Source: an uncultured Lachnospiraceae bacterium (GTDB lineage Bacteria > Bacillota > Clostridia > Lachnospirales > Lachnospiraceae). From it: a stretch of DNA of 64,000 nucleotides. Of this stretch, positions 1 through 64,000 are shown piece after piece (within the stretch, counting starts at the first letter, position 1; every line of letters starts with the position of its first letter). The notes beneath the pieces are model-generated. The model saw nothing but the letters and a program-made list of their open reading frames with translations, made no database searches and was not told the origin of the DNA. The DNA lies in assembly GCA_949949005.1 (NCBI GenBank), contig CATLHM010000007.1:62001-126000 (forward strand). Reading direction: 5' to 3'. Both the position numbers and the translations under genes were made by a program.

Positions 1-691
1 GGCGGATTTAAAGCTGGATTATGTGGATCTGTATTTTGTACACTGGCCTTTTCCCAATTATCATGCGCCGGGATGCGACGGGGATTCCAGAAATCCGGAT
101 GCAAAGCCTTTTTCAGTAGAGGAATTCATGGCTACCTGGAAACAGTGCGAGGAATTGGTAGATCAGGGTCTGGCGCGTTATATCGGTATGAGCAATATGA
201 CGGTTCCCAAGCTTAAGGCTGTGCTTCCTCTGTGCAGGATCAAGCCTGCGGCGCTGGAAATGGAGCTTCATCCTTCTTTCCAGCAGCCGGAGCTCTTTGA
301 TTATGCCGTATCTCATAATATTTTACCCATTGGCTATTGCCCCATCGGTTCTCCGTCGAGACCGGAGAGGGACAGGACGGCGGAGGACGTTGCAGATATT
401 GAACTTCCGGCGGTTGTGGCGGCGGCCAGGGCCCATCAGGTACATCCGGCGGTGATCTGCCTTAAGTGGGCGGTGCAAAGGGGGCAGGTGCCAATTCCCT
501 TTTCCGTAAAAGAGTCTCAGTATATCTCTAATTTGAAATGTGCTACCGAGGATCCTCTCACCGTGGAGGAGATGGAAGCCATCCGGCTGGAGGATAAGAA
601 CTGCCGTCTGATCAAGGGACAGGTATTTTTGTGGGAAGGCGCTAGCGGATGGGAAGATTTGTGGGATATGGAGGGAAGGTTAAAATGTTAA
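1..691 (+). CDS. Aldo/keto reductase, C-terminal part (cut by window edge)
   Basis: The reading frame is open from the first bases (ADLKLDYVDLYFVHWP), so the true start lies outside the window. The LDYVDLYxxHWP block is the conserved aldo/keto reductase strand that carries the catalytic His; the GMSN motif follows, and further on come the IPIGYCPIGSP-like and VPIPFSVK segments that in this family form the NADPH-binding part of the TIM barrel. Cytosolic NAD(P)H-dependent reduction of an aldehyde, ketone or sugar is expected; the substrate is not evident. It overlaps the next gene by 7 bases, so the two are probably translated together, which suggests a sugar-related role. Confidence 0.85.
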   Translation, partial: ADLKLDYVDLYFVHWPFPNYHAPGCDGDSRNPDAKPFSVEEFMATWKQCEELVDQGLARYIGMSNMTVPKLKAVLPLCRIKPAALEMELHPSFQQPELFDYAVSHNILPIGYCPIGSPSRPERDRTAEDVADIELPAVVAAARAHQVHPAVICLKWAVQRGQVPIPFSVKESQYISNLKCATEDPLTVEEMEAIRLEDKNCRLIKGQVFLWEGASGWEDLWDMEGRLKC

Positions 692-1122
692 AAGGAATAC
701 CAAAAATTTTATCACCGGAGTTGTTAAAGGTCTTGTGTGAAATGGGGCATAGCGACCGTCTTGTGATTGCGGACGGTAATTTCCCTGCACAAACCATGGG
801 AAAAAACGGAATTGTGATCCGCATGGACGGGCATGGAACCTGTGAAATTCTGGAAGCGATTTTGCAGGTTTTCCCTCTGGATACCTATGTGGAACATCCC
901 ATGAACCTGATGCAGGTGATGCCGGGGGATACGGTGGAGACTCCCATATGGGAGGAATATAAAGAGATTGTAAAAAAGGCGGATGCGCGGGGCGAGGCTC
1001 TTATAGGAGAGATTGAGCGGTTTTCTTTTTATGAGGAGGCCAAAAGCGCTTATGCCATCATTGCCACAGGCGAGAGTGCCCTGTACGCTAATATTATGTT
1101 GCAAAAAGGTGTTGTGGTTTAA
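685..1122 (+). CDS. fucU: RbsD/FucU family sugar mutarotase
   Basis: A 145-residue protein starting at MLKGIPKILSPELL. I chose the ATG at 685 because GGAGGGAAGG lies just upstream; a longer in-frame start at 649 has no such site. The GHSDRLVIADGNFP segment carries the conserved catalytic His and Asp of FucU/RbsD pyranases, and the C-terminal YANIMLQKGVV matches the family end. The family interconverts anomers of fucose or ribose in the cytosol and forms decamers. The FucU subtype is favoured over RbsD by the HSDRLVIADGNFP motif. It overlaps the aldo/keto reductase stop codon, and a terminator follows it, so the two genes close one operon. Confidence 0.85.
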   Translation: MLKGIPKILSPELLKVLCEMGHSDRLVIADGNFPAQTMGKNGIVIRMDGHGTCEILEAILQVFPLDTYVEHPMNLMQVMPGDTVETPIWEEYKEIVKKADARGEALIGEIERFSFYEEAKSAYAIIATGESALYANIMLQKGVVV

Positions 1123-1206
1123 GTTAGAGTCCCAAAGTGGATGTATTTGCAGGAAATGCGAAAGCAGAGCCGGAGACGGTTTTGTGTCATAAAGCCAGGA
1201 AGGAGA

Positions 1207-1248
1207 AACACCGGATGGATTGCTTTGGCAATAAATCCGGTGTTTTTT
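1207..1248 (+). terminator. Rho-independent terminator after fucU
   Basis: Arms AACACCGGAT (1207-1216) and ATCCGGTGTT (1235-1244) are perfectly complementary and are followed by four more T. The 18-base loop can itself pair (TTGC/GCAA). It ends the aldo/keto reductase-fucU transcript and separates it from the alpha-xylosidase gene. Confidence 0.85.
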
Positions 1249-1274
1249 CCTCTTATAAAAAAAGTACTATCAAT

Positions 1275-1286
1275 AAAAGCGCTTTT
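1275..1286. promoter_or_regulatory. LacI/CcpA-like operator palindrome upstream of the alpha-xylosidase
   Basis: The 12-base palindrome AAAAGCGCTTTT sits 44 bases before the yicI start, directly before a possible -10 (TAAAAT, 1291-1296). The core resembles the AAAGCGCTTT centre of Gram-positive cre sites and other LacI-family operators. No -35 box is convincing. A carbon-catabolite or local sugar repressor could act here; no LacI-family gene is in the window. The binding protein is inferred only from the palindrome. Confidence 0.45.
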
Positions 1287-1329
1287 GGTGTAAAATCAAA
1301 TAAATGAAATGATTTGGGAGGGATAATCT

Positions 1330-3636
1330 ATGAAGTTTACAGAAGGATACTGGCTGCGCAGTGAATATGCCAATTCACTTTATGCCATGCAGGTATATGA
1401 AGTGGAAGAAATTGAAAACGGTATGCGTATACTTGCGCCGGTAGGGCCGGTAGCTTCCCGGGGAGCCACATTGAATATGCCAGTGATCACCATAGAGTTT
1501 ACTGCCGCGGCAGAAAATGTAATTTCGGTGAGGGCATGGCATTATGAAGCCTATGACCGGAAGGAGCCCCGGTTTGAGATGGACAGGCCCTCCTGCTCCT
1601 GCTGCTTTACAAGAGATGAAAAGGAAGCGGTGCTGACGGCAGGGGATGTCAGCGTCCATGTAAGTCTGGAGGGATGGGAGTACAGCTTTTGGGCTGGAGG
1701 AAAAAAGCTGACCTCCTGCGGTTTCAGGAACCTGGGTTATATCCGATGGAACCGGAAAGCCTCAAGTATGCTTCCGATGGAAAATTATATGCGTGAGCAT
1801 GAATATACGCCGTATATGGTGAATGAATTGTCCCTTTCTCCCGGAGAAAATGTATATGGCCTGGGAGAGAGGTTTACCGCCTTTGTAAAGAACGGACAGG
1901 TGGTTGAGACCTGGAATGAAGATGGAGGTACCTCATCCCAGGTTGCCTATAAGAGCATCCCTTTTTATATGACGAACCGGGGGTATGGCGTGTTGGTGGA
2001 CCATGCGGATCATGTTTCCTTCGAGGTGGCAAGTGAAAAGGTGGAATATGTGGGATTTTCCGTTCCCGGAGAGGAAATCCGCTATTATTTCTTCTATGGC
2101 CCGAAGCCGAAGCAGATTTTAAATGCGCTTACTGCAATGACAGGAAGGCCGGCCTTGCCGCCTGCTTGGTCTTTTGGACTGTGGCTCTCCACCTCTTTTA
2201 CCACGGATTATGATGAAAAGACGGTGACCGGTTTTTTGGACGGTATGGAGGAGAGGAAGATTCCTTTGAGCGTTTTTCATTTTGACTGTTTCTGGATGAA
2301 GGGCTTCCACTGGTGTGATTTTGAGTGGGATAAGGAGGTGTTCCCGGATACGGTGGGGATGCTTGCCCGTTATCATGAGAGAGGGCTGAAGATTTGTGTC
2401 TGGATCAATCCTTATATTGCCCAGGGAACCCCTCTTTTCAGGGAAGCGGCAGAGCACGGATACCTGCTGATGCGCGCGGATCAAAGAGGAATCCGTCAGA
2501 CGGATAACTGGCAGGCGGGTATGGGACTTGTGGACTTTACCAATCCGGATGCCTGTAGCTGGTATCAAAGCAAGCTGCGCCGCCTTCTGGATATGGGGGT
2601 AGACTGCTTTAAGACGGATTTTGGGGAGCGAATCCCCATAGATGTCACTTACTTTGACGGAAGTAATCCCCAGGCCATGCATAATTATTATGCATTCTTA
2701 TATAACCGCTGTGTCTTTTCCCTGTTGAAAGAGGTGAAGGGAGAGGGGGAGGCGGTGCTCTTTGCAAGGAGCGCCACGGTGGGCTGTCAGCAGTTCCCCG
2801 TACATTGGGGCGGCGATTGCAGCGCCAACTATCCCTCTATGGCGGAAACGCTGCGGGGCGGCCTGTCCTTTGCCATGTCGGGTTTTGCTTTCTGGAGCCA
2901 CGATATTGGAGGATTCGAGCATACCGCGCCGGCAGACGTCTATAAACGCTGGCTGGCATTCGGACTGCTCTCTTCCCACAGCAGGCTTCACGGCTCTACC
3001 AGTTATCGTGTGCCCTGGGCTTTTGATGAGGAGGCCTGCGATGTGGCACGGCATTTTGTCCATTTGAAATGCCGGCTGATGCCTTATCTCTATGCCAAGG
3101 CAGTGGAGGCTCATGAGGAAGGGACGCCGTTGCTGCGCCCTATGGTTTTTGAGTTCCCGGAGGATCCGGCCTGCGCAACGCTGGACATGCAGTATATGCT
3201 GGGGGAGAGCATTGTGGTTGCTCCGATCTTTAACGAGGAGGGAAAAGCCTGGTATTACCTGCCGGAGGGAAGTTGGATCAATTATTTTGACGGTACCTGT
3301 AAGGGAGGCGGCCGCTATTATGAGGGAACTTACGATTATTTTTCCTTACCTTTTTATATCAGGGAAAATACCCTGCTGGCCCTTGGGACGGTGGAGGAGC
3401 GGCCGGATTACAATTATGCCGAAAACAGCGAGCTGCATTTCTTCGGCCCTGTGGAAGGAAAGGAAGCCCGCTGCCGTATCCCTGATACGCAGGGAAGGAT
3501 CGTGGCGGAAATTGGGGTCACCTTAAGAAACGGCAGGATAGAATCCCGTGTGGAGGGAGCCCGCAAGGAAGTGTTTTCCGGCAGGAAGGTCATGGTCCAT
3601 GAGGGGAACGGAAAAATTACGGAAATGAGCCTATAA
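1330..3636 (+). CDS. yicI: Alpha-xylosidase, GH31 family (YicI type)
   Basis: A 768-residue cytosolic glycoside hydrolase (E. coli YicI is about 772). It should remove alpha-1,6-linked xylose from isoprimeverose-type ends of xyloglucan oligosaccharides. The N-terminal beta-sandwich is followed by the catalytic barrel. The YicI-specific blocks are present: FHFDCFWMKGFHWCDFEW near residue 316, the nucleophile Asp430 in CFKTDFGERIP, and the acid/base Asp496 in WGGDCSANY. GGGAGGG lies seven bases before the ATG. No signal peptide is seen, so the substrate must be imported. FucU and the reductase upstream and the sensor kinase downstream fit a sugar locus. A different GH31 specificity cannot be excluded, but the aglycone-binding FDCFWMK motif favours xylosidase. 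Confidence 0.93.
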   Translation: MKFTEGYWLRSEYANSLYAMQVYEVEEIENGMRILAPVGPVASRGATLNMPVITIEFTAAAENVISVRAWHYEAYDRKEPRFEMDRPSCSCCFTRDEKEAVLTAGDVSVHVSLEGWEYSFWAGGKKLTSCGFRNLGYIRWNRKASSMLPMENYMREHEYTPYMVNELSLSPGENVYGLGERFTAFVKNGQVVETWNEDGGTSSQVAYKSIPFYMTNRGYGVLVDHADHVSFEVASEKVEYVGFSVPGEEIRYYFFYGPKPKQILNALTAMTGRPALPPAWSFGLWLSTSFTTDYDEKTVTGFLDGMEERKIPLSVFHFDCFWMKGFHWCDFEWDKEVFPDTVGMLARYHERGLKICVWINPYIAQGTPLFREAAEHGYLLMRADQRGIRQTDNWQAGMGLVDFTNPDACSWYQSKLRRLLDMGVDCFKTDFGERIPIDVTYFDGSNPQAMHNYYAFLYNRCVFSLLKEVKGEGEAVLFARSATVGCQQFPVHWGGDCSANYPSMAETLRGGLSFAMSGFAFWSHDIGGFEHTAPADVYKRWLAFGLLSSHSRLHGSTSYRVPWAFDEEACDVARHFVHLKCRLMPYLYAKAVEAHEEGTPLLRPMVFEFPEDPACATLDMQYMLGESIVVAPIFNEEGKAWYYLPEGSWINYFDGTCKGGGRYYEGTYDYFSLPFYIRENTLLALGTVEERPDYNYAENSELHFFGPVEGKEARCRIPDTQGRIVAEIGVTLRNGRIESRVEGARKEVFSGRKVMVHEGNGKITEMSL

Positions 3637-3667
3637 TTCTTTAAATGGAAGGGCTCTGTTTAAAGAA
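3637..3667. repeat. Inverted repeat between yicI and the sensor kinase
   Basis: TTCTTTAAA (3637-3645) and TTTAAAGAA (3659-3667) are perfect 9-base arms around a 13-base loop. The repeat begins at the yicI stop and ends just before the kinase ribosome site. There is no T-tract, so it is not a classical terminator. It may be a processing or stabilising hairpin, or a protein-binding site. Confidence 0.5.
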
Positions 3668-3681
3668 TGAAGGGGAAAGAT

Positions 3682-6228
3682 ATGGCGGACAGAACGAGGA
3701 AATTTTTATGGAGCAGCCTGATTGGAATGCTGTTGCTGTGTATCACGGTATTTTTTGCCCTTGCTGTTTTCATGAACAGGAGAACCAAGGAATCCATTCA
3801 GGAGATCAGTGAAATTTATATGGAAGAGTTAAACTCCCAATTGCAGGAGAAATTTTCTACTGTGATAGAACTGCGTTTGGGACAAGTGGGTGAGATTATC
3901 ATTCAGGTACCGGCACAAAGGGTTGAATATGGGACTGAAATGCTGGATATGCTTATCCAGAGTGTTGATGTCAGGAACTTTGATTATGCCGGTTTCCTTA
4001 CAAAAGACGGTGCCCTGTCACGAATCTATGGGGAAGATCTTGACATTTTTAATGATGTAGACGTTTTGGATGTGCTGGATAGGACAGGGCATCTGGTGGG
4101 AATGGGAACCAACAAGGCGGGAGATAAGTTTCTTCTTCTCGGGCAGTTGGCATCCTATCCTATGGAGGACGGACAGGAGAGCCTTGCGCTGGTGACTGGC
4201 GTTTCCATGGAGTATTTAAACCAGGCTCTTTTTCTGGATGAAGAGGATGAGCAGGTTTATTCCCATATCATTGACAGGGAGGGAAATTTTGTTATCCGAA
4301 ACGGAGGAGCATTCAGAAACAGTTATTTTGAGCGGGTCAGGGAGGTATATGGGGATTACAATGGAAAGACTGTGGAGGAGTTCATTGGGCAGCTTCAGGA
4401 AACTATGAATGCAAATCAGTCCTACAGTGACCTTGTCTGGGTGGAAGGGGAAGAGCGTCAGATTTATTGCTCACCGATTGCCGATAATTCCAGTTGGTAT
4501 CTGATCAGCCTCATGAAAAATGACACATTGAATGAGGCGGTTACCAGGCTGGATAATATGCGTTCCGGGATCATGATCGGAAGCTCGCTGATTATACTTA
4601 CGGCCATGCTATTTGTGTTTTACAAATATTTCGGCCTGACCCAGCGGCAGATGCGGGAGCTTGACAGGGCCAAGGAGGAAGCGGTTTATGCCAATAAGGC
4701 GAAAAGTGATTTCCTTTCCAGTATGAGCCATGATATCCGCACGCCGATGAATGCCATCATCGGCATGACGGAAATTGCCATGAAGAATATCGTTGACCCG
4801 GAGCGGATGGAGGACTGTCTGAAAAAGATCATGCTTTCCAGCAAGCATTTGCTTGGCCTGATCAACGACGTACTGGATATGTCCAAGATTGAAAGCGGAA
4901 AAATGACCTTGAACATGAATCTGATGTCCCTTCGGGAAACCATGGATGATATCGTCAATATCATCCAGCCCCAGGTGAAAGCCAGGAGCCAGTACTTCGA
5001 CATTTTTATAAGAAACATTATATCCGAGGATGTGTATTGCGACAGTGTGCGCATCAACCAGGTGCTGTTAAACCTTCTTTCCAATGCGGTGAAGTTTACC
5101 CAGGAGGAGGGAAGGATAGACGTACATGTCTATCAGGAAAAGTCAGATAAGGGAGAGGGGTATGTCCGGACTCATTTTGAGGTGGAGGATAACGGCATTG
5201 GAATGTCGGAGGAATTTCAGGAGAGAATTTGGGACACCTTTTCAAGGGACAGCTCCGAACAGGTACAGAAGACCACCGGAACCGGGCTTGGGATGGCGAT
5301 TACCAAGAGGATTGTGGAGCTTATGGGGGGAACCATTGGCCTGAGCAGCGAGCTCGGGAAAGGAAGCTGTTTCCATGTGATCCTGGACTTCCCGAAGGGG
5401 GAGGCTCCGGATGAGATGAAACTTCCGGAGTGGAATATCCTGGTGGTGGACGATAATGAGATGCTCTGCCGCAGTGCGGTGGCTAACCTGGAAGAGCTGG
5501 GAGTACATGCAGAGTGGACTCTGGATGGCAGGAGAGCCGTTGAAATGATAGAAGAACGCCACAACAGGAATGATGATTACCGTTTTGTGTTGATTGACTG
5601 GAAAATGCCAAACATGAACGGCTTACAGACAATCCGGCAGATTCGTGAGAGGGTTGGGAGGGACATACCGGTCTTTCTTATTTCTGCCTATGATTGGTGC
5701 GAGATCGAGGAGGAAGCTACAAATGCGGAGATCGAAGGGTTTATTTCCAAGCCCCTGTTCCGTTCCACCTTGTATGGCTGTCTGCACCATTATGTGGAAG
5801 GCACGGCTGCGGAGGAAAATGAAAACGAAAGTAAGGGGGTTGATTTCACCGGAAAAAGAATCCTGCTGGCAGAAGATATTGAGATCAACTGGGAAATTGC
5901 CAATGAAATTCTTTCCTCCTTTGGCTTTGAGATGGAGCATGCGGAAAATGGAAAGATTTGTGTGGATATGTTCTCTGCCTCAGAGGTGGGATATTATGAC
6001 GCTGTCTTGATGGATATCCGTATGCCTGTGATGAACGGATATGACGCCACAAAGGCGATCCGGGCCCTTGCGAGGAAGGACAGCAACCTGCCCATCATTG
6101 CCATGACAGCAGATGCCTTTGAAAATGATGTCCAGTTCTGTTTGCAGTGCGGTATGAATGCCCATGTGGCAAAGCCCCTTGACATTCAGGAGCTGATCAG
6201 GACTTTGCAGAAAGCATTGGGGATGTGA
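3682..6228 (+). CDS. Hybrid sensor histidine kinase with two receiver domains
   Basis: A membrane-bound phosphorelay protein of about 848 residues. A helix near residues 8-28 and a second near 293-313 flank an extracytoplasmic sensor domain of about 260 residues. The cytoplasmic part has a HisKA domain with the phospho-acceptor in SHDIRTPMNAIIGM (His350), a HATPase domain (NQVLLNLLSNAVKFT), and two receivers with phospho-acceptor Asp639 (IDWKMPNMNG) and Asp778 (MDIRMPVMNGY). AAGGGG lies seven bases before the ATG at 3682; the frame also has an ATG at 3667, which has poorer spacing. No HPt or output domain is present, so it must signal through another protein. It lies 45 bases after yicI and may sense a related sugar; that role is inferred from position. 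Confidence 0.88.
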   Translation: MADRTRKFLWSSLIGMLLLCITVFFALAVFMNRRTKESIQEISEIYMEELNSQLQEKFSTVIELRLGQVGEIIIQVPAQRVEYGTEMLDMLIQSVDVRNFDYAGFLTKDGALSRIYGEDLDIFNDVDVLDVLDRTGHLVGMGTNKAGDKFLLLGQLASYPMEDGQESLALVTGVSMEYLNQALFLDEEDEQVYSHIIDREGNFVIRNGGAFRNSYFERVREVYGDYNGKTVEEFIGQLQETMNANQSYSDLVWVEGEERQIYCSPIADNSSWYLISLMKNDTLNEAVTRLDNMRSGIMIGSSLIILTAMLFVFYKYFGLTQRQMRELDRAKEEAVYANKAKSDFLSSMSHDIRTPMNAIIGMTEIAMKNIVDPERMEDCLKKIMLSSKHLLGLINDVLDMSKIESGKMTLNMNLMSLRETMDDIVNIIQPQVKARSQYFDIFIRNIISEDVYCDSVRINQVLLNLLSNAVKFTQEEGRIDVHVYQEKSDKGEGYVRTHFEVEDNGIGMSEEFQERIWDTFSRDSSEQVQKTTGTGLGMAITKRIVELMGGTIGLSSELGKGSCFHVILDFPKGEAPDEMKLPEWNILVVDDNEMLCRSAVANLEELGVHAEWTLDGRRAVEMIEERHNRNDDYRFVLIDWKMPNMNGLQTIRQIRERVGRDIPVFLISAYDWCEIEEEATNAEIEGFISKPLFRSTLYGCLHHYVEGTAAEENENESKGVDFTGKRILLAEDIEINWEIANEILSSFGFEMEHAENGKICVDMFSASEVGYYDAVLMDIRMPVMNGYDATKAIRALARKDSNLPIIAMTADAFENDVQFCLQCGMNAHVAKPLDIQELIRTLQKALGM

Positions 6229-6265
6229 TGCCCTATCTGAATTGTGAATTTACAGAAAGGTACGG

Positions 6266-6922
6266 ATGATACAGATGACAAAGAAGGAACTTGCCCTTGA
6301 AATTGTAGAGCTCCTGAAAAAGGAATACCCTGACGCAGGATGTACCCTGGACTATAACCAGGCCTGGAAACTTTTGGTCAGCGTCCGGCTGGCGGCTCAG
6401 TGTACGGATGCCAGAGTGAACGTGGTGGTGCAGGATTTGTACGCAAAATTTCCGGATGTGGATGCCCTGGCATCCGCCCCGGTGGAGGAGATCGAGGCGA
6501 TTGTGAAGCCCTGCGGGCTTGGGCACTCTAAGGCCAGGGATATCAGCGCCTGCATGAAGATACTGCGGGATGAGTACGGCGGTAAGGTGCCGGATGATTT
6601 TGACAAGCTCTTAAAGCTCCCGGGGGTGGGGCGCAAGAGTGCCAATCTTATCATGGGGGATGTTTTCGGCAAGCCGGCAATTGTGACGGATACCCACTGC
6701 ATCCGTCTGGTGAACCGGATGGGCCTGGTGGACGGGATCAAGGAACCCAAGAAGGTGGAGATGGCCCTGTGGAAGCTGATACCGCCACAGGAGGGAAGCG
6801 ATTTCTGCCACCGCCTGGTGGAGCACGGCAGGGCGGTGTGTACGGCGCGGACAAAGCCCTATTGCGATAAGTGTTGTTTGAAGGAGATATGCGCCGCAGT
6901 GGGTGTGGAGAAGCAGGGTTGA
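6266..6922 (+). CDS. nth: Endonuclease III (DNA glycosylase/AP lyase)
   Basis: A 218-residue base-excision repair enzyme that removes oxidised pyrimidines and cuts the abasic site. The helix-hairpin-helix LPGVGRKSANLI carries the catalytic Lys, and VTDTHCIRL carries the catalytic Asp. The C-terminal iron-sulfur cluster loop is present, but its first spacing is C-x7-C rather than the usual C-x6-C (CTARTKPYC, then DKCC and LKEIC), an insertion of one residue. The start could also be the second ATG at 6275. It stands alone, followed by a terminator, and has no functional link with its neighbours. Confidence 0.95.
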   Translation: MIQMTKKELALEIVELLKKEYPDAGCTLDYNQAWKLLVSVRLAAQCTDARVNVVVQDLYAKFPDVDALASAPVEEIEAIVKPCGLGHSKARDISACMKILRDEYGGKVPDDFDKLLKLPGVGRKSANLIMGDVFGKPAIVTDTHCIRLVNRMGLVDGIKEPKKVEMALWKLIPPQEGSDFCHRLVEHGRAVCTARTKPYCDKCCLKEICAAVGVEKQG

Positions 6923-6939
6923 GGAATCGCAGGATGTAG

Positions 6940-6982
6940 AAAAGGACGTTTACTTGTTTTTGGAGAGTAGGCGTTCTTTTTT
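6940..6982 (+). terminator. Probable terminator after nth
   Basis: AAAAGGACG (6940-6948) pairs with CGTTCTTTT (6972-6980) with one G-T wobble and continues into a run of six T. The inner bases TTTACT and AGTAGG extend the stem with wobble pairs. The loop is long, so efficiency is uncertain. Confidence 0.55.
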
Positions 6983-7045
6983 ATTTGGGAGGTCGGCAGG
7001 TAGTCCGTGCTGAGAAAAGGAAGATTGGGAATCAGAAAAAAAGGA

Positions 7046-7102
7046 TTGACAATTTGCAGGTTAGGGATTAGTATAAACATATGAACAATTGCTCATATGT
7101 TT
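7046..7102 (+). promoter_or_regulatory. Promoter and operator of the metal-efflux operon
   Basis: TTGACA (7046-7051), a 17-base spacer and TAGTAT (7069-7074) form a sigma-A promoter. Overlapping its 3' end is a perfect inverted repeat, AAACATATGA (7075-7084) and TCATATGTTT (7093-7102), with a CAATTG centre. The ATATGA/TCATAT half-sites resemble known ArsR/SmtB operators, which are 12-2-12 imperfect palindromes. Repressor bound here would cover the transcription start. The repressor is encoded 47 bases downstream, so autoregulation is expected. Confidence 0.8.
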
Positions 7103-7149
7103 AAAAATAAAAATACGAAAGGCAAAGAATAAGAAGGGCGGGTGATCAA

Positions 7150-7509
7150 TTGGCTGTGAATGATGTGGAATGCTGCGAGACTTTTCAAACCCATGAGGAG
7201 CTTTTAGCGCTTGTGAATGCCGGGATGCCGGAGGAAGATACGCTCTATGACCTGGCGGAGCTGTTTAAGGTTTTCGGGGATTCCACCAGGATCCGTATCC
7301 TGTACGTGCTGTTCGAAGCCGAGGTGTGTGTGTGCGATCTGGCAGAGATATTGCACATGACCCAGTCGGCCATCTCTCATCAGCTTAAAATCCTGAAACA
7401 GTCCAGGCTGGTGAAGAGCAGAAGGGAAGGCAAGTCAGTATTCTATTCTCTGGCGGACGCCCATGTAAGGACGATCATAGCCCAGGGCAGGGAGCATATC
7501 GACGAGTAA
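7150..7509 (+). CDS. ArsR/SmtB family metal-sensing repressor (CadC/ZiaR-like)
   Basis: A 119-residue winged-helix repressor that leaves DNA when it binds metal. Two metal sites can be read: an alpha-3 site with the CVCDLA motif plus an N-terminal Cys pair (ECCETF), as in cadmium/lead sensors, and an alpha-5 site with the full D-x-H-x10-H-x2-E pattern at the C terminus, as in zinc sensors. The recognition helix is TQSAISHQLKILKQ. The frame starts at a TTG at 7150 behind GGGCGGG; an in-frame GTG at 7156 is also possible. It is the first gene of the unit with the chaperone and P-ATPase. The two-site layout suggests Cd/Pb/Zn response, with the specific metal inferred. Confidence 0.9.
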   Translation: MAVNDVECCETFQTHEELLALVNAGMPEEDTLYDLAELFKVFGDSTRIRILYVLFEAEVCVCDLAEILHMTQSAISHQLKILKQSRLVKSRREGKSVFYSLADAHVRTIIAQGREHIDE

Positions 7510-7552
7510 GGCGGGGATACAAAAAATAAAAGATAAGAAAGGATGAAGTGAA

Positions 7553-7771
7553 ATGAAAAAGAAATTTAAGCTGGAGGATCTGGACTGCGCCAATTGCGCT
7601 GCAAAGATGGAGGAGGCCATCAAAAAGATCGGAGGAGTCAGGGATGCCAATGTGAGCTTTCTCGCCCAGAAGATGACCATCGACGCGGAGGATGACAAGT
7701 TTGAGGAGATTATGAAGGAAGTGGTGAGGGTTTGTGCCAGGGTGGAGCCCGACTGTAAGATATTAATGTAG
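7553..7771 (+). CDS. Free-standing HMA-domain metallochaperone
   Basis: A 72-residue ferredoxin-like HMA domain with the metal-binding CxxC in DLDCANCAAKMEE. The rest follows the beta-alpha-beta-beta-alpha-beta pattern (GGVRDANVSFLAQKMTID). It probably carries metal to the P-ATPase encoded next, which has no N-terminal HMA domain of its own, so the usual single polypeptide is split here. The ribosome site GAAAGGATG precedes the ATG. A terminator-like hairpin separates the two genes and could make chaperone more abundant than pump. Confidence 0.87.
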   Translation: MKKKFKLEDLDCANCAAKMEEAIKKIGGVRDANVSFLAQKMTIDAEDDKFEEIMKEVVRVCARVEPDCKILM

Positions 7772-7781
7772 TGATGAAGAT

Positions 7782-7810
7782 ACAAAAAACGGGCTTTGCT
7801 CGTTTTTTGT
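7782..7810 (+). terminator. Terminator-like hairpin inside the metal operon
   Basis: ACAAAAAACG (7782-7791) and CGTTTTTTGT (7801-7810) are perfect complements; the inner bases can extend the stem (GC/GC and a G-T pair) around a TTT loop. The T6 run is in the 3' arm, as in an intrinsic terminator. It stands 18 bases before the P-ATPase start and just before its ribosome site, so it probably allows only part of transcription to proceed. Confidence 0.6.
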
Positions 7811-7827
7811 ATAAGGAGGAGATTGTG

Positions 7828-9696
7828 ATGACAAAAAAACAGCAAAAAATACTTGTCCGCATTGTGGCTGCCGCAGTCCTTTTTGTGGGGCTGTTTATCT
7901 GTGAACATGCAGGTTTTTTTGAGAATCTTGAAAATAAATGGATTTTATTTGTGATCTATCTGATTCCCTATCTGGTGATCGGATATGATATTATTTTTAA
8001 AGCGGCAAGAAATATCAGCCATGGTCAGGTCTTTGACGAGAATTTCCTGATGATGATCGCCACTTTTGGGGCGTTTGGGGTCAGGGAATATTCCGAGGCG
8101 GTGGCGGTGATGCTTTTTTATCAGGTAGGAGAGCTGTTTCAGAGCTACGCTGTGGGAAAGTCCCGGCAGTCTATTGCTGACATGATGGATATTTGTCCGG
8201 AATATGCCAACATTGAGGTGGACGGGAAGCTCGTTCAGGTGGAGCCGGACGAGGTGGAAGTGGGAAGCGTTATCGTGATAAAGCCCGGAGAGAGAATCCC
8301 CCTTGACGGTGTGGTGGTGGAAGGGGAGTCTTTGATTGACACTGCGGCCCTTACGGGCGAGTCGGTTCCCAGGAAAGCCAGTGTGGGGGATGAGATCATA
8401 AGCGGCTGTGTCAACGGCAGTTCTACCCTCAAGGTGAAGGTATCAAAAGAGTTCGACGATTCCACCGTGGCAAAGATACTGGAGCTGGTGGAGAATGCCA
8501 GCAGCAAGAAAGCCAAGGTAGAAAATTTTATTACCAAGTTCGCCAAATACTATACCCCCATTGTCACCATCGGAGCGGTGCTTCTGGCATTTCTTCCCCC
8601 GCTTCTTGCCGGGGGCGGATGGGCGCAGTGGATTCAGCGTGCCTGTATTTTTCTGGTGATCTCCTGTCCCTGTGCTCTGGTGATTTCCGTTCCCCTTGGA
8701 TTTTTCGGAGGAATCGGGGCTGCCTCCAGGATCGGGGTTTTGATCAAGGGCAGTAACTATATGGAAGCCATTTCGGAGATGACTACCATTGTTTTTGATA
8801 AAACAGGAACCCTGACTAAAGGGGAATTTAAGGTGCAGGCACTGCTTCCGGAAAACGGTACCGAAGAGGAGCTTCTGGAAATTGCCGCCCACGGGGAGGG
8901 GTATTCCACCCATCCCATTGCAGGCTCTATCCGGGAGGCCTATGGAAAAGAGCCGGATATGAACAGGGTAGGGCAGGCTCTGGAGGTTCCGGGAGAAGGG
9001 CTCTGCGTTCCGATTGATGGCAGGGAAGTTCTCATCGGAAATGAAAAGCTGATGAAAAACAGAGGGATCTCGTTTATACCCTGCGAAAATCAGGGCACCA
9101 TTGTCTATGTCGCCTGCGAGGGAAAAAGCCTGGGCACCATCGTGATTGCAGACAGCATCAAGGAAGGAGCCGGAGAAGCTATCCGCAGCATGAGAGCGGT
9201 GGGGGTGAAAAAGTGCGTGATGCTTACAGGAGACAGGCAGCAGGCGGCTTTGGCGGTGGCGAAAGAGCTTGGCATAGACGAGGTTCATGCAGAACTCCTG
9301 CCAGGAGAGAAGGTCGCCAGGGTGGAAGAGCTGTTGCACGCGCAGAAGGGAAAGGAAAGACTTGCCTTTGTGGGGGACGGCATCAATGACGCTCCGGTAC
9401 TGACCAGGGCGGACATCGGAATCGCCATGGGCAGTATGGGAAGCGACGCGGCCATTGAGGCGGCGGACGTGGTGCTGATGGATGATGATGTAAAGAAGAT
9501 TGCCGCCGTGGTGCGGATCTGCTGCAGGACCCTGGGAATCGTGAAGCAGAATATTGTCTTTGCTCTGGCCGTAAAGGCATTGGTGCTCCTTCTTGGGGCG
9601 TTTGGCCTTGCCAATATGTGGGAGGCCGTGTTCGCGGATGTGGGGGTTTCCGTGATCGCCATACTGAATTCTATGCGGGCCCTTAAGAGCCGCTGA
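7828..9696 (+). CDS. Heavy-metal P-type ATPase (Zn/Cd/Pb exporter, ZntA/CadA group)
   Basis: A 622-residue P1B-type pump for export of divalent soft metals across the membrane. It has the transmembrane metal motif CPC (SCPCAL, Cys280 and Cys282), the phosphorylated Asp324 in DKTGTLTKG, TGES in the actuator domain, the STHPIAGSI His-Pro pair, and GDGINDAPVL. The final helix has FADVGVSVIAILNS, with the Asp typical of the Zn/Cd group rather than copper pumps. I chose ATG 7828 because AAGGAGGA lies seven bases upstream; the open frame begins at 7771 but those extra residues are the terminator hairpin. It lacks the usual N-terminal HMA domain, which is supplied by the small gene upstream. Confidence 0.94.
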   Translation: MTKKQQKILVRIVAAAVLFVGLFICEHAGFFENLENKWILFVIYLIPYLVIGYDIIFKAARNISHGQVFDENFLMMIATFGAFGVREYSEAVAVMLFYQVGELFQSYAVGKSRQSIADMMDICPEYANIEVDGKLVQVEPDEVEVGSVIVIKPGERIPLDGVVVEGESLIDTAALTGESVPRKASVGDEIISGCVNGSSTLKVKVSKEFDDSTVAKILELVENASSKKAKVENFITKFAKYYTPIVTIGAVLLAFLPPLLAGGGWAQWIQRACIFLVISCPCALVISVPLGFFGGIGAASRIGVLIKGSNYMEAISEMTTIVFDKTGTLTKGEFKVQALLPENGTEEELLEIAAHGEGYSTHPIAGSIREAYGKEPDMNRVGQALEVPGEGLCVPIDGREVLIGNEKLMKNRGISFIPCENQGTIVYVACEGKSLGTIVIADSIKEGAGEAIRSMRAVGVKKCVMLTGDRQQAALAVAKELGIDEVHAELLPGEKVARVEELLHAQKGKERLAFVGDGINDAPVLTRADIGIAMGSMGSDAAIEAADVVLMDDDVKKIAAVVRICCRTLGIVKQNIVFALAVKALVLLLGAFGLANMWEAVFADVGVSVIAILNSMRALKSR

Positions 9697-9725
9697 AGGC
9701 GGCGTATATTTCCGGGGAGATACAG

Positions 9726-11480
9726 ATGAAATTTTTGAAAGATTACTGGAACAGACAGGGGCTATGGGAAAAATTTTTTCTGATTATTATTCCATCCTCT
9801 TTACTTTCCAGTCTCCTGATTTTGATTTTTGCATATGTGGTTTTTGGAGTGTATGAAAGAAAGATGTATCAGTTGGCAAGACAGAATCTAAGTCTTGTGG
9901 TAGGAAAAATAGAGACAGAGCTGATGGAAGTAGGAGCAATCGGCACCGATTTGATCATAAATGATGACATCCAGAGAGCGCTTGCAAAAGAACAGACACA
10001 GGAAGGTGATGGGCAGCAAAACATGGACAGTATCCGTGTGGATCGACAGGTATACAAGGTTTTGCAGCAGGCGATGTTCAGAGATGGGTATATGAGTTCT
10101 ATTTCCATTTTTGCGGAGGATACATGGTATTATGTAGGGAATGCCAATCGTTCATATGACAGGACTTTGCTGGAAAAAGTCAATTTTGACCTGACTATGG
10201 AGCCAAGCCAAATGATCTGGTGCGCCCCGGATTATCCCTCTTCTCACCTCTATGGCATTCAGCCTGTGATAGATATTTATTATGGGACGTTTCGTACCGT
10301 GGCGGTTCTCGTCTTAGAATATGATCTGGAGGGGTGTCTCAACAGCATACGCCAGCATTCTGAAAATACTTCTTTTATGCAGGAATTTGCCATTTATAAT
10401 GGGGAGGATATGATCTACTCTGATATCAGGCCAAACTCCGGTCTGGAGTGGGAAAAGGATCAGGATTATAAAATCATTTCCACAGAGGACAGAACCTATT
10501 TTGCATCCTATCTGAATGAATCTTCTTATGGCTGGAAATATGTATTTCTAGTCAATTATGATGATCTGCTGGGGGCGATGCGGTTTCTCAAATATCTGTT
10601 CTGTGGGGTTGCCATAGTGGTAACTGGCATATCGGTTCTGTTCTGCCGCAGGCTTACCAGAACCATTACGGATCGTTTTGCCTGGCTGCTTGACCGGATG
10701 AAGAGAGTCCGGCAGGGGAGCTTTCGGGTGGAAGGTATGGTAAGTCCTGATACGAAAAACAACAGTTCCAGGGATGAAATCGACCTGCTCTGTCAGAGAT
10801 TTGAGGATATGGTGGGAGCACTGGACGAACTGATTCAGGAAAACTATGTAAAGCAGATGCTGATTCAGGAAAACAGGCTCAAGGAGCTGCAAAGCCAGAT
10901 TAATCCCCACTTTTTGTTTAATACCCTGCAAACCGTCAATTGGAAAGCCAAGGCAAACAGCCAGAAGGAGATCTCAGAGATCGTGGAAAGCCTGGGAAAG
11001 CTCCTTCGCTATACATTGGAGGGGGACGAGGATCCGGTCAGCCTGAAAAAAGAGATTGAGATTTTAAAAAGATATATTCTGATTCAGCAGGTGCGGTACG
11101 AGGAACGGCTGATCATGCACATCGACGTTCCGGAATCTATGGATGAAAAGCGTCTGCCTAAACTGTCTTTACAGAATATTGTTGAAAATTCTATCAAGTA
11201 TGCGTTGGAGAATATGCTGGAACCTTGTGTGATCCGTGTGTGGGCGGAACCGGTTCCGGAGGGCTATCGGATCTGTGTGGAAGATAACGGCCCCGGAATC
11301 AAGGAGGAAGTCTTAAGCAGAATGAGTGGCGAAGCGCAGGAAGGACATTCAATTGCCGGTCTTGGAATCGGGCTGGACAATATCCAGGGCAGAGTGCGCA
11401 TCCTGTTTCCAGAGGGCTCCTGCCTGAAAATCGGAAATACCGGCCATGGAACACTTACGCAGATCATAATCAGGGAATAG
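9726..11480 (+). CDS. YesM-type sensor histidine kinase
   Basis: A 584-residue membrane kinase of the LytS/YesM group. The first helix is near residues 17-38, the extracellular sensor region runs to about residue 280, a second helix (YLFCGVAIVVTGISVLFC) follows, then a HAMP segment and a coiled coil. The His-kinase domain has the phospho-acceptor in QINPHFLFNTLQ, and the ATPase domain has the N box VENSIKYAL and G box DNGPGI and GLGIGLDNI. GGGGAGA lies before the ATG. It is followed 16 bases later by its AraC-type response regulator. Kinases of this group sense oligosaccharides and induce a neighbouring importer, and the next three genes fit that role. Confidence 0.92.
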   Translation: MKFLKDYWNRQGLWEKFFLIIIPSSLLSSLLILIFAYVVFGVYERKMYQLARQNLSLVVGKIETELMEVGAIGTDLIINDDIQRALAKEQTQEGDGQQNMDSIRVDRQVYKVLQQAMFRDGYMSSISIFAEDTWYYVGNANRSYDRTLLEKVNFDLTMEPSQMIWCAPDYPSSHLYGIQPVIDIYYGTFRTVAVLVLEYDLEGCLNSIRQHSENTSFMQEFAIYNGEDMIYSDIRPNSGLEWEKDQDYKIISTEDRTYFASYLNESSYGWKYVFLVNYDDLLGAMRFLKYLFCGVAIVVTGISVLFCRRLTRTITDRFAWLLDRMKRVRQGSFRVEGMVSPDTKNNSSRDEIDLLCQRFEDMVGALDELIQENYVKQMLIQENRLKELQSQINPHFLFNTLQTVNWKAKANSQKEISEIVESLGKLLRYTLEGDEDPVSLKKEIEILKRYILIQQVRYEERLIMHIDVPESMDEKRLPKLSLQNIVENSIKYALENMLEPCVIRVWAEPVPEGYRICVEDNGPGIKEEVLSRMSGEAQEGHSIAGLGIGLDNIQGRVRILFPEGSCLKIGNTGHGTLTQIIIRE

Positions 11481-11496
11481 GAGAGGGGATTAGAAA

Positions 11497-12270
11497 ATGG
11501 GAGGATACAGGAGGAAGGTTGTTCTGGTGGACGATGAAAAGGCAGTGGTTGAGAGCATGAGCCGGATCGTGGACTGGGAGTCGGAGGGATTTGAACTTTC
11601 CGCCACCTGTCTGAACGGATTTAAGGCATTGGATGCCATACGCAGGTTTCAGCCGGATATTGTGATCACGGATATCCGAATGCCTGTTATGGACGGAATT
11701 GAGCTGATCAAAAGAACCCGTGAATTCGACAGTCAGGTAACCTTTATTATTCTTTCCGGATATGGGGAGTTTGAATTGGCTAAAAGGGCTATGAAGGAAG
11801 GTGTGCGTGAATTTCTGCTCAAGCCCTGCGGGGAGGAGGAGATCCTTGAGGCGCTTAAGAACTCCTGTGAAAAGTATGAGATGAGCGATAGGGAAGGCAG
11901 TGGAGAAGACGGGGAGGAGATTGGACAAAGTCAGGATTTTGTAGATGTGATCATAAATTATGTGGAAACACATTATTTTGAGGAATGCCTGAATCTGAAA
12001 TGGATTGCCAGGGAACTTGTTTTTTTAAATGAGGATTATATTGGCAGACGATTTCATCAGAAAACAGGAAGCAGGTTTACCACATATCTGAATGAAGTCA
12101 GGATCAGAAAAGTGAAAGAATATATTCGAACCCACAGTGATGCGGGGAATGAGCAGATTGCGTCAGCGGTAGGATTTGGAAATAATCCCAAATACTTTGA
12201 AAAAGTATTTAAAAAATACACAGGATGCACACCGAAGGAGTATAGAGGAAAAGAAAAACAAACAAAATGA
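11497..12270 (+). CDS. YesN-type response regulator with AraC DNA-binding domain
   Basis: A 257-residue protein. Residues 1-120 form the receiver: VVLVDDEKAVVE holds the acidic pocket and VITDIRMPVMDGIEL the phospho-acceptor Asp; the LKPC segment supplies the conserved Lys. After an acidic linker (residues 130-145) come two AraC-type helix-turn-helix motifs, ending in FKKYTGCTPKEYR. The kinase next to it is its partner. It probably activates the SBP promoter 40-100 bases downstream, where a palindrome overlaps the -10. This is expected from family and position; no binding site is proven. Confidence 0.92.
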   Translation: MGGYRRKVVLVDDEKAVVESMSRIVDWESEGFELSATCLNGFKALDAIRRFQPDIVITDIRMPVMDGIELIKRTREFDSQVTFIILSGYGEFELAKRAMKEGVREFLLKPCGEEEILEALKNSCEKYEMSDREGSGEDGEEIGQSQDFVDVIINYVETHYFEECLNLKWIARELVFLNEDYIGRRFHQKTGSRFTTYLNEVRIRKVKEYIRTHSDAGNEQIASAVGFGNNPKYFEKVFKKYTGCTPKEYRGKEKQTK

Positions 12271-12303
12271 CGGATTTTTACCCTTCCAAGTCGGATATGT
12301 TGG

Positions 12304-12343
12304 TTAATTTTGCGGACACTACCGTTTATAATGATGACATCAT
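12304..12343 (+). promoter_or_regulatory. Promoter and palindrome upstream of the solute-binding lipoprotein
   Basis: TTAATT (12304-12309), a 17-base spacer and TATAAT (12327-12332) form a promoter with a perfect -10. The palindrome ATGATG-A-CATCAT (12331-12343) begins in the -10 box and covers the expected transcription start. Its position suits control of the importer, by the YesN protein or by a separate repressor. Confidence 0.55.
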
Positions 12344-12367
12344 TTAAGGAATGGGAGGGAGAAATCC

Positions 12368-14107
12368 ATGAAGAGAAAGAAAATAGCTTTATTACTGTCA
12401 ATTGTAATGACGGCGACCGCGCTGATGTCAGGTTGTGGGAAAGAGCCGACAGACCAGCCGGCTTCATCCGGTGATGAGGGACAGGCCAAACAGGAGGAGA
12501 CCACAGAGGGTGCAGGAGAGGATACGGCAAAAGCGGATGTCGATTCAGGGCAGGCAGAGACGGAACAGTCCGGAGAAATGACGACTTTCACCTTTGCAAA
12601 AGTAGCATATCCCAGTGCTTCGCTTCCGGATGGCCAGACCTCGGAGGATAACGTGGTGATCGATTATATCCGGGATAAGTATCATGTGGATCTGGTTCTG
12701 GATTGGCAAGCGGAAGCATCAGAGTACAATAACAAATTGTCTATGAATATCGCATCGGGCAATTTACCGGATATTTTTTACTGTGATAACTATAGAACCT
12801 TTTTACAGTTGGCGCAAAACGGGCTGTTGGCCGACCTGACAGATATTTATGATGACAATATTTCCGATACTATTAAGGGAATTGACAGTTCCTATAATGG
12901 CAGACATTTTGAACCGGTTACTGTTGACGGAAAACTTATGGCAATTCCAGGAGGCAATCTGGGCGGATTAGAAAGTATGCTGTGCCTGCGCAAAGACTGG
13001 CTGGATAATCTCGGGCTGGATGTTCCGGAAACAATAGAAGATTTGGAAAAGGTACTTACCGCGTTTGTCAATGATGATCCGGATGGAAATGGAGTGGACG
13101 ATACGATAGGGCTGGTGGTTGCAGCGACAGAGCCCGTGAAGGGTTACAATCAGGCTTTTGGCCTGGAACCAATATTTTATGCTTTAGGGGCATATCCAAC
13201 CTATTGGATGGAAGATGAAAACGGGGAAGTATATTATGGTTCCACTGCCGATGAGATGAAGGAGGCTCTTCGTATACTTCAGGACTGGTATGCAAAGGGG
13301 CTGATTGACAAGCAGTTTGCCACGAGGATTGGTTCAGGGGAAACGGAGGCAGTGTTCAATTCCGGCCAGGCAGGGGCGGTATTTACCCCAATCCATATAA
13401 CAAGTCTGGTAGAGTCTTTTACGAACAATCCGGATATTGAAATTGCACTTACGAACGCTCCTCTATCTGCTGACGGCAAATTCAGATATATTCTGCCGGC
13501 GCCTATGTCCTCCATGCTCTGTATCAGCGCCAAGTGCTCTGATCCGGCAAAAGCTGTGGAGATTATCGGCATTGGAAATGATTTGTACAGAGGATTTGAT
13601 GAGGAGGCAAATGCAATCTTTGATGAAGCAAATATTGCCCCTTCCAGCAGCGGACGCAGGGCGGTTTTCCCGCAGGGGGCAGTTACCTATGATTACTTTG
13701 ATGCAATTGAAAGAGGAGGAAAAGCGACTAAAGAAAATATAGAAACTGGTTCCTATACGCCCTTTGAAGGTATCACACAGTATAATATAGATCAGATAGA
13801 ATTGGCCACTGGTTTTGCGGATGGCTCCGATAAGAATGAGCTTTCTTTCAAGGCATATTATTATGGATATATTGGAAGCCAGTTGCTCTCTGACAGTAAA
13901 ATGGAACCTTTGAGCGCCGCTTACTATTACACCACGGAATCCAGTCCTTCCCTGCAGACAGAGCTGGATACGCTGGAGCAGGAAATGTATCTGAGCATTA
14001 TTATCGGCGATAAGAGTGTGGATTATTTCGATGAATTTGTGCAGCAGTGGAACAGTATTGGCGGAGAGACCTTGTTAAACGAGGTGAATGAGATTCTCGG
14101 AAAGTAA
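12368..14107 (+). CDS. Extracellular solute-binding lipoprotein (LplA-like)
   Basis: A 579-residue lipoprotein. A charged start (MKRKK) and hydrophobic segment lead to the lipobox LMSGC, with Cys23 as the lipidated residue, then a Ser/Glu/Gly-rich linker to about residue 65. The mature domain resembles family 1 solute-binding proteins of the LplA type that capture oligosaccharides. GGGAGGGAG lies before the ATG. It is followed by two LplB/YtcP-type permeases. The operon has no ATPase, so it would need a shared MsmX-type ATPase. The substrate is unknown; the nearby xylosidase locus makes a plant oligosaccharide plausible. Confidence 0.9.
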   Translation: MKRKKIALLLSIVMTATALMSGCGKEPTDQPASSGDEGQAKQEETTEGAGEDTAKADVDSGQAETEQSGEMTTFTFAKVAYPSASLPDGQTSEDNVVIDYIRDKYHVDLVLDWQAEASEYNNKLSMNIASGNLPDIFYCDNYRTFLQLAQNGLLADLTDIYDDNISDTIKGIDSSYNGRHFEPVTVDGKLMAIPGGNLGGLESMLCLRKDWLDNLGLDVPETIEDLEKVLTAFVNDDPDGNGVDDTIGLVVAATEPVKGYNQAFGLEPIFYALGAYPTYWMEDENGEVYYGSTADEMKEALRILQDWYAKGLIDKQFATRIGSGETEAVFNSGQAGAVFTPIHITSLVESFTNNPDIEIALTNAPLSADGKFRYILPAPMSSMLCISAKCSDPAKAVEIIGIGNDLYRGFDEEANAIFDEANIAPSSSGRRAVFPQGAVTYDYFDAIERGGKATKENIETGSYTPFEGITQYNIDQIELATGFADGSDKNELSFKAYYYGYIGSQLLSDSKMEPLSAAYYYTTESSPSLQTELDTLEQEMYLSIIIGDKSVDYFDEFVQQWNSIGGETLLNEVNEILGK

Positions 14108-14121
14108 AGGACAGAGAACGG

Positions 14122-14158
14122 GGGAGGTACGGGAAGAGTGCATTCTTCCATGCCTCCC
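14122..14158 (+). promoter_or_regulatory. Intercistronic hairpin between lipoprotein and permease genes
   Basis: GGGAGG (14122-14127) pairs with CCTCCC (14153-14158) and GGAAGA with TCTTCC inside, separated by a small internal loop. It lacks a long T-tract. Stem-loops here are common in importer operons, where they stabilise the abundant binding-protein mRNA and lower permease expression. Confidence 0.6.
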
Positions 14159-14180
14159 TTTGTCCGGAAAGGAAAATTAT

Positions 14181-15095
14181 ATGAAAAAAAATCGTTCCTC
14201 CGCTGTCTCACGAACCCATAAACAGGGCCCTTATCATCTGATGCTGCTGCCGGGCATGGTACTTTTATTTATTTTTCATCTTGTGCCTATGGTGGGTCTG
14301 CTTATGGCATTTGAGGATTTCATGCCGATCAAGGGGCTGTTTGGCTCCAAGTTTGTAGGGATGGCAAATTTTCAGCGGCTGTTTAAATTACCAACTTTCT
14401 GGCGGATCCTGCGCAACACCATTGTGATCTCCGTGGGAAAGCTGCTGCTGGTGATGGTGGCTTCCGTTGTATTCGCGCTTCTTTTAAATGAATGCAGGCA
14501 TGTAAAGCTCAAAAGGGTAGTGCAGACCACGGTATATTTGCCCCACTTTTTATCCTGGGTTATCCTGGCTGTGATGTTCAGCAATATCTTTTCTTATACG
14601 GGAATCGTGAGTCAGATCGTACAGTTCTTTGGCGGAGAGCCGGAAATGTTCATGATCAGCAATACCTGGTTTCGCAAGATTTTGATCGGCGGAGAGGTAT
14701 GGAAGGAGTTCGGATACGGTGCGATCGTCTACATAGCGGCCATAACGAATATAGATCCTACCATGTATGAGGCGGCATCCATTGACGGGGCGGGGAGATG
14801 GAAGAAGATATGGTATATTACGCTCCCAAGTATTGTACCGACGATCATCCTGATGACCACGCTGAATATAGGGAAGCTTTTAAAAGGCGGTTTTGATCAG
14901 GTATTTAATCTCTATTCCCCGCTGGTGTATGAGACGGGGGATATCATTGACACATATGTATACCGGATGGGCCTTGTAGACTTGCAGTATAGTAACGGAA
15001 CGGCAGTCGGACTTTTTCAGTCCCTGATCGGATTTGTTCTTCTGGTGATCGCCTACAAGCTGGCAGATAAGCTGGTGGGCTACCGGGTATTTTAA
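14181..15095 (+). CDS. Sugar ABC importer permease, LplB-like
   Basis: A 304-residue inner-membrane permease with about six helices. The start at 14181 follows GGAAAGGA, and the frame upstream of it is non-coding leader. The EAA loop that contacts the ATPase is YEAASIDGAGRWKKIWYITLP. The N-terminal helix, the NFQRLF segment and the YLPHFLSWVILA helix are typical of LplB. It pairs with the next permease and the lipoprotein upstream. Substrate is not evident from the sequence. Confidence 0.92.
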   Translation: MKKNRSSAVSRTHKQGPYHLMLLPGMVLLFIFHLVPMVGLLMAFEDFMPIKGLFGSKFVGMANFQRLFKLPTFWRILRNTIVISVGKLLLVMVASVVFALLLNECRHVKLKRVVQTTVYLPHFLSWVILAVMFSNIFSYTGIVSQIVQFFGGEPEMFMISNTWFRKILIGGEVWKEFGYGAIVYIAAITNIDPTMYEAASIDGAGRWKKIWYITLPSIVPTIILMTTLNIGKLLKGGFDQVFNLYSPLVYETGDIIDTYVYRMGLVDLQYSNGTAVGLFQSLIGFVLLVIAYKLADKLVGYRVF

Positions 15096-15105
15096 AGGAG
15101 GGTAT

Positions 15106-15984
15106 ATGAAACGAATAAAAATATCGGATGTTGTGATCTATGCCCTGCTGATTTTTTCCGGCCTGATCTGCCTGGTTCCGATCTGGAATACGATCGCGAT
15201 CTCTTTCAGTGATAAGACCAGTGCGGCTCTAGGGCTTGTGAGGATGCTGCCAGTGAATTTCACTCTGGCTTCCTATAACAATATGATGGAAGAAACCCAG
15301 TTTTGGACATCCTTCATGGTTTCCATAAAGCGGGTTCTGATCGGAGTGTCCATCAACATGATAGTTACCATATTGATGGCGTATCCGCTTTCAAAATCCC
15401 CGCGTGAGTTCCACACAAAAAATATTTATATGTGGATCGTGGTGTTTACAATGCTGTTTAACGGAGGGCTGGTTCCAACCTTTATGGTGGTAAACAATCT
15501 GCATATGATGGATACCTTCTGGGCATTGGTGCTCCCTGGGGCGGTTCCGGTATTCAATGTGATACTTCTGATGAATTTCTTTAAGGGAATACCAAAATCT
15601 CTGGAAGAATCGGCCAGTATGGATGGCGCCGGCCCATGGACGGTATTAGCACTGATTTATCTGCCGCTGTCCAAAGCATCGCTGGCAACCATTGCGCTGT
15701 TCTCGGTGGTGACCCACTGGAATTCTTATTTTGACGGGAAAATATATATCAACTCTATGGAAAAGCTTCCGCTTCAGACCTATATTCAGTCATTATCTGC
15801 CTCCTTGAATGCGGAGCAGATGGCGATGATGACGGCGGAGGAATTGGAAGAGCAGCTTGCGGTTTCCAGCCTTACCTTTAATTCGGCAAAGGTGGTGGTG
15901 TCTATGATCCCTATTTTATTGATTTATCCGTTTTTGCAGAAGTATTTTGTTACCGGCATGGTGGTCGGGGCGGTGAAGGAGTAA
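15106..15984 (+). CDS. Sugar ABC importer permease, YtcP-like
   Basis: A 292-residue permease starting 10 bases after the previous one, preceded by AAAGGAGGG. It has about six helices and the EAA loop EESASMDGAGPWTVLALIYLPL; the C terminus PFLQKYFVTGMVVGAVKE is the family signature. It forms the second half of the translocation pore with the LplB-like protein. It closes the importer operon; there is no ATPase gene behind it. Confidence 0.92.
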   Translation: MKRIKISDVVIYALLIFSGLICLVPIWNTIAISFSDKTSAALGLVRMLPVNFTLASYNNMMEETQFWTSFMVSIKRVLIGVSINMIVTILMAYPLSKSPREFHTKNIYMWIVVFTMLFNGGLVPTFMVVNNLHMMDTFWALVLPGAVPVFNVILLMNFFKGIPKSLEESASMDGAGPWTVLALIYLPLSKASLATIALFSVVTHWNSYFDGKIYINSMEKLPLQTYIQSLSASLNAEQMAMMTAEELEEQLAVSSLTFNSAKVVVSMIPILLIYPFLQKYFVTGMVVGAVKE

Positions 15985-16102
15985 CAAGGAGTAACTGCAG
16001 CCTGGAAGAGGGGCGGTGAGGCAATTTCAGGCAGGCGTTTTGGGTGTGAAAATGGTAGATGGGGGACGAATATCAGGTCGCAGATGAGACATGGAGGTAA
16101 GT

Positions 16103-16924
16103 GTGAAAAATAGGAACGATAATAAAAAGGATGAAGTAAAAGTACATATTCTGGGAAGCTGTTCGGGTACGGAGCCCTATGAGGGAAGGCACCATACTTC
16201 GGTGCTTCTGGAAATTCCGGAGGGAATTTACTGGCTGGATGCAGGGGAGTGCTGCGCTTATACAGCACATCTTATGGGAATTGATCTTTTAAAGACCCGG
16301 GGCATTTTTATATCCCACTGCCACATGGATCACATTGGAGGCCTGGGGAACCTTCTCTGGAATATCCGAAAGCTGACGGTGGTGAAGCGGCAGCTTCCTG
16401 TAGCGGAAACGATTGCGGTATATGTGCCGTGGCTGGAGAGCTACCAGGCACAGATGGAGCTGCTTAGGCACACGGAGGACGATTTTGTGTGCAGCTACGG
16501 CCATGCCGGGTATCCGGTGCAGGACGGTCTTTTGTATCAGGGAGGGGAAAATGAGGGAGGGATTGCTGTAGAGGCAATCCATAACCATCATTTGAAGCAT
16601 GAACCGGAAACTCCCTGGCGCTCCTTTTCCTTCCGTATACGGCTCTGTGGAAAAACTATTTTTTATTCGGGGGATACCCAGAGGGAGGATCTGGAATATA
16701 CCGTGCCGGAGCAGTGTGATCTGCTTATGATTGAAACCGGGCACCATCAGATTTCGGAAATCTGCGACTGCCTGAAACGATTTGGGAAGAGGCCGAAAAA
16801 GCTTTTGTTCATTCACCACGGGGTGAAGATTCTGAAAAACCCTCAGTGGGCCATCGGAGAGGTGGAGCGCTGTTGGGGGCCTTCCGGTATGGTTGCGCAG
16901 GATAGAATGACGGTGATTGTCTAA
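16103..16924 (+). CDS. MBL-fold metallo-hydrolase
   Basis: A protein of about 273 residues with the zinc motif HCHMDHIGG and later His/Asp ligands (YSGDTQRED, IETGHHQ and FIHHG). It belongs to the metallo-beta-lactamase fold, near the RNase Z/arylsulfatase-like branch. The GTG at 16103 has GGAGG five bases upstream; an ATG at 16091 in the same frame has none. It sits 118 bases after the importer permease and may be co-transcribed. The substrate cannot be named; a sugar-derived ester or phosphodiester is possible. Confidence 0.75.
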   Translation: MKNRNDNKKDEVKVHILGSCSGTEPYEGRHHTSVLLEIPEGIYWLDAGECCAYTAHLMGIDLLKTRGIFISHCHMDHIGGLGNLLWNIRKLTVVKRQLPVAETIAVYVPWLESYQAQMELLRHTEDDFVCSYGHAGYPVQDGLLYQGGENEGGIAVEAIHNHHLKHEPETPWRSFSFRIRLCGKTIFYSGDTQREDLEYTVPEQCDLLMIETGHHQISEICDCLKRFGKRPKKLLFIHHGVKILKNPQWAIGEVERCWGPSGMVAQDRMTVIV

Positions 16925-16966
16925 AAGGAATGTCGGTCAGACTCTGAAAGGAGCATGATCAGAAAA

Positions 16967-18214
16967 ATGAATATGGTGGAAATTTTAAGCCGGTTAAATG
17001 ATGAGACGAGGGTGCTTCTCACCCTCTCGATCATCCTGTTTTCCGGCTTTATTATGACAAGAATGACCAATACCCTGAATATGCCCAAGGTGAGCGGCTA
17101 CATACTGGCAGGGATCCTGATCGGGCCCGGCTGCCTGAATTTCATACCCATAGATATGATAGAGGGGATGAGCTTTGTCAGCGACCTGGCGCTGTCCTTT
17201 ATTGCCTTTGGCGTGGGGAAGTTTTTTAAAAAAGAAGTGCTGATGCGCACCGGCAGAAGAATCATTATTATTACCGTCAGCGAAGCTTTGGCGGCAGGAA
17301 TATTGGTGACTTTTTCGCTGAAATATATGTTTCACCTGGACTGGGATTTTGCACTGATGCTGGGAGTTATCGCAACGGCAACTGCTCCGGCAAGCACTAT
17401 GATGACGATTAACCAGTATAAGGCCAAGGGAGAATTTGTGGATACGCTTCTGCAGATTGTGGCGTTGGATGATGTGGTATGCCTGCTCTCCTTCAGTATT
17501 GTATCGGCAGTTGTCAGTGGAAAGGCGGCGGGAAATTTATCAGCAAATGATATTCTTATGCCGGTTTTTTATAATATCCTGGTGATCGGACTTGGGATTT
17601 TCTGTGGGTATTTTTTGAGCCGCCTGTTGGTACCTGCACGGAGCCGTGATAACAGGCTGATCCTGGCGATTGCCATACTGCTTGGCCTGAGCGGGATTTG
17701 TGCGGCGGTTAATATTTCACCCCTGCTTTCCTGTATGGTGTTCGGTGCCTTTTATATTAATCTCACAGAGGATAAAAAGCTTTTCAGGCAGATTAACGGC
17801 TTTACTCCTCCGGTGATGTCTGTTTTCTTCATTGTCTCAGGAATGAATCTGGATATTAAATCGCTCTCACAAGTGGGAGCAATCGGCGCCTGTTACTTTG
17901 TAATTCGTATCATAGGAAAATATATGGGAACCTATATAAGCTGTCTGGTTACGAAAACCAGCAAGGAGATACGCAAATTTATGGGTTTTGCGCTGGTTCC
18001 TCAGGCGGGGGTGGCGATCGGACTTGCTTTTTTGGCGCAGAGGATGCTGCCTGCGACGAGCGGAAATCTTCTGCTGACGATTGTTCTTTCCTCTTCTGTA
18101 CTGTATGAGATGGTGGGTCCTGTCAGTGCAAAGGCGGCGTTGTTTTTGTCAGGGAGCATTTCGGGACAGGATCCGGGGAAGGTTTCTGGGGGCAATAAGG
18201 CAGTTGTCCGATAG
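16967..18214 (+). CDS. Cation/proton antiporter, CPA2-type
   Basis: A membrane protein of about 415 residues with roughly 12 helices. It has GYILAGILIGPGCL and the ATATAPASTMMTI segment; later VALDDVVCLLSFS contains the paired Asp residues (DD) expected for the ion site of CPA2 antiporters. It probably exchanges Na+ or K+ for H+. The start is uncertain: an AAAGGAG at 16947-16953 lies one base before the ATG at 16955 and 13 before the ATG at 16967. No KTN domain is present. Confidence 0.88.
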   Translation: MNMVEILSRLNDETRVLLTLSIILFSGFIMTRMTNTLNMPKVSGYILAGILIGPGCLNFIPIDMIEGMSFVSDLALSFIAFGVGKFFKKEVLMRTGRRIIIITVSEALAAGILVTFSLKYMFHLDWDFALMLGVIATATAPASTMMTINQYKAKGEFVDTLLQIVALDDVVCLLSFSIVSAVVSGKAAGNLSANDILMPVFYNILVIGLGIFCGYFLSRLLVPARSRDNRLILAIAILLGLSGICAAVNISPLLSCMVFGAFYINLTEDKKLFRQINGFTPPVMSVFFIVSGMNLDIKSLSQVGAIGACYFVIRIIGKYMGTYISCLVTKTSKEIRKFMGFALVPQAGVAIGLAFLAQRMLPATSGNLLLTIVLSSSVLYEMVGPVSAKAALFLSGSISGQDPGKVSGGNKAVVR

Positions 18215-18295
18215 TTTGAGCTCATCCCCTGACATTTATAAAGGACTGATCTCTGGTAAAAAAGATACAGGAGTAATGGAACGTATAAAAATAAT

Positions 18296-18323
18296 TTGAG
18301 TTATTCCCAAAGACTGATATAAT
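18296..18323 (+). promoter_or_regulatory. Sigma-A promoter with extended -10 for the AAA-PD-(D/E)XK operon
   Basis: TTGAGT (18296-18301), a 16-base spacer and TATAAT (18318-18323) preceded by TGA, an extended -10. It starts a unit that runs through the secreted protein and the two-component pair. The leader is about 20 bases, with AGGAG nine bases before the ATG. Confidence 0.75.
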
Positions 18324-18352
18324 AGAAACGAGAACAATAGGAGATATTGTGT

Positions 18353-19945
18353 ATGGGAATTTACTTAAATCCGGGGAATACAAATTTTTGGAAATCTATC
18401 CGTTCGGAAATCTATGTGGATAAGACAGGATTGATTGCCTATACAAATAAGTGTATCAACACAACGAAACAGTATATGTGTGTCAGCAGGCCTCGGCGGT
18501 TTGGAAAATCCATGACACTGGAAATGCTCTGTGCCTATTATAGCCGGGGGTGCGATTCCAGGGAGCTGTTCAAAGGCTGCAAAATAGAAGCTGATCAGAG
18601 CTTTGATGAGTATTTGAATCAGTATGATGTGCTCTTTCTTAACATACAGCGTTTTCTGAGCAGGGCAGGGGATCAGAAGGTCACGGAATATCTGGAGCAG
18701 GCGGTGATTGCTGAGCTCAAAAAGGCTTACGGAGAATGCTTCTCAAAGGAAGAGAGGCGCCTGTCCGCCGTCCTGGAGCAGATTTATGTGGAAAGGGACA
18801 GGCAGTTTATCTTCCTCATCGACGAGTGGGACTGTGTGATGCGGGAGCGGCAGGAGGCGGAGAGCCTGCAGAGGCAGTACCTTGATTTTTTGCGGGATCT
18901 GCTGAAGGATCAGCCTTATGTTGCCCTTGCCTATATGACAGGTATCTTACCGGTTAAGAAGTACGGTTCCCATTCGGCGCTGAATATGTTCTGGGAATAT
19001 TCCATGACAGACCAGAAGGAGCTGGAGGAATATACGGGCTTTACGGAGCCGGAGGTAAAGGAACTGTGCGGAAGATTTGGTATGGATTTTGCCGCTACCA
19101 GCCGCTGGTACGACGGTTATCAGTTTAAAAAGTACCGCCATATCTATAATCCAAGGTCGGTGGTGGGAGCCATGTCCTGCGGGAGTTTTTCCAATTACTG
19201 GGTGTCAACGGAGACCTATGAGGCGTTGAAGGTCTATATGGATATGGACTTTGACGGCTTAAGGGGAGATATGGTGCAGATGTTGGGCGGAGGACATATT
19301 CCGGTCAACACCCGAAGCTTTCAGAACGACATGCAGAGTTTAAGGACAAAGGATGATGTGCTGACTCTGTTGATTCATTTAGGATACCTGGGATATGACT
19401 GTGAGAGGAAGGAAGCCTTTATCCCCAACCAGGAGATCGTGGAAGAATTTGAGAATGCCATGAGCGTGGGCGGGTGGCAGGAGGTGATGCGGGTCTTGAA
19501 GGCATCGGAAAAGCTGCTCGAGGATACCCTTGCGGGAGAGGAAGAGAGCGTGGCCCGCGGGCTGGACAGGGCCCATACGGAGGTGTCGTCAATCCTGACA
19601 TATAATGATGAAAATTGCCTGAGTTGTGCCATAGGGCTTGCTTATTACAGTGCAAGGAAGGATTACAGAATTATCAGGGAGATGCCGGCGGGGTACGGAT
19701 TTGCGGATATTGTATTTGTCCCGCTGGCCCATACGGATAAGCCGGCGATGGTGGTGGAGCTTAAGTATAACAAGCCGGCATACACGGCGATAGAGCAGAT
19801 AAAGGAGAGGGGTTATATCCAGGCGCTGGAAGGCTACCAGGGAGATATTGTGCTGGCAGGTGTGGCTTATGACAGAGAGAAAAAGGATAAGCCTCATAGC
19901 TGTGTGATCGAGAGGCTGCCGAAAGAGGAGCGGATACCGCATTGA
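18353..19945 (+). CDS. AAA-ATPase-like / PD-(D/E)XK nuclease-like protein (DUF1703 type)
   Basis: A 530-residue protein. The N-terminal NTPase (AAA_9-type) has a P-loop variant in RPRRFGKSMTLEM and a Walker B-like FLIDEWD. The C-terminal region has the core of a PD-(D/E)XK fold: FADIVFVPL and then VVELKYNK, the D...ExK pattern. The family is abundant in gut anaerobes and is often multicopy; its role is unknown and nuclease activity is unproven. ATG 18353 is chosen because AGGAG precedes it; the TTG at 18347 is weaker. Its stop overlaps the next start (TTGA), so translation is coupled to a secreted protein, an uncommon context. Confidence 0.85.
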   Translation: MGIYLNPGNTNFWKSIRSEIYVDKTGLIAYTNKCINTTKQYMCVSRPRRFGKSMTLEMLCAYYSRGCDSRELFKGCKIEADQSFDEYLNQYDVLFLNIQRFLSRAGDQKVTEYLEQAVIAELKKAYGECFSKEERRLSAVLEQIYVERDRQFIFLIDEWDCVMRERQEAESLQRQYLDFLRDLLKDQPYVALAYMTGILPVKKYGSHSALNMFWEYSMTDQKELEEYTGFTEPEVKELCGRFGMDFAATSRWYDGYQFKKYRHIYNPRSVVGAMSCGSFSNYWVSTETYEALKVYMDMDFDGLRGDMVQMLGGGHIPVNTRSFQNDMQSLRTKDDVLTLLIHLGYLGYDCERKEAFIPNQEIVEEFENAMSVGGWQEVMRVLKASEKLLEDTLAGEEESVARGLDRAHTEVSSILTYNDENCLSCAIGLAYYSARKDYRIIREMPAGYGFADIVFVPLAHTDKPAMVVELKYNKPAYTAIEQIKERGYIQALEGYQGDIVLAGVAYDREKKDKPHSCVIERLPKEERIPH

Positions 19946-21048
19946 GAAGAAAAAAATTATTCTTATCAATTATATATAGTATTGTGATAATTTCTGCGAT
20001 CATTCCTGCTTTCCCGCTGTCTGTGAGTGCGAAGGAGCAAGAGGATGCCAGGGCTCTTCTGGCCGCCTATGAGGATTATCAGCAGCGCCTTTTGCGGATC
20101 GAAAGCAGCGACCGGATTGAGGAAGAAGGCTTTGAGGTGGTCGGGGAACAGATCTTTCCCATAGAGCTAAAGGGATTGGGGGAGGTCTCCATGATTCCGG
20201 CTTTAGACAAGCGGTACCACAGGCTGGCCCTGTTTTTCGCGGACGGGGAGGGGAAGGTGGTGTACCGGACTGATCAGTTGGAAGCCAATAACCGGAATAA
20301 GGGAAAGATGCGTCAGCCCATCCGGGAGCTTAAGGCGGTTTCCTTTCAGGATCTGGACAGGGACGGCCTCATGGATATTATTCTGATTACCACCTGCGTC
20401 AATGACAGCGGGGACTATGCGGGAAAGCCCTACAAAATCGGGGATGTGCTTTTTCAGGACGAGCGGGGATTTTATTGGGATTACCGCCTCTCCGATAAGA
20501 TCAACCGGTTCAGTATGAACAAAAGCGTGGAGAGTATTGCCGCCTTTGTGAAGGAGGGCAAGTCCACGGAATTTCTTTACACGGCAGTGACGAAGAAGGA
20601 GCTGGTGCAGAAGGGCTTCGTGATTGCCCAGGAGCAGTGCTATTTCAGGCAGTTTGAAAAGCTGGGAAGGCTGGAAGTGGTGCCCGGCACCTATACCATG
20701 GCGGATTTTGCCACCTTTATGATCTATCTGATCAACGAGGACGGCTATATTGTGTGGAGCTTGCAGCCTATGGGGGACTATGACAATCTTTATGCCCTCA
20801 AGGGGATTACCTGCCGGGATATTGACGGGGACGGGATGAAGGATATTCTGGTGCTGGCCCGTTACAGTTATGAGAGCGACAGGAACGAGCTTCTGGCGGA
20901 GAACGATTATGCCATCTATTATCAGCGCACGGGCGGGTTTTATGAGGATAAAGAGATCAAGGAGCAGTATCCCTGCAGCGAGGAGGATACGGTAGCGGGG
21001 CTGGTGGAGAAAGCCCGGAGCTTTTGGGGATGGAAGGCGGAAGAGTAA
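19942..21048 (+). CDS. Secreted protein with DxDxDG metal-binding motifs
   Basis: A 368-residue exported protein. RRKK and a hydrophobic stretch to about residue 28 (PLSVSA) form a signal peptide. Two calcium-loop motifs, DLDRDGLMDI and DIDGDGMKDI, are typical of FG-GAP/VCBS or EF-hand-like loops, about 160 residues apart. It starts at a TTG that overlaps the previous stop (GAGGAG twelve bases upstream). The next genes encode a response regulator and a sensor kinase. It may be an extracytoplasmic ligand sensor or partner; I do not recognise the family well and the role is inferred. Confidence 0.7.
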   Translation: MRRKKLFLSIIYSIVIISAIIPAFPLSVSAKEQEDARALLAAYEDYQQRLLRIESSDRIEEEGFEVVGEQIFPIELKGLGEVSMIPALDKRYHRLALFFADGEGKVVYRTDQLEANNRNKGKMRQPIRELKAVSFQDLDRDGLMDIILITTCVNDSGDYAGKPYKIGDVLFQDERGFYWDYRLSDKINRFSMNKSVESIAAFVKEGKSTEFLYTAVTKKELVQKGFVIAQEQCYFRQFEKLGRLEVVPGTYTMADFATFMIYLINEDGYIVWSLQPMGDYDNLYALKGITCRDIDGDGMKDILVLARYSYESDRNELLAENDYAIYYQRTGGFYEDKEIKEQYPCSEEDTVAGLVEKARSFWGWKAEE

Positions 21049-21125
21049 GCGGCGGGGGACGGATTTGCGGATAGAGTATTACCGCTCTGATTTAAGAGCT
21101 GCCTGGGGGCAGCCTGGGGGATAAA

Positions 21126-21785
21126 ATGATTAAGATACTGATTGTAGACGATGAAAAATCCATATGTGATCTGATTGATCTAAATTTGTCGGCGTCGGGC
21201 TATCACTGCCAGAGTGTGCAGAACGGTCTGGATGCCATTGATCTGATAGAGAAGGAGAATTTTGACCTTATCCTTCTGGATATTATGCTTCCGGGGGCGG
21301 ACGGTTATGATGTAATGGAATACATACGCCCTTTGAAGGTTCCGGTGATCTTTATCACGGCCAAGCATGAGGTGAAGGACAGGGTAAAGGGGCTGAAGCT
21401 GGGGGCCGACGATTATCTGGTAAAGCCCTTTGACGTGGTGGAGCTGATCGCCCGGGTGGAGGCGGTTCTGCGCCGCTATAACAAGACGGAAAAGCTCCTT
21501 GCGGCAGGAGACGTGGTGGTGGATGTGGAAGCCCGCAGGGTCCTAAAGGACGGAAAACCGGTGGTGCTCACCAACAAGGAATTTGGTCTTTTAGTGCTTT
21601 TTATACGGAACAAGAACGTGGCGCTGTTTCGTGAAACCTTATATGAAAAGGTATGGGAGGATGAATATATCAGCGACAGCCGTACCCTTGACCTTCATGT
21701 ACAGCGTCTTAGGAAAAAACTGGGATGGGAGCAGAATCTGGTGGCCGTTTATAAGGTGGGCTACCGGCTAGAGGTGCCGCAATGA
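21126..21785 (+). CDS. OmpR-family response regulator
   Basis: A 219-residue regulator. The receiver has DDEKS, phospho-acceptor Asp52 (LLDIMLPGADGYD) and KPF; the C-terminal winged helix ends with LDLHVQRLRKKL and YKVGYRLE. GGGGG lies before the ATG. It overlaps the kinase start by four bases (ATGA) and is the partner of that kinase. A hairpin GCTGCC/GGCAGC sits immediately upstream. Confidence 0.95.
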   Translation: MIKILIVDDEKSICDLIDLNLSASGYHCQSVQNGLDAIDLIEKENFDLILLDIMLPGADGYDVMEYIRPLKVPVIFITAKHEVKDRVKGLKLGADDYLVKPFDVVELIARVEAVLRRYNKTEKLLAAGDVVVDVEARRVLKDGKPVVLTNKEFGLLVLFIRNKNVALFRETLYEKVWEDEYISDSRTLDLHVQRLRKKLGWEQNLVAVYKVGYRLEVPQ

Positions 21786-23197
21786 AATTTTCTTCAAAAC
21801 TGCTGTTTTGCACCATGATTGTCATGGCAATTGCCCTTGGCTTCAGCGGATTTTATTTTGTAGACAGTGTATTTGAGATTTCCCTTGAGCGGGAAACGGG
21901 ACAGGCTCTGGATGAAAACAGCATTCTCTGCTTTGCCTTTGAGACGGCGGCCCTGAATGTGCCGGCCAAATATGATGTGCTTCAGGACAGCACGGTGGAG
22001 CAGCTTGCCTCAAAGCTGGAATCCTCGGGCCAGAATGCCAGCCGTATGCTTCGGATCTCTAATGAGGAAAAGCAGGCGCTTTATGCCAGCGACGGGTTTG
22101 AGATGGATGATGCCCTGCTGTCTCAGACCGACGCCAGTACCAAGGCTTACAGCACGATTTATTTGAACGGGCATTACTATGTCCAGACGGCAAGCACGGT
22201 AAACGCCCTGGATCGGGTTTTGTATCTGGAAACTCTGCGGGATGTGTCGGTGGTGTTTGACGAGAGGGCCATGGGTTTTCGGGTATACCGTCAGGTGACG
22301 GTGGTGATGCTGCTCTTGGGAATGGCAGCCATGCACCTGATCTCCTTTCTTCTCACCAAGCCGATCCGGCATTTGACAAGGGCCACCAAAAAGATGGCGG
22401 CGGGGGATTACGCTTACCGGGCAAGGAAGGTCAGCAATGACGAGCTGGGGCAGCTTACCCTTGACTTCAATCATATGGCGGAGGCCCTGGAGGAAAATAT
22501 CAATAAATTGGAGGATGAGATTCAGGCGAAGGAAGATTTTGTGGGGGCCTTTGCCCATGAATTGAAAACTCCTCTCACAGCGATTATCGGTTATGCGGAT
22601 ATGCTCCGCTCCCGAAAGCTGGATGAGGAAAAAAGCTTTTTGTCCGCCAATTATATTTATACGGAGGGCAAGCGCTTAGAGGCCATGTCTATCCGGCTTC
22701 TGGATATTATGGTGACAAGGCATGGGCAGGCCCAGTTTCAGGAGGTGCAGGCAGAGAGCCTGTTCCAGTATCTCCAGGCAATGTTTCGAACCAATGAGGA
22801 TATGAAATTTGTCTATACCTTTGAGGAGGGAATCGTCTGGGCGGAGAGCAATCTGATTATCACGGTATTAATCAACCTGATGGACAATGCCGTGAAGGCT
22901 TCGGAGCCCGGGAGCACCATAGAGGTGAAAGGTATGGCAAAGGAGAAGGGCTACCTTTTCCAGGTAAAGGATTATGGCATGGGAATTGCCGAAGAGGAAA
23001 TCCAGAAGATTACCAAGGCTTTTTATATGGTGGATAAGTCCAGAGCCAGAGAGCGGAACGGGGCTGGACTGGGGCTGGCGCTTTGCGCGGAAATTCTGTC
23101 CCTCCATCACAGCAGCCTGTCCATCGAGAGTAAATTGGGAGAGGGAACCTGTATCGGCTTCCTTCTGCCGGAGCAGGAGAGGGAATCGGATGAATAA
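21782..23197 (+). CDS. HAMP-containing sensor histidine kinase
   Basis: A 471-residue kinase with a first helix near residues 7-28, an extracellular domain to about residue 170, a second helix (VTVVMLLLGMAAMHLISF), and a HAMP domain starting at KPIRHLTRATKKMAAGDY. HisKA has His259 in FAHELKTPLTAIIGY; the ATPase has INLMDNAVKAS and GAGLGLALC. The start overlaps the regulator stop. It is followed by a membrane protein whose start overlaps this stop, so all three form one operon. Confidence 0.95.
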   Translation: MKFSSKLLFCTMIVMAIALGFSGFYFVDSVFEISLERETGQALDENSILCFAFETAALNVPAKYDVLQDSTVEQLASKLESSGQNASRMLRISNEEKQALYASDGFEMDDALLSQTDASTKAYSTIYLNGHYYVQTASTVNALDRVLYLETLRDVSVVFDERAMGFRVYRQVTVVMLLLGMAAMHLISFLLTKPIRHLTRATKKMAAGDYAYRARKVSNDELGQLTLDFNHMAEALEENINKLEDEIQAKEDFVGAFAHELKTPLTAIIGYADMLRSRKLDEEKSFLSANYIYTEGKRLEAMSIRLLDIMVTRHGQAQFQEVQAESLFQYLQAMFRTNEDMKFVYTFEEGIVWAESNLIITVLINLMDNAVKASEPGSTIEVKGMAKEKGYLFQVKDYGMGIAEEEIQKITKAFYMVDKSRARERNGAGLGLALCAEILSLHHSSLSIESKLGEGTCIGFLLPEQERESDE

Positions 23198-24056
23198 AAA
23201 AGAGATTGGGATCAGCCAGACAGCCATGAAGAAATCTGCGGTGAATGGTATCCTTTTTGTCATTGCCCTGCTGATCATGGCCCTGTCGATCTGGGGGCCG
23301 GAGAAGCTTTCAGAATACAAGGACGGCAGAGTGCTTGACCGAATCCAGACGCAGACGTCGGAGACGGAGAAGGAAGGATACCGTTATACCTTAGGCAGCA
23401 ACGAAAAGCTCTATATTTTGTCTCAATGCCTGAACAGCCAGAGCCTGCCGGAAAGCGAGCAGAATGCCCTCACCCGGGTGGAGGACGAGTCGGCGGAGTA
23501 TCAGGAGGTGGGGGGAACCTATGCCTTTGTGGTTAATCACAGGGGGCCTGCGGAAAAGGAGATCACGGAGGAGGAAATTTTTTCCACCTGCAATGAAATG
23601 ATCAAAGACTTGAAAGACCTGGGGATTCTGCCGGACACGGTCAGGGAGGTAGCGGGGGCCGATTATGAGGCTACCCTATATTCCGCCATTGATGTACCGG
23701 AGCCCAGAAACAATGTTGCGGTGTGGAAGATGAGCCTTTCCAACAGCAAGCGGAATGCGGATAAATCCAACCGCCTCATCGACGCCTATCTGGATGCGGA
23801 CGATGGAAGGCTGTATGAGTTTTATGTGAGAACCCAGCAGAAGTGGGAGGAAATCAACCCCGATGAGATCATCGAAAAATGGAGCGGATATATGGGGCTT
23901 GATGCCCCGGCTCCCTATGAGACGGACAACCCTTTGCTGGAGGCCACGCCTTATTATAAAAAGTATGTTTTTGAGGGAATGGGGGATGAGCGTACCATTG
24001 TGACCGTTGGGTTTTATGATGGGATCAATGAACTGTTTTTGAAGATTTCGAAGTAG
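23190..24056 (+). CDS. Membrane-anchored protein of unknown function in the two-component operon
   Basis: A 288-residue protein. The ATG at 23190 overlaps the kinase stop by eight bases; the longer open frame runs inside the kinase and is a shadow. One helix (VNGILFVIALLIMALSIW) near residues 18-35 anchors it, with most of the chain outside. The ectodomain is rich in Glu/Lys and holds no motif I recognise. Two-component operons of this kind sometimes carry an accessory membrane protein that tunes the kinase, so such a role is possible. Confidence 0.65.
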   Translation: MNKKEIGISQTAMKKSAVNGILFVIALLIMALSIWGPEKLSEYKDGRVLDRIQTQTSETEKEGYRYTLGSNEKLYILSQCLNSQSLPESEQNALTRVEDESAEYQEVGGTYAFVVNHRGPAEKEITEEEIFSTCNEMIKDLKDLGILPDTVREVAGADYEATLYSAIDVPEPRNNVAVWKMSLSNSKRNADKSNRLIDAYLDADDGRLYEFYVRTQQKWEEINPDEIIEKWSGYMGLDAPAPYETDNPLLEATPYYKKYVFEGMGDERTIVTVGFYDGINELFLKISK

Positions 24057-24145
24057 GGGCAGGGGGATTTTGATCATAAGGTCATTGGAAGGGTTTTAAT
24101 GCGGGACAAAATCAAATAGCCCAAACAGCAGATTTCACAAGTATG

Positions 24146-24712
24146 TCACGATAAAATGAGGCTGAAAGATAACTGTAGTTCAAGGATATGCATAAGCTCT
24201 GCTTCGGATTCCATACAGTTATTATTCAGCCATTTTTGAATTATTGCGGTAAGGCCGGCGATAAAAAATGTCTGGCAGTATTCATATTCCAAGGAACCGA
24301 CTATGTCGGAACTTTGGGCAAGCTTTTTTTGCAATTCGGGAAAGAGTGTGTAGTCCAAAATCTGTGGACGGCTTTGACTGTTCAAATAGACACGGTAAAA
24401 GTCCTGACGTTCTTTCAGAAAAGTGAAGAGGCGCAGATAGCGTTCCCGAAGGGAATATTTGCCGCCGGGAACAGTAAACAGGGAAATAAAATACTGATGC
24501 ATGTCCTTTTCCATACATTGCATCAACTCATACACATCTTCATGATGCAGATAAAAAGTAGTCCGGTTAATTCCTGCCAAACGGCAGATTTCCGTGATGG
24601 TTATTTTCGACAATTCTTTTTTTTCTTTGAGCAGATCTATGAAAACTGTGCGGATGACACGTTCTGTCTGTTGAAAACGCTGGTTATTTTTAGAATTCAT
24701 GTTTTTCTCCAT
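24146..24712 (-). CDS. TetR-family repressor, divergent from MATE gene
   Basis: A 188-residue regulator. The N-terminal helix-turn-helix is KITITEICRLAGINRTTFYLHHEDVY, with the family's TFYLHF-like end. The C-terminal ligand-binding region is predicted as a helical bundle. It lies head-to-head with the MATE efflux gene across 105 bases, where an inverted repeat overlaps the MATE promoter -35; it should repress that gene and perhaps itself until a drug binds. Confidence 0.9.
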   Translation of the reverse strand: MEKNMNSKNNQRFQQTERVIRTVFIDLLKEKKELSKITITEICRLAGINRTTFYLHHEDVYELMQCMEKDMHQYFISLFTVPGGKYSLRERYLRLFTFLKERQDFYRVYLNSQSRPQILDYTLFPELQKKLAQSSDIVGSLEYEYCQTFFIAGLTAIIQKWLNNNCMESEAELMHILELQLSFSLILS

Positions 24713-24718
24713 TAACTA

Positions 24719-24770
24719 TACAAATGATGATATATTGATGATTGTACAGGAAAACAGTTTCTTTTACAAT
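24719..24770 (+). promoter_or_regulatory. MATE promoter overlapped by a TetR-type operator
   Basis: TTGTAC (24742-24747), a 17-base spacer and TACAAT (24765-24770) form the MATE promoter. TACAA (24719-24723) and TTGTA (24742-24746) are inverted arms about a near-symmetric ATATAT centre, so the right arm sits on the -35. Half-sites are short and the palindrome is imperfect, so the operator is a suggestion. Confidence 0.5.
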
Positions 24771-24817
24771 AAGATTATGATAATTATCTCAATATTTTTG
24801 TAAAGGAGCGAGAACAG

Positions 24818-26182
24818 ATGGAAAAAAATGAGCAGATTTTAAAGGAAGGTTCTTTTAGAAAGATGGTTATGAATTTGTGTGTGCCAACAATCGTAATCAT
24901 GCTGGTAATGGTGTTATATAATATGGCGGATACCTATTTCATTGGAAAAACAGGCGATCCCTGCAAAATTGCTGCGGTATCTTTATGCGGCCCGATTTTC
25001 AGTATTTTATCCGGACTTGGAACACTCTTGGGAAGCGGCGGCTGCACGGCGGTATCGCTGGCATTCGGAAAAAAGGAATTTGACAAAATACGGGCATATT
25101 CCAGCATGTGCTGTTATGGCGCGTTGACGATGGGGTTGATTTTTGCGGGGGCGGTTCTTATCAATGCGCCGGCTATAAGCGACGCAATCGGCGCAAATGC
25201 AGATACGATGAGCGATACATGTACCTATCTGCGTATTCTTGCAATCGGAGGGCCTGTCATTTTGTTTGGCAATGTTTTTAATAATCTGATACGCGCAGAC
25301 GGCTCGGCGAAACAATCTATGCTGGCAAACGGACTTGGGACGATTGTAAATATCATCCTGGATCCAATTTTGATTTTGGGATTTCATTTAGATGTTGCAG
25401 GTGCAGCGATTGCAACGGTGCTGGGAAATGTTGTTACATGTCTGTATCTGCTTTGGTATATCGCCCAAAAGAACAGTATTTTTTCCCTTCATATCAAGGA
25501 CTTTTCCCTGAAACGGGAAATTGTCTTTCCCGTTGTGACATTGGGGTTTCCGATGGCATGCAGTACGATTCTTATGAGCATTTCCCATATGGTTATGAAT
25601 CAGATGCTGGCAGGGTATGGTTCGGTGGCGGTAGCCGCAAATGGGGTGGCAGGAAAAGTTTCTATGGTAGTTTCCATGACAGCAATGGGAATCTGCATGG
25701 GTATGCAGCCCGCCATTTCTTATAATTGCGGCGCCGGGAATTACAAGCGGTTATATTGGATAATAAAGAAGCTCGGCATTATGACTGTCGTGGTGGGCAG
25801 CATCCTGACGGTGGGCTGCGTGGTTGGCAGAACATATCTGGTCGCAGCGTTTATTCACCATGCACAGGTAATAGAACTGGGAGAAAAAATGGTATTCGTA
25901 TCTATGGTTATAGGGCCATTTTATGGTTTATACCAATTATGTACCACTTTTTTGCAGTCAACCGGAAAGGCATCGTATGCAACGCTTGTAGCTGTATTAA
26001 ACAAGGGATTGATTTATCTTCCGCTTTTATTGATTTTTAACAGTCTCTGGGGCCTGAACGGTGTAATATACACAGCGCCGGTTACGGATATGCTATCCCT
26101 GTTGGTTGGAGCTGGGCTTTGTATCAGATGGAACAGGATTATGGTGAACGGTGACAGGGGCCTTTCGCTTTCGGACGTATGA
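24818..26182 (+). CDS. MATE family multidrug efflux protein
   Basis: A 454-residue membrane protein with about 12 helices. The first repeat starts LCVPTIVIMLVMVLYNMADTYFIG, the MATE signature, and two symmetric bundles follow; GVAGKVSMVVSMTAMGICMGMQP begins the second. It should export cationic drugs or metabolites with Na+ or H+. GTAAAGGAGCG precedes the ATG. Its end is overlapped by the GATG repeat array. Confidence 0.92.
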   Translation: MEKNEQILKEGSFRKMVMNLCVPTIVIMLVMVLYNMADTYFIGKTGDPCKIAAVSLCGPIFSILSGLGTLLGSGGCTAVSLAFGKKEFDKIRAYSSMCCYGALTMGLIFAGAVLINAPAISDAIGANADTMSDTCTYLRILAIGGPVILFGNVFNNLIRADGSAKQSMLANGLGTIVNIILDPILILGFHLDVAGAAIATVLGNVVTCLYLLWYIAQKNSIFSLHIKDFSLKREIVFPVVTLGFPMACSTILMSISHMVMNQMLAGYGSVAVAANGVAGKVSMVVSMTAMGICMGMQPAISYNCGAGNYKRLYWIIKKLGIMTVVVGSILTVGCVVGRTYLVAAFIHHAQVIELGEKMVFVSMVIGPFYGLYQLCTTFLQSTGKASYATLVAVLNKGLIYLPLLLIFNSLWGLNGVIYTAPVTDMLSLLVGAGLCIRWNRIMVNGDRGLSLSDV

Positions 26183-26246
26183 TGCAAAAAAGATGCATAA
26201 ATGATGGAAGTTTGATGGAAAAATGATGATAAAATGATGCACCGGT
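26181..26246 (+). repeat. Six direct repeats GATGNNNNNNN with exact 11-nt period
   Basis: GATG occurs at 26181, 26192, 26203, 26214, 26225 and 26236, each exactly 11 bases apart. The tails are A/T-rich in five units (for example GATGCAAAAAA and GATGGAAAAAT). The first GATG overlaps the MATE stop codon (TGA). One turn of DNA spacing puts all GATG on one face of the helix. OmpR-type regulators such as PhoP recognise repeats with an 11-bp period, so a protein-binding array for the downstream amidase gene is a fair hypothesis. It is not a CRISPR, as there are no spacers. Confidence 0.85.
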
Positions 26247-26303
26247 TTTGTAGACTTGCAGTAAAGAGCAGGCTAAGCAAAACATCTATGGGTAGACTAC
26301 AAA
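26247..26303 (+). promoter_or_regulatory. Leader inverted repeat reaching the amidase ribosome site
   Basis: TTTGTAG (26247-26253) and CTACAAA (26297-26303) are perfect 7-base arms 43 bases apart. The 3' arm overlaps AAAGGAG (26301-26307), the likely ribosome site, so folding could mask it. The wide spacing lowers confidence. No clear sigma-A promoter is visible. Confidence 0.35.
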
Positions 26304-26319
26304 GGAGCATCATTTTTTT

Positions 26320-27174
26320 ATGAGAAAAACAAAAGGATTTCAGACAGACAGAGGGAAAAAGCGGGGAAGAAGGGGATTTTGCTTTACGATAACGCTGACG
26401 GCAGGAATTTTGGGCATGTCCATCGGCCAGACGATGGTGTGGGCGGCGCCCAAAAGTGAGCGGACGCAGCAACAGGCACAGGAGCTGCTGCCAGGCCCTT
26501 ACGGAGAGGAAAATTTTGCCGCCGCTTTCCCGAAAGAGCAGGAGAGGGCGGAAATTCTGCCGCAGGAGGAGCAGGAGCCTTTCCTGGTTGCCATTGATCC
26601 CGGACATGGGGGCGTGGACAGCGGCTGTGTGGGAAAGAAGGCGGAGGAAAAGGATATTAATCTCCAGATTGCCCGGGAGCTGGAAAAAGCGCTGATACAG
26701 AAGGGCTATCGGGTTCTTTTGCTTCGGGAAAAGGACGAGTTTCAGGATAAACTTGACCGGGTGGAGATCGCCAACAGCTATCAGGCGGACGTCTATGTGA
26801 GCATCCACCAGAACACATACGAGGGGAAGGATAAGACGGTAGGCGGCATTGAAACCTGGTATGACGGGACGGACGCTTCCAGGGATAACCAAAGGCTGGC
26901 TCTTCTGGTTCACCGGGAGACGGTAAAGAGCACAGGTGCAAGAGGCAGGGGCGTGATCGACAGTACGGATCTTTATGTGGCGAGCAAAACGCTGATGCCT
27001 GCCTGTCTGATCGAGACCGGATTTTTGTCCAATCCCCAGGAGGAAAAGCTTCTGGCTTCGGCGGATTATCAGAAGAAGCTGGCTGAGGGGATCGCACGGG
27101 GGATTGAGCTTTATTTTCATCCGGGTATTATGTATGTTCCTTTTGAGGATGCGCCGTGGAGGATTTCGATATAG
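26320..27174 (+). CDS. N-acetylmuramoyl-L-alanine amidase, secreted (Amidase_3)
   Basis: A 284-residue exported enzyme that cuts the amide bond between MurNAc and the stem peptide. A basic start and a hydrophobic segment (residues 20-42) form a signal peptide. Then come the zinc ligands in VAIDPGHGGVDSG, KDINLQIA and YVSIHQN, and the catalytic Glu in CLIETGFLSN. The enzyme is of the CwlD/LytC size and could act in sporulation cortex or in cell separation. It follows the GATG array, so its transcription may be specially controlled. Confidence 0.92.
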   Translation: MRKTKGFQTDRGKKRGRRGFCFTITLTAGILGMSIGQTMVWAAPKSERTQQQAQELLPGPYGEENFAAAFPKEQERAEILPQEEQEPFLVAIDPGHGGVDSGCVGKKAEEKDINLQIARELEKALIQKGYRVLLLREKDEFQDKLDRVEIANSYQADVYVSIHQNTYEGKDKTVGGIETWYDGTDASRDNQRLALLVHRETVKSTGARGRGVIDSTDLYVASKTLMPACLIETGFLSNPQEEKLLASADYQKKLAEGIARGIELYFHPGIMYVPFEDAPWRISI

Positions 27175-27208
27175 AATGAAGAGAGGGCGCATATGGGAGT
27201 GGGGCAGA

Positions 27209-28165
27209 ATGATTTTAAAAGATAAGCTTCTTGAAAAATCAAAAGAGGCATTTATCATGGCAATTGAAATATATAATAAACCAACGATAAAATATAGGGT
27301 AGAGGGGTTTAGCTTTTTTATATGTAACGCATGGAAGTTAATGTTGAAAGCACATTTATTAGCCACGCGTGGAGAAAGCAGTATTTATTATGCGGATAAT
27401 CCGAAGCGGACAATTTCATTAGAGAACTGTCTGCAGCAGGTCATTACAAATGCAAAAGCACCGGTTCGTAGGAATTTAGTCAAAATTATAGAGCTGCGAA
27501 ATACCAGTACTCATTTTGTAATGGAAGAATATGAGATGATATATGTGCCGCTATTTCAGGCATGTGTGTTAAATTATGTAGAAAAAATGCAGGAATATCA
27601 TGGCATTGATATGACAGAAAGCATTCCACAAAATTTTCTTACATTATCAGTCAGTATGAAAGCGTTAGACGAAAGTGTGATCAGGGCAAAATACCCGGAA
27701 GAAATAGCATCTAAGATTATAAGCACAGAAGCCCAGCTAGAACCAATGATTGCAGAGAATAATCAATCATTTGCTATTAAAATAGAGCATTTACATTATA
27801 TTACAAAAGATAAAAATAAAGCCACTTCACATCTTTATATTGATAATAATGCTGACGTAGGGGTTAAAATAATCAAGGAATTGAAAGACCCAAACAATAC
27901 CCACAAATATACAATGAAAACAGCTATAAAGGAAATAAACAGACGTTTACAAAATAGTGGGATAGATTTTAATATGAACCAGTATATATTTGATCTGTTT
28001 AATAAAGTCTATGGAATTAAAGAAAATGAAAAATATTGTTATGTACACAGACAATATGCACAGCCATCTTATACATATTCCGTAGCAGCGATTGATTTGA
28101 TAGTTAATGAAATACAACACGATTCAGAGCGCATAGTTGAAAATTTGAAAAGGGCAAAAAAATAA
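27209..28165 (+). CDS. DUF3644 protein with a HEPN-like RNase motif
   Basis: A 318-residue protein, markedly A/T-richer than its neighbours. I chose ATG 27209 (GGGAGTGGGG upstream); upstream frame residues lie in the amidase end. LRNTSTH fits the R-x4-H motif of HEPN ribonucleases, on a helical N-terminal domain. DUF3644 proteins are sporadic and are found in variable, sometimes defence-related, islands. A role as a toxin or phage-defence RNase is a hypothesis. No antitoxin is next to it; it ends 41 bases after an unrelated amidase gene. Confidence 0.6.
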   Translation: MILKDKLLEKSKEAFIMAIEIYNKPTIKYRVEGFSFFICNAWKLMLKAHLLATRGESSIYYADNPKRTISLENCLQQVITNAKAPVRRNLVKIIELRNTSTHFVMEEYEMIYVPLFQACVLNYVEKMQEYHGIDMTESIPQNFLTLSVSMKALDESVIRAKYPEEIASKIISTEAQLEPMIAENNQSFAIKIEHLHYITKDKNKATSHLYIDNNADVGVKIIKELKDPNNTHKYTMKTAIKEINRRLQNSGIDFNMNQYIFDLFNKVYGIKENEKYCYVHRQYAQPSYTYSVAAIDLIVNEIQHDSERIVENLKRAKK

Positions 28166-28466
28166 GCTAACCCCAGGGGCAAAGGAATTCTTGGTATACA
28201 CCTACTCTCATTCGAGAACCCAGCCTGAATCCTTCACGAGTTAACTTATTTATATAATAGCATATGTGATTTAAAAGTCAAGTATACAATTTTGGTATAT
28301 TGTTTAGTGTTAGTAAAGAGTTTCACATCCGTTTTCCATTCCCCATACAAAATCAGTATAAAATCTCCTTTTTTATCCATAATATGGACAGGAACATTCG
28401 CGGCGGTTTGCGGCAGGATAAACCGTCTCGGGAGCCCATATTATATAGAAGAAAAGGAGATTGTTT
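28166..28466. other. AT-rich stretch between DUF3644 and rubrerythrin genes
   Basis: About 300 bases without a gene. It holds A/T-rich tracts around 28245-28310 and a weak candidate TTCCAT-17-TATAAA promoter (28334-28362) before rubrerythrin. I see no tRNA, terminator or clear direct repeat. It may be the joint of a horizontally acquired segment with the older chromosome. Confidence 0.4.
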
Positions 28467-29063
28467 ATGGCAGTGGATTTTAAAAACAGTGAGACAAAGC
28501 TTAACCTGATGCGTTCCTTTGCAGGGGAGAGTCAGGCCCGCAACCGTTACACCATAGCGGCCTCCCAGGCCAAAAAACAGAATCTGCATGTAATTGAGGC
28601 GGTCTTTACCTATACCGCCAACCAGGAAAAAGAACATGCGGAAATTTTTTACAATTATCTGAAGGGGCTGGAAGGAGAGACCATCCACATAGACGGCGGG
28701 TATCCGGTGGACATTTCGGATAATCTTTCAGAGCTGTTGCGCATGGCCCAGCACAATGAGTATGAGGAGCACGACGATGTTTACAAGACCTTTGGGGAAA
28801 AGGCAAAGGAAGAGGGCTTTCACGCCATTGCCAATTCTTTTTTCCTGATCGCGGAAATCGAGAAGGTGCATGGAGACCGGTTCGGAAGGTTTGCGGAGCT
28901 CATGGAAAAGGATATTCTCTTTCGGGCATCGGAAAAGACAAGATGGATCTGCTTAAACTGCGGTTATATCTACGAGGGAGAGGCTGCGCCGCAGAAATGC
29001 CCGGTATGTGTCCATGATCAGGGGTACTTCATCAGGCTTGACCAGTCGCCTTATGAAAGCTGA
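28467..29063 (+). CDS. rbr: Rubrerythrin
   Basis: A 198-residue non-haem iron protein that reduces hydrogen peroxide in anaerobes. The ferritin-like N-terminal domain carries diiron ligands (ESQARNRY, NQEKEHAEIF and IAEIEKVHGDRF) and the C-terminal rubredoxin-like domain has CLNCGYIY and CPVC. The ATG at 28467 has AAGGAGA seven bases upstream; a TTG at 28461 is weaker. The protein is cytosolic. Confidence 0.95.
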   Translation: MAVDFKNSETKLNLMRSFAGESQARNRYTIAASQAKKQNLHVIEAVFTYTANQEKEHAEIFYNYLKGLEGETIHIDGGYPVDISDNLSELLRMAQHNEYEEHDDVYKTFGEKAKEEGFHAIANSFFLIAEIEKVHGDRFGRFAELMEKDILFRASEKTRWICLNCGYIYEGEAAPQKCPVCVHDQGYFIRLDQSPYES

Positions 29064-29119
29064 GCATCCTTCCCGAATAGCATTTTTATAAAGAAATTCT
29101 TAAGACATTCCCCGGACAA

Positions 29120-29149
29120 TTGACAATCCCGGATAGGGACGAATATAAT
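29120..29149 (+). promoter_or_regulatory. Strong sigma-A promoter of the VanZ-like gene
   Basis: TTGACA (29120-29125), an 18-base spacer and TATAAT (29144-29149), both consensus. It predicts a leader of about 138 bases before the VanZ-like gene. Confidence 0.8.
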
Positions 29150-29170
29150 AAAGATGTTATATGATTGGCG

Positions 29171-29204
29171 GGAAAAGCAGGGCAGTGCAGGCTGCCTGCT
29201 TTCC
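29171..29204 (+). promoter_or_regulatory. Hairpin in the VanZ-like leader
   Basis: GGAAAAGCAGGGCAG (29171-29185) pairs with CTGCCTGCTTTCC (29192-29204) through about 13 pairs with two one-base bulges and a TGCAGG loop. It has no T-tract. It may protect the mRNA or regulate translation. No known riboswitch motif is convincing here. Confidence 0.5.
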
Positions 29205-29293
29205 TTGCAAGTATGGAAGGGATGCACAGCCCTGAGAGTCTTACCTGAGTTTGGTGCAGGAGACAGGAAAAGGGTGGTGTTAGATGGGGAAGC

Positions 29294-29797
29294 ATGAAAA
29301 AGAGAACCAGATGGCCGGCAGTGGTGATGCTGTGGCTTATTTTTATATTGATGATCGCGGGAATCGTTTACGTTTCTTTTCAGAGCGGAGAGGAAAGTAA
29401 AGAGCTGGGACAAAAGTTCATCCGGCATCTTCCTAAAATACAGCAGATAGAAAATACCCGGGAAGATATGGATAACTTCAATTACCTTTTCCGGCAGGGG
29501 GGAAGGATATTGGCCTTTCTGATGATTGGAATTGTAGGAACCATAACCATCCATGTGACCTTTGCGGGCTGCAACTGGCTTTTCAAGACAACAATCACGC
29601 TGATGATTATTACCGCCATTGCCTGCTTTACCGAGAAGATGAAAGTTTACATTCCCAGCAGGCATTACAGCTATGAGGAAATGATGCTTAGTGTGATGTC
29701 GGCAGTAGCAGGTTTCCTGGCAGTGTCAGTGCTCACCCTTTTGTGTAAGGCGCTTAAGGGGATTTCTCATCTGATCACTGCCAGCCATACTACCTGA
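29294..29797 (+). CDS. VanZ-like membrane protein
   Basis: A 167-residue integral membrane protein with four helices. The KMKVYIPSRHYSYEEMMLSVMSAVAG motif and SFQSGEES match VanZ family proteins, which in some hosts raise teicoplanin tolerance by an unknown mechanism. GGGGAAGC precedes the ATG. The role in this organism is not known; there are no van genes nearby. It converges with pyrI. Confidence 0.7.
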   Translation: MKKRTRWPAVVMLWLIFILMIAGIVYVSFQSGEESKELGQKFIRHLPKIQQIENTREDMDNFNYLFRQGGRILAFLMIGIVGTITIHVTFAGCNWLFKTTITLMIITAIACFTEKMKVYIPSRHYSYEEMMLSVMSAVAGFLAVSVLTLLCKALKGISHLITASHTT

Positions 29798-29801
29798 CAG
29801 A

Positions 29802-30233
29802 CTATAAGGTTTCTGTACATTTCTCCTCGCAGTATTTACAGCGGTAGATTTCTTTCTTTTCGTCTGCCAGCACGAAGATGTGAGGAAGCCCCTGTTCAAT
29901 AGAAGTGATACATCTGGGATTTTTACACCGGATGATATTTTTCAGCTCCTTCGGGAGCTGAAGTTCTTTCTTGGAGACAATCTCCCCGTCTTTGATCACA
30001 TTGACCGTGATATTGTGGTCAATGAAGGCAAGCACGTCCAGGTTCATCATATCCACATCGCACTCTACCTTGAGGATATCCTTTTTCCCCATTTTGTTGC
30101 TCCGGGCATTTTTGATGATGGCTACGGTACAGTCCAACTTATCAAGCTGCAAGTGATGGTAGATGGAAAGGCTTTTTCCGGCCTTGATATGGTCTAATAC
30201 AAAGCCCTCCTCGATTTTTCCTACATTAAGCAT
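29802..30233 (-). CDS. pyrI: Aspartate carbamoyltransferase regulatory chain
   Basis: A 143-residue protein that binds nucleotides and modulates PyrB. The N-terminal allosteric domain begins MLNVGKIEEGFVLDHIKAG, and the C-terminal zinc site has C-x4-C (CKNPRC) and C-x2-C (CKYC). I chose the start at 30233 because AAGGAG lies seven bases upstream; the open frame goes further. It lies 102 bases behind pyrB on the same strand, with a small CGGCC/GGCCG stem between them. Confidence 0.95.
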   Translation of the reverse strand: MLNVGKIEEGFVLDHIKAGKSLSIYHHLQLDKLDCTVAIIKNARSNKMGKKDILKVECDVDMMNLDVLAFIDHNITVNVIKDGEIVSKKELQLPKELKNIIRCKNPRCITSIEQGLPHIFVLADEKKEIYRCKYCEEKCTETL

Positions 30234-30335
30234 TGTAATTCTCCTTAAACTTATGAAATGTGGTTGCAAAAGCGGCCCCTAATAGGACGATTCACGGCCT
30301 AAGGGCCGCAAGAGCGCATCCGGCAAGAGCAGGAC

Positions 30336-31253
30336 TCAGTTTACGTGGATATCCAGCAGGGTCAGGATCAGCGCCATCCGTACATAGACACCGTACTGTA
30401 CCTGTTTAAAGTAAGCGGCTCTCGGATCCTCGTCCACCTCCACGGAGATTTCGTTGACCCGGGGCAGGGGATGGAGCACAAGCATATCCGGGGAGGCAAG
30501 TTCCATCTTGGCCTTGTCCAGGATATAAAAATCCTTTAGCCTTACATAATCCTCCTCGTTAAAGAAGCGTTCCTTCTGTACCCTTGTCATGTAGAGCATG
30601 TCCAGTCTGGGCATAATGGATTCCAGACGGATGACCTCCTCATAGGGGATATTCTTTTCGCCAAGCATTTCCGTCACATAATCAGGCACCGTCAGCTCCC
30701 TGGGAGAGATAAAGATAAACCGTATTCCTTCGTAGCGGGAGAGGGCGTTGATCAGGGAGTGGACGGTACGCCCGAATTTCAGATCGCCGCACAGGCCAAT
30801 GGTAAAGTGGTCAAGACGACCTTTTAGGGAACGGATGGTGAGAAGGTCGGTGAGGGTCTGGGTGGGATGCTGATGCCCGCCGTCACCTGCATTGATCACC
30901 GGAATGGAGGAACGGTCTGCGGCTACCTTGGGCGCCCCCTCCTTGGGATGGCGCATGGCACAGATATCCGCAAAGCAGGAGATGACACGGATGGTGTCGG
31001 AAACGCTCTCGCCCTTTGCGGCGGAGGAAGCGGCGGCGTCGGAAAAACCGATGACGCTTCCTCCCAGGTTCAGCATAGCTGCCTCGAAGCTGAGACGGGT
31101 ACGGGTGCTGGGTTCATAAAAGCAGGTGGCCAGCTTTTTCCCGGCACATGCCTTTGCATATTTGGCAGGGTTTTCTTCGATATCGTTTGCCAGGTCAAAA
31201 AGCTGGTTTAATTCCTCCGTGGAAAAATCCAGAGGACTCATAAGATGTCTCAT
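30336..31253 (-). CDS. pyrB: Aspartate carbamoyltransferase catalytic chain
   Basis: A 305-residue enzyme that joins carbamoyl phosphate and aspartate in the second step of pyrimidine synthesis. The carbamoyl phosphate motif [13 protein letters not shown] and later [13 protein letters not shown], the [11 protein letters not shown] block and the C-terminal [11 protein letters not shown] are present. The ATG at 31253 is preceded by AGGAG. A strong terminator-like hairpin lies immediately upstream, which would act as an attenuator of pyrBI. Confidence 0.95.
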
Positions 31254-31272
31254 AATACGATACTCCTTCCGC

Positions 31273-31305
31273 AAAAAATCGAAGAGAAACTCTCTTCGAT
31301 TTTTT
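31273..31305 (-). terminator. Terminator hairpin in the pyrB leader (attenuator candidate)
   Basis: Arms 31273-31287 and 31291-31305 are 15 perfect pairs with a three-base loop; on the minus strand the stem core is TCGAAGAGA with a T6 tail. It sits 20 bases before the pyrB start and 28 bases after the nitroreductase stop. There is no room for a promoter between hairpin and pyrB, so transcription must pass through the hairpin. Control by pyrimidine level is inferred; no PyrR-binding motif was found. Confidence 0.75.
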
Positions 31306-31319
31306 ATTGATAAGATGAT

Positions 31320-31332
31320 ACGGATCATCCGT
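31320..31332. promoter_or_regulatory. Palindrome between nitroreductase stop and pyrB attenuator
   Basis: ACGGAT-C-ATCCGT is a perfect 13-base inverted repeat directly after the nitroreductase stop codon. The arms touch, so it is better as a protein-binding DNA site than as an RNA hairpin. Function unknown. Confidence 0.4.
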
Positions 31333-31875
31333 TTAACTTTGAAATGATAATAATTCTTCTACCGGCTTTCTTCTGGGAGCAGTGGGAGCCTCGTCGGGAT
31401 ATCCCACGGGAATCAGAGCCGCCAGTTCCCTTCCCTCGGGAAGGTTTAACAGCGAAGCAGCCTTGGCTTCGTCAAAAATACCCATGATCACACTGCCAAG
31501 CCCCTTATCCCATGCGGCCAGACAAAAGGCCTCGGTAGCAATTCCGGCGTCATAAGCCTGCCAGAAGCTGCCTTTGGAGGTGGAGAAGGAGCCGTCGCGC
31601 TCAAAACCACTTCTGCCGGTTAAAAAGGTAACAGCAATCAACAAGGGAGCCTGGGTGATGATCTCCCCGTTTTTGGGATAAGCGTCGGTACACTGTGCGG
31701 CGATTTGGTTTTTCAGGTCGCCTTCCACGGCAATATAACGGGCAATCTGGGTATGCTTCCAGCTTGGAGCGTAGGATGCAGTTTCCACAATCTCGGAAAG
31801 TAAGGCATGATCTACGGGATCGGCCTTGAATTTACGGATGCTTCTGCGTTCTTTGATACAGTCTTTAGCGTTCAT
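31333..31875 (-). CDS. Nitroreductase family flavoprotein
   Basis: A 180-residue FMN-dependent oxidoreductase. The N-terminal [11 protein letters not shown] and YAPSWKHTQ segments bind FMN, and [11 protein letters not shown] with the IPVGYPDE end are family-typical. I chose ATG 31875 because GGAGGA lies upstream; the longer frame is leader. Probable NAD(P)H-dependent reduction of nitro compounds or quinones; the substrate is unknown. It stands upstream of pyrB on the same strand and may share its transcript. Confidence 0.88.
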
Positions 31876-31994
31876 AAGCGTCCTCCTGTCTTCAAAACAA
31901 TAGTTTCTTCCCTGTATCATAGCATATTGCCCGCACACTTTCAATTAATAAAGAGGAATCTGGAAAGAAAATTTGCTTCAGAAAATTTAAGTCG

Positions 31995-32023
31995 TGGACA
32001 ATTCGTCTTTTTTAGAATATAAT
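31995..32023 (+). promoter_or_regulatory. Sigma-A promoter of the REC-GGDEF gene
   Basis: TGGACA (31995-32000), a 17-base spacer and TATAAT (32018-32023). It predicts a leader of about 135 bases; this contains a small self-complementary TCCGGA/TCCGGA hairpin (32100-32116) and no recognised riboswitch. Confidence 0.7.
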
Positions 32024-32164
32024 ATCTTAAGTGTGCGATTGATTTTCAGTATTTGGTGTTGATTTCAGATGGGAAGCTGACAAGAAACGACAATAGTTTC
32101 CGGATTTTTCCGGAGGTATGAAGGTATCAGTTAGAATTTCACAAAGAAAAGGAATGGAAATGCC

Positions 32165-33097
32165 ATGGATAAAATTCTGATTATTGATGACAGTGTATTG
32201 CAGGCACAGGCAGTGAAATCTCTTCTGGATGAGGATTATGAGGTGACCATGTGCGACACTGCGGAGGAAGGTTTAAGAAAGGCAAAGACAGGGAAGTATT
32301 CCCTGATCCTTCTGGATGTTATTATGCCTAATATGGATGGTTTTGTGTTGCTTAGGGAATTGCAGGAGGACATAATCACCAAATATATTCCGGTGATCCT
32401 GATTACCAGCCTCACGGATACGGTGAATGAACAAAAGGGCCTGATCATGGGAGCGGTGGATTATATCACCAAGCCGTTTAAGCCCCTGATCGTGAAGGCA
32501 AGGGTAAATACCCACATTAAACTGTATAACTACCGGAAACAGTTTATGAAGGATGCCATGATTGATGAGCTCACAGGAATTCCCAACAGAAGGAGCTACG
32601 AAAAGATCAGTCTGGCAAGATGGCGGGATGCGGTTCGGTTGAAAATTCCGTTTACGGTCTGTATGTTTGATATCGACAAGTTTAAGATGTACAATGACAC
32701 CTATGGACATCCGGCAGGAGACAGGGTGATCGCTTCCGTAGCGAAAACGGCAGCTTCTTATTTGAAAAGAAGTACGGATTTTTTTGCCCGCTACGGAGGA
32801 GAGGAGTTTGTGGTTATCTTTCTGGGGGAAGAGGCAGCCGCCGCCTTTGCGTTTATGAAGAGGATTCGCCAGGCCATCGAAAATCTGCAAATCCCTCACT
32901 GCGCGTCCATATCCAAATGGGTGACGGTGAGTATGGGCGGAGTTACTGTGGAGGCGGGAGAAGTGAATGCCTATAATGAAACTCTGAAGAAAGCGGATGA
33001 GATGCTTTACATAGCCAAGGATCAGGGCCGGAACAGGGGCGTATGGTGCAATGAAGCAGGGGAACAGTGGATGGAAGAAATGGGAGGTACGTTATGA
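32165..33097 (+). CDS. Response regulator with GGDEF output (diguanylate cyclase)
   Basis: A 310-residue protein that makes cyclic di-GMP when phosphorylated. Receiver residues 1-120 include Asp51 (LLDVIMPNMDGF) and KPFKPL. The GGDEF domain has RYGGEEFVVIF (GGEEF at 211-215) and the inhibitory I-site RSTD five residues before it, so product inhibition is expected. AAGGAATGG precedes the ATG. No partner kinase is adjacent. It overlaps the next gene by four bases. Confidence 0.93.
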   Translation: MDKILIIDDSVLQAQAVKSLLDEDYEVTMCDTAEEGLRKAKTGKYSLILLDVIMPNMDGFVLLRELQEDIITKYIPVILITSLTDTVNEQKGLIMGAVDYITKPFKPLIVKARVNTHIKLYNYRKQFMKDAMIDELTGIPNRRSYEKISLARWRDAVRLKIPFTVCMFDIDKFKMYNDTYGHPAGDRVIASVAKTAASYLKRSTDFFARYGGEEFVVIFLGEEAAAAFAFMKRIRQAIENLQIPHCASISKWVTVSMGGVTVEAGEVNAYNETLKKADEMLYIAKDQGRNRGVWCNEAGEQWMEEMGGTL

Positions 33098-33468
33098 CGA
33101 CAGGATTTACAGAGAAGAAGAGGTGGCTGTTTTTAGGGCTGCCGTTTACTTTTACTACCTATGATATCAAGGAAAATCTTCTCACGATCCGGAGCGGGCT
33201 CCTTAAAAAGACGGAAAATGACTGTTATATGTATAAGGTGCAGGATGTGGAGCTGGTTACCTCTCTGGGGGAGAGGATATTTGGTATTGGAACAGTGGTC
33301 TGCTATACCGGGGATGTGACTCATCCCAAGCTGGAGCTGACCCACATTAAAAATGCCAAGGCCGTAAAGGATTATATCCTGGAGGCCTCCGAGCAGGCCA
33401 GGATGAGACGGCGCACCTTAAATACGCTGGATATCGGGGCGCAGGCGGAGGAGATGGACGAGGATTAA
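33094..33468 (+). CDS. Bacterial PH-domain protein (bPH2 type)
   Basis: A 124-residue cytosolic protein with a bPH2-like fold: FTTYDIKENLLTIRSGLL, VQDVELVTSLGERIFGIGTV and LTHIKNAKAVKDYIL match the family. The C terminus is charged. The start overlaps the GGDEF stop (ATGA) and GGAGGT lies upstream, so the two are translated together. It could be an effector or partner of the cyclase, but the role is not known. Confidence 0.75.
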   Translation: MTTGFTEKKRWLFLGLPFTFTTYDIKENLLTIRSGLLKKTENDCYMYKVQDVELVTSLGERIFGIGTVVCYTGDVTHPKLELTHIKNAKAVKDYILEASEQARMRRRTLNTLDIGAQAEEMDED

Positions 33469-33496
33469 ACGCTTTATTATTGCGTTGTGTCCCTGC

Positions 33497-33529
33497 AAAA
33501 AGCGGTATGAGGAGCTCATACCGCTTTTT
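33497..33529 (+). terminator. Terminator after the GGDEF/bPH2 genes
   Basis: AAAAAGCGGTATGAG (33497-33511) and CTCATACCGCTTTTT (33515-33529) form 15 perfect pairs with a GAG loop. The A and T tails make it bidirectional, serving the convergent gene at 33616-34023 as well. Confidence 0.9.
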
Positions 33530-33615
33530 GGGAATAAACGGGCCCGGGCCCGGCGGGGTGGCTGCTTAGCTTATCAGGTTCCCAAAGGGAACATAGGGTT
33601 ACGATGGATGGGGAT

Positions 33616-34023
33616 TCAGGCAGAGGAGCTGTCCGGGGATAAGAGGCGCTCAAACAGCAGCCCGGCTAAAAACCAGTTGGGAAAGTAGTCAAGGCGTACG
33701 ATTTTATGGATATTCCAGCGGGAGCGTTCGTAATTCCAGGGGCAGAGGTTGTGCCGGGCCAAAAGATTTCCGCTGAGATATTCTCCCGAAAAAATGCACA
33801 GGGCATAAATGCTGCCTCTGAAAAAAACAGGGAGCTTTCCAAGCAGCCGAAAGAGGGGGGTAAGCAGACATACGCTGCCGTAGATGGGGAACATCCACAG
33901 GGAGGTGTGTCCCTTAAGCTGCATGTCCCTCTGGCGCAGGGAGCCCAAAGCAGTGAACAGTATTTCAAGGCTCCAGCCAAGGAACCCGCATTGAAGGAAG
34001 GATTTTATCACTCTTTTTATCAT
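33616..34023 (-). CDS. Putative ABC-transporter-type membrane protein (PF06541-like)
   Basis: A protein of about 135 residues with three to four helices. The GFLGWSLEILFTALGS and LWMFPIYG segments and the final WFLAGLLFERLL match the PF06541-type small membrane proteins called putative ABC permeases. The start at 34023 (MIKRVIKSF) is the first with a family-like N terminus, but its ribosome site is poor; the frame reaches 34140 and overlaps the folC leader. No ATPase is adjacent. Function unknown. Confidence 0.5.
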   Translation of the reverse strand: MIKRVIKSFLQCGFLGWSLEILFTALGSLRQRDMQLKGHTSLWMFPIYGSVCLLTPLFRLLGKLPVFFRGSIYALCIFSGEYLSGNLLARHNLCPWNYERSRWNIHKIVRLDYFPNWFLAGLLFERLLSPDSSSA

Positions 34024-34120
34024 AGTAGAAGTATGGGATGAAATCCTTGTTTTTATACATATCGTAAAACGGCAAAATAGTTTGCTGCTTTCTTTAATCC
34101 ACAGAAGATGGGAGCGGAAG

Positions 34121-35488
34121 ATGGAACAGGACAAAAACAACCGGCAGATGACCTATCAGGAGGTCATGGATTATGTCAGGGAGCTGGAGGGATATGGAGT
34201 AAGGCCGGGACTTGAGAATATGGAAAATCTCATGGGAAAGCTGGGAAATCCCCAGGATGGCCTTTCCTTTATCCATATCGCGGGAACCAATGGAAAGGGC
34301 TCTGTGGCCGCATTCCTTTCCGAGATTCTCTACCAGGCCGGATACCGCACGGGCAGATATGTATCGCCTGTGATTTTTGAGTACCGGGAAGAGATCCAGG
34401 TGGGGAAAAGGCCTATCAGCAAAAAGGAACTCTGCCGGAAGATGACGGTTATGAGAGAAATTTGCCAGAAGCTTACGCAGGAGGGAAAACCCCATCCCAC
34501 AGCCTTTGAGGTTAAGACGGCCATGGCGCTTTGGCATTTCAGGGAGCAGGGCTGCCAGATCGTGGTTTTGGAGGCTGGCCTTGGAGGGCTTTTGGATGCC
34601 ACCAATATCATCACCAATACCAAGGTGGCGGTCTTTACCTCCATCAGTCTGGACCATATGAGAGTGCTGGGCAAAACCTTAAGGGAGATTGCTAGGCAGA
34701 AGGCCGGGATTATGAAGCAAGGGGCAGTGGCCGTTGCCTTTAAGGGGGAGATGCAGGCAGTGGAGGTCTTACAGGAAAAGGCCAATGCCCTCCAAATTCC
34801 TCTGGTTCTGGTGGGGCCGGGGGATGCCTGCAAAATAAAAAGGGGCCTTGATAAGCAAAGCTTTTCCTGTGGAGAGTATCAAAATCTGACCATCACCCTT
34901 GCGGGAGTCTATCAGATTGAAAACGCAATGGTGGCCCTTCGGGCGGTAAAGGAGCTTGGAAAGGCAGGATTTCCGGTAGGGGATGAGGCTATCTATCAGG
35001 GGTTTTTGAAGGCCTCCTGGCCAGGCCGTTTCCAGGTGCTCTCCCGAAGGCCTTACTTTATTGCGGACGGGGCCCACAACAGGGATGCTGCCAGACGCCT
35101 GGCCCAGTCCATAGAGTTTTATTTTACAAACCGAAGGATTGTATATATAATAGGAATGTTGAGGGATAAGGAACAGGACGAGGTTCTGAGGACGACCTGC
35201 CCTTTGGCGGCACAGGTATTGACGGTGCCTACCAGGGGGGAGCGGGGCTGTTCCTCTTACGAGCTTGCCTGCACGGCCGAAAGGTATCATAAGAACGTGA
35301 CGGCCACTGATAGCGTGGAGGAGGCTGTGGAGCTGGCTTATCTTTTGGCGGACGAGTCTGCGGTGATCATTGCCTTTGGTTCCCTGTCCTATCTGGGAGA
35401 ACTGATCAGGATTGTGGAAAAGGGCTTGCGGGATAAAAAAGGAAGCGGCGTGGGGAGAGAGTTACATGGTAAACAGAGAAAAGGTTGA
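34121..35488 (+). CDS. folC: Folylpolyglutamate synthase / dihydrofolate synthase
   Basis: A 455-residue cytosolic ligase that adds glutamate to dihydropteroate and folates. The P-loop HIAGTNGKGSVAAFL and the SISLDHMRVLG and ADGAHNRDAARRL blocks are typical. The ATG at 34121 is preceded by GGGAGCGG. It overlaps folE by 23 bases, and so leads the operon folC-folE-folP-folBK. Confidence 0.95.
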   Translation: MEQDKNNRQMTYQEVMDYVRELEGYGVRPGLENMENLMGKLGNPQDGLSFIHIAGTNGKGSVAAFLSEILYQAGYRTGRYVSPVIFEYREEIQVGKRPISKKELCRKMTVMREICQKLTQEGKPHPTAFEVKTAMALWHFREQGCQIVVLEAGLGGLLDATNIITNTKVAVFTSISLDHMRVLGKTLREIARQKAGIMKQGAVAVAFKGEMQAVEVLQEKANALQIPLVLVGPGDACKIKRGLDKQSFSCGEYQNLTITLAGVYQIENAMVALRAVKELGKAGFPVGDEAIYQGFLKASWPGRFQVLSRRPYFIADGAHNRDAARRLAQSIEFYFTNRRIVYIIGMLRDKEQDEVLRTTCPLAAQVLTVPTRGERGCSSYELACTAERYHKNVTATDSVEEAVELAYLLADESAVIIAFGSLSYLGELIRIVEKGLRDKKGSGVGRELHGKQRKG

Positions 35489-36026
35489 AGAGGCGGTCAG
35501 GCTTCTGTTAGAGGGCATCGGTGAGGATGTGGAGCGGGAAGGGCTTAGAGAAACGCCTGAAAGAGTGGCCAGGATGTATGAAGAGCTGTTTGCGGGCATG
35601 GGGGCCTGTGCGGGGGAGCATTTATCCAAAACCTTTGAGGCTGCAAAGAGCGGGATGGTGATCGAGCGGGACATTCCTTTTTATTCCGTCTGCGAGCATC
35701 ATATGCTGCCTTTTTATGGAAAAATACATATCGCCTACCTGCCGGAGGGAAAGGTAGTGGGGATCAGCAAGCTGGCCCGGACGGTGGAGGTATTTGCAAG
35801 AAGGCTTCAGATCCAGGAGAGGCTTACAGGCCAGATCGCGGATGCGATTATGGAAAGCCTTCACCCGGCCGGGGTGCTGGTGATGGCACAGGCAGAGCAT
35901 ATGTGCATGACCATGCGGGGAATCAAAAAGCCCGGGAGCCAGACGGTGACTCTGGCTGTAAGAGGAGACTTTGAGAAGAATGAAAAGCTGCAAAATCAAT
36001 TTTTTCAGATGATGCAGACAGAATAA
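35466..36026 (+). CDS. folE: GTP cyclohydrolase I
   Basis: A 186-residue enzyme that converts GTP to dihydroneopterin triphosphate, the first step of folate synthesis. Zinc ligands are in VCEHHMLPFYGKIHIAY and in AEHMCMTMRG; the arginine of the triphosphate site lies in RETPERVARMYEELF. GGGGAGAG precedes the ATG, which is inside the folC 3' end. Confidence 0.96.
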   Translation: MVNREKVEEAVRLLLEGIGEDVEREGLRETPERVARMYEELFAGMGACAGEHLSKTFEAAKSGMVIERDIPFYSVCEHHMLPFYGKIHIAYLPEGKVVGISKLARTVEVFARRLQIQERLTGQIADAIMESLHPAGVLVMAQAEHMCMTMRGIKKPGSQTVTLAVRGDFEKNEKLQNQFFQMMQTE

Positions 36027-36102
36027 ACAGGAGATAAAGTGAAACCAGAGATTTCACCATCCTGATTTGTACGCCCGCTAAAGAGGGCAGATGGGAGTTA
36101 GC

Positions 36103-36924
36103 ATGAAGATAGGAAGACGGGAATTTGACACGGAGCATCACACTTACATTATGGGAATCCTGAATATAACGCCGGACTCTTTTTCGGATGGAGGAAAATA
36201 CACGGGTCTCGATGCTGCCCTTTTTCGGACGAAGGAAATGTTAGAGCAGGGCATGGATATCCTGGATATCGGCGGGGAATCCACCAGGCCGGGATACCAG
36301 CAGGTTTCCTGGGAGGAGGAGGCAGAGAGAGTTTTGCCCGTGATTGAGGCGGTGAGGGAGCGCTTTGACGTGCCAATTTCTTTGGATACCTGTAAATCCC
36401 AGGTGGCAAGGGAAGGCATTAGGGCGGGAGCCGATCTGATCAACGATATCTGGGGCCTGAAAGGGGATCCGCAGATGGGCCCAGCCATTGCAAAGGCCGG
36501 GGTAAGCTGTGTGCTGATGCATAACCGAAGGGAAGCGGTCTATGAGGATTTGGTGAAAAATGTGGCGGAGGATTTAAAGGAAACGGTTGCTCTTGCCAGA
36601 GAGGCCAATATCCACAAAGAGAAGATTATTCTCGACCCTGGGATAGGATTCGGAAAAACCCGTGAGCAAAACCTGCAAATGCTCTGCGCTCTGGAAAGCT
36701 TGAAAGAATTGGGATTTCCGGTGCTTTTGGGGGCAAGCCGCAAGTCGGTGATAGGGCTTACTTTGGATCTTCCGGTGGGTGAGCGGCTGGAGGGAACCCT
36801 GGTGACTACCGTGTTTGCCGTCCTTAAGGGCTGCGCTTTTGTCAGAGTGCATGATATCAGGGAAAATGTCAGGGCAGTAAAGATGGCGGAGGCCATTTTG
36901 GAGGCGGGAAATGTCAGTGAATGA
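36103..36924 (+). CDS. folP: Dihydropteroate synthase
   Basis: A 273-residue TIM-barrel enzyme, target of sulfonamides. It has MGILNITPDSFSDGG, DIGGESTRPGYQ, and LDPGIGFGKTREQN. ATG 36103 has GGGAGTT upstream; ATG 36091 in frame is possible. The 64-base gap behind folE holds a small GTGAAA/TTTCAC hairpin. It overlaps folBK by 14 bases. Confidence 0.95.
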   Translation: MKIGRREFDTEHHTYIMGILNITPDSFSDGGKYTGLDAALFRTKEMLEQGMDILDIGGESTRPGYQQVSWEEEAERVLPVIEAVRERFDVPISLDTCKSQVAREGIRAGADLINDIWGLKGDPQMGPAIAKAGVSCVLMHNRREAVYEDLVKNVAEDLKETVALAREANIHKEKIILDPGIGFGKTREQNLQMLCALESLKELGFPVLLGASRKSVIGLTLDLPVGERLEGTLVTTVFAVLKGCAFVRVHDIRENVRAVKMAEAILEAGNVSE

Positions 36925-37777
36925 GAGAGGAAATGGGATCGGAGATCGGAGCAGAGAGCAGGGCAGAGACCAGATCAGGATAACAAACCTGGAGGTGTAT
37001 GGGGGCCATGGCGTTTATCCCAGGGAAACCAGGGAGGGACAGCTCTTTCAGGTGGATGTGACCCTGAATACGGATTTAAGAGAGGCAGGCATGGCGGACG
37101 AGCTTACTCTTTCCACCAATTACGGAGAGGTTTGCCGGATGATACACAGTTTTTTGAGGGAGAATACCTTCCAGCTCATCGAGGCGGCAGCAGAGCATCT
37201 TGCCCAGGAGCTTCTTCTCTCCTTTCCCAGGGTGGAAAGCCTTGTGCTGGAATTAAAAAAGCCTATGGCTCCTGTAAAGCTCCCCTTTTCCAATATTTCC
37301 GTGAGGATAGAGCGGGGCTGGTATCAGGCCTATCTGGGGATTGGTTCCAATCTGGGGGACAGGCAGGGCTATATCGACAGGGCCCTGGAAGAGATCAGGA
37401 GGCACCCGAAAATCCGACAGGTCAGGTGCTCTAAGCTGATCGCCACCGCCCCCTACGGCGGGGTGGAGCAGGAAGATTTTCTGAACGGGGCTATTGGGCT
37501 GAAAACCCTTCTCTCCCCCTACGAGTTGCTGGACTTCCTGCAAGCTCTTGAGAAACAGGCGAAGAGAGAACGCAAGATCCATTGGGGGCCAAGAACCCTG
37601 GATCTGGATATCCTTTTTTATGAGGGTTTTGTCTCCGGGGACGAGAGACTTACCGTGCCCCATCCCGATATGGAGAACAGAAGCTTCGTGCTTGGGCCAT
37701 TGGACGAACTGTGTCCCTGGCAGAAACATCCCTTAACGGGAAAGACGGTGAGAGAAATGCTCAGGGAATTGGCCTGA
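36911..37777 (+). CDS. folBK: Dihydroneopterin aldolase / HPPK fusion
   Basis: A 288-residue bifunctional protein. Residues 21-138 form FolB (ITNLEVYGGHGVYPRET, LIEAAAEHLA and KPMAPVKLPF). From about residue 140 to the end is FolK (AYLGIGSNLGDRQGYI, IATAPYGGVEQEDFLN and GPRTLDLDILFY). FolB cuts dihydroneopterin and FolK pyrophosphorylates the product, so the fusion performs successive steps. The start overlaps folP. FolB-FolK fusions are known in other bacteria. Confidence 0.95.
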   Translation: MSVNERGNGIGDRSREQGRDQIRITNLEVYGGHGVYPRETREGQLFQVDVTLNTDLREAGMADELTLSTNYGEVCRMIHSFLRENTFQLIEAAAEHLAQELLLSFPRVESLVLELKKPMAPVKLPFSNISVRIERGWYQAYLGIGSNLGDRQGYIDRALEEIRRHPKIRQVRCSKLIATAPYGGVEQEDFLNGAIGLKTLLSPYELLDFLQALEKQAKRERKIHWGPRTLDLDILFYEGFVSGDERLTVPHPDMENRSFVLGPLDELCPWQKHPLTGKTVREMLRELA

Positions 37778-37914
37778 GCATTCCTGCCTGCCCCATGGCT
37801 TCTCCAATATGCACTGCTTTACCTGAAAAAGCAAAGCCGTACTTCCATATCAACGTGCTACCACTTGTCGCAAGGGGGGACCCATCGCAGATGGGGAGAT
37901 TCCTTACGACCTGC

Positions 37915-37930
37915 GCACGCATCAGCGTGC
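37915..37930. repeat. Perfect hairpin at the DUF5050 gene end
   Basis: GCACGC (37915-37920) and GCGTGC (37925-37930) with an ATCA loop; the loop contains the DUF5050 stop on the minus strand. The 140 bases between folBK and this gene hold other G/C-rich inverted segments (GGGACCCATC and GATGGGG). No T-tract follows. It may stabilise convergent transcripts. Confidence 0.45.
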
Positions 37931-38950
37931 TTCCACCCCATCCATAGCCGCCGAGAAGGTAGTCACATTCACGGGCCCGTTTACAGGGGTATGGTAAACA
38001 GGGGTATCGGCTCCAAAAGCATTAAAATAAGCGTAGGTGGAGGTGAGATTGATATTTTCGTAGTTGCCTTCGGCCACCACCTCGGGATTGCTGCCGTCTA
38101 AGTTCATACGCATGAGGGCGGGGGCATCCACGGAATTCTTCTGATAGTAAATGGAATAATCCCCTACGTTGAAGCCGTCCACCCGGTCATTGGTAAGGAT
38201 TTCCACCGTGTTGGCGGAGAGGGAATAGCGGCAGAGCCGGTAATTGGAGGAGACGTCCATATAATAAATGTAGCCCTGGTGATATACCGGATACCAGAGA
38301 TTGCCCTCGTAGATCGTATAGATACTGTCGGTTCTTGTGTCAAGTCCATATAGATAATGGTCTCTTTCCGTGCCGTTAAAGTAAATGATACCGTCAGCAC
38401 AGGAAGCAGGATTAATGACAACGTCGGAAACCAGCGTCTTTTCACTTTTATCCGTCTTAATCTTATAGAGCTGGGTAAAATCCGTGTTATTATAGTGCTG
38501 ATAATAAATGTAATCCCCCACAAGCTGCATGGATACGGAGGCGGTTCTGTCAAGACATTTGCTCTCCCGTCCGTTTAATTTGCAGCGGTAAACGCCCCGG
38601 GTAGGAACCACATAGCCCATACCGTCACCGCCGTCCGAGCTGTCCATGTAGTAGTAGAGAAACTCTCCCCCCACATTGATAAAAGAGGCCCTTGAATTGA
38701 CCAGCTTTTTAATCTCCGTTTCGTCCGCGTTCATGGAGTACAGGCAGCCTCCGTCATAGGCATTGGAAAAATAAACCTTTCCGTTGGACTCGGCATAAAG
38801 CCCGCCATTATTAATATTTCCGCCGGTGTTTCCGGTGACGGAGATATTGTTGGATGGGACACGGTCGTTTAGCAGGGAAACCACATAAAATACAACTGCC
38901 GCTATTAGAAGAATTCCTGTGCCCAGCAGTATTTTCCATTCTTTTTTCAT
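37922..38950 (-). CDS. Membrane-anchored DUF5050 beta-propeller-like protein
   Basis: A 342-residue protein. A signal anchor (residues 5-27, LLGTGILLIAAVVFYVVSLL) is followed by an extracellular domain of repeated blades, each with the pattern G-x-IYY or G-x-YIYY and an N/D-L-D-x-R-like loop, as in DUF5050. The ATG at 38950 has AAGGAG 11 bases upstream; the frame goes on to 39043. Propellers of this type probably bind cell-surface or polysaccharide ligands. It is not part of the fol operon, being convergent to it. Confidence 0.8.
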   Translation of the reverse strand: MKKEWKILLGTGILLIAAVVFYVVSLLNDRVPSNNISVTGNTGGNINNGGLYAESNGKVYFSNAYDGGCLYSMNADETEIKKLVNSRASFINVGGEFLYYYMDSSDGGDGMGYVVPTRGVYRCKLNGRESKCLDRTASVSMQLVGDYIYYQHYNNTDFTQLYKIKTDKSEKTLVSDVVINPASCADGIIYFNGTERDHYLYGLDTRTDSIYTIYEGNLWYPVYHQGYIYYMDVSSNYRLCRYSLSANTVEILTNDRVDGFNVGDYSIYYQKNSVDAPALMRMNLDGSNPEVVAEGNYENINLTSTYAYFNAFGADTPVYHTPVNGPVNVTTFSAAMDGVEAR

Positions 38951-39071
38951 TGAGAAACAGCTCCTTTCCTTTATACTTCCTATTATAATGAGTCGAAAAA
39001 TATTCCGCAACCGCATTTTGAGAAAAGTAACCATTGAATCCAAATTATTTTGTTGTTCCGTGCAAGAGTGC

Positions 39072-39100
39072 TTGAACCCCCCTTTTTTTTGTTATAAAAT
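39072..39100 (+). promoter_or_regulatory. Promoter of pheA
   Basis: TTGAAC (39072-39077), a 17-base spacer and TAAAAT (39095-39100). A T8 run lies within the spacer. The leader is about 75 bases and no attenuator peptide with Phe codons is obvious. Confidence 0.5.
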
Positions 39101-39178
39101 AAGAGAAATACGGTAAGGAACTGTTCAAATATACCGAAGCGGAAGAAAAATTTGGACAGATACAGGGAGGATGCAGGG

Positions 39179-40300
39179 ATGGATTTACTGGAACTACGCC
39201 GGCAAATTGACGAGATCGACGCTCAGATCGTGGAATTGTATGAGAAAAGGATGGATGTCTGTGCCCAGGTGGCGGAGTACAAGATCGAGACAGGAAAAAA
39301 GGTCTTTGACAAGGCCAGGGAGGATGAGAAGATCCGGAAGATCAAAGGGATGGCTCACAGCGATTTTAACAGCCAGGGCCTTGCGGAACTTTTTGAGCAG
39401 ATCATGTCCATGAGCCGTAAGCTTCAGTACCGGCTTCTGGCAGAGAGAGGAAGTATGGGAAATCTTCCTTTTATCGGAGTGGAGAGTCTGAACCGGAAGG
39501 CCAGGGTGGTATTCCAGGGAGCGGAGGGAGCCTATTCCCAGGCGGCTATGGTTCGGTATTTCGGGGAGCAGGTAAACAGCTTTCACGTGGATACCTTCCG
39601 GGACGCCATGTTTGCCATTGAGGAGGGCAGCGCGGATTTTGCAGTGCTTCCCATAGAAAATTCCACGGCAGGGATTGTCAGCGAAATCTATGACCTGCTG
39701 GCGGAATTTGAAAATTATATCGTGGGGGAGCAGATCATCAAAATCGAGCATTGTCTGATGGGAATTGCCGGGGCAACCCTGGGGGATATCAGGATGGTGT
39801 TCTCCCATCCACAATCGTTGATGCAGTCGGCCCGGTTTTTAAGCGGCCATGACTGGCAGCAGATCAGTATGCAGAACAATGCCTTTGCGGCAAAGAAAGT
39901 GGCCGGGGATGGGGATATTTCCCAGGCAGCCATCGCCAGTGAATACGCGGCCGGGCTTTACGGGCTTTCCGTGCTGGAAAAGGGGGTCAACGATTCCAGC
40001 ACCAACTCCACCCGGTTTATCATTGTGACCAATCAGAAGATCTTTCTGAGGAATGCCAAAAAGGTCAGCATCTGTTTTGAGATTCCCCATGAGAGCGGTT
40101 CCCTTTACCATATGCTTTCCCATTTTATCTACAATCATTTGAATATGAACCGGATCGAGAGCAGGCCCATAGAGGGCCGGAACTGGGAGTATCGGTTTTT
40201 TATTGATTTTGACGGGAATCTGGCGGACAGCGCCGTGAAGAACGCGCTGCGGGGGCTTCGGGAGGAGGCCAGGAATCTGAGGATTCTGGGAAATTACTGA
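39179..40300 (+). CDS. pheA: Chorismate mutase / prephenate dehydratase (P-protein)
   Basis: A 373-residue bifunctional enzyme for phenylalanine synthesis. The chorismate mutase domain (residues 1-90) has LRRQIDEIDAQIVELYEKRM. The dehydratase has FQGAEGAYSQAAM, VLPIENSTAGIV and NSTRFIIV, and the C-terminal ACT domain has PHESGSLYHML and the ESRP motif that gives feedback inhibition by phenylalanine. The ATG at 39179 is eight bases after GGGAGG; a TTG at 39152 is weaker. Confidence 0.96.
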   Translation: MDLLELRRQIDEIDAQIVELYEKRMDVCAQVAEYKIETGKKVFDKAREDEKIRKIKGMAHSDFNSQGLAELFEQIMSMSRKLQYRLLAERGSMGNLPFIGVESLNRKARVVFQGAEGAYSQAAMVRYFGEQVNSFHVDTFRDAMFAIEEGSADFAVLPIENSTAGIVSEIYDLLAEFENYIVGEQIIKIEHCLMGIAGATLGDIRMVFSHPQSLMQSARFLSGHDWQQISMQNNAFAAKKVAGDGDISQAAIASEYAAGLYGLSVLEKGVNDSSTNSTRFIIVTNQKIFLRNAKKVSICFEIPHESGSLYHMLSHFIYNHLNMNRIESRPIEGRNWEYRFFIDFDGNLADSAVKNALRGLREEARNLRILGNY

Positions 40301-40385
40301 TCGAGATGGTCATGCCCGGAAGGTTCCCAGGGGCCTTACGGCGTTACCAATGTGGTATATCACAAAATAAGGCAGGAGCGTATCT

Positions 40386-41711
40386 ATGAGAGAACAGGAA
40401 TTGATTGTGTATAAGGATTTTCCCGGGGAAGAGGGAAAGCTTCTATTTGATATGGCAGGGCTGATGGAAGACTATGGACAAAAGGGGCGTGACAAAAGGC
40501 AGATGGCCGCTTTGTTGTGCGACTGCATCCACCGGCTTTTGGAGCTGGCGGGCAACCATGGATTTTATGGAAATCTGTGGCATTGCTATCTCTCCAATCT
40601 TCTGGTGAACAATGAAAACAGCTACAGCAGGGCCTGCGAGATCAGAGGGGCGGTGGAGGGAACCATCAATCAGGCGGTGCTCCACGATATCGTGATCTTT
40701 AAGGAGTTTTTTGATTACGATTTTTCCGATATGGCAGAGAGCCTGGGGGTGGAGAGCTTTGGGCTTGTGACCGATTACGTGGGCAGCGAGAGCGAGAGCA
40801 AGATGTACAACAGCCGTATCCGGGATCGGATCTGTGAGCTGGCGGTGAAGTTTACCAAAGACCACACGCCAGAGGAAATGAAGGATACCCTCACGGATTT
40901 TTACCGGGACTATGGGGTGGGAAGGTTTGGGCTGCACAAGGCTTTCCGGGTGGTACATACGCAGAAGGGAGTGGAGATCGTACCTATTCCCAGGATCGCT
41001 CATGTGTACCTGAAGGATTTGGTCGGATATGAGATTCCCAAACAGAAGCTGGTGGAGAACACGGAGGCCTTTGTGGAGGGCAGGAAGGCAAACAACTGTC
41101 TTTTGTTCGGGGACGCGGGCACCGGCAAATCTTCCAGCATCAAGGGGATTGCCAATGAATATTATGAAAGGGGGCTGCGGGTCATTGAAATTTACCGGCA
41201 TCAGTTCCAGGACATTAATGATGTGATCGCCCAGATCAAAAACCGGAATTACAAGTTCATCCTCTATATGGATGATCTGAGTTTTGAGGATTTTGAGACG
41301 GAATACAAGTACCTGAAGGCGGTGATCGAGGGGGGCCTTGAGAAAAAGCCGGAGAATGTGCTGATCTATGCCACCTCCAACAGGCGGCATCTGATACGGG
41401 AGAAATTCTCCGACAAGGCGGAGAGGCAGCCGGCCCTTAAGATCGACGATCTGCAGAGAGAGGAGCTCCACACGGGGGATACGGTGCAGGAGAAGCTTTC
41501 CCTGGTGTCCCGGTTCGGGGTGACGATTTTCTTTGCCGCGCCGGATAAAAAGGAATTCCAGAACATCGTCCGGGTGCTGGCGGAGCGTTATCATGTGGAA
41601 ATGCCGGAGGAAGAGCTTTTATTGGAAGCAAATAAGTGGGAGCTGGCCCACGGCGGTCTCTCAGGAAGGTGCGCCCAGCAGTTTATCGACCATTTGCTAG
41701 GGAAAAGATAG
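40386..41711 (+). CDS. AAA-type ATPase of the DUF815 family
   Basis: A 441-residue cytosolic protein. The N-terminal half is helical and uncharacterised. The P-loop is LLFGDAGTGKSSSIKGI, followed by Walker B-like ILYMDDLSFEDFE and YATSNRRHLI, a sensor motif. DUF815 functions are unknown. GGCAGGAG precedes the ATG. It is the first gene of a set that continues with Ppx/GppA and PPK1; I infer a chaperone or regulatory role in polyphosphate biology. Confidence 0.85.
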   Translation: MREQELIVYKDFPGEEGKLLFDMAGLMEDYGQKGRDKRQMAALLCDCIHRLLELAGNHGFYGNLWHCYLSNLLVNNENSYSRACEIRGAVEGTINQAVLHDIVIFKEFFDYDFSDMAESLGVESFGLVTDYVGSESESKMYNSRIRDRICELAVKFTKDHTPEEMKDTLTDFYRDYGVGRFGLHKAFRVVHTQKGVEIVPIPRIAHVYLKDLVGYEIPKQKLVENTEAFVEGRKANNCLLFGDAGTGKSSSIKGIANEYYERGLRVIEIYRHQFQDINDVIAQIKNRNYKFILYMDDLSFEDFETEYKYLKAVIEGGLEKKPENVLIYATSNRRHLIREKFSDKAERQPALKIDDLQREELHTGDTVQEKLSLVSRFGVTIFFAAPDKKEFQNIVRVLAERYHVEMPEEELLLEANKWELAHGGLSGRCAQQFIDHLLGKR

Positions 41712-41766
41712 CGGATACGCAGAAAATGGGAGAGGAAGATGTCACTTCGTGACCCCATTTTCGCGC

Positions 41767-41790
41767 AGTTCAGCGCCGGAGCGCTGAACT
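41767..41790. repeat. Perfect hairpin between DUF815 and ppx genes
   Basis: AGTTCAGCGC (41767-41776) and GCGCTGAACT (41781-41790) with a CGGA loop, a stable 10-pair stem. There is no T-tract after it, so it may be a mRNA processing or stability element within the polyphosphate operon. Confidence 0.6.
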
Positions 41791-41819
41791 TTCAAAGAAA
41801 AGGGAAATGGAGGGGGATT

Positions 41820-43355
41820 ATGTCAGTAAAAACATTTGCGGCCATAGACGCGGGCTCCTATGAGCTTGCCATGAAGATCTATGAGGTTTCAGGCACGGGA
41901 GGTATGCGGCAGATCGACCATATCCGCTACAGTATTGATATGGGGACGGAAACCTATGGTGTGGGAAGGCTTTCCTATGAGAGGGTGGACGAGCTCTGCC
42001 GGGTGCTGCGGGAATTTTCGGATATCATGAAGTCCTATCGGGTGGAGGAATATAAGGCTTACGGCACCAGCGCCATCAGGGAGTCCAGAAACCGGGCCAT
42101 CCTCTTAGACCAGATCGAACAGAGGACGGGCATCCATATTGACGTGCTGAGTAACTCGGAGCAGCGCTTTTTGGATTACAAGTCCATCGCTTTTCAGGGG
42201 GAAGGGTTTGAGCGGATCATTGAAAATGGCACGGCCATTTTGGATATCGGAGGAGGAAGCATCCAGATTTCCCTGTTTGACAACGATACTCTGGTTTCCA
42301 CTCAGAATATGCGGCTGGGGGTGCTGCGTCTTCAGGAGAGGCTTTTTCATTTGGACGCCAGCATCAGCCAGTACGCCACCTTAATCGGGGAGATGACCGA
42401 GGCCCAGATGAGCGTTTACAAAAAGCTGTATCTGAAAGACCGGCAGATTAAGAGCATTATTGTGGTGGATGATTATATCTCGGCCCTGGTCATGAGCAGA
42501 AAGGGAAAGGACGTGGTGAAGGGCTATGCAGACCGGAAGACCATGGAATATTTTACGGAGATCTGCCGCACCAGAAGCTTTTCAGAGCTCTCCAAAACCC
42601 TGGATATGCCCGAAAAGAATATCCCGCTGCTGTATATCTCCATGATTATGCTACACTGCATCATGGAACATATGGGGGCCGAGCAGATCTGGGCGCCAGG
42701 GGTGACCTTATGTGACGGGATTGCCTATGAGTATGCGGAAAAAAATAAAATCATGACCGCCTCCCACGATTTTGAGAAGGATATTATCGCCTGCGCCCAA
42801 AACATCAGCAAGCGCTACAGGGGCAGCAAAAAGAGAAGCGAAACCCTGGAAAAGATTGCCCTCTCCATCTTTGACAGTATGGAAGGGATCCACGGGCTGG
42901 GGAGAAGGGAGCGGCTGCTGCTGCAGATTTCCACCATTCTCCACGACTGCGGGAAGTACATCAGTATGGTGAATCTGGGAGAGTGCTCCTACAGTATCAT
43001 CATGTCCACGGAGATCATTGGGCTTTCCCACCAGGAGAGGGAGATTGTTGCCAATGTGGTGAAATACAATCACCTGGAATTTGACTATGACAAGACCATG
43101 GGAAGCAGTTCCATGGACAGGGAGTCTTACCTGAAAATTTCCAAGCTCACGGCGATTTTGCGGGTAGCCAACGGCCTTGACAGAAGCCATAAGCAGAAAT
43201 TTAAGGAGGTTCGGATTTCCTTAAAGGAGGATGAGCTGATCCTGGCGGTAGATACCCGCGAAAATATTATGCTGGAAAAGGGGCTTTTTGATGCCAGGGC
43301 GGATTTCTTCGAGGAGGTCTACAATGTCAGGCCGGTGATCAGGAGGCAGCGCTAG
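41820..43355 (+). CDS. ppx: Ppx/GppA exopolyphosphatase with HD domain
   Basis: A 511-residue protein. The ASKHA-fold half starts FAAIDAGSYELAMKIY and has YGTSAIRESRNR, DIGGGSIQIS and MRLGVLR, the phosphate and polyphosphate site. The C-terminal half contains an HD domain (ILHDCGKYISM, LSHQEREI). It should hydrolyse polyphosphate or pppGpp. The ATG at 41820 follows GGAGGGGG; the longer frame goes back to 41739 without a ribosome site. It lies 125 bases before the ppk open frame. Confidence 0.9.
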   Translation: MSVKTFAAIDAGSYELAMKIYEVSGTGGMRQIDHIRYSIDMGTETYGVGRLSYERVDELCRVLREFSDIMKSYRVEEYKAYGTSAIRESRNRAILLDQIEQRTGIHIDVLSNSEQRFLDYKSIAFQGEGFERIIENGTAILDIGGGSIQISLFDNDTLVSTQNMRLGVLRLQERLFHLDASISQYATLIGEMTEAQMSVYKKLYLKDRQIKSIIVVDDYISALVMSRKGKDVVKGYADRKTMEYFTEICRTRSFSELSKTLDMPEKNIPLLYISMIMLHCIMEHMGAEQIWAPGVTLCDGIAYEYAEKNKIMTASHDFEKDIIACAQNISKRYRGSKKRSETLEKIALSIFDSMEGIHGLGRRERLLLQISTILHDCGKYISMVNLGECSYSIIMSTEIIGLSHQEREIVANVVKYNHLEFDYDKTMGSSSMDRESYLKISKLTAILRVANGLDRSHKQKFKEVRISLKEDELILAVDTRENIMLEKGLFDARADFFEEVYNVRPVIRRQR

Positions 43356-43489
43356 TGTTTTGCAGAGAAAGAAAAGCGGGCCCGGCCCGGATAAGAGCCT
43401 TATCATTTTCCATGAGACAGAAAATTATAAACAGAAAAACATATATAGGGTTGCGGAAAGAAAATATTTCCGGAAGGGGGATGGAGAAA

Positions 43490-45619
43490 ATGAACAAATC
43501 CATATATGACGATCCGTCGTGCTACAGCAATCGGGAGCTGAGCTGGATCATGTTTGACAAGCGGGTACTGAGCGAGGCGTTGGATGATGAGACGCCGCTT
43601 TTTGAACGTCTGAAATTTTTGGGGATTTCCGCGTCCAATCTGGATGAATTTTTTATGGTGCGGGTGGCGTCCTTAAAGGATATGGTACACGCGGGCTACA
43701 CCAAGACGGATATTGCGGGGATGACCGCCACGCAGCAGCTTGACGCCTTAAGCCATGTGACACACGAGCTGGTGGAGCAGCAATACGAGGTCTATAATCA
43801 GGAGCTTTTGCCAAAGCTGGAGGAAAACGGCATCCGGGTGATCCAGCGCCATGAGGAGCTTACGGAACGGGAAGCGGCCTATGTGGACAGCTTTTATGAG
43901 GAAAACGTTTATCCGGTGCTCACGCCCATGGCGGTGGATTCCTCCCGCCCTTTTCCCCTGATTCGGAATAAATCCCTGAATTTGGGGGCACTGGTGAGGA
44001 AAAAGGCAGGAGATGAGACCCTTGAGTTTGCCACCGTCCAGGTGCCCAGCGTTCTTGACCGGATGGTTGAAATCCCTGGAAAGGAAGGGGAGGCAAGGAC
44101 GGTGATCCTTTTGGAGGAAGTCATCGAGCGCAATATCCATAAGCTTTTTATGAACTATGATATCGTAAGCTCCTGTCCCTTCCGTATCATGCGCAACGCC
44201 GACCTTACCATTGAGGAGGACGAGGCGGAGGACTTGCTCAAAGAGATTGAGCGTCAGTTAAAACGCCGTCAGTGGGGACAGGCCATCCGTCTGGAGGTGG
44301 AGGAGGGGATCGACGAGAGGCTTCTTGCGATCATTGAGGAAGAGCTGGGGGTTTCCGAGGAGGAAATTTACCGGATCGGGGGCCCTTTGGATCTGACCTT
44401 CCTCATGAAGATGTACGGCCTTTCCGGTTATGACCATCTGAAAGAAAAACGCTACGCGCCGCCACAGCCGGTGCCGGATCTCTCCGGAGATTTTGATATT
44501 TTTGAAAAAATCAGGGAGAAGGATATTCTGCTCTTCCATCCCTATGAGACCTTCAGCCCTGTGGTGGATTTCATCCGGCAGGCCTCCCGGGATAAGGATG
44601 TGCTTGCCATCAAGCAGACCCTCTACCGTGTCAGCGGCAATTCCCCCATCATTGCGGCTCTTGCCCAGGCGGCGGAGAACGGCAAGCAGGTTTCCGTGCT
44701 GGTGGAGCTCAAGGCCCGTTTTGACGAGGAGAACAATATTGTCTGGGCGAAGATGCTTGAAAAGGCAGGCTGCCATGTAATCTACGGCCTGGTGGGACTT
44801 AAGACCCACAGCAAGATTACCCTGGTGGTGCGCCGGGAGGAGGACGGCATCCGAAGGTACGTACATTTGGGAACCGGAAATTACAACGACGCCACAGCCA
44901 AGCTTTATACGGACGTAGGGCTTCTGACGGCTGCACCCTCCATCGGCGAGGACGCCACGGCGGTGTTCAACATGCTTTCCGGCTATTCGGAGCCACTGAG
45001 CTGGAATAAGCTTTCCCTTGCCCCTCTTTGGCTCAAAGACAGGTTCCTCACTTTAATAGGAAGAGAGAGGGAAAATGCCCTGGCAGGCCGGGGCGGTCAT
45101 ATCATTGCCAAGGTGAACAGCCTTTGCGATAAGGATATCATCAAGGCGCTGTATGAGGCTGGGGCAGCGGGAGTGAAGATCCAGCTCATCGTGCGGGGAA
45201 TCTGCTGCTTAAAGACAGGCCTTCCTGGAATCGGCGATAACATCACAGTCCGCTCCATTGTTGGAAATTTTTTGGAGCACAGCCGTATTTTTTATTTTGA
45301 GAACAATGGAAAGCCGGAGTTTTACTGTGCCAGCGCCGACTGGATGCCGAGGAATTTAGAGCGCCGGGTGGAGATCATGTTCCCGGTGGATAAGCCGGAG
45401 CTGCAGCGAAAGCTGATGAATATTTTGGAAACCCAGCTTGAGGACAATGTAAAGGCCCATGTCCTTACGGCGGAAGGCGTTTACCAGAAGGTGAGCAGAG
45501 GGGGAAAGGGAGCGGTTAACTCTCAGTTAGAGTTTTGCCATATGGTGAAAGACGCTTTAAGGGCTCACGGGAAGCTGGTGAACAGCAGGGTATTTATTCC
45601 TGAGAAGCATCATGAATAA
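43490..45619 (+). CDS. ppk1: Polyphosphate kinase 1
   Basis: A 709-residue enzyme that makes polyphosphate from ATP reversibly. The N-terminal domain has SNRELSWIMFDKRVLSEA and NLDEFFMVRVASLKDM. The two phospholipase D-type domains have GLKTHSKITLVVRRE with the autophosphorylated His, then FLEHSRIFYFENNG with a second catalytic His, and LGTGNYNDATAKLYTD. ATG 43490 is chosen for the spacing to the GGGGG tract; ATG 43481 is possible. It is the last gene of the polyphosphate cluster. Confidence 0.95.
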   Translation: MNKSIYDDPSCYSNRELSWIMFDKRVLSEALDDETPLFERLKFLGISASNLDEFFMVRVASLKDMVHAGYTKTDIAGMTATQQLDALSHVTHELVEQQYEVYNQELLPKLEENGIRVIQRHEELTEREAAYVDSFYEENVYPVLTPMAVDSSRPFPLIRNKSLNLGALVRKKAGDETLEFATVQVPSVLDRMVEIPGKEGEARTVILLEEVIERNIHKLFMNYDIVSSCPFRIMRNADLTIEEDEAEDLLKEIERQLKRRQWGQAIRLEVEEGIDERLLAIIEEELGVSEEEIYRIGGPLDLTFLMKMYGLSGYDHLKEKRYAPPQPVPDLSGDFDIFEKIREKDILLFHPYETFSPVVDFIRQASRDKDVLAIKQTLYRVSGNSPIIAALAQAAENGKQVSVLVELKARFDEENNIVWAKMLEKAGCHVIYGLVGLKTHSKITLVVRREEDGIRRYVHLGTGNYNDATAKLYTDVGLLTAAPSIGEDATAVFNMLSGYSEPLSWNKLSLAPLWLKDRFLTLIGRERENALAGRGGHIIAKVNSLCDKDIIKALYEAGAAGVKIQLIVRGICCLKTGLPGIGDNITVRSIVGNFLEHSRIFYFENNGKPEFYCASADWMPRNLERRVEIMFPVDKPELQRKLMNILETQLEDNVKAHVLTAEGVYQKVSRGGKGAVNSQLEFCHMVKDALRAHGKLVNSRVFIPEKHHE

Positions 45620-45636
45620 AGGAAAGAGAGGAATGT

Positions 45637-47254
45637 ATGGAGAAGCAGAGTATCATTAAGGATAAAATCGTAAAATTTGTTCGGGGGGGGGTACTTTTCG
45701 TTACTGTTGCTGTTTCAGATCGGAATGATTGTTTATTTTAACTTTTCCGATATACGTAATTCATTGGACAGCGACTTTGCCAATACGATTTATCATTTTC
45801 AGGAGGTAATCAAAAACGGTACGTTAAATCTTGAAAACTGGAATCACACCACCTCCATGGAGCTTGACGCAACCTTCCTGTTTGCGGTACCGGTCTATTA
45901 TTTGATACATAATATATATACCGCTGTGGGAATTGCCAATATGATCTATGTAGCGCTGTATATCGTGACGATTTGCGGTATTTTCAGAGGGCTGCAAGTA
46001 AAGAAGCGTTATCTGTTTTTTACTCTGTGTCTGGTTTTGACTCCCTATTCCTTCGGAATGCTGGAATATTTTAATATGATGTTTTATGGGGGAGCCTGCT
46101 ATTCTCTGAAAACATTAGTCCCTTTGCTTTTCATCTGGCTCTTTATGCTTTTTGAAAAGCAGGGGGAAAGGAGAAGAGAAAAAGGACTAAAAGCGATAGT
46201 CTTATTGTTATACTTTTTCCTCTTGTTTGTCACTTCATTTTCTACCGGATTTTATGTGATGCTTTGCGGCATTTTTCCCTTATTTGGCTGTATGATACTG
46301 GATATTCTGAAAACGGGCGCAGGGGCAGGCAGATACCGCCGCTCACAGATAGGACTTGCTGTCGGAAGCGTTCTTGTTTTTGGAACAGGCTATTTCCTTC
46401 ACCAAAAGTTTTATGGTCTTATTTCGAGAAACGGTATGATGCTGACCAAAATAGAGAATTATGCTATTAATTTCAGGGCCTGTGTCAGAGGAATATTCGA
46501 TGTATTCGGCGCAACATTTTCAGAGGACATCAGAGCCTTGTCGCCTGTGGGGATCTGGTACTGTCTGAAAATGGGGTTTGTCGTACTGCTTTTGATTGTC
46601 CTGGGGGTTCGCATGGTCAGCCTGTTTCAGAAGAGGCAGAGACCGGATGTGAGAGATTTCCTTACAGTCCTGCCCCTGTTTAACTTCCTGGTGTTATTGA
46701 TAGCGGATTCCAGGTATTCTACCAATACGCACATTGAATACCGTTATTATCTGATAGGTGCAGTCCCTCTTCTTTTGCTCCTGGGAATACAACTGGATGA
46801 GTGGGAGGAAAAATGGAACGGGTTTCAGAAGAATATCCTGCTGCTTCTCTCAGGCGCTGCTTTGGCACTTTTGATGGCTGGAAACAACGTGGAGGTGATC
46901 AGGCGATGGGACCGAACCTCTTACGCGGTGGAGCTGTGCGACTACTTTAACACCTTAGACGTGGAATCCGTGTTTTTTGTAAATGATCCGGATACAGCGC
47001 ATATTTGTAAAGGGATTGATGCAAACCATAAATTCGGAACGTTTTTGTCAGATACCCAATCCCTGGAGCTAAGTATTTGCAGCTACTATGAATCGGAGCA
47101 CGGCAGCTTTTACGGCGACAAAAATGCGCTGGCCGTGTTTATCTACACCGTCCCCGAAGATTATATGCCGGAGGAAATTGCTTCCCATTATACAAAGGTA
47201 GGAACTGTAAGATGGTTTGAAATCTATGTGGGCGATGAGGTTTTATTCCCGTAG
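45637..47254 (+). CDS. Polytopic membrane protein, frameshifted at a nine-G tract
   Basis: The ATG at 45637, with GAGAGGA upstream, gives MEKQSIIKDKIVKFVRGG and then a stop in the +0 frame after 34 residues. The rest of the gene, about 525 residues, is open in the next frame from 45677. The two join at a run of nine G (45683-45691); with eight or eleven G they would be one protein starting with a basic N terminus and TM1 (YFSLLLLFQIGMIVYF). The body has about 10-11 helices with an extracellular-looking C-terminal tail, an architecture like GT-C or DUF6056-type glycosyltransferases. I do not recognise the family. The G tract is either a phase-variable switch (OFF here) or a sequencing error. 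Confidence 0.7.
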
Positions 47255-47359
47255 CCTTTCTCTTGTGGGGAGGAGCTGATAGTTGCCTTACGCTAGTTTT
47301 GCAGGATAGCAAAAAAGAAAGTTTTAAAATTCATAAATTTTATAAAAAGGATACAAACT

Positions 47360-48079
47360 ATGCTGAATAAAGAGTATACGATTATTTTGGCCTCCGCCTC
47401 GCCAAGGCGCAGGGAGCTGCTTACCCAGATCGGCGTTCCCTATCAGGTGATGGTCAGTGATGCGGATGAAACTGCCGCCAGCCATAAGCCCTGGGAGATG
47501 GTGGAGGAAATTTCTGCCAGCAAAGCGGAGGCGGTTTTCAAAAAGATTTTGGTGGACGAAGGACTGAGAGTGGAAGAAGGGCAGAGCGAGACAGGAGAGC
47601 AGAGGACAGGACAAGGGCAGAGGACAGGTCAAGAGCAGAGGACAGGGAAAGAGCCGAGTGGCCTGGCAGGACAGGGAAAGCCGGATTGTTTCGTGGTGGT
47701 GGGAGCCGACACGGTGGTTGCCCTCGGGGATCAGATTATGGGAAAGCCCAAGGACGGGGAGGATGCAGTCAGGATGCTTTCTCTCCTCCAGGGAAAGACT
47801 CATCAGGTCTATACGGGAGTGACGCTGCTGATCGCAGATGGGGGAGAAGGTAAGCCACGCAGGCTTTCCTTCCATGAAAAAACGGATGTGACCATGTACC
47901 CCATGAGCCGGGAGGAGATCTGCGCTTATGTGGAGAGCGGCGAGCCCATGGACAAGGCCGGGGCCTACGGGATTCAGGGCAAATGCGCGGCTTTTATCAG
48001 AGGGATATGCGGAGATTATAATAATGTAGTGGGCCTGCCGGTGGGAAGATTATATCAGGAGCTTAAGGAGATTATATGA
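47360..48079 (+). CDS. maf: Maf family nucleotide pyrophosphatase with repeat insertion
   Basis: A 239-residue protein (the family is usually 185-200). ILASASPRRRELL is the N-terminal motif, then GADTVVALGDQIMGKPKD, YVESGEPMDKAGAYGIQGK and VVGLPVGRLY. The family hydrolyses non-canonical nucleoside triphosphates. Residues about 73-107 are an insertion built on QRTGQ repeats, encoded by 18-base tandem units (47579-47668), placed before the GADTVV core. The enzyme may still be functional as the insertion sits in a surface region. The stop overlaps the next start (ATGA). Confidence 0.92.
   Translation: MLNKEYTIILASASPRRRELLTQIGVPYQVMVSDADETAASHKPWEMVEEISASKAEAVFKKILVDEGLRVEEGQSETGEQRTGQGQRTGQEQRTGKEPSGLAGQGKPDCFVVVGADTVVALGDQIMGKPKDGEDAVRMLSLLQGKTHQVYTGVTLLIADGGEGKPRRLSFHEKTDVTMYPMSREEICAYVESGEPMDKAGAYGIQGKCAAFIRGICGDYNNVVGLPVGRLYQELKEII
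47579..47668 (+). repeat. 18-bp tandem repeat inside maf
   Basis: Three close copies at 47597-47614, 47615-47632 and 47633-47650 share the core GCAGAGGACAGG and encode EQRTGQ, GQRTGQ and EQRTGK. Diverged copies flank them at 47579-47596 and 47651-47668. The unit is a multiple of three, so copy-number change keeps the reading frame. It is a minisatellite candidate. Confidence 0.88.
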
Positions 48080-48870
48080 TACGTTTAATTGCATCGGATG
48101 TAGACGGAACCTTGATTAAGGATTCAACGCCGGATCTGTATCCGGAGATGGCTGATACCATCAGAAAGCTTAAGGAAAGAGGAATTTTATTCTGTGCCGC
48201 CAGCGGCAGACAGTATGCAAGCCTTAAAAATGTTTTCAGGGAGGTGGCGGAGGATATTGCCTATATCGCGGAAAACGGCGCGCACATCCGTTACCGGCAT
48301 AAGGATATTTCCGTGACGCCCATGAAGCGGGAGGATATAGAGGGGATCATGAGAATGCTCCGCCCCCACTACGGGGAATGCGAGGCGGTGATCTCCACGC
48401 CCGGAGGGAGCCTGATCGAAAGCAAAGACCAGGACTTCCTTGATCTGCTTACCTATGGCTATCATAATAACTTCAGGCAGGTGGAGGACGTGCTTGCCCG
48501 GGAAGAGGAGATCATTAAGATTGCGGTTTACAAAAAGGGGAGCATCCGTACACTGGGGGAGGGTCTGTTTATCCCCTCCTGGCAGGAGAGAGTCAAAGTC
48601 TGTATGGCGGGAGAAGAGTGGGTAGACTTTATGGACAGGTCGGTGGATAAGGGCCGGGGGCTTCAGATTTTGGCTCAGACCCTTGGCATCCGGCGTGAAG
48701 AGCTTATGGCTTTCGGGGATAATGACAACGACATCGGCATGATGCTTGCCGCAGGGATTAGTTATGCAGTGGAAACAGCTACTCCCAAGGTAAAGGAAGC
48801 GGCAGGAAGGATTTGCCCGGGCTGGGCCGAAAAGGGGGTTTACCAGGTGATCAGCCGGGAGCTTTTTTAA
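48076..48870 (+). CDS. Cof-type HAD phosphatase
   Basis: A 264-residue HAD-IIB hydrolase. Motif I is IASDVDGTLIKD with the nucleophilic Asp, motif II is AASGRQYA and motif IV is FGDNDNDIGMM. The C2 cap lies between. It likely dephosphorylates sugar or cofactor phosphates. ATG overlaps the maf stop. Confidence 0.92.
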   Translation: MIRLIASDVDGTLIKDSTPDLYPEMADTIRKLKERGILFCAASGRQYASLKNVFREVAEDIAYIAENGAHIRYRHKDISVTPMKREDIEGIMRMLRPHYGECEAVISTPGGSLIESKDQDFLDLLTYGYHNNFRQVEDVLAREEEIIKIAVYKKGSIRTLGEGLFIPSWQERVKVCMAGEEWVDFMDRSVDKGRGLQILAQTLGIRREELMAFGDNDNDIGMMLAAGISYAVETATPKVKEAAGRICPGWAEKGVYQVISRELF

Positions 48871-48930
48871 GCCGCTTAGGGTATCTATACTTTGCATAAA
48901 CGATTGGTATAAATTTTGTAAGGATTGGTA

Positions 48931-48959
48931 TTGACGGCATAGCCCTGTTCAAGCATAAT
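48931..48959 (+). promoter_or_regulatory. Promoter of the small acidic protein gene
   Basis: TTGACG (48931-48936), a 17-base spacer and CATAAT (48954-48959). The leader is short, with AAGGAGG before the ATG at 48999. Confidence 0.7.
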
Positions 48960-48998
48960 AAAAGTACCACTAGTTTGTTTTATCAAGGAGGAGAAAAT

Positions 48999-49265
48999 AT
49001 GCACGAATTTGACGATGCGGTATTACAATGCTTTTTAGACAACCAGGGACAGTTGTTCCCGGAGGAGGATGTGGCTTCTTCCCTGGAAGAAGCGGAGGCC
49101 TTTCTTGAGGAGAGCCTGGCAGTGGTAGTGAATTCTATCGATGAAATCTGGGAGTTTTTTGAGGAGGAAGGCCTTGATGTGGACGGGGCTCAGGGAGATG
49201 AAATCCTTGAGGCGGACGAGGTCTTTGATGTAGGCGACGGCAGGTATCTGATCGTGGAAGGATAA
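48999..49265 (+). CDS. Small acidic protein of unknown function
   Basis: An 88-residue protein starting MHEFDDAVLQCFLDNQ, chosen because AAGGAGG lies eight bases upstream; the frame extends to 48975. About 30 per cent of residues are Asp or Glu and there is no signal peptide. The pattern looks like a small soluble alpha/beta protein. It has its own promoter and terminator, so it is a separate unit, and I see no known domain. Confidence 0.75.
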   Translation: MHEFDDAVLQCFLDNQGQLFPEEDVASSLEEAEAFLEESLAVVVNSIDEIWEFFEEEGLDVDGAQGDEILEADEVFDVGDGRYLIVEG

Positions 49266-49282
49266 TAGTGCAGGGTAAATAT

Positions 49283-49310
49283 AAAACGCAGGCGTAAGAG
49301 CCTGCGTTTT
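49283..49310 (+). terminator. Terminator after the small acidic protein gene
   Basis: AAAACGCAGGC (49283-49293) and GCCTGCGTTTT (49300-49310) are perfect complements with a GTAAGA loop. It also serves the convergent gene at 49324-49890. Confidence 0.85.
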
Positions 49311-49323
49311 ACTGATACAAAAT

Positions 49324-49890
49324 TTATTTTGCCATAGCATTATTTTTCTGCACTGGAACATACAAGTAACAATACTCATGAGTACCATCTTCCGGTTTGA
49401 AAAAACCATAATATTCAACGATTGGTAGTGTGTCATTGCCATAAGTATAGCCGAGGTTAGGGGCTATTTGTTCTCCAATCCATTGATATGGCGGTATGCC
49501 GCCCGTCCACGGTTCGTGTCCGAGTGCTCTTGCAGTTTCGTCACACATTCTTATTCTCAAAAATTTTGCGGCGGGGATTTTGCAAATATCATATGAATCA
49601 GGCTGAACATCAGTTGCAACAAGAAATCCAAACATTACGCCGCTGGGGCGTTCGTATGAAAGATAATTCAAACTCATGCAAATATCCCAATTATCTTCAC
49701 GGCTGTTTGGTAAGTCGGAGACAGACATAAAATCTTCCATAATTTTTTCAACATTCGGTTCATCAGCATTATTGTCTGCATAGCCAACCTTTCCGCACCA
49801 GACAGTGTCGCTCCATTCAATTAAATCAACAATAATTCCGTTGAAGTCATAGGTTTTAATAATATTTTCCTGCGGATGTTTTATATTCAT
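49324..49890 (-). CDS. GyrI-like small-molecule-binding domain protein
   Basis: A 188-residue free-standing domain of the GyrI/AraC effector-binding (SHS2) type: SYERPSGVMFGFLVATD, PAAKFLRIRM, and YQWIGEQIAPNLGYTYG with PIVEYYGFFKPED. Such domains bind hydrophobic drugs and some hydrolyse or sequester them. It is the last of three genes read from the WYL regulator. TTTATAT-like A/T-rich DNA surrounds it. Confidence 0.75.
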   Translation of the reverse strand: MNIKHPQENIIKTYDFNGIIVDLIEWSDTVWCGKVGYADNNADEPNVEKIMEDFMSVSDLPNSREDNWDICMSLNYLSYERPSGVMFGFLVATDVQPDSYDICKIPAAKFLRIRMCDETARALGHEPWTGGIPPYQWIGEQIAPNLGYTYGNDTLPIVEYYGFFKPEDGTHEYCYLYVPVQKNNAMAK

Positions 49891-49929
49891 TGTATCTTTC
49901 CTCCTGTTTTGGTTCTAATATAACGGGAA

Positions 49930-50340
49930 TTATTGCGTTTTTACTTCTAACAGTTTCTTGATATCTTCATAATGTTCCTGGCAGATAACCCGATAATGTA
50001 TCCAGCCTCCATCGCCACAAGGATATTTATGATCAATGTGTTCTTGGGTGTATTTTTTCAGCTCCCCATAAACCGCTGCATACTGCGCATCTGTTAATCT
50101 CATCATGACTGTAAATGCGCCATCTTCAGCAAAGATATTACACATGAGCTTTTTCTTTTTATAATGTCCGATTCCCCAACCGTATTTATTGCCATAAGGG
50201 AAAACCACTTTCTGCTCTGTATGAAACGTAGTAGTTAGCCAATCATTTATCATAGAAAAGCGTTCTGCATTGCCCGAACAATACGCTGCCATTTCCTCTA
50301 CAGTTGGAATAAGCTGCTTATTCAGCATTCTCTCGTACAT
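49930..50340 (-). CDS. DUF3788 protein
   Basis: A 136-residue cytosolic protein. SMINDWLTTTFHTEQKVVFPYGNKYGWGIGHY and the GGWIHYRV and CQEHYEDIKKLLEVK end match DUF3788, a family found near MarR/AraC or GyrI-like genes. Function unknown. GGAGG lies upstream of the ATG. It precedes the GyrI-like gene by 39 bases on the same strand. Confidence 0.8.
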   Translation of the reverse strand: MYERMLNKQLIPTVEEMAAYCSGNAERFSMINDWLTTTFHTEQKVVFPYGNKYGWGIGHYKKKKLMCNIFAEDGAFTVMMRLTDAQYAAVYGELKKYTQEHIDHKYPCGDGGWIHYRVICQEHYEDIKKLLEVKTQ

Positions 50341-50459
50341 GGCCGCCCTCCAATCTAAATTTACTCATTTTTACCTCACCGCAAAACCGAGATTTATTTT
50401 GCTTTTATCGGGATATAAGTATGATATTGAATATAACACACATATTTTGACACCTTTTG

Positions 50460-51356
50460 TCAAGGTTTATTTTTCTTATAAATTTCTTGTGCCTGTGCAG
50501 CTAAAATGGCTTTTAAATAAGTTGGTTCAATTATTTCAACATATGCTCCGAATGAAAGTAGATAACCAATAAGCCATTGATCAACAGGCATTTCAGCACG
50601 GGCAATTAAATCTCCATTTTTTTGATATTCAATTTGTGATTCGTCAAATTCATCATAAACACGATACGCAATTTCTTTTGAAAACAAAAGGACTATCCGG
50701 GAGCATAGCTTTTGTAAATTCTTTTTTTGCTCTGGGTATGCTCTTGGTATAAATGTATTCTCTAATATTTCCAACTCCAATATGCGATTTAACTTGAATA
50801 TACGAAAATCCTGCTTTTCCGTGCAAAACGCTTTCAAATACCATTCTTTTGACTTATAGGATAGTTTTAATGGCTGGATGATGCGCTTACTTCTTTCGCT
50901 CTTAGTATTTTCATATTCTATCTTTATTTCTTTGCATTGAATTACTGCTGTTTTTAATATTTCAAATTTTGAGTTATCAAAAGCACATTTTCCCCAACGT
51001 GAAAAATCCACTTCAAGCCAATTTCTTGTATTTACGTTGAAAAGCGCTGATAACTTTGTCAGGATTTCTTTTCCGTCAATATAACCGGTAGCCAAGATAC
51101 TTTGTATCGCTGTCAAAACTTCCTGCTTTTCTTTTTCGGATAATATTACTCTATCCAGAATAAAATCTTGTAATAAGTATATCCCGCCGTTTCTCCCGGT
51201 TTCGGCATAGATTGGAATACCTGCGCTGCTTAATGCTTCCACATCACGGTAAATTGTTCTTGTAGAAACTTCATATTTGGTGGCTAATTCGGAAGCAGTA
51301 GAGTGTCCCTTGTCTAAAAGATAATATAAAATTTTGAATAAACGGCTATCTGACAT
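50460..51356 (-). CDS. WYL-domain transcriptional regulator (YafY-like)
   Basis: A 298-residue regulator. The N-terminal helix-turn-helix is in SELATKYEVSTRTIYRDVEALSSAGIPI and the WYL core is KEWYLKAFCTEKQDFRIFKLNRIL. ATG 51356 is chosen because GGGAGA precedes it; the frame starts at 51371. It lies upstream of DUF3788 and the GyrI-like gene on the same strand and may control them. WYL regulators often sense DNA damage or nucleic-acid ligands. Confidence 0.9.
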   Translation of the reverse strand: MSDSRLFKILYYLLDKGHSTASELATKYEVSTRTIYRDVEALSSAGIPIYAETGRNGGIYLLQDFILDRVILSEKEKQEVLTAIQSILATGYIDGKEILTKLSALFNVNTRNWLEVDFSRWGKCAFDNSKFEILKTAVIQCKEIKIEYENTKSERSKRIIQPLKLSYKSKEWYLKAFCTEKQDFRIFKLNRILELEILENTFIPRAYPEQKKNLQKLCSRIVLLFSKEIAYRVYDEFDESQIEYQKNGDLIARAEMPVDQWLIGYLLSFGAYVEIIEPTYLKAILAAQAQEIYKKNKP

Positions 51357-51479
51357 TACTTTATCTCCCATTTAAGAATACCATAAATATCTTGACATAG
51401 CTTGAGAAATTTTGATATTTTTTACGAAGGAAAACGAACAAGCGGAAAATATAAGCTGAAGGGCAGTGGGGACTATATT

Positions 51480-51640
51480 TTGAAATTTAAATGGGATGAA
51501 GGTAAAAACGATTAAAAAACATGGTATTGATTTTGAGACAGCAATGCTTGTTTTTAATGATCCAAAACGTAAGGAATGGTTCAAGATGTTTTGTTCGTTG
51601 TTTATACAGAACGCATTTTTTTATAGTAGTCACTAACACT
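51480..51640 (+). pseudogene. brnT toxin remnant
   Basis: FKWDEGKN at 51486-51509 and, one frame away, IKKHGIDFETAMLVFNDPKRKEW (51511-51579) match the start of BrnT-family ribonuclease toxins. LFVVYTERI reads in another frame near 51592-51618, the usual central strand. A one-base frameshift after the first block, a missing stretch of about 25 residues and no proper end make this a decayed copy. No BrnA antitoxin is seen beside it. Confidence 0.6.
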
Positions 51641-52127
51641 GTAATATTTAAAACCATACTGTGAGTTTGCTTTCCGCAAATTCTAAGATAATTATCTATG
51701 GCAAAATAGACGATGATAAGCGGTGCAACTTTCGGATATGTCTCAGATTTCGGTATAAAATTTGTGGCAAAAGCATTAAAGGAAAGGTAATCAGGCACAG
51801 AAAGCCCATCCTCCTTTTGCTTTGGTACACAGGGAGTTCTTTTTCAAAGACAACGCCTTGAACATGCAGAAAGCGTTCCGCAAGGCAATCCTGAGCAAGG
51901 CTTCTTGATAAGGTAGTGGGGAATGATTAAAACGAAAACAACACTTTTTTCCTTATAGCGTCCTTAAAAGGGAAAAAATAAGGGAAGAGTGCAAATTACA
52001 TAGATGTTGATGGGTGGAAAAGCCTATAAATACTGGAAAGTTGAGAAAATACACGCGAAAGAAATTATATTTGAAAAAGGCTACACAGCAGGTATTGAAG
52101 CCTGTTGCGTGGCCTTTCCATTGACAG
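51641..52127. other. Decayed intergenic stretch in the accessory region
   Basis: Nearly 490 bases without a supported gene. Short frames give fragments such as FFFKDNALNMQKAFRKAIL near 51837-51895, which reads like the end of a mobile-element protein, and a 57-residue frame 52010-52183 that overlaps hicB antisense. I take this as debris of insertions; no terminal inverted repeat is seen. Confidence 0.4.
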
Positions 52128-52556
52128 CTATCTGGCCTGTACCTTGGCAAGAAGAGCTTCCTGCAAAACCTGTGAAAAGTTGATGTTCATTTCCAGAGCG
52201 GCAGCATTGAGCCAGGCCGGAATAGTGAGCGTTTTTCTGACAGATTTTTCAAAGTGTTGTTTTGCATAGGCATTTACATCCACAGAAACCATATTAACGA
52301 TCGCTTCACACACAGAAGAGTCAGGGTCAAGTTCTCGGGCAATTGCCTGTGGATTAATTTCCGATAGCTTGGATGGGACGGGAATAGCATCTCCATCTTT
52401 TTGACAGCTATAAAGGTAACCGGCCAGACAATCGACAGCCATCTCCATGGCCTCTTCAAATGTATCTCCTTGTGTAGCCAGCCAGTTCAGGTCAGGAAAT
52501 ACAACGGAATAGCCATCCTCATCATGAAAGAAACAAGCTGGATACATAGATAACAT
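52128..52556 (-). CDS. hicB: HicB-family antitoxin
   Basis: A 142-residue antitoxin. The partially degraded RNase H-like fold has FFHDEDGYSVVFPDLNWLATQG and FEEAMEMAVDCLAGYL; the C-terminal ribbon-helix-helix-like region has KTLTIPAWLNAAALEMNINFSQVLQEAL. It neutralises HicA and represses the operon. It follows hicA on the same strand, the usual order. The ORF starts at an ATG with GGAGG upstream (52560-52570). Confidence 0.9.
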   Translation of the reverse strand: MLSMYPACFFHDEDGYSVVFPDLNWLATQGDTFEEAMEMAVDCLAGYLYSCQKDGDAIPVPSKLSEINPQAIARELDPDSSVCEAIVNMVSVDVNAYAKQHFEKSVRKTLTIPAWLNAAALEMNINFSQVLQEALLAKVQAR

Positions 52557-52596
52557 AGTTTCAACCTCCTTAAATATAGGGACTACAGCAGAAACA

Positions 52597-52787
52597 TTAA
52601 AGAAGTTTTGCCTGCTTTTTTATGGAATTTTCCGTTTTTTGTTTAAGTCCTTGCCGTGGTGAAATGGGATTGTAACCTTACCGGATTTTGTGGGATGAAC
52701 ATAATGCTTATGAGAGCCTTCCTGACTTTTATAGATCCATCCGTCAGCAAGAATTAACTTTTCCATTTCCCTCGGCTTCATTGGCAT
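52597..52787 (-). CDS. hicA: HicA-family toxin, frameshifted near the C terminus
   Basis: The ATG at 52787 (GGAGG upstream) gives MPMKPREMEKLILADGWIY, then QEGSHKHYVHPTKSGKVTIPFHHGKDL, the dsRBD-like fold and the HicA signature with the catalytic His. At a run of six A (52635-52640 on the plus strand as T) it goes out of frame and ends at 52620. With seven A it would continue to TENSIKKQAKLL and stop at 52597, which is the normal HicA end. The toxin is therefore probably inactivated, or is a slippage allele. It precedes hicB. Confidence 0.75.
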
Positions 52788-52942
52788 ATTGTTTTCCTCC
52801 ACATATTATTATATTATCATTTGGCACGCATGGAGTCAATACGTATCAAAAATATACGGAGAATAATTTGTAGCAACATCTGTTGCTATAATACTTTCTT
52901 TAGTATAGACAGAAAAAAATAAATACTCCTCATCCCCAAATA

Positions 52943-54727
52943 TCACGCACAATTCGCATACTGCGACATATACAGCCTGTAATACTCCCCATTCCGAGCC
53001 ATCAGCTCTTCATGTGTCCCCTTCTCCAGAATATTTCCCTGATCCACATACATAATGCAGGAAGCGTTCTTGATTGTGGAGAGACGGTGGGCGATGATAA
53101 AGGAGGTGCGCCCTTTTAAGAGCTCGTTCAATCCCTTTTGCAGTATGATCTCCGTCTCCGTGTCAATGCTGGAGGTAGCCTCATCCAATATGAGAATCTT
53201 GGGGTCGGCAAGGAGAGCCCGGGCAAAGGAGATGAGCTGGCGCTGGCCTACCGAAAGGCGGCTTCCCCTTTCATTGACTTGCGTGTAATAACCGTTTTCC
53301 ATCTCCATGATAAAGTCGTGGGCGCAGACCGTCTTGGCGGCCCGGATGACCTCCTCGTCCGTGGCGGTGTAATTGCCGTAGCGGATATTGTCCATGATGG
53401 TTCCGGCGAAGATAAAGCTGTCCTGCATCATGACGCCCATCTGGGCTCTCAGTGAGTGAATGGTTACCTTGGAGATATCGGTTCCGTCGATGAGGATGCG
53501 CCCGCTGTCCAGGTTATAAAAACGGCTCAGGAGATTTACCAGCGTGGTCTTTCCGGCTCCGGTAGGGCCTACAATGGCGAAGGTATCCCCGGTTTTGGCG
53601 TGGAAATTCACGTCGTCCAGTATTTTGACTTCCGGTTCATAACTGAAGGTTACATGTTCGAAGGTCACATCCCCTTTGATCAGGGGCATTTCTGTTGCAT
53701 CCGGCGCGTCTTTTACGGAGACAGGCTCGTCAATGGTCTCAAAAATGCGTTCCAGATAGGAGATGGCAGTGAGCAGGGAGTTATAAAAGCCGGCCAGGGT
53801 ATTGATGGGGGCCCAGAACCTGCCTACATAGGCGGTGAAAGCTACCAGCACGCCTGTGGTGATAGGGGTGGCGCTGTCAAACATCCAGTGAATCCCCAGT
53901 ACATAGATGGCGGAGGTGGTTACCATGGAAATTATATCCACAGAGGGACCCATGGTAAAGTTATACATACAGGCATGCATCCAGGCTTTCCGGTAGCTGC
54001 TGCTCAAATTGTTGAAGATATTGCTGTTCATTTCCTCGCGGACAAAGGACTGGGTCACCCGGATGCCATTGATGCTCTCCGCAATATAAGCGTTTAAGTT
54101 GGATTGCTTGTTGCTTTGAATCTGCCACGCCTTGCGCTGCTTTCTTTTGATAAAGACCACCACCACAGCCAGCACAGGAAGTCCGCAGAGGCAAAGCAGG
54201 GTCAGCCGCACATTGGTCAGGAGCATAAAGGCCACGATAAAGAACAGGTTGCACAGATCTGTGATGGTATTGACGATACCGTTGGAGAGCAGATCGCTTA
54301 AGCTGTTCACGTAATTGACCACCCGCACCTGAATCTTGCCGTGGGGCCTGTTGTCATAGTAGGAAAAGGGCAGATCCTGTAAATGTCGGAAAATATCGTA
54401 CCGCAGGTCATGAATGATCTGCTGGCCGATGATATTGGTGTGTTTGATCTTATACCGCAGGCTGAAAGCCGAATACAGGGCGGCAAGCAAAGTCAGGGCG
54501 CTGTAAAAGGCCACACCCTTCATATCCTTTGCGGGAATGCATTCATCCATGATCCGCAGAAAGAACTGGGGAATCAGCATGGTGAAAGCGGAGGCGGTGA
54601 GCATCAGTACGGCCACCGAGGCGAAGCGCTTGCGGTAGGGCTTTAAATAACCCAAAAGTCTTTTTAATTGGTTGATATCAAATTTATCTTCCAGAATTTC
54701 ATCTACATCATATTTATTTCGTGCCAT
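52943..54727 (-). CDS. ABC exporter subunit with LSVGQ signature
   Basis: A 594-residue half-transporter. Six helices in the first 330 residues, then the ATPase: Walker A GPTGAGKTTL near 388, LSVGQ at 491-495 instead of LSGGQ, Walker B LILDEATSS with catalytic Glu516, and IAHRLSTI with His547. So its own Walker A/B site is competent while its signature is not. It pairs with the next-upstream subunit (also minus strand), 66 bases away. GAGGGAG precedes the ATG. Confidence 0.92.
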   Translation of the reverse strand: MARNKYDVDEILEDKFDINQLKRLLGYLKPYRKRFASVAVLMLTASAFTMLIPQFFLRIMDECIPAKDMKGVAFYSALTLLAALYSAFSLRYKIKHTNIIGQQIIHDLRYDIFRHLQDLPFSYYDNRPHGKIQVRVVNYVNSLSDLLSNGIVNTITDLCNLFFIVAFMLLTNVRLTLLCLCGLPVLAVVVVFIKRKQRKAWQIQSNKQSNLNAYIAESINGIRVTQSFVREEMNSNIFNNLSSSYRKAWMHACMYNFTMGPSVDIISMVTTSAIYVLGIHWMFDSATPITTGVLVAFTAYVGRFWAPINTLAGFYNSLLTAISYLERIFETIDEPVSVKDAPDATEMPLIKGDVTFEHVTFSYEPEVKILDDVNFHAKTGDTFAIVGPTGAGKTTLVNLLSRFYNLDSGRILIDGTDISKVTIHSLRAQMGVMMQDSFIFAGTIMDNIRYGNYTATDEEVIRAAKTVCAHDFIMEMENGYYTQVNERGSRLSVGQRQLISFARALLADPKILILDEATSSIDTETEIILQKGLNELLKGRTSFIIAHRLSTIKNASCIMYVDQGNILEKGTHEELMARNGEYYRLYMSQYANCA

Positions 54728-54793
54728 AATACTCCCTCTTTTCTGTGCTGTTTTGGCAGATATCAGTCACTTTCAGGTAGGATTCATTTTCCC

Positions 54794-56569
54794 TCAGGCA
54801 AGCTCAGGCGACGGCACAAAACCGGCGCGGAGCATTTCCGCCTGGGAGGGGATTTCCCCGTACTGATGGCGGAAAGCGCTGGCATAGTAACCGTTTTGGG
54901 AGAGAAGCTCCTGGTGGGTACCCCTCTCTATAATGCGTCCATTGTCCATTACCAGGATCAGATCCGCATCCTTGATGGAAGAAATCCGATAGGCAATGAC
55001 AAAGATGGTACACTGGCCGCCCAGCTTCTTTAACTGTCCCTGAATGTAGCTTTCCGTTTCCATGTCCACCGCAGAGGTGGTATCGTCCAGAATCAGGATA
55101 GAGGGCTTTTTGAGCAGAGCCCTTGCCAGGGAAATACGCTGCTTCTGGCCGCCGGATAGTCCCACGCCCCTCTCACCCACAATGGTATCGTACCCTTCCG
55201 GCATTCTCTGGATAAAGTGGTTGGCGTCCGCCATGACGGCGGCATCGTGGATATCCTCAAAGGAGCAGTTGGGACGGCCGTAGGAGATATTGCCCTCAAT
55301 GGTATCGGAAAAGAGGAAAATATCCTGCATCGCCATACCGATATTATCCCGCAGCTCGTGGAGATTTAAATCCCTGACATCCACACCGTCTACCAGAACC
55401 TGGCCGGTGGTGGCGTCCACGAAGCGACAGAGCAGATTCATAATAGTGGATTTGCCCGCCCCGGTGGAGCCCAGGATACCGATGGTCTGCCCCTTTTTGA
55501 CGGTAAAGCTAATGTCGCTCACAATGCTTTCCCCGTCTGCCGAGTAGGACACATTCTTAAACTCCACATTTCCCTCCATATGGCGGCTCTCCACAGGAAC
55601 TGCAGGCATTTTGATAGAAGGCTCCTCCACATAGGTATCATAAATCTTTTCCACGGAGGTGATAAAACGATGGATATCGTTGACCCACCATCCGGCCATA
55701 CGCAGGGGGCCGTTGAGCATCCACAGATAACCGTTAACCGTAACCAGATTTCCAAGGGAAATCTCCCCCTGGATCACCATATAACCGCCGTAGAGCATCA
55801 AGATCACGTTGAGCAGGTAGGAGAGCACTTCAAAGACGGGAAGATACTTCATCCATACCCGGGAAGAAGCGAGCTGGGCCTGCTGATAGGCGTCATTTTC
55901 CCGATTGAATTTTTCGATCTCGAAATCCTCCTTTGCAAAGGCCTTCACCACCCGGTTACCGCTGACATTTTCCTGGACGAAGGAGTTCAGGGAAGAGAAG
56001 CGATCCCTGATCCGGGCAAAGGTGGGGCGTACCGCCCTGGACTGGCGGAAGGTGGTCAGGGCAGTAAAGGGCAGGACAAAGACCATGCACAGTGCCAGCT
56101 TTACATTCACGGTAAAGATCATGCCCAGGGCAAAAATAAACATCAGGAGATTTTCGTAAACCGCATAAATTATGTAGGCCACAAAGTGCCGGATAGCATC
56201 CATGTCCCCGGTCTGGCGGCTCATCAGATCGCCGGTCTTTTTGCGGCTGAAAAAAGCAAAATCCTCCATCAGCAGCCTGCGGAAAAACCGGTCCCGCATG
56301 TCATAGAGCACCCCCTGGGAGCAGGTCTCGAAGATCACCTGGTGGGCAAAGCGCAGAATACCCCTTACCAGCGTCACCGAGAGTAGGACGAGAATCAGCC
56401 TGGGAAGAAGGGCAAGCTCGCCTCCCTGGATGACGTTGTCCACGATGAGACCGGAAATATAGGGATTGACAATGGCCAGAACGGCGATCACGGTGGTCAT
56501 AAGAAGTCCCACCAGCATCAGAACACAGTACTTTTTCAGGAAACCCCAGAACCATTTCAGTGGTGTCAT
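54794..56569 (-). CDS. ABC exporter subunit with degenerate ATP site
   Basis: A 591-residue half-transporter with six helices and an ATPase: GSTGAGKS (367-374), canonical LSGGQ (471-475), but Asp496 replaces the catalytic Glu (ILDDTTSA) and Tyr527 replaces the H-loop His (IAYRISSI). Together with the LSVGQ of the partner, one composite ATP site is degenerate and one is complete. This pattern is known from BmrCD and TM287/288 heterodimers, which export drugs or lipids. It is read first from the promoter at about 56620. Confidence 0.92.
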   Translation of the reverse strand: MTPLKWFWGFLKKYCVLMLVGLLMTTVIAVLAIVNPYISGLIVDNVIQGGELALLPRLILVLLSVTLVRGILRFAHQVIFETCSQGVLYDMRDRFFRRLLMEDFAFFSRKKTGDLMSRQTGDMDAIRHFVAYIIYAVYENLLMFIFALGMIFTVNVKLALCMVFVLPFTALTTFRQSRAVRPTFARIRDRFSSLNSFVQENVSGNRVVKAFAKEDFEIEKFNRENDAYQQAQLASSRVWMKYLPVFEVLSYLLNVILMLYGGYMVIQGEISLGNLVTVNGYLWMLNGPLRMAGWWVNDIHRFITSVEKIYDTYVEEPSIKMPAVPVESRHMEGNVEFKNVSYSADGESIVSDISFTVKKGQTIGILGSTGAGKSTIMNLLCRFVDATTGQVLVDGVDVRDLNLHELRDNIGMAMQDIFLFSDTIEGNISYGRPNCSFEDIHDAAVMADANHFIQRMPEGYDTIVGERGVGLSGGQKQRISLARALLKKPSILILDDTTSAVDMETESYIQGQLKKLGGQCTIFVIAYRISSIKDADLILVMDNGRIIERGTHQELLSQNGYYASAFRHQYGEIPSQAEMLRAGFVPSPELA

Positions 56570-56605
56570 AAATTAACCTTCCTTTCTGGTAAGCTGAAAA
56601 AATTT

Positions 56606-56635
56606 ATAGTTACTTTTCAAAATAACTATTGTCAA
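56606..56635 (-). promoter_or_regulatory. Promoter and inverted repeat of the ABC exporter operon
   Basis: On the minus strand, TTGACA (56630-56635) is followed by a 17-base spacer and TAACTA (56607-56612). ATAGTTA (56606-56612) and TAACTAT (56623-56629) are perfect 7-base inverted arms that occupy the spacer and the -10. Any regulator that binds here would block the exporter promoter. The divergent AraC protein is the nearest candidate. Confidence 0.65.
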
Positions 56636-56749
56636 TTTTATTAATTTGAGGTAAAAAGGAAATGTATATTCTTGCAGGTTAGCTGTCAAAAATTGCTATG
56701 CGGCAAAGAAAATACGAAAACACATTAAATCGGAAATTAAGGGGAAAGG

Positions 56750-57607
56750 ATGATGAGCCAGACAGACATTGTATTACAGGAAAATTTTAACCCTACCTTT
56801 CTTTTCACATGGAAAGGGATACGCAGGGAGGACGAGGAAAAGTACCATAAGCACGAGCATCTGGAGTTTTGTTATGTAATGTCCGGCAGAGGCCGTCACA
56901 GGATTGCGGATAAGGTCTATGAGATCGGCGAGGGAGATCTTATCCTGATCAATGCGGGAAATAACCATCAGGCCCTTGTGGGGGAGAGCGGCGGGCCCAC
57001 GGTGGAATTTTATGTGGGACTCACAGATATCCAGCTGGAGGGGCTTGAAAGAAATAATCTTCCGATGGCAGAGGAAGGCCCAATCCTGCATACCTCGGGA
57101 GAGCTCAAGATGAAGCTGAGCCGGCTGTGTATTTATATGGAGGCGGAAAAAGAAATGGGACGGCTTGGCAGGCATTTTATGATGAAAGCCTATGCCATGC
57201 AGATGCTGGTGCTTTATCTGCGGGAACAGGAACAGCCCCGGAAACAGCGGCCTATGAGACAGTGCTCCTTTGAGTCAGCAAACCGTAAATATGTAGTCGA
57301 AAAGATCGTAGACTATTTCGAGGAGAACTATGCCCAGAAGATTTCCCTGGATCAGATCGCGGGAAATATGTATTTAAGCCCCTTTTACATCTCAAAGATA
57401 TTCAAGGCAGAAACTGGGGAGACCCCCATCCACTGGCTGATTGAGATCCGCATGGAAAAGGCTAAGGAGCTGCTTCTCGAGGAGCCTTCCCTGAGTATCC
57501 AGGAGGTTTCCGCCCGGGTGGGGTATGAGGACGCCTATCATTTCAGTAAGCTGTTCAAGAAAAAATTCGGAGTCGCGCCTTCGGGGATGAGGAGGAATGA
57601 GACTTAA
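56750..57607 (+). CDS. AraC-family regulator with cupin sensor domain
   Basis: A 285-residue regulator. The N-terminal cupin has KYHKHEHLEFCYVMSGRGRH (metal-type His pattern) and the C-terminal two-helix-turn-helix has YLSPFYISKIFKAETGETPI and the DAYHFSKLFKKKFGVAPS end. The frame may start at ATG 56750 or 56753; AAAGG is upstream. It lies divergent from the ABC exporter operon (180 bases between) and likely activates or represses it. Confidence 0.9.
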   Translation: MMSQTDIVLQENFNPTFLFTWKGIRREDEEKYHKHEHLEFCYVMSGRGRHRIADKVYEIGEGDLILINAGNNHQALVGESGGPTVEFYVGLTDIQLEGLERNNLPMAEEGPILHTSGELKMKLSRLCIYMEAEKEMGRLGRHFMMKAYAMQMLVLYLREQEQPRKQRPMRQCSFESANRKYVVEKIVDYFEENYAQKISLDQIAGNMYLSPFYISKIFKAETGETPIHWLIEIRMEKAKELLLEEPSLSIQEVSARVGYEDAYHFSKLFKKKFGVAPSGMRRNET

Positions 57608-57714
57608 TTGCACCGGTAAACCTGGATACGGGCCAAAGCATGTGTCGGTGATGGAAAATATAGCCGGTGGGAAACGAATCCGGGAAGCAAGCGGGATCAG
57701 GCTGGAAATCACAT

Positions 57715-58470
57715 TTAGGAACCCGCAACGATGGAGTCTCGGTTTTCCCTCAATTCGTCATAGAGCTTGTCTATTTCCCGATAGACATCGTCCTCGCTGA
57801 TTTCATTTTTTTGGTATCGTAACTCTATCAGGGCAATTTTATATGCCCGCTCAAAGTCGCAGGACATCCTCCATAAATGCTCTGTCATTTCCGCTATACT
57901 GTCCGAATTGTCTATTCTGGCTTTTTGCACGGTAAAATTCATCCTGCAATCCGTAAGCGCGCTGTAGCTGTACCGGGAGATTGTGTACTTATAGGGTGAG
58001 TCTGTCAGCAGCATATCCAGAGAGGATACCGGTGTGATTGGATAGATTTTCATTGCGTCGAAGAGCTTTTCCGGGTTGGAGGGTTCCTCCACATTGATGG
58101 AGATTTCCCCTCCCGCTGGCCCTTTTGTATCGCTTCTCGCTTCCTGGCCAGGATCGTTATTCATTCCCGAGATCGCCTCCCTCATCAGGGTTATTTTGGT
58201 ATCGAATTCCGTGAGCAAAACATCTTCTATAAATTCAGTGGTCCATTTTTGCTCCTGCCTGGCTGTATTGAAATTTGAAAAGGCAATTGCAGTGGTGATT
58301 CCCAGAAAGGCAACCATGGTATTGACAAAATATCCGTTTAAATCGCTCCTGGAAAAGAATTCCAAGGTCTTTCTTACAATCTTGGGCCTGCAATTTTCAA
58401 AATTTTTTCCTTTCACCAGACAGAGCAAAGCGCCCAGGACAAATATGATGATGGTGATCACGATAATCAT
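57715..58470 (-). CDS. Membrane protein of unknown function
   Basis: A 251-residue protein with two N-terminal helices (IVITIIIFVLGALLCLV and FVNTMVAFLGITTAIAF), then a soluble helical C terminus rich in Asp/Glu/Arg, with coiled-coil-like YRYQKNEISEDDVYREIDKLYDEL-type spacing. I recognise no domain. It converges with the AraC gene and is separated from the tRNA by an A/T-rich gap. Confidence 0.55.
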   Translation of the reverse strand: MIIVITIIIFVLGALLCLVKGKNFENCRPKIVRKTLEFFSRSDLNGYFVNTMVAFLGITTAIAFSNFNTARQEQKWTTEFIEDVLLTEFDTKITLMREAISGMNNDPGQEARSDTKGPAGGEISINVEEPSNPEKLFDAMKIYPITPVSSLDMLLTDSPYKYTISRYSYSALTDCRMNFTVQKARIDNSDSIAEMTEHLWRMSCDFERAYKIALIELRYQKNEISEDDVYREIDKLYDELRENRDSIVAGS

Positions 58471-58740
58471 TTGTATTCTTCTTCTCCTTTTGTGGTTCTT
58501 TGATTTTCCAGTTTTTTACTAGACTCTGCATTACTATATAATATAATATCACAGGTCAGCATACCACTCAATTACTGCTCGGATAATTGAATAGACTTTG
58601 TATAGTTTGTTATGTTCCTGAAAAAATACAAAATTTTCGAAAGATTTTTAAAATAATGCTTGCAATATTTGTCAATTTATAATAAAATAATCAAGTCGGA
58701 TGCACATGACAGAATTGTTGAAGGTGTGTTCCAGGTAGAT

Positions 58741-58812
58741 GGCTCGTTGGTCAAGCGGTTAAGACGCCGCCCTCTCACGGCGGAAACAGGGGTTCGATTC
58801 CCCTACGAGCTG
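58741..58812 (+). tRNA. tRNA-Glu (anticodon CTC)
   Basis: A 72-base cloverleaf. The acceptor GGCTCGT pairs with ACGAGCT (58805-58811), with G-T at the end. The anticodon stem CCGCC/GGCGG (58767-58771 and 58779-58783) encloses CTCTCAC, so the anticodon is CTC (58774-58776), reading GAG. The T arm is CAGGGGTTCGATTCCCCTA. No CCA is encoded. A TATAAT at 58678-58683 may be the -10; the -35 is weak. Confidence 0.93.
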
Positions 58813-58840
58813 TTATTCTTAATTGAATAGCCCAACCCTT

Positions 58841-58885
58841 AAAAACGCTGAAAGTACCGTGTATTCGGGATTCCAGTGTTTTTTT
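58841..58885 (+). terminator. Probable terminator after tRNA-Glu
   Basis: AAAAACGCTG (58841-58850) pairs with CAGTGTT (58874-58880), with one G-T wobble, and runs into six T. The loop is long. It would end the tRNA transcript before the MATE gene. Confidence 0.5.
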
Positions 58886-58938
58886 ATGTGCAAGGGTACA
58901 TAAAGAAATTCATAAATGGAGCAAAGGAGTAACGACAG

Positions 58939-60336
58939 ATGATCAACCTACAAAAGTATTTTCATACACGCAGCAATCACGCGCACAATCACGCCCCGGG
59001 CGTTGACCTGACGAAAGATTCCATTGTCAAAGGGATTATCCAGTTTGCCATCCCTCTTTTTCTGGGGCAGCTTTTGCAGCAGTTCTATAATATGGCGGAC
59101 GCCTGGGTTGTGGGGAATTTTGCGGACAATGACGCCTTTGCGGCAGTCAGCTCAGGAGGGAGTCTTACCTTCCTGATTATCGGATTTTTTAACGGGATTG
59201 CCATAGGCGGAGGGGTGATCATTTCCCGGTATTTCGGCGCAAAGGACAGGGAAATGGTGGAAAAGTCAATCCATACGAATTTTCTCTTTGGAATCCTGGC
59301 CTCGGTGCTGGCAACGGTGGTAGGGCTGGCCTTTATCCCCGGACTGCTTGAGCTGATGAAAACGCCGGATTCTGTGATGCCTCATTCCCTGGCCTATTTC
59401 CGGATTTATTTTGCCGGGGTTTCCACGGTGATTCTCTATAATATCTGTATGTCCATCATGCGGGCGTTAGGGGACAGCCTGCATCCTCTGTACTATCTGA
59501 TTTTGTCTTCCCTGGTAAATGTGGCCCTGGATCTGCTTTTTGTGGCAGGGTTTCAGTGGGGAGTGAGGGGAGCTGCCCTGGCTACGGTAATTGCCCAGGG
59601 GCTCAGTGTTCTTTTGTGTCTGGTGCGGATGTGCCGGGAGGAGGACGAGAGTGTACGCCTGGATTTTCGCAAATTGCATTTTTATAGAGATGTTATGGCG
59701 CAGGTGATCGGCCAGGGGCTGCCTACCGGGATTCAGAATGCGGTGATCAGTGTGGGAAACATTGTGATTCAGAGCAACATCAATGCCTTTGGCGCTTATG
59801 CCATATCCGGGCACGGCGCTTACGCTAAGATCGAGGGCTTTGTGTTTCTGCCCATCATGAGTATGTCCATGGTGCTTCCCACCTTTATCAGCCAGAATTT
59901 AGGCGCCGGGGAATATGGCAGGGCCAAAAAAGGAGCGGCCTTTGGGATTCTCTCAGGGATGGTACTGGCAGAACTGATCGGCGTGGTTTTTTATTTCTGG
60001 GCGCCCTATGCCCTGCGGTTTTTTGTCAGTGCAGAGGATGCGGTGCAATATGGCATCATCCATTCCAGGGTGGTGGCCCCTTTCTTCTTTTTGCTGGCCT
60101 TTTCCCACTGTGCGGCGGGGGTTATGAGAGGCTGCGGCAAGGCTTTTGTGCCGATGGTCACTATGCTGCTGTTCTGGTGCGGTGTGCGCATTATCTACGT
60201 GACTCTGGCGGTAAAGGAATTTCCGGTATTCCAGACAGTTTCCTGGGCCTATCCGCTGACCTGGACCTTAAGCTCTATCACCTTTTTGGCTGCCCTGTTT
60301 AAGCTGGATTGGGTACATGCCTTTGAAAAAAGATAG
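58939..60336 (+). CDS. MATE family efflux protein
   Basis: A 465-residue membrane protein with 12 helices. The first half begins GIIQFAIPLFLGQLLQQFYNMADAWVVG and the second half GLPTGIQNAVISVGN. The N-terminal tail has several His residues (HTRSNHAHNHA), which are uncommon and could bind metal. AAAGGAG precedes the ATG. It likely exports a drug or metabolite. Confidence 0.92.
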   Translation: MINLQKYFHTRSNHAHNHAPGVDLTKDSIVKGIIQFAIPLFLGQLLQQFYNMADAWVVGNFADNDAFAAVSSGGSLTFLIIGFFNGIAIGGGVIISRYFGAKDREMVEKSIHTNFLFGILASVLATVVGLAFIPGLLELMKTPDSVMPHSLAYFRIYFAGVSTVILYNICMSIMRALGDSLHPLYYLILSSLVNVALDLLFVAGFQWGVRGAALATVIAQGLSVLLCLVRMCREEDESVRLDFRKLHFYRDVMAQVIGQGLPTGIQNAVISVGNIVIQSNINAFGAYAISGHGAYAKIEGFVFLPIMSMSMVLPTFISQNLGAGEYGRAKKGAAFGILSGMVLAELIGVVFYFWAPYALRFFVSAEDAVQYGIIHSRVVAPFFFLLAFSHCAAGVMRGCGKAFVPMVTMLLFWCGVRIIYVTLAVKEFPVFQTVSWAYPLTWTLSSITFLAALFKLDWVHAFEKR

Positions 60337-60339
60337 ATC

Positions 60340-61797
60340 TCACCGGGCAGTAACCGAAACCTTCTCATCCCCGATTTCCAGCAGATAAGCTTCCCCTGTT
60401 TTCAGCTCCGGGGAGCTGAAGACCACGGAGGCGCCTTTTTTTATGGTCTGGTGCTGAATCAGTAGCTTTCCCTGTTTGTCGGAAATTTGGAGGGCGCAGC
60501 CTGCCTGGTAAGGGCTATCCAGAATGGCGCGAAAAGAGGGCTGGGAGGAAGCGGCGCCAAAGGTCTGGGCCATACCTGCGCTGCCGATGGCAAGAACGGT
60601 ACCGCCGCTGATCAGGCAGACGCCTCCGTTTTCATTTCCATAGTCCAGAGGGCCGTCCTTGTCGCTTTCGGGCCCGTCTATGAGGGTGGTTCCGCCTTCT
60701 ATCGAAAGATTCCCGTTGGAATCCAGGCCGTCTCCCTGGGCGTTTATGTGAATCTCGCCGCCGCTGATGACCAGATTGGGAAAGGGGGTCTCGCCGCAGG
60801 CGTTGATGCCGTCGTCCCTGGCGCTTATGTCTATCCTTCCGCCGGAGATCAGAACCTGATTGGCCTCCATTCCCTCGTAGGACTCGCTAACTTCCAGATT
60901 CCCGCCTAAAAAGCGGAGCGCTGTCAGGGCCTGCACGCCCTTTTCCCCGCACCGGATGGAAAAACTGCCGCCTGTGATCTCCACTTCTCCGTAGCCTTCC
61001 CCCGTATCGTCGTCCGAACGCAGGGCGCTTCCCCCGCAGAAAATCAGGAAGCTGCCCCCCTTTATGGTGACGCAGTCCTTTCCCTTGATGCCGTGATTGA
61101 GGGCACGCACTTCCAGATTTCCATCCTCAATGGCGAGACGTTTTTTGGTGTGAATCCCGTTGTTGACGCCGCCCACCACCTTCAGGGCTCCGCTTCCTGC
61201 AAGAGCCAGATCGTCTTTGGCATAAATGGCCGCTCCCTTGGCATCCTCGGTATTATCCTTGCCAGAGAGGCTTTGGGCCTCTTCTGATTGGATCAGGTTT
61301 TGGATGAGAGTCTTGTTACCGCTCTGTACCTGGTTGATGGTATTTTCCTCCAGAAAAAGAAGAACGCTTTCGGCCTGTTCCACATGGATGGCCGCCTCTT
61401 TGGTGTTGGCGATCTCCATCCCGGCCAGAATCAGCACCACTAGATCCTGTTTCCCGGCATCCACGCGAAGCTGTCCTTCCTCCAAAACGCCCTGAATTCG
61501 GTAGCGGCCTTTTTGGGTAATGGTGATGATATCTCCCTTTTTCTCCACACCATGGCTTTCTTTTTGGAGATCATGGGCGGTGATCTCGGTGCCGCCGCCA
61601 GACTTTAGGAGGATTGTTATCTGTTCCTCCTCCCTATCAGGACTGGTTTCGGAGGCGGAAAAGGCAGCGCTTTCTTTTTCCGGGGCAGAGCCGGTCTTTT
61701 CTCCCCGTCTTTGGGGAAAAAAGACTCTGGCTGCCAGCAGGAAAACAAAGGCTGCCGCTATGCAGGATAGTAAAATCAGAAGCAGATTCTTTTTCAA
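60340..61797 (-). CDS. Secreted carbohydrate-binding protein (Cthe_2159/PF14262 type)
   Basis: A 485-residue protein with one N-terminal hydrophobic segment (LLLILLSCIAAAFVFLLAARVF), then a linker and a parallel beta-helix made of many G-x-x-x-I-x-G-G-x-F-like turns, such as EITGGSFSIRCGEKGVQAL and LVISGGEIHINAQGDGLDSNG. The family binds acidic polysaccharides. It converges with the MATE gene by three bases and is downstream of the PHP-HAD gene. Expected on the cell surface. Confidence 0.85.
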   Translation of the reverse strand: MKKNLLLILLSCIAAAFVFLLAARVFFPQRRGEKTGSAPEKESAAFSASETSPDREEEQITILLKSGGGTEITAHDLQKESHGVEKKGDIITITQKGRYRIQGVLEEGQLRVDAGKQDLVVLILAGMEIANTKEAAIHVEQAESVLLFLEENTINQVQSGNKTLIQNLIQSEEAQSLSGKDNTEDAKGAAIYAKDDLALAGSGALKVVGGVNNGIHTKKRLAIEDGNLEVRALNHGIKGKDCVTIKGGSFLIFCGGSALRSDDDTGEGYGEVEITGGSFSIRCGEKGVQALTALRFLGGNLEVSESYEGMEANQVLISGGRIDISARDDGINACGETPFPNLVISGGEIHINAQGDGLDSNGNLSIEGGTTLIDGPESDKDGPLDYGNENGGVCLISGGTVLAIGSAGMAQTFGAASSQPSFRAILDSPYQAGCALQISDKQGKLLIQHQTIKKGASVVFSSPELKTGEAYLLEIGDEKVSVTAR

Positions 61798-61837
61798 TGG
61801 AAGGTCTCCTGTTTACAGTGATAAAAGGTGAAGCCGT

Positions 61838-63637
61838 TCAGATCAAGTCCACCAGGGCATGGGCTAACCCGTCGTGGTCATTGTCGTAGGGGGTGATGGT
61901 GGTGGCGGCAAACCGTACCGCCTCAGCGGCGTTTGACATAGCGATTCCCATGCCGGAGGCCTCAATCATGGAGAGATCGTTCTGGGCATCCCCGGCCGCT
62001 ACGGAAAAATAGGGATGAATGCCCAAAAGCTTACACAAAGTCTTGAGAGCGGCGCCTTTGCCCGACGCGGAGGGGAAAAATTCCAGATAGATGGGACTGG
62101 AATAGATCATGGAGATCTTCTCCTTTTCCGCCCAGGGCAGCAGGGAGAGCCGAAAGCGCTCCAGCTTTTCGGCGTCCTTCAACTCGATACCGATACATTT
62201 ACAGGGGCCTTCTCCTAATACAGGGACAAGGCTATCACGTGTACTGGCCTTGCTATTAGTCTTGCCGTTAGCTTTGCCGCTAGCCTTGTGGTTAGCTTCG
62301 CTATCCGTTTTGCCATCGTCATCCATGGCTATGGCATCGCCTATGGCGAGCTCAGGACAGAGCAGGACGGGAGTGCTGATGGCGTGTTTGTAATAATGAA
62401 GCTCTTCATCCTCCCGGCAGGCGATGATGTGGGTGTCCGAATAGGTGTGAACGTGGACGCCGGCTTTTTCCGCTTCTCCTATGATATGGAGGGTCTGGGG
62501 AATGGTCAGTGTGGTTTTGAAAAGGGTCTTGCGGGCAGTACAGTCATAAATCTGCCCTCCGTTATAGCCAATGAGATACATGCCGGGCAGGTCAAGGCCC
62601 AGATAATTTTTTACATCGGTGACACTGTTAATGTCCCGGCCGGAGCAGAGCACAAGCTTGTGGCCTGCCGCCGTCCAGGCGTGGAGTACCTCTCTGGTAT
62701 AGCTGCCGATCTGCTTGTCGGAATTCAGCAGCGTACCGTCCAGATCGGTGAAAAGGATTTTGGTATGCCGAAGCTGCTCCGGATGGGAGCGCATCCAGAG
62801 ATGCCTGTCTTGGATGTGCGTTAAAACCTCCTGGGGGATAAAAAGCTTTCCATAGCCCTTTCCCAGATCCAGGCCGGGTTTTGCGACGCCGTGAAAATCC
62901 GAACCGCCGCTGATGCACAGACCGTATTTGGCGGCCAGGGCGCGTATTTCCCTTTCATCCGCAGGGGTATGAGTGCTGTAGAGGGCCTCTATGCCCTGCA
63001 ACCCCATTTCCTTTAGAAGGCTTACCAGCTCATCCAGCTCTTTTTTGGAGAAATGGTAGAGCAGGGGGTGGGCCAGAATGGGGAATCCCCCTGCCTTTAA
63101 GATGATTTCCACCGCCCGCATGGGGGTGATTTTTTTGCGGGGGATAAAGCAGGGGCACCCGTCCCCGATGTATTTGTCGAAAGCTTCCTTTACGGTTTTG
63201 ACATAACCCCGACTTTGCATGAAACGGGCATAATGGGCCCGGGTGATGACGCAGTCCGGAAACTCTGCCATCAGCTCTTCATAGGTGACGGGAAAGCCGT
63301 GTTCTGTCAGACGGCGGCACATTTCCTGGTTGCGGATGGTGCGTCCTCTGACAAAGTTCACCAGACGCCGTTTGAAATAATCGCTTTTGTAATCCATGTA
63401 AAGCCCTACGATGTGAATATCCTTGCCCTTGTATTCTGTGGAAAACTCAATGCCGGGTATCACCTCAATGGGCTTGCCCCGGGCTGCCAAAAGAGCCTCG
63501 TCAATACCGTCAGTGGTATCGTGATCGGTCAGGGCAAAGGCAGAAAGCCCTTTTTCAAGGGCATAATCTACCAGAGCGGCGGGGGTAAAGCTGCCGTCAG
63601 ATTTGTTGGAATGGACATGCAGGTCTACAGCATTCAT
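61838..63637 (-). CDS. PHP-domain phosphoesterase fused to a Cof-type HAD phosphatase
   Basis: A 599-residue fusion. The N-terminal PHP domain (1-280) has VDLHVHSNKSDGSFTP, ALTDHDTTDGI, LAHPLLYHF and GGSDFHG; it is like YciV/TrpH (nucleotide 3'-phosphatase or RNase AM). The C-terminal HAD-IIB domain has LFTDLDGTLLNS, and AAGDAQNDLSM, with the catalytic Asp residues. The HAD part contains a Lys/Asn/Ser-rich segment (GKTDSEANHKASGKANGKTN) from imperfect short repeats (62219-62320). The start overlaps the upstream ABC-F end within a few bases, so both share a transcript. Confidence 0.9.
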   Translation of the reverse strand: MNAVDLHVHSNKSDGSFTPAALVDYALEKGLSAFALTDHDTTDGIDEALLAARGKPIEVIPGIEFSTEYKGKDIHIVGLYMDYKSDYFKRRLVNFVRGRTIRNQEMCRRLTEHGFPVTYEELMAEFPDCVITRAHYARFMQSRGYVKTVKEAFDKYIGDGCPCFIPRKKITPMRAVEIILKAGGFPILAHPLLYHFSKKELDELVSLLKEMGLQGIEALYSTHTPADEREIRALAAKYGLCISGGSDFHGVAKPGLDLGKGYGKLFIPQEVLTHIQDRHLWMRSHPEQLRHTKILFTDLDGTLLNSDKQIGSYTREVLHAWTAAGHKLVLCSGRDINSVTDVKNYLGLDLPGMYLIGYNGGQIYDCTARKTLFKTTLTIPQTLHIIGEAEKAGVHVHTYSDTHIIACREDEELHYYKHAISTPVLLCPELAIGDAIAMDDDGKTDSEANHKASGKANGKTNSKASTRDSLVPVLGEGPCKCIGIELKDAEKLERFRLSLLPWAEKEKISMIYSSPIYLEFFPSASGKGAALKTLCKLLGIHPYFSVAAGDAQNDLSMIEASGMGIAMSNAAEAVRFAATTITPYDNDHDGLAHALVDLI

Positions 63638-63639
63638 AC

Positions 63640-64000
63640 TCAGTTTTCATCCTCTTCTGCCTGCTTGGTGTAGATGGTACGTTTCCTTGCCATTTCGTCG
63701 CTTGCCAGATATTCGTCGTAGGTGGTGATCTTATCAATGAGGCTTCCGCCTGGCAAAATCTCCATAATACGATTGGCAGTAGTCTGTACAAACTGGTGGT
63801 CGTGGCAGGCAAAGAGGGCCACCCCCGGGAATTTGATCAGGCCGTTGTTGAGAGCCGTGATGGATTCCATATCTAGGTGGTTGGTGGGCTCGTCCAGAAT
63901 CAGGCAGTTTGCGCCGCTGATCATCATTTTGGACAAAAGGCACCGAACTTTTTCGCCACCGGAGAGTACCTTTACCTTTTTTACGCCGTCATCCCCGGCA
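63640..64000 (-). CDS. ABC-F ATPase, C-terminal part (cut by window edge)
   Basis: The last 120 residues of an ABC-F protein. The signature LSGGEKVRCLL and Walker B NCLILDEPTNHLDMES are seen, followed by the H-loop FACHDHQFVQ. These proteins act on the ribosome as translation factors or antibiotic protection proteins. The exact subgroup cannot be named because the N-terminal ATPase and linker lie outside. It lies just upstream of the PHP-HAD gene. Confidence 0.9.
   Translation of the reverse strand, partial: AGDDGVKKVKVLSGGEKVRCLLSKMMISGANCLILDEPTNHLDMESITALNNGLIKFPGVALFACHDHQFVQTTANRIMEILPGGSLIDKITTYDEYLASDEMARKRTIYTKQAEEDEN

What the first reader, a model, noticed from the sequence alone, without database searches (positions are those of the whole stretch)
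45637..47254. Poly-G contingency tract switches a membrane protein frame
Nine G (45683-45691) break the frame between a start with a good ribosome site (45637) and a body of about 525 residues with many helices. Eight or eleven G restore one protein. Slippage at such tracts is the classic phase-variation mechanism, and the product has the look of a cell-surface glycosyltransferase. If real, it would give heritable surface variation in a gut anaerobe.
Basis: partly seen in the sequence, partly recalled or inferred. Interest (0 to 1): 0.85.

Follow-up and report, generated by a model that had tools for sequence, protein, structure and literature searches.

The report
Poly-G switch in surface-glycan gene
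A run of nine G's near the start of a membrane-enzyme gene looks like a natural on/off switch, one of several in this bacterium and of many in its relatives, a habit known mainly from pathogens such as Campylobacter.

Summary
Nine G (45683-45691) separate a start with a good ribosome site (45637) from an intact 525-codon membrane-protein frame. Comparative evidence favours a slipped-strand phase-variation switch over error or decay. Of five close homologs, two have G9 at the same codon though the gene's DNA is only 68-69% identical overall; one has an in-register G7 there; two lack the tract and are intact. All bodies show purifying selection. The assembly holds 13 tracts of eight or more G, 11 of nine or more where about 0.6 is extrapolated. 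In the genus, sampled long tracts split ORFs out of frame in 34 of 54 classifiable cases, against 6 of 43 for shorter runs in the same loci and 3 of 103 elsewhere, with phases near one third each. Switched genes include methyl-, acyl- and glycosyltransferases and regulators. The protein resembles GT-C glycosyltransferases by fold only (weak model). Unexpected: 62 of 150 listed long tracts are followed by TA, against about 5-6% for G3-6 runs, in every reading frame. Caveat: all three G9 copies have a weak TTG/GTG start in the body frame just before the tract, so G9 may mean 'short form' rather than 'off'. No reads were available; switching itself was not observed.

The parts
45626..45632 (+). 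Ribosome-binding-site-like GAGAGGA, GAGG ending 5 bases before ATG 45637
   Evidence: Read from the sequence
45637..45741 (+). Leader ORF, 34 codons and stop as sequenced; enters the G tract out of register with the body
   Evidence: Translation; frames
45677..45679 (+). TTG, possible weak alternative start in the body frame at G9; nearest AAGGA ends 14 bases upstream
   Evidence: L003 (TTG) and L007 (GTG) have a start at the comparable place
45683..45691 (+). G9 tract
   Evidence: same codon in L003 and L007
45692..45693 (+). TA flank shared with most sampled long G tracts of the genus
45677..47254 (+). Body ORF, 525 codons: about a dozen long helices and a C-terminal alpha/beta part, GT-C-like
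   Evidence: internal ATG at 45725
45767..45775 (+). Codons for D31-S32-D33 after the first helix; D33 invariant in 18 of 18 aligned homologs
   Evidence: the role as GT-C acidic motif is recalled knowledge
43355..45619 (+). Polyphosphate kinase gene, ends 17 bases before the start codon; possible co-transcription (inference)
47360..48079 (+). Maf-like gene downstream

Best explanation
A phase-variable gene switched by slipped-strand mispairing at the G tract. Shown: at G9 the leader from ATG 45637 and the body are out of register; the tract is kept at the same codon in two relatives; the body is under purifying selection; many comparable tracts exist in the genome and genus, with phases near one third each. 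Inferred: replication slippage adds or removes G's; one length class in three joins the leader to the body and gives full expression of a GT-C-type membrane glycosyltransferase, which would add a lipid-linked sugar to a surface glycan outside the membrane; the other classes give a short stub, or at G9 perhaps a little protein from the weak start at TTG 45677. The population would be a mixture of cells with and without one glycan decoration. The sequenced consensus is the low or off phase.
For: Tract and frames. Homologous tracts. Purifying selection in every pair, including L006 (in phase) against L007 (out of phase), dN 0.11 and dS 0.885. Excess of long tracts. OFF of 54 for G8+ against 5 of 37 (G5) and 1 of 6 (G6-7) in the same loci, 3 of 103 (G5-7) and 25 of 296 (G4) in the window and L004-L007. 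Phases 20:16:12. One tract orthologous in two species is 9 in one and 10 in the other, flanks 81% identical. Gene classes. Fold.
Against: No population data. All three G9 copies have the same length and the same phase, which free switching does not predict, though nine is the commonest length (33 of 61) so it is not improbable. Dinucleotide shuffling does not find the run unusual. 25 of 296 G4 runs and 5 of 37 G5 runs are also scored OFF, so the classifier has a background. Twelve more distant homologs do without a tract. GT-C assignment rests on a model with pLDDT 56.5 and Foldseek E of 0.03 or worse.
Confidence: 0.8

Rival explanations
1. Alternative start: at G9 translation begins at the TTG or GTG just before the tract, so the tract chooses between a long and a short N-terminus, or matters little, rather than switching the gene on and off.
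For: In window, L003 and L007 the only start upstream of the tract in the body frame is TTG, TTG and GTG, one to four bases before the tract. The body keeps its first helix either way.
Against: No well-placed ribosome site in the window (AAGGA 14 bases away); only GGA at 6 and 3 bases in L003 and L007 (read by eye). In 36 out-of-frame genus tracts such starts are no commoner in the body frame (15) than in the idle third frame (12). L004, L005 and L006 start at an ATG well upstream.
Confidence: 0.1
2. Programmed slippage of RNA polymerase or ribosome at a fixed G9; the DNA does not vary.
For: Three copies share n=9 and the same phase.
Against: Across the genus both out-of-register classes and the in-register class occur (20:16:12), and orthologous tracts differ in length (9 and 10), which a programmed site does not predict. 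L006 is in register at G7.
Confidence: 0.05
3. Assembly error or a decayed gene.
For: The window's assembly is incomplete (59%, 41 contigs) and out of frame; G tracts are hard to sequence (PMC9187656 passages).
Against: The same G9 is in L003 and L007, separately named assemblies. Bodies are intact with synonymous change far above non-synonymous. Shorter runs are rarely out of frame.
Confidence: 0.05

Closest known systems
Poly-G contingency loci (phasome) of Campylobacter, PMC6321876 (passages seen)
   Same: Intragenic G tracts with lengths peaking at nine and ten (53% and 26% there; 33 and 12 of 61 here); the paper says that in its larger set the share ON was close to neutral drift, as here (24 of 61); several genes per genome; surface-modifying genes.
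   Different: Different phylum and much higher GC; here tracts are preferentially followed by TA (not looked at in the passages seen, and not testable here for Campylobacter); no experimental proof.
G-tract switch of Bifidobacterium sortase pili, PMC9187656 (passages seen)
   Same: Gram-positive gut commensals; an intragenic G tract splits a surface gene into two ORFs, joined by replication slippage.
   Different: There one or two pilus clusters per genome, with measured length mixtures; here many gene classes and no measurement.
GT-C glycosyltransferases (AglB/OST, ArnT, AftA)
   Same: Many-helix membrane body, conserved Asp after the first helix, C-terminal soluble part; the five PDB matches with probability 0.93 or more, among the 50 listed of 418, are all GT-C enzymes.
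   Different: No sequence match to Pfam or NCBIfam at E 0.05 naming a GT-C family, nor to a GT-C PDB chain; weak model.

Membership tests
Slipped-strand poly-G phase-variable locus | Long homopolymer tract in the coding or promoter region | tested here: met
   G9 at 45683-45691; experimental work on Campylobacter used tracts of eight or more (PMC6321876 passage)
Slipped-strand poly-G phase-variable locus | A length change moves a start in or out of register with an intact body | tested here: met
   Frames; but a weak in-frame start also precedes the tract at G9
Slipped-strand poly-G phase-variable locus | Tract kept at the same place in relatives despite divergence | tested here: met
   2 of 5 close homologs G9, 1 G7, 2 none; 0 of 12 distant homologs
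Slipped-strand poly-G phase-variable locus | Tract length differs between copies or strains | tested here: inconclusive
   This gene: 9, 9, 9 and a degenerate 7. Another gene: 9 and 10 in two species. No strains of one species available
Slipped-strand poly-G phase-variable locus | Reversible length change and expression change in a population | not testable with these tools
   No reads or cultures
GT-C glycosyltransferase | GT-C fold | tested here: inconclusive
   Best PDB matches by probability are GT-C, E 0.03-0.16, model pLDDT 56.5
GT-C glycosyltransferase | Acidic residue in the first extracytoplasmic loop (recalled) | tested here: met
   D33 invariant in 18 of 18, after helix 3-24; sidedness of the loop is inferred
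GT-C glycosyltransferase | Sequence match to a GT-C family model | tested here: not met
GT-C glycosyltransferase | Sugar transfer from a lipid-linked donor | not testable with these tools
   Needs biochemistry

The most novel reading that the evidence does not exclude
In this order of anaerobes long G tracts form a lineage-wide, multi-gene phasome with its own DNA signature, G8-11 followed by TA, independent of reading frame. The TA step is a cis element that sets slippage (for example by easy melting beside the run) or marks the tract for a dedicated factor, so that switchable genes can be recognised from sequence alone.
Probability: 0.3. Interest if true: 0.75.

Novelty: new member of a known kind. 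Interest (0 to 1): 0.62.

Why it matters
[quoted passage not shown] Here 31 of 37 genomes of one genus, whose named homolog sources are labelled Lachnospiraceae, carry G8TA tracts, up to 12 per genome, in sampled glycan methyl-, acyl- and glycosyltransferases, regulators and, once, a promoter. If reads confirm switching, commensal surface diversity, phage escape and metagenome strain calling must take it into account. The TA flank makes the slippage mechanism testable with reporters.

Tried and rejected
Dinucleotide-shuffle chance test: no support for the bare run, so run-length excess and homolog position were used instead. TA as a codon effect: not supported, the base after the run is at the first, second and third codon position in 10, 17 and 21 of 48. 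TA as a stop-codon maker: TAA or TAG in 27 of 62, not compelling. That any G run would look broken: rejected by the G4 and G5-7 controls. Alternative starts as a genus-wide rule: not supported, 15 against 12 of 36. Homologs on plasmids or phages: no match. VIA-align was unavailable. Papers: no report of poly-G phase variation in Lachnospiraceae was seen in the listings (open-licence library only; titles and abstract starts; some searches listed only 12-20 of 139, 91, 45, 60, 985 and 3149 papers), so absence from print is not shown.

Full report
Observation. Nine G lie at 45683-45691. ATG 45637, five bases after GAGG, opens a frame that crosses the tract and stops after 34 codons. The 525-codon body is open in another frame from TTG 45677 to 47254. 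A G8 run is not rare in this window by dinucleotide shuffle (2 matches found, 8.45 expected). But real G/C run lengths fall about 4.7-fold per base, with 104 of five, ten of six, none of seven or eight, then this one. The assembly has 11 runs of exactly seven and 13 of eight or more (lengths), 11 of them nine or more against 0.63 extrapolated. Long tracts are a separate population.

Homologs. A scan of genome contigs gave five close homologs, 65-69% identical. L003 and L007 have G9TA at the homologous codon, out of register in the same way; L006 has G7 then CCC and is in register; L004 and L005 have no tract and are intact from an upstream ATG. DNA identity to the window is 68-69% over the gene and 75% beside the tract for both L003 and L007, so G9 is not kept by inertia. 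The six form one clade at 100/100 support; its inner forks are open, so one gain with later loss is possible but not shown. None of 35 congeners has the gene. Its neighbours differ: ppk and maf in the window, other genes in L003-L005, and a shared setting in L006 and L007. Profile search of 392 genomes of the order gave 12 further homologs, with no G7+ run in the fetched stretches. In all 15 pairs of the six close homologs third codon positions differ most; L006 against L007, one in and one out of phase, gives dN 0.11 and dS 0.885. The out-of-phase copies are not decaying.

In window, L003 and L007 a TTG, TTG and GTG lie in the body frame just before the tract at G9, the only such start there. 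Ribosome sites for them are weak. Across 36 out-of-frame genus tracts such starts are no commoner in the body frame (15) than in the idle third frame (12), so this is not a general device. For this gene G9 could still mean a short or weak form rather than off.

Genome and genus context. I classified 13 own tracts, 63 genus tracts followed by TA and 20 not. These are part of what exists: one search lists 106 G8TA in congeners, of which I took the first eleven listed genomes and all or part of three tract-rich ones (G060, G002, G025); the 20 non-TA are the first of 88 listed. Own: 4 ON, 2 OFF, 7 other. TA: 18 ON, 26 OFF, 19 other. Non-TA: 3 ON, 9 OFF, 8 other. After dropping genus tracts near locus ends (79 of 83 kept), OFF is 34 of 54, against 5 of 37 (G5) and 1 of 6 (G6-7) in the same loci, and 3 of 103 (G5-7) and 25 of 296 (G4) in the window and L004-L007. 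Phases in the TA set are 20 in register, 16 and 12 out (p 0.37 against equal thirds); overall 24 of 61 are ON (p 0.34 against one third). That is what free drift of length predicts. Lengths: nine in 33, eight in 15, ten in 12, eleven in 1 of 61; Campylobacter has 53% nine and 26% ten (PMC6321876 passages). Orthologous tracts in L039 and L046 (flanks 81% identical) are nine and ten long; those in L041 and L088 (80%) are both ten.

What is switched. Of 74 ORF pieces (from 95 tracts; L008 left out and pieces under 80 codons dropped), Pfam finds SAM methyltransferases in 8, Acyl_transf_3 in 6, AraC HTH in 4, FkbM in 3, and MBOAT, epimerase, GT2, solute-binding and response-regulator domains in 2 each (25 of 74 families shown). 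In the own genome the tract genes include an ACP synthase III, an AraC response regulator, a radical SAM protein and an acyltransferase. Three tracts lie within 13 kb of one contig whose genes read like a polysaccharide cluster (that reading is by recall except). One tract lies in a 17-base spacer between TTGACA and TAAAAT, ahead of a lipoprotein-like and two permease-like genes (by recall).

The TA flank. In 37 genus genomes (own included) G8TA occurs 114 times and the mirror AT-G8 21 times; TA exceeds AT in 30 genomes, the reverse in 1. Of 150 listed G8+ tracts 62 are followed by TA (the listing was cut, and its pattern leaves out tracts with G nine bases on). After G3-6 runs TA follows in 5-6%, and exact G7 runs seem, by eye, followed mostly by A in the cut listing. 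The base after the run takes all three codon positions (10, 17, 21 of 48), so this is a DNA-level feature. In the order G9TA is in 57 of 146 genomes and 41 of 93 genera, about 204 against 60 mirrors by hand sum; in the phylum in 75 of 299 genomes, about 131 against 70. The bias weakens with distance. Its cause is unknown; easier melting beside the run is a guess.

The protein. The body has about a dozen long helices and a C-terminal alpha/beta part (pLDDT 56.5, pTM 0.63, six sequences). Among the 50 PDB matches listed (of 418), those with probability 0.93-0.99 are all GT-C: AglB (two entries), OST, AftA, ArnT, with E 0.03-0.16; the others reach 0.28 at most. D33 after the first helix is invariant in 18 of 18 homologs, as expected of GT-C enzymes (recalled). 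No Pfam or NCBIfam match names a GT-C family, and PDB sequence searches gave only four carboxylase hits at E 0.7-1 or nothing. I hold GT-C at about 0.7; a role in a surface glycan is inference.

Limits. No reads, strains or protein data. The reading rests on position, selection, phase statistics and analogy. The mechanism is known, also in gut Gram-positives (Bifidobacterium pili, PMC9187656 passages). What seems new is its spread in this lineage and the TA flank; the paper searches were too partial to prove that.

Noticed in passing
L009:1490-1515 and L129 (own genome C1:191600): G9 in the 17-base spacer of a TTGACA/TAAAAT promoter ahead of a lipoprotein-like and two permease-like genes: looks like a promoter-type poly-G switch of sugar uptake.
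   Followed up: partly
L128 (own genome C20:20001-40000), tracts at 5241, 7000 and 17857: Three long G tracts in one apparent polysaccharide gene cluster, one (11 G) out of frame in an acyltransferase.
   Followed up: partly
L023 (own genome C10:92938): G9, in frame, inside the AraC-type DNA-binding domain of a response regulator: slippage would cut off its end and so switch a regulator.
   Followed up: no
L016 (own genome C3:115927): G9, in frame, near the C-terminus of an ACP synthase III-like enzyme.
   Followed up: no
L069 (G035:C54:57000-61000): Three G9TA tracts within 1.2 kb; the flanks of two are 95% identical over 374 bases, so a tract-bearing stretch is repeated.
   Followed up: no
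Contig starts in the listing: At least nine listed G9TA tracts lie within 60 bases of a contig's first base (in G091, G102, G112, G160, G178): assembly seems to break at tracts, through mixed lengths or sequencing trouble.
   Followed up: no
window 45637-47254; L003-L007: The gene is absent from 35 congeners and sits among different neighbours in most homologs: it seems to move or be lost often.
   Followed up: partly
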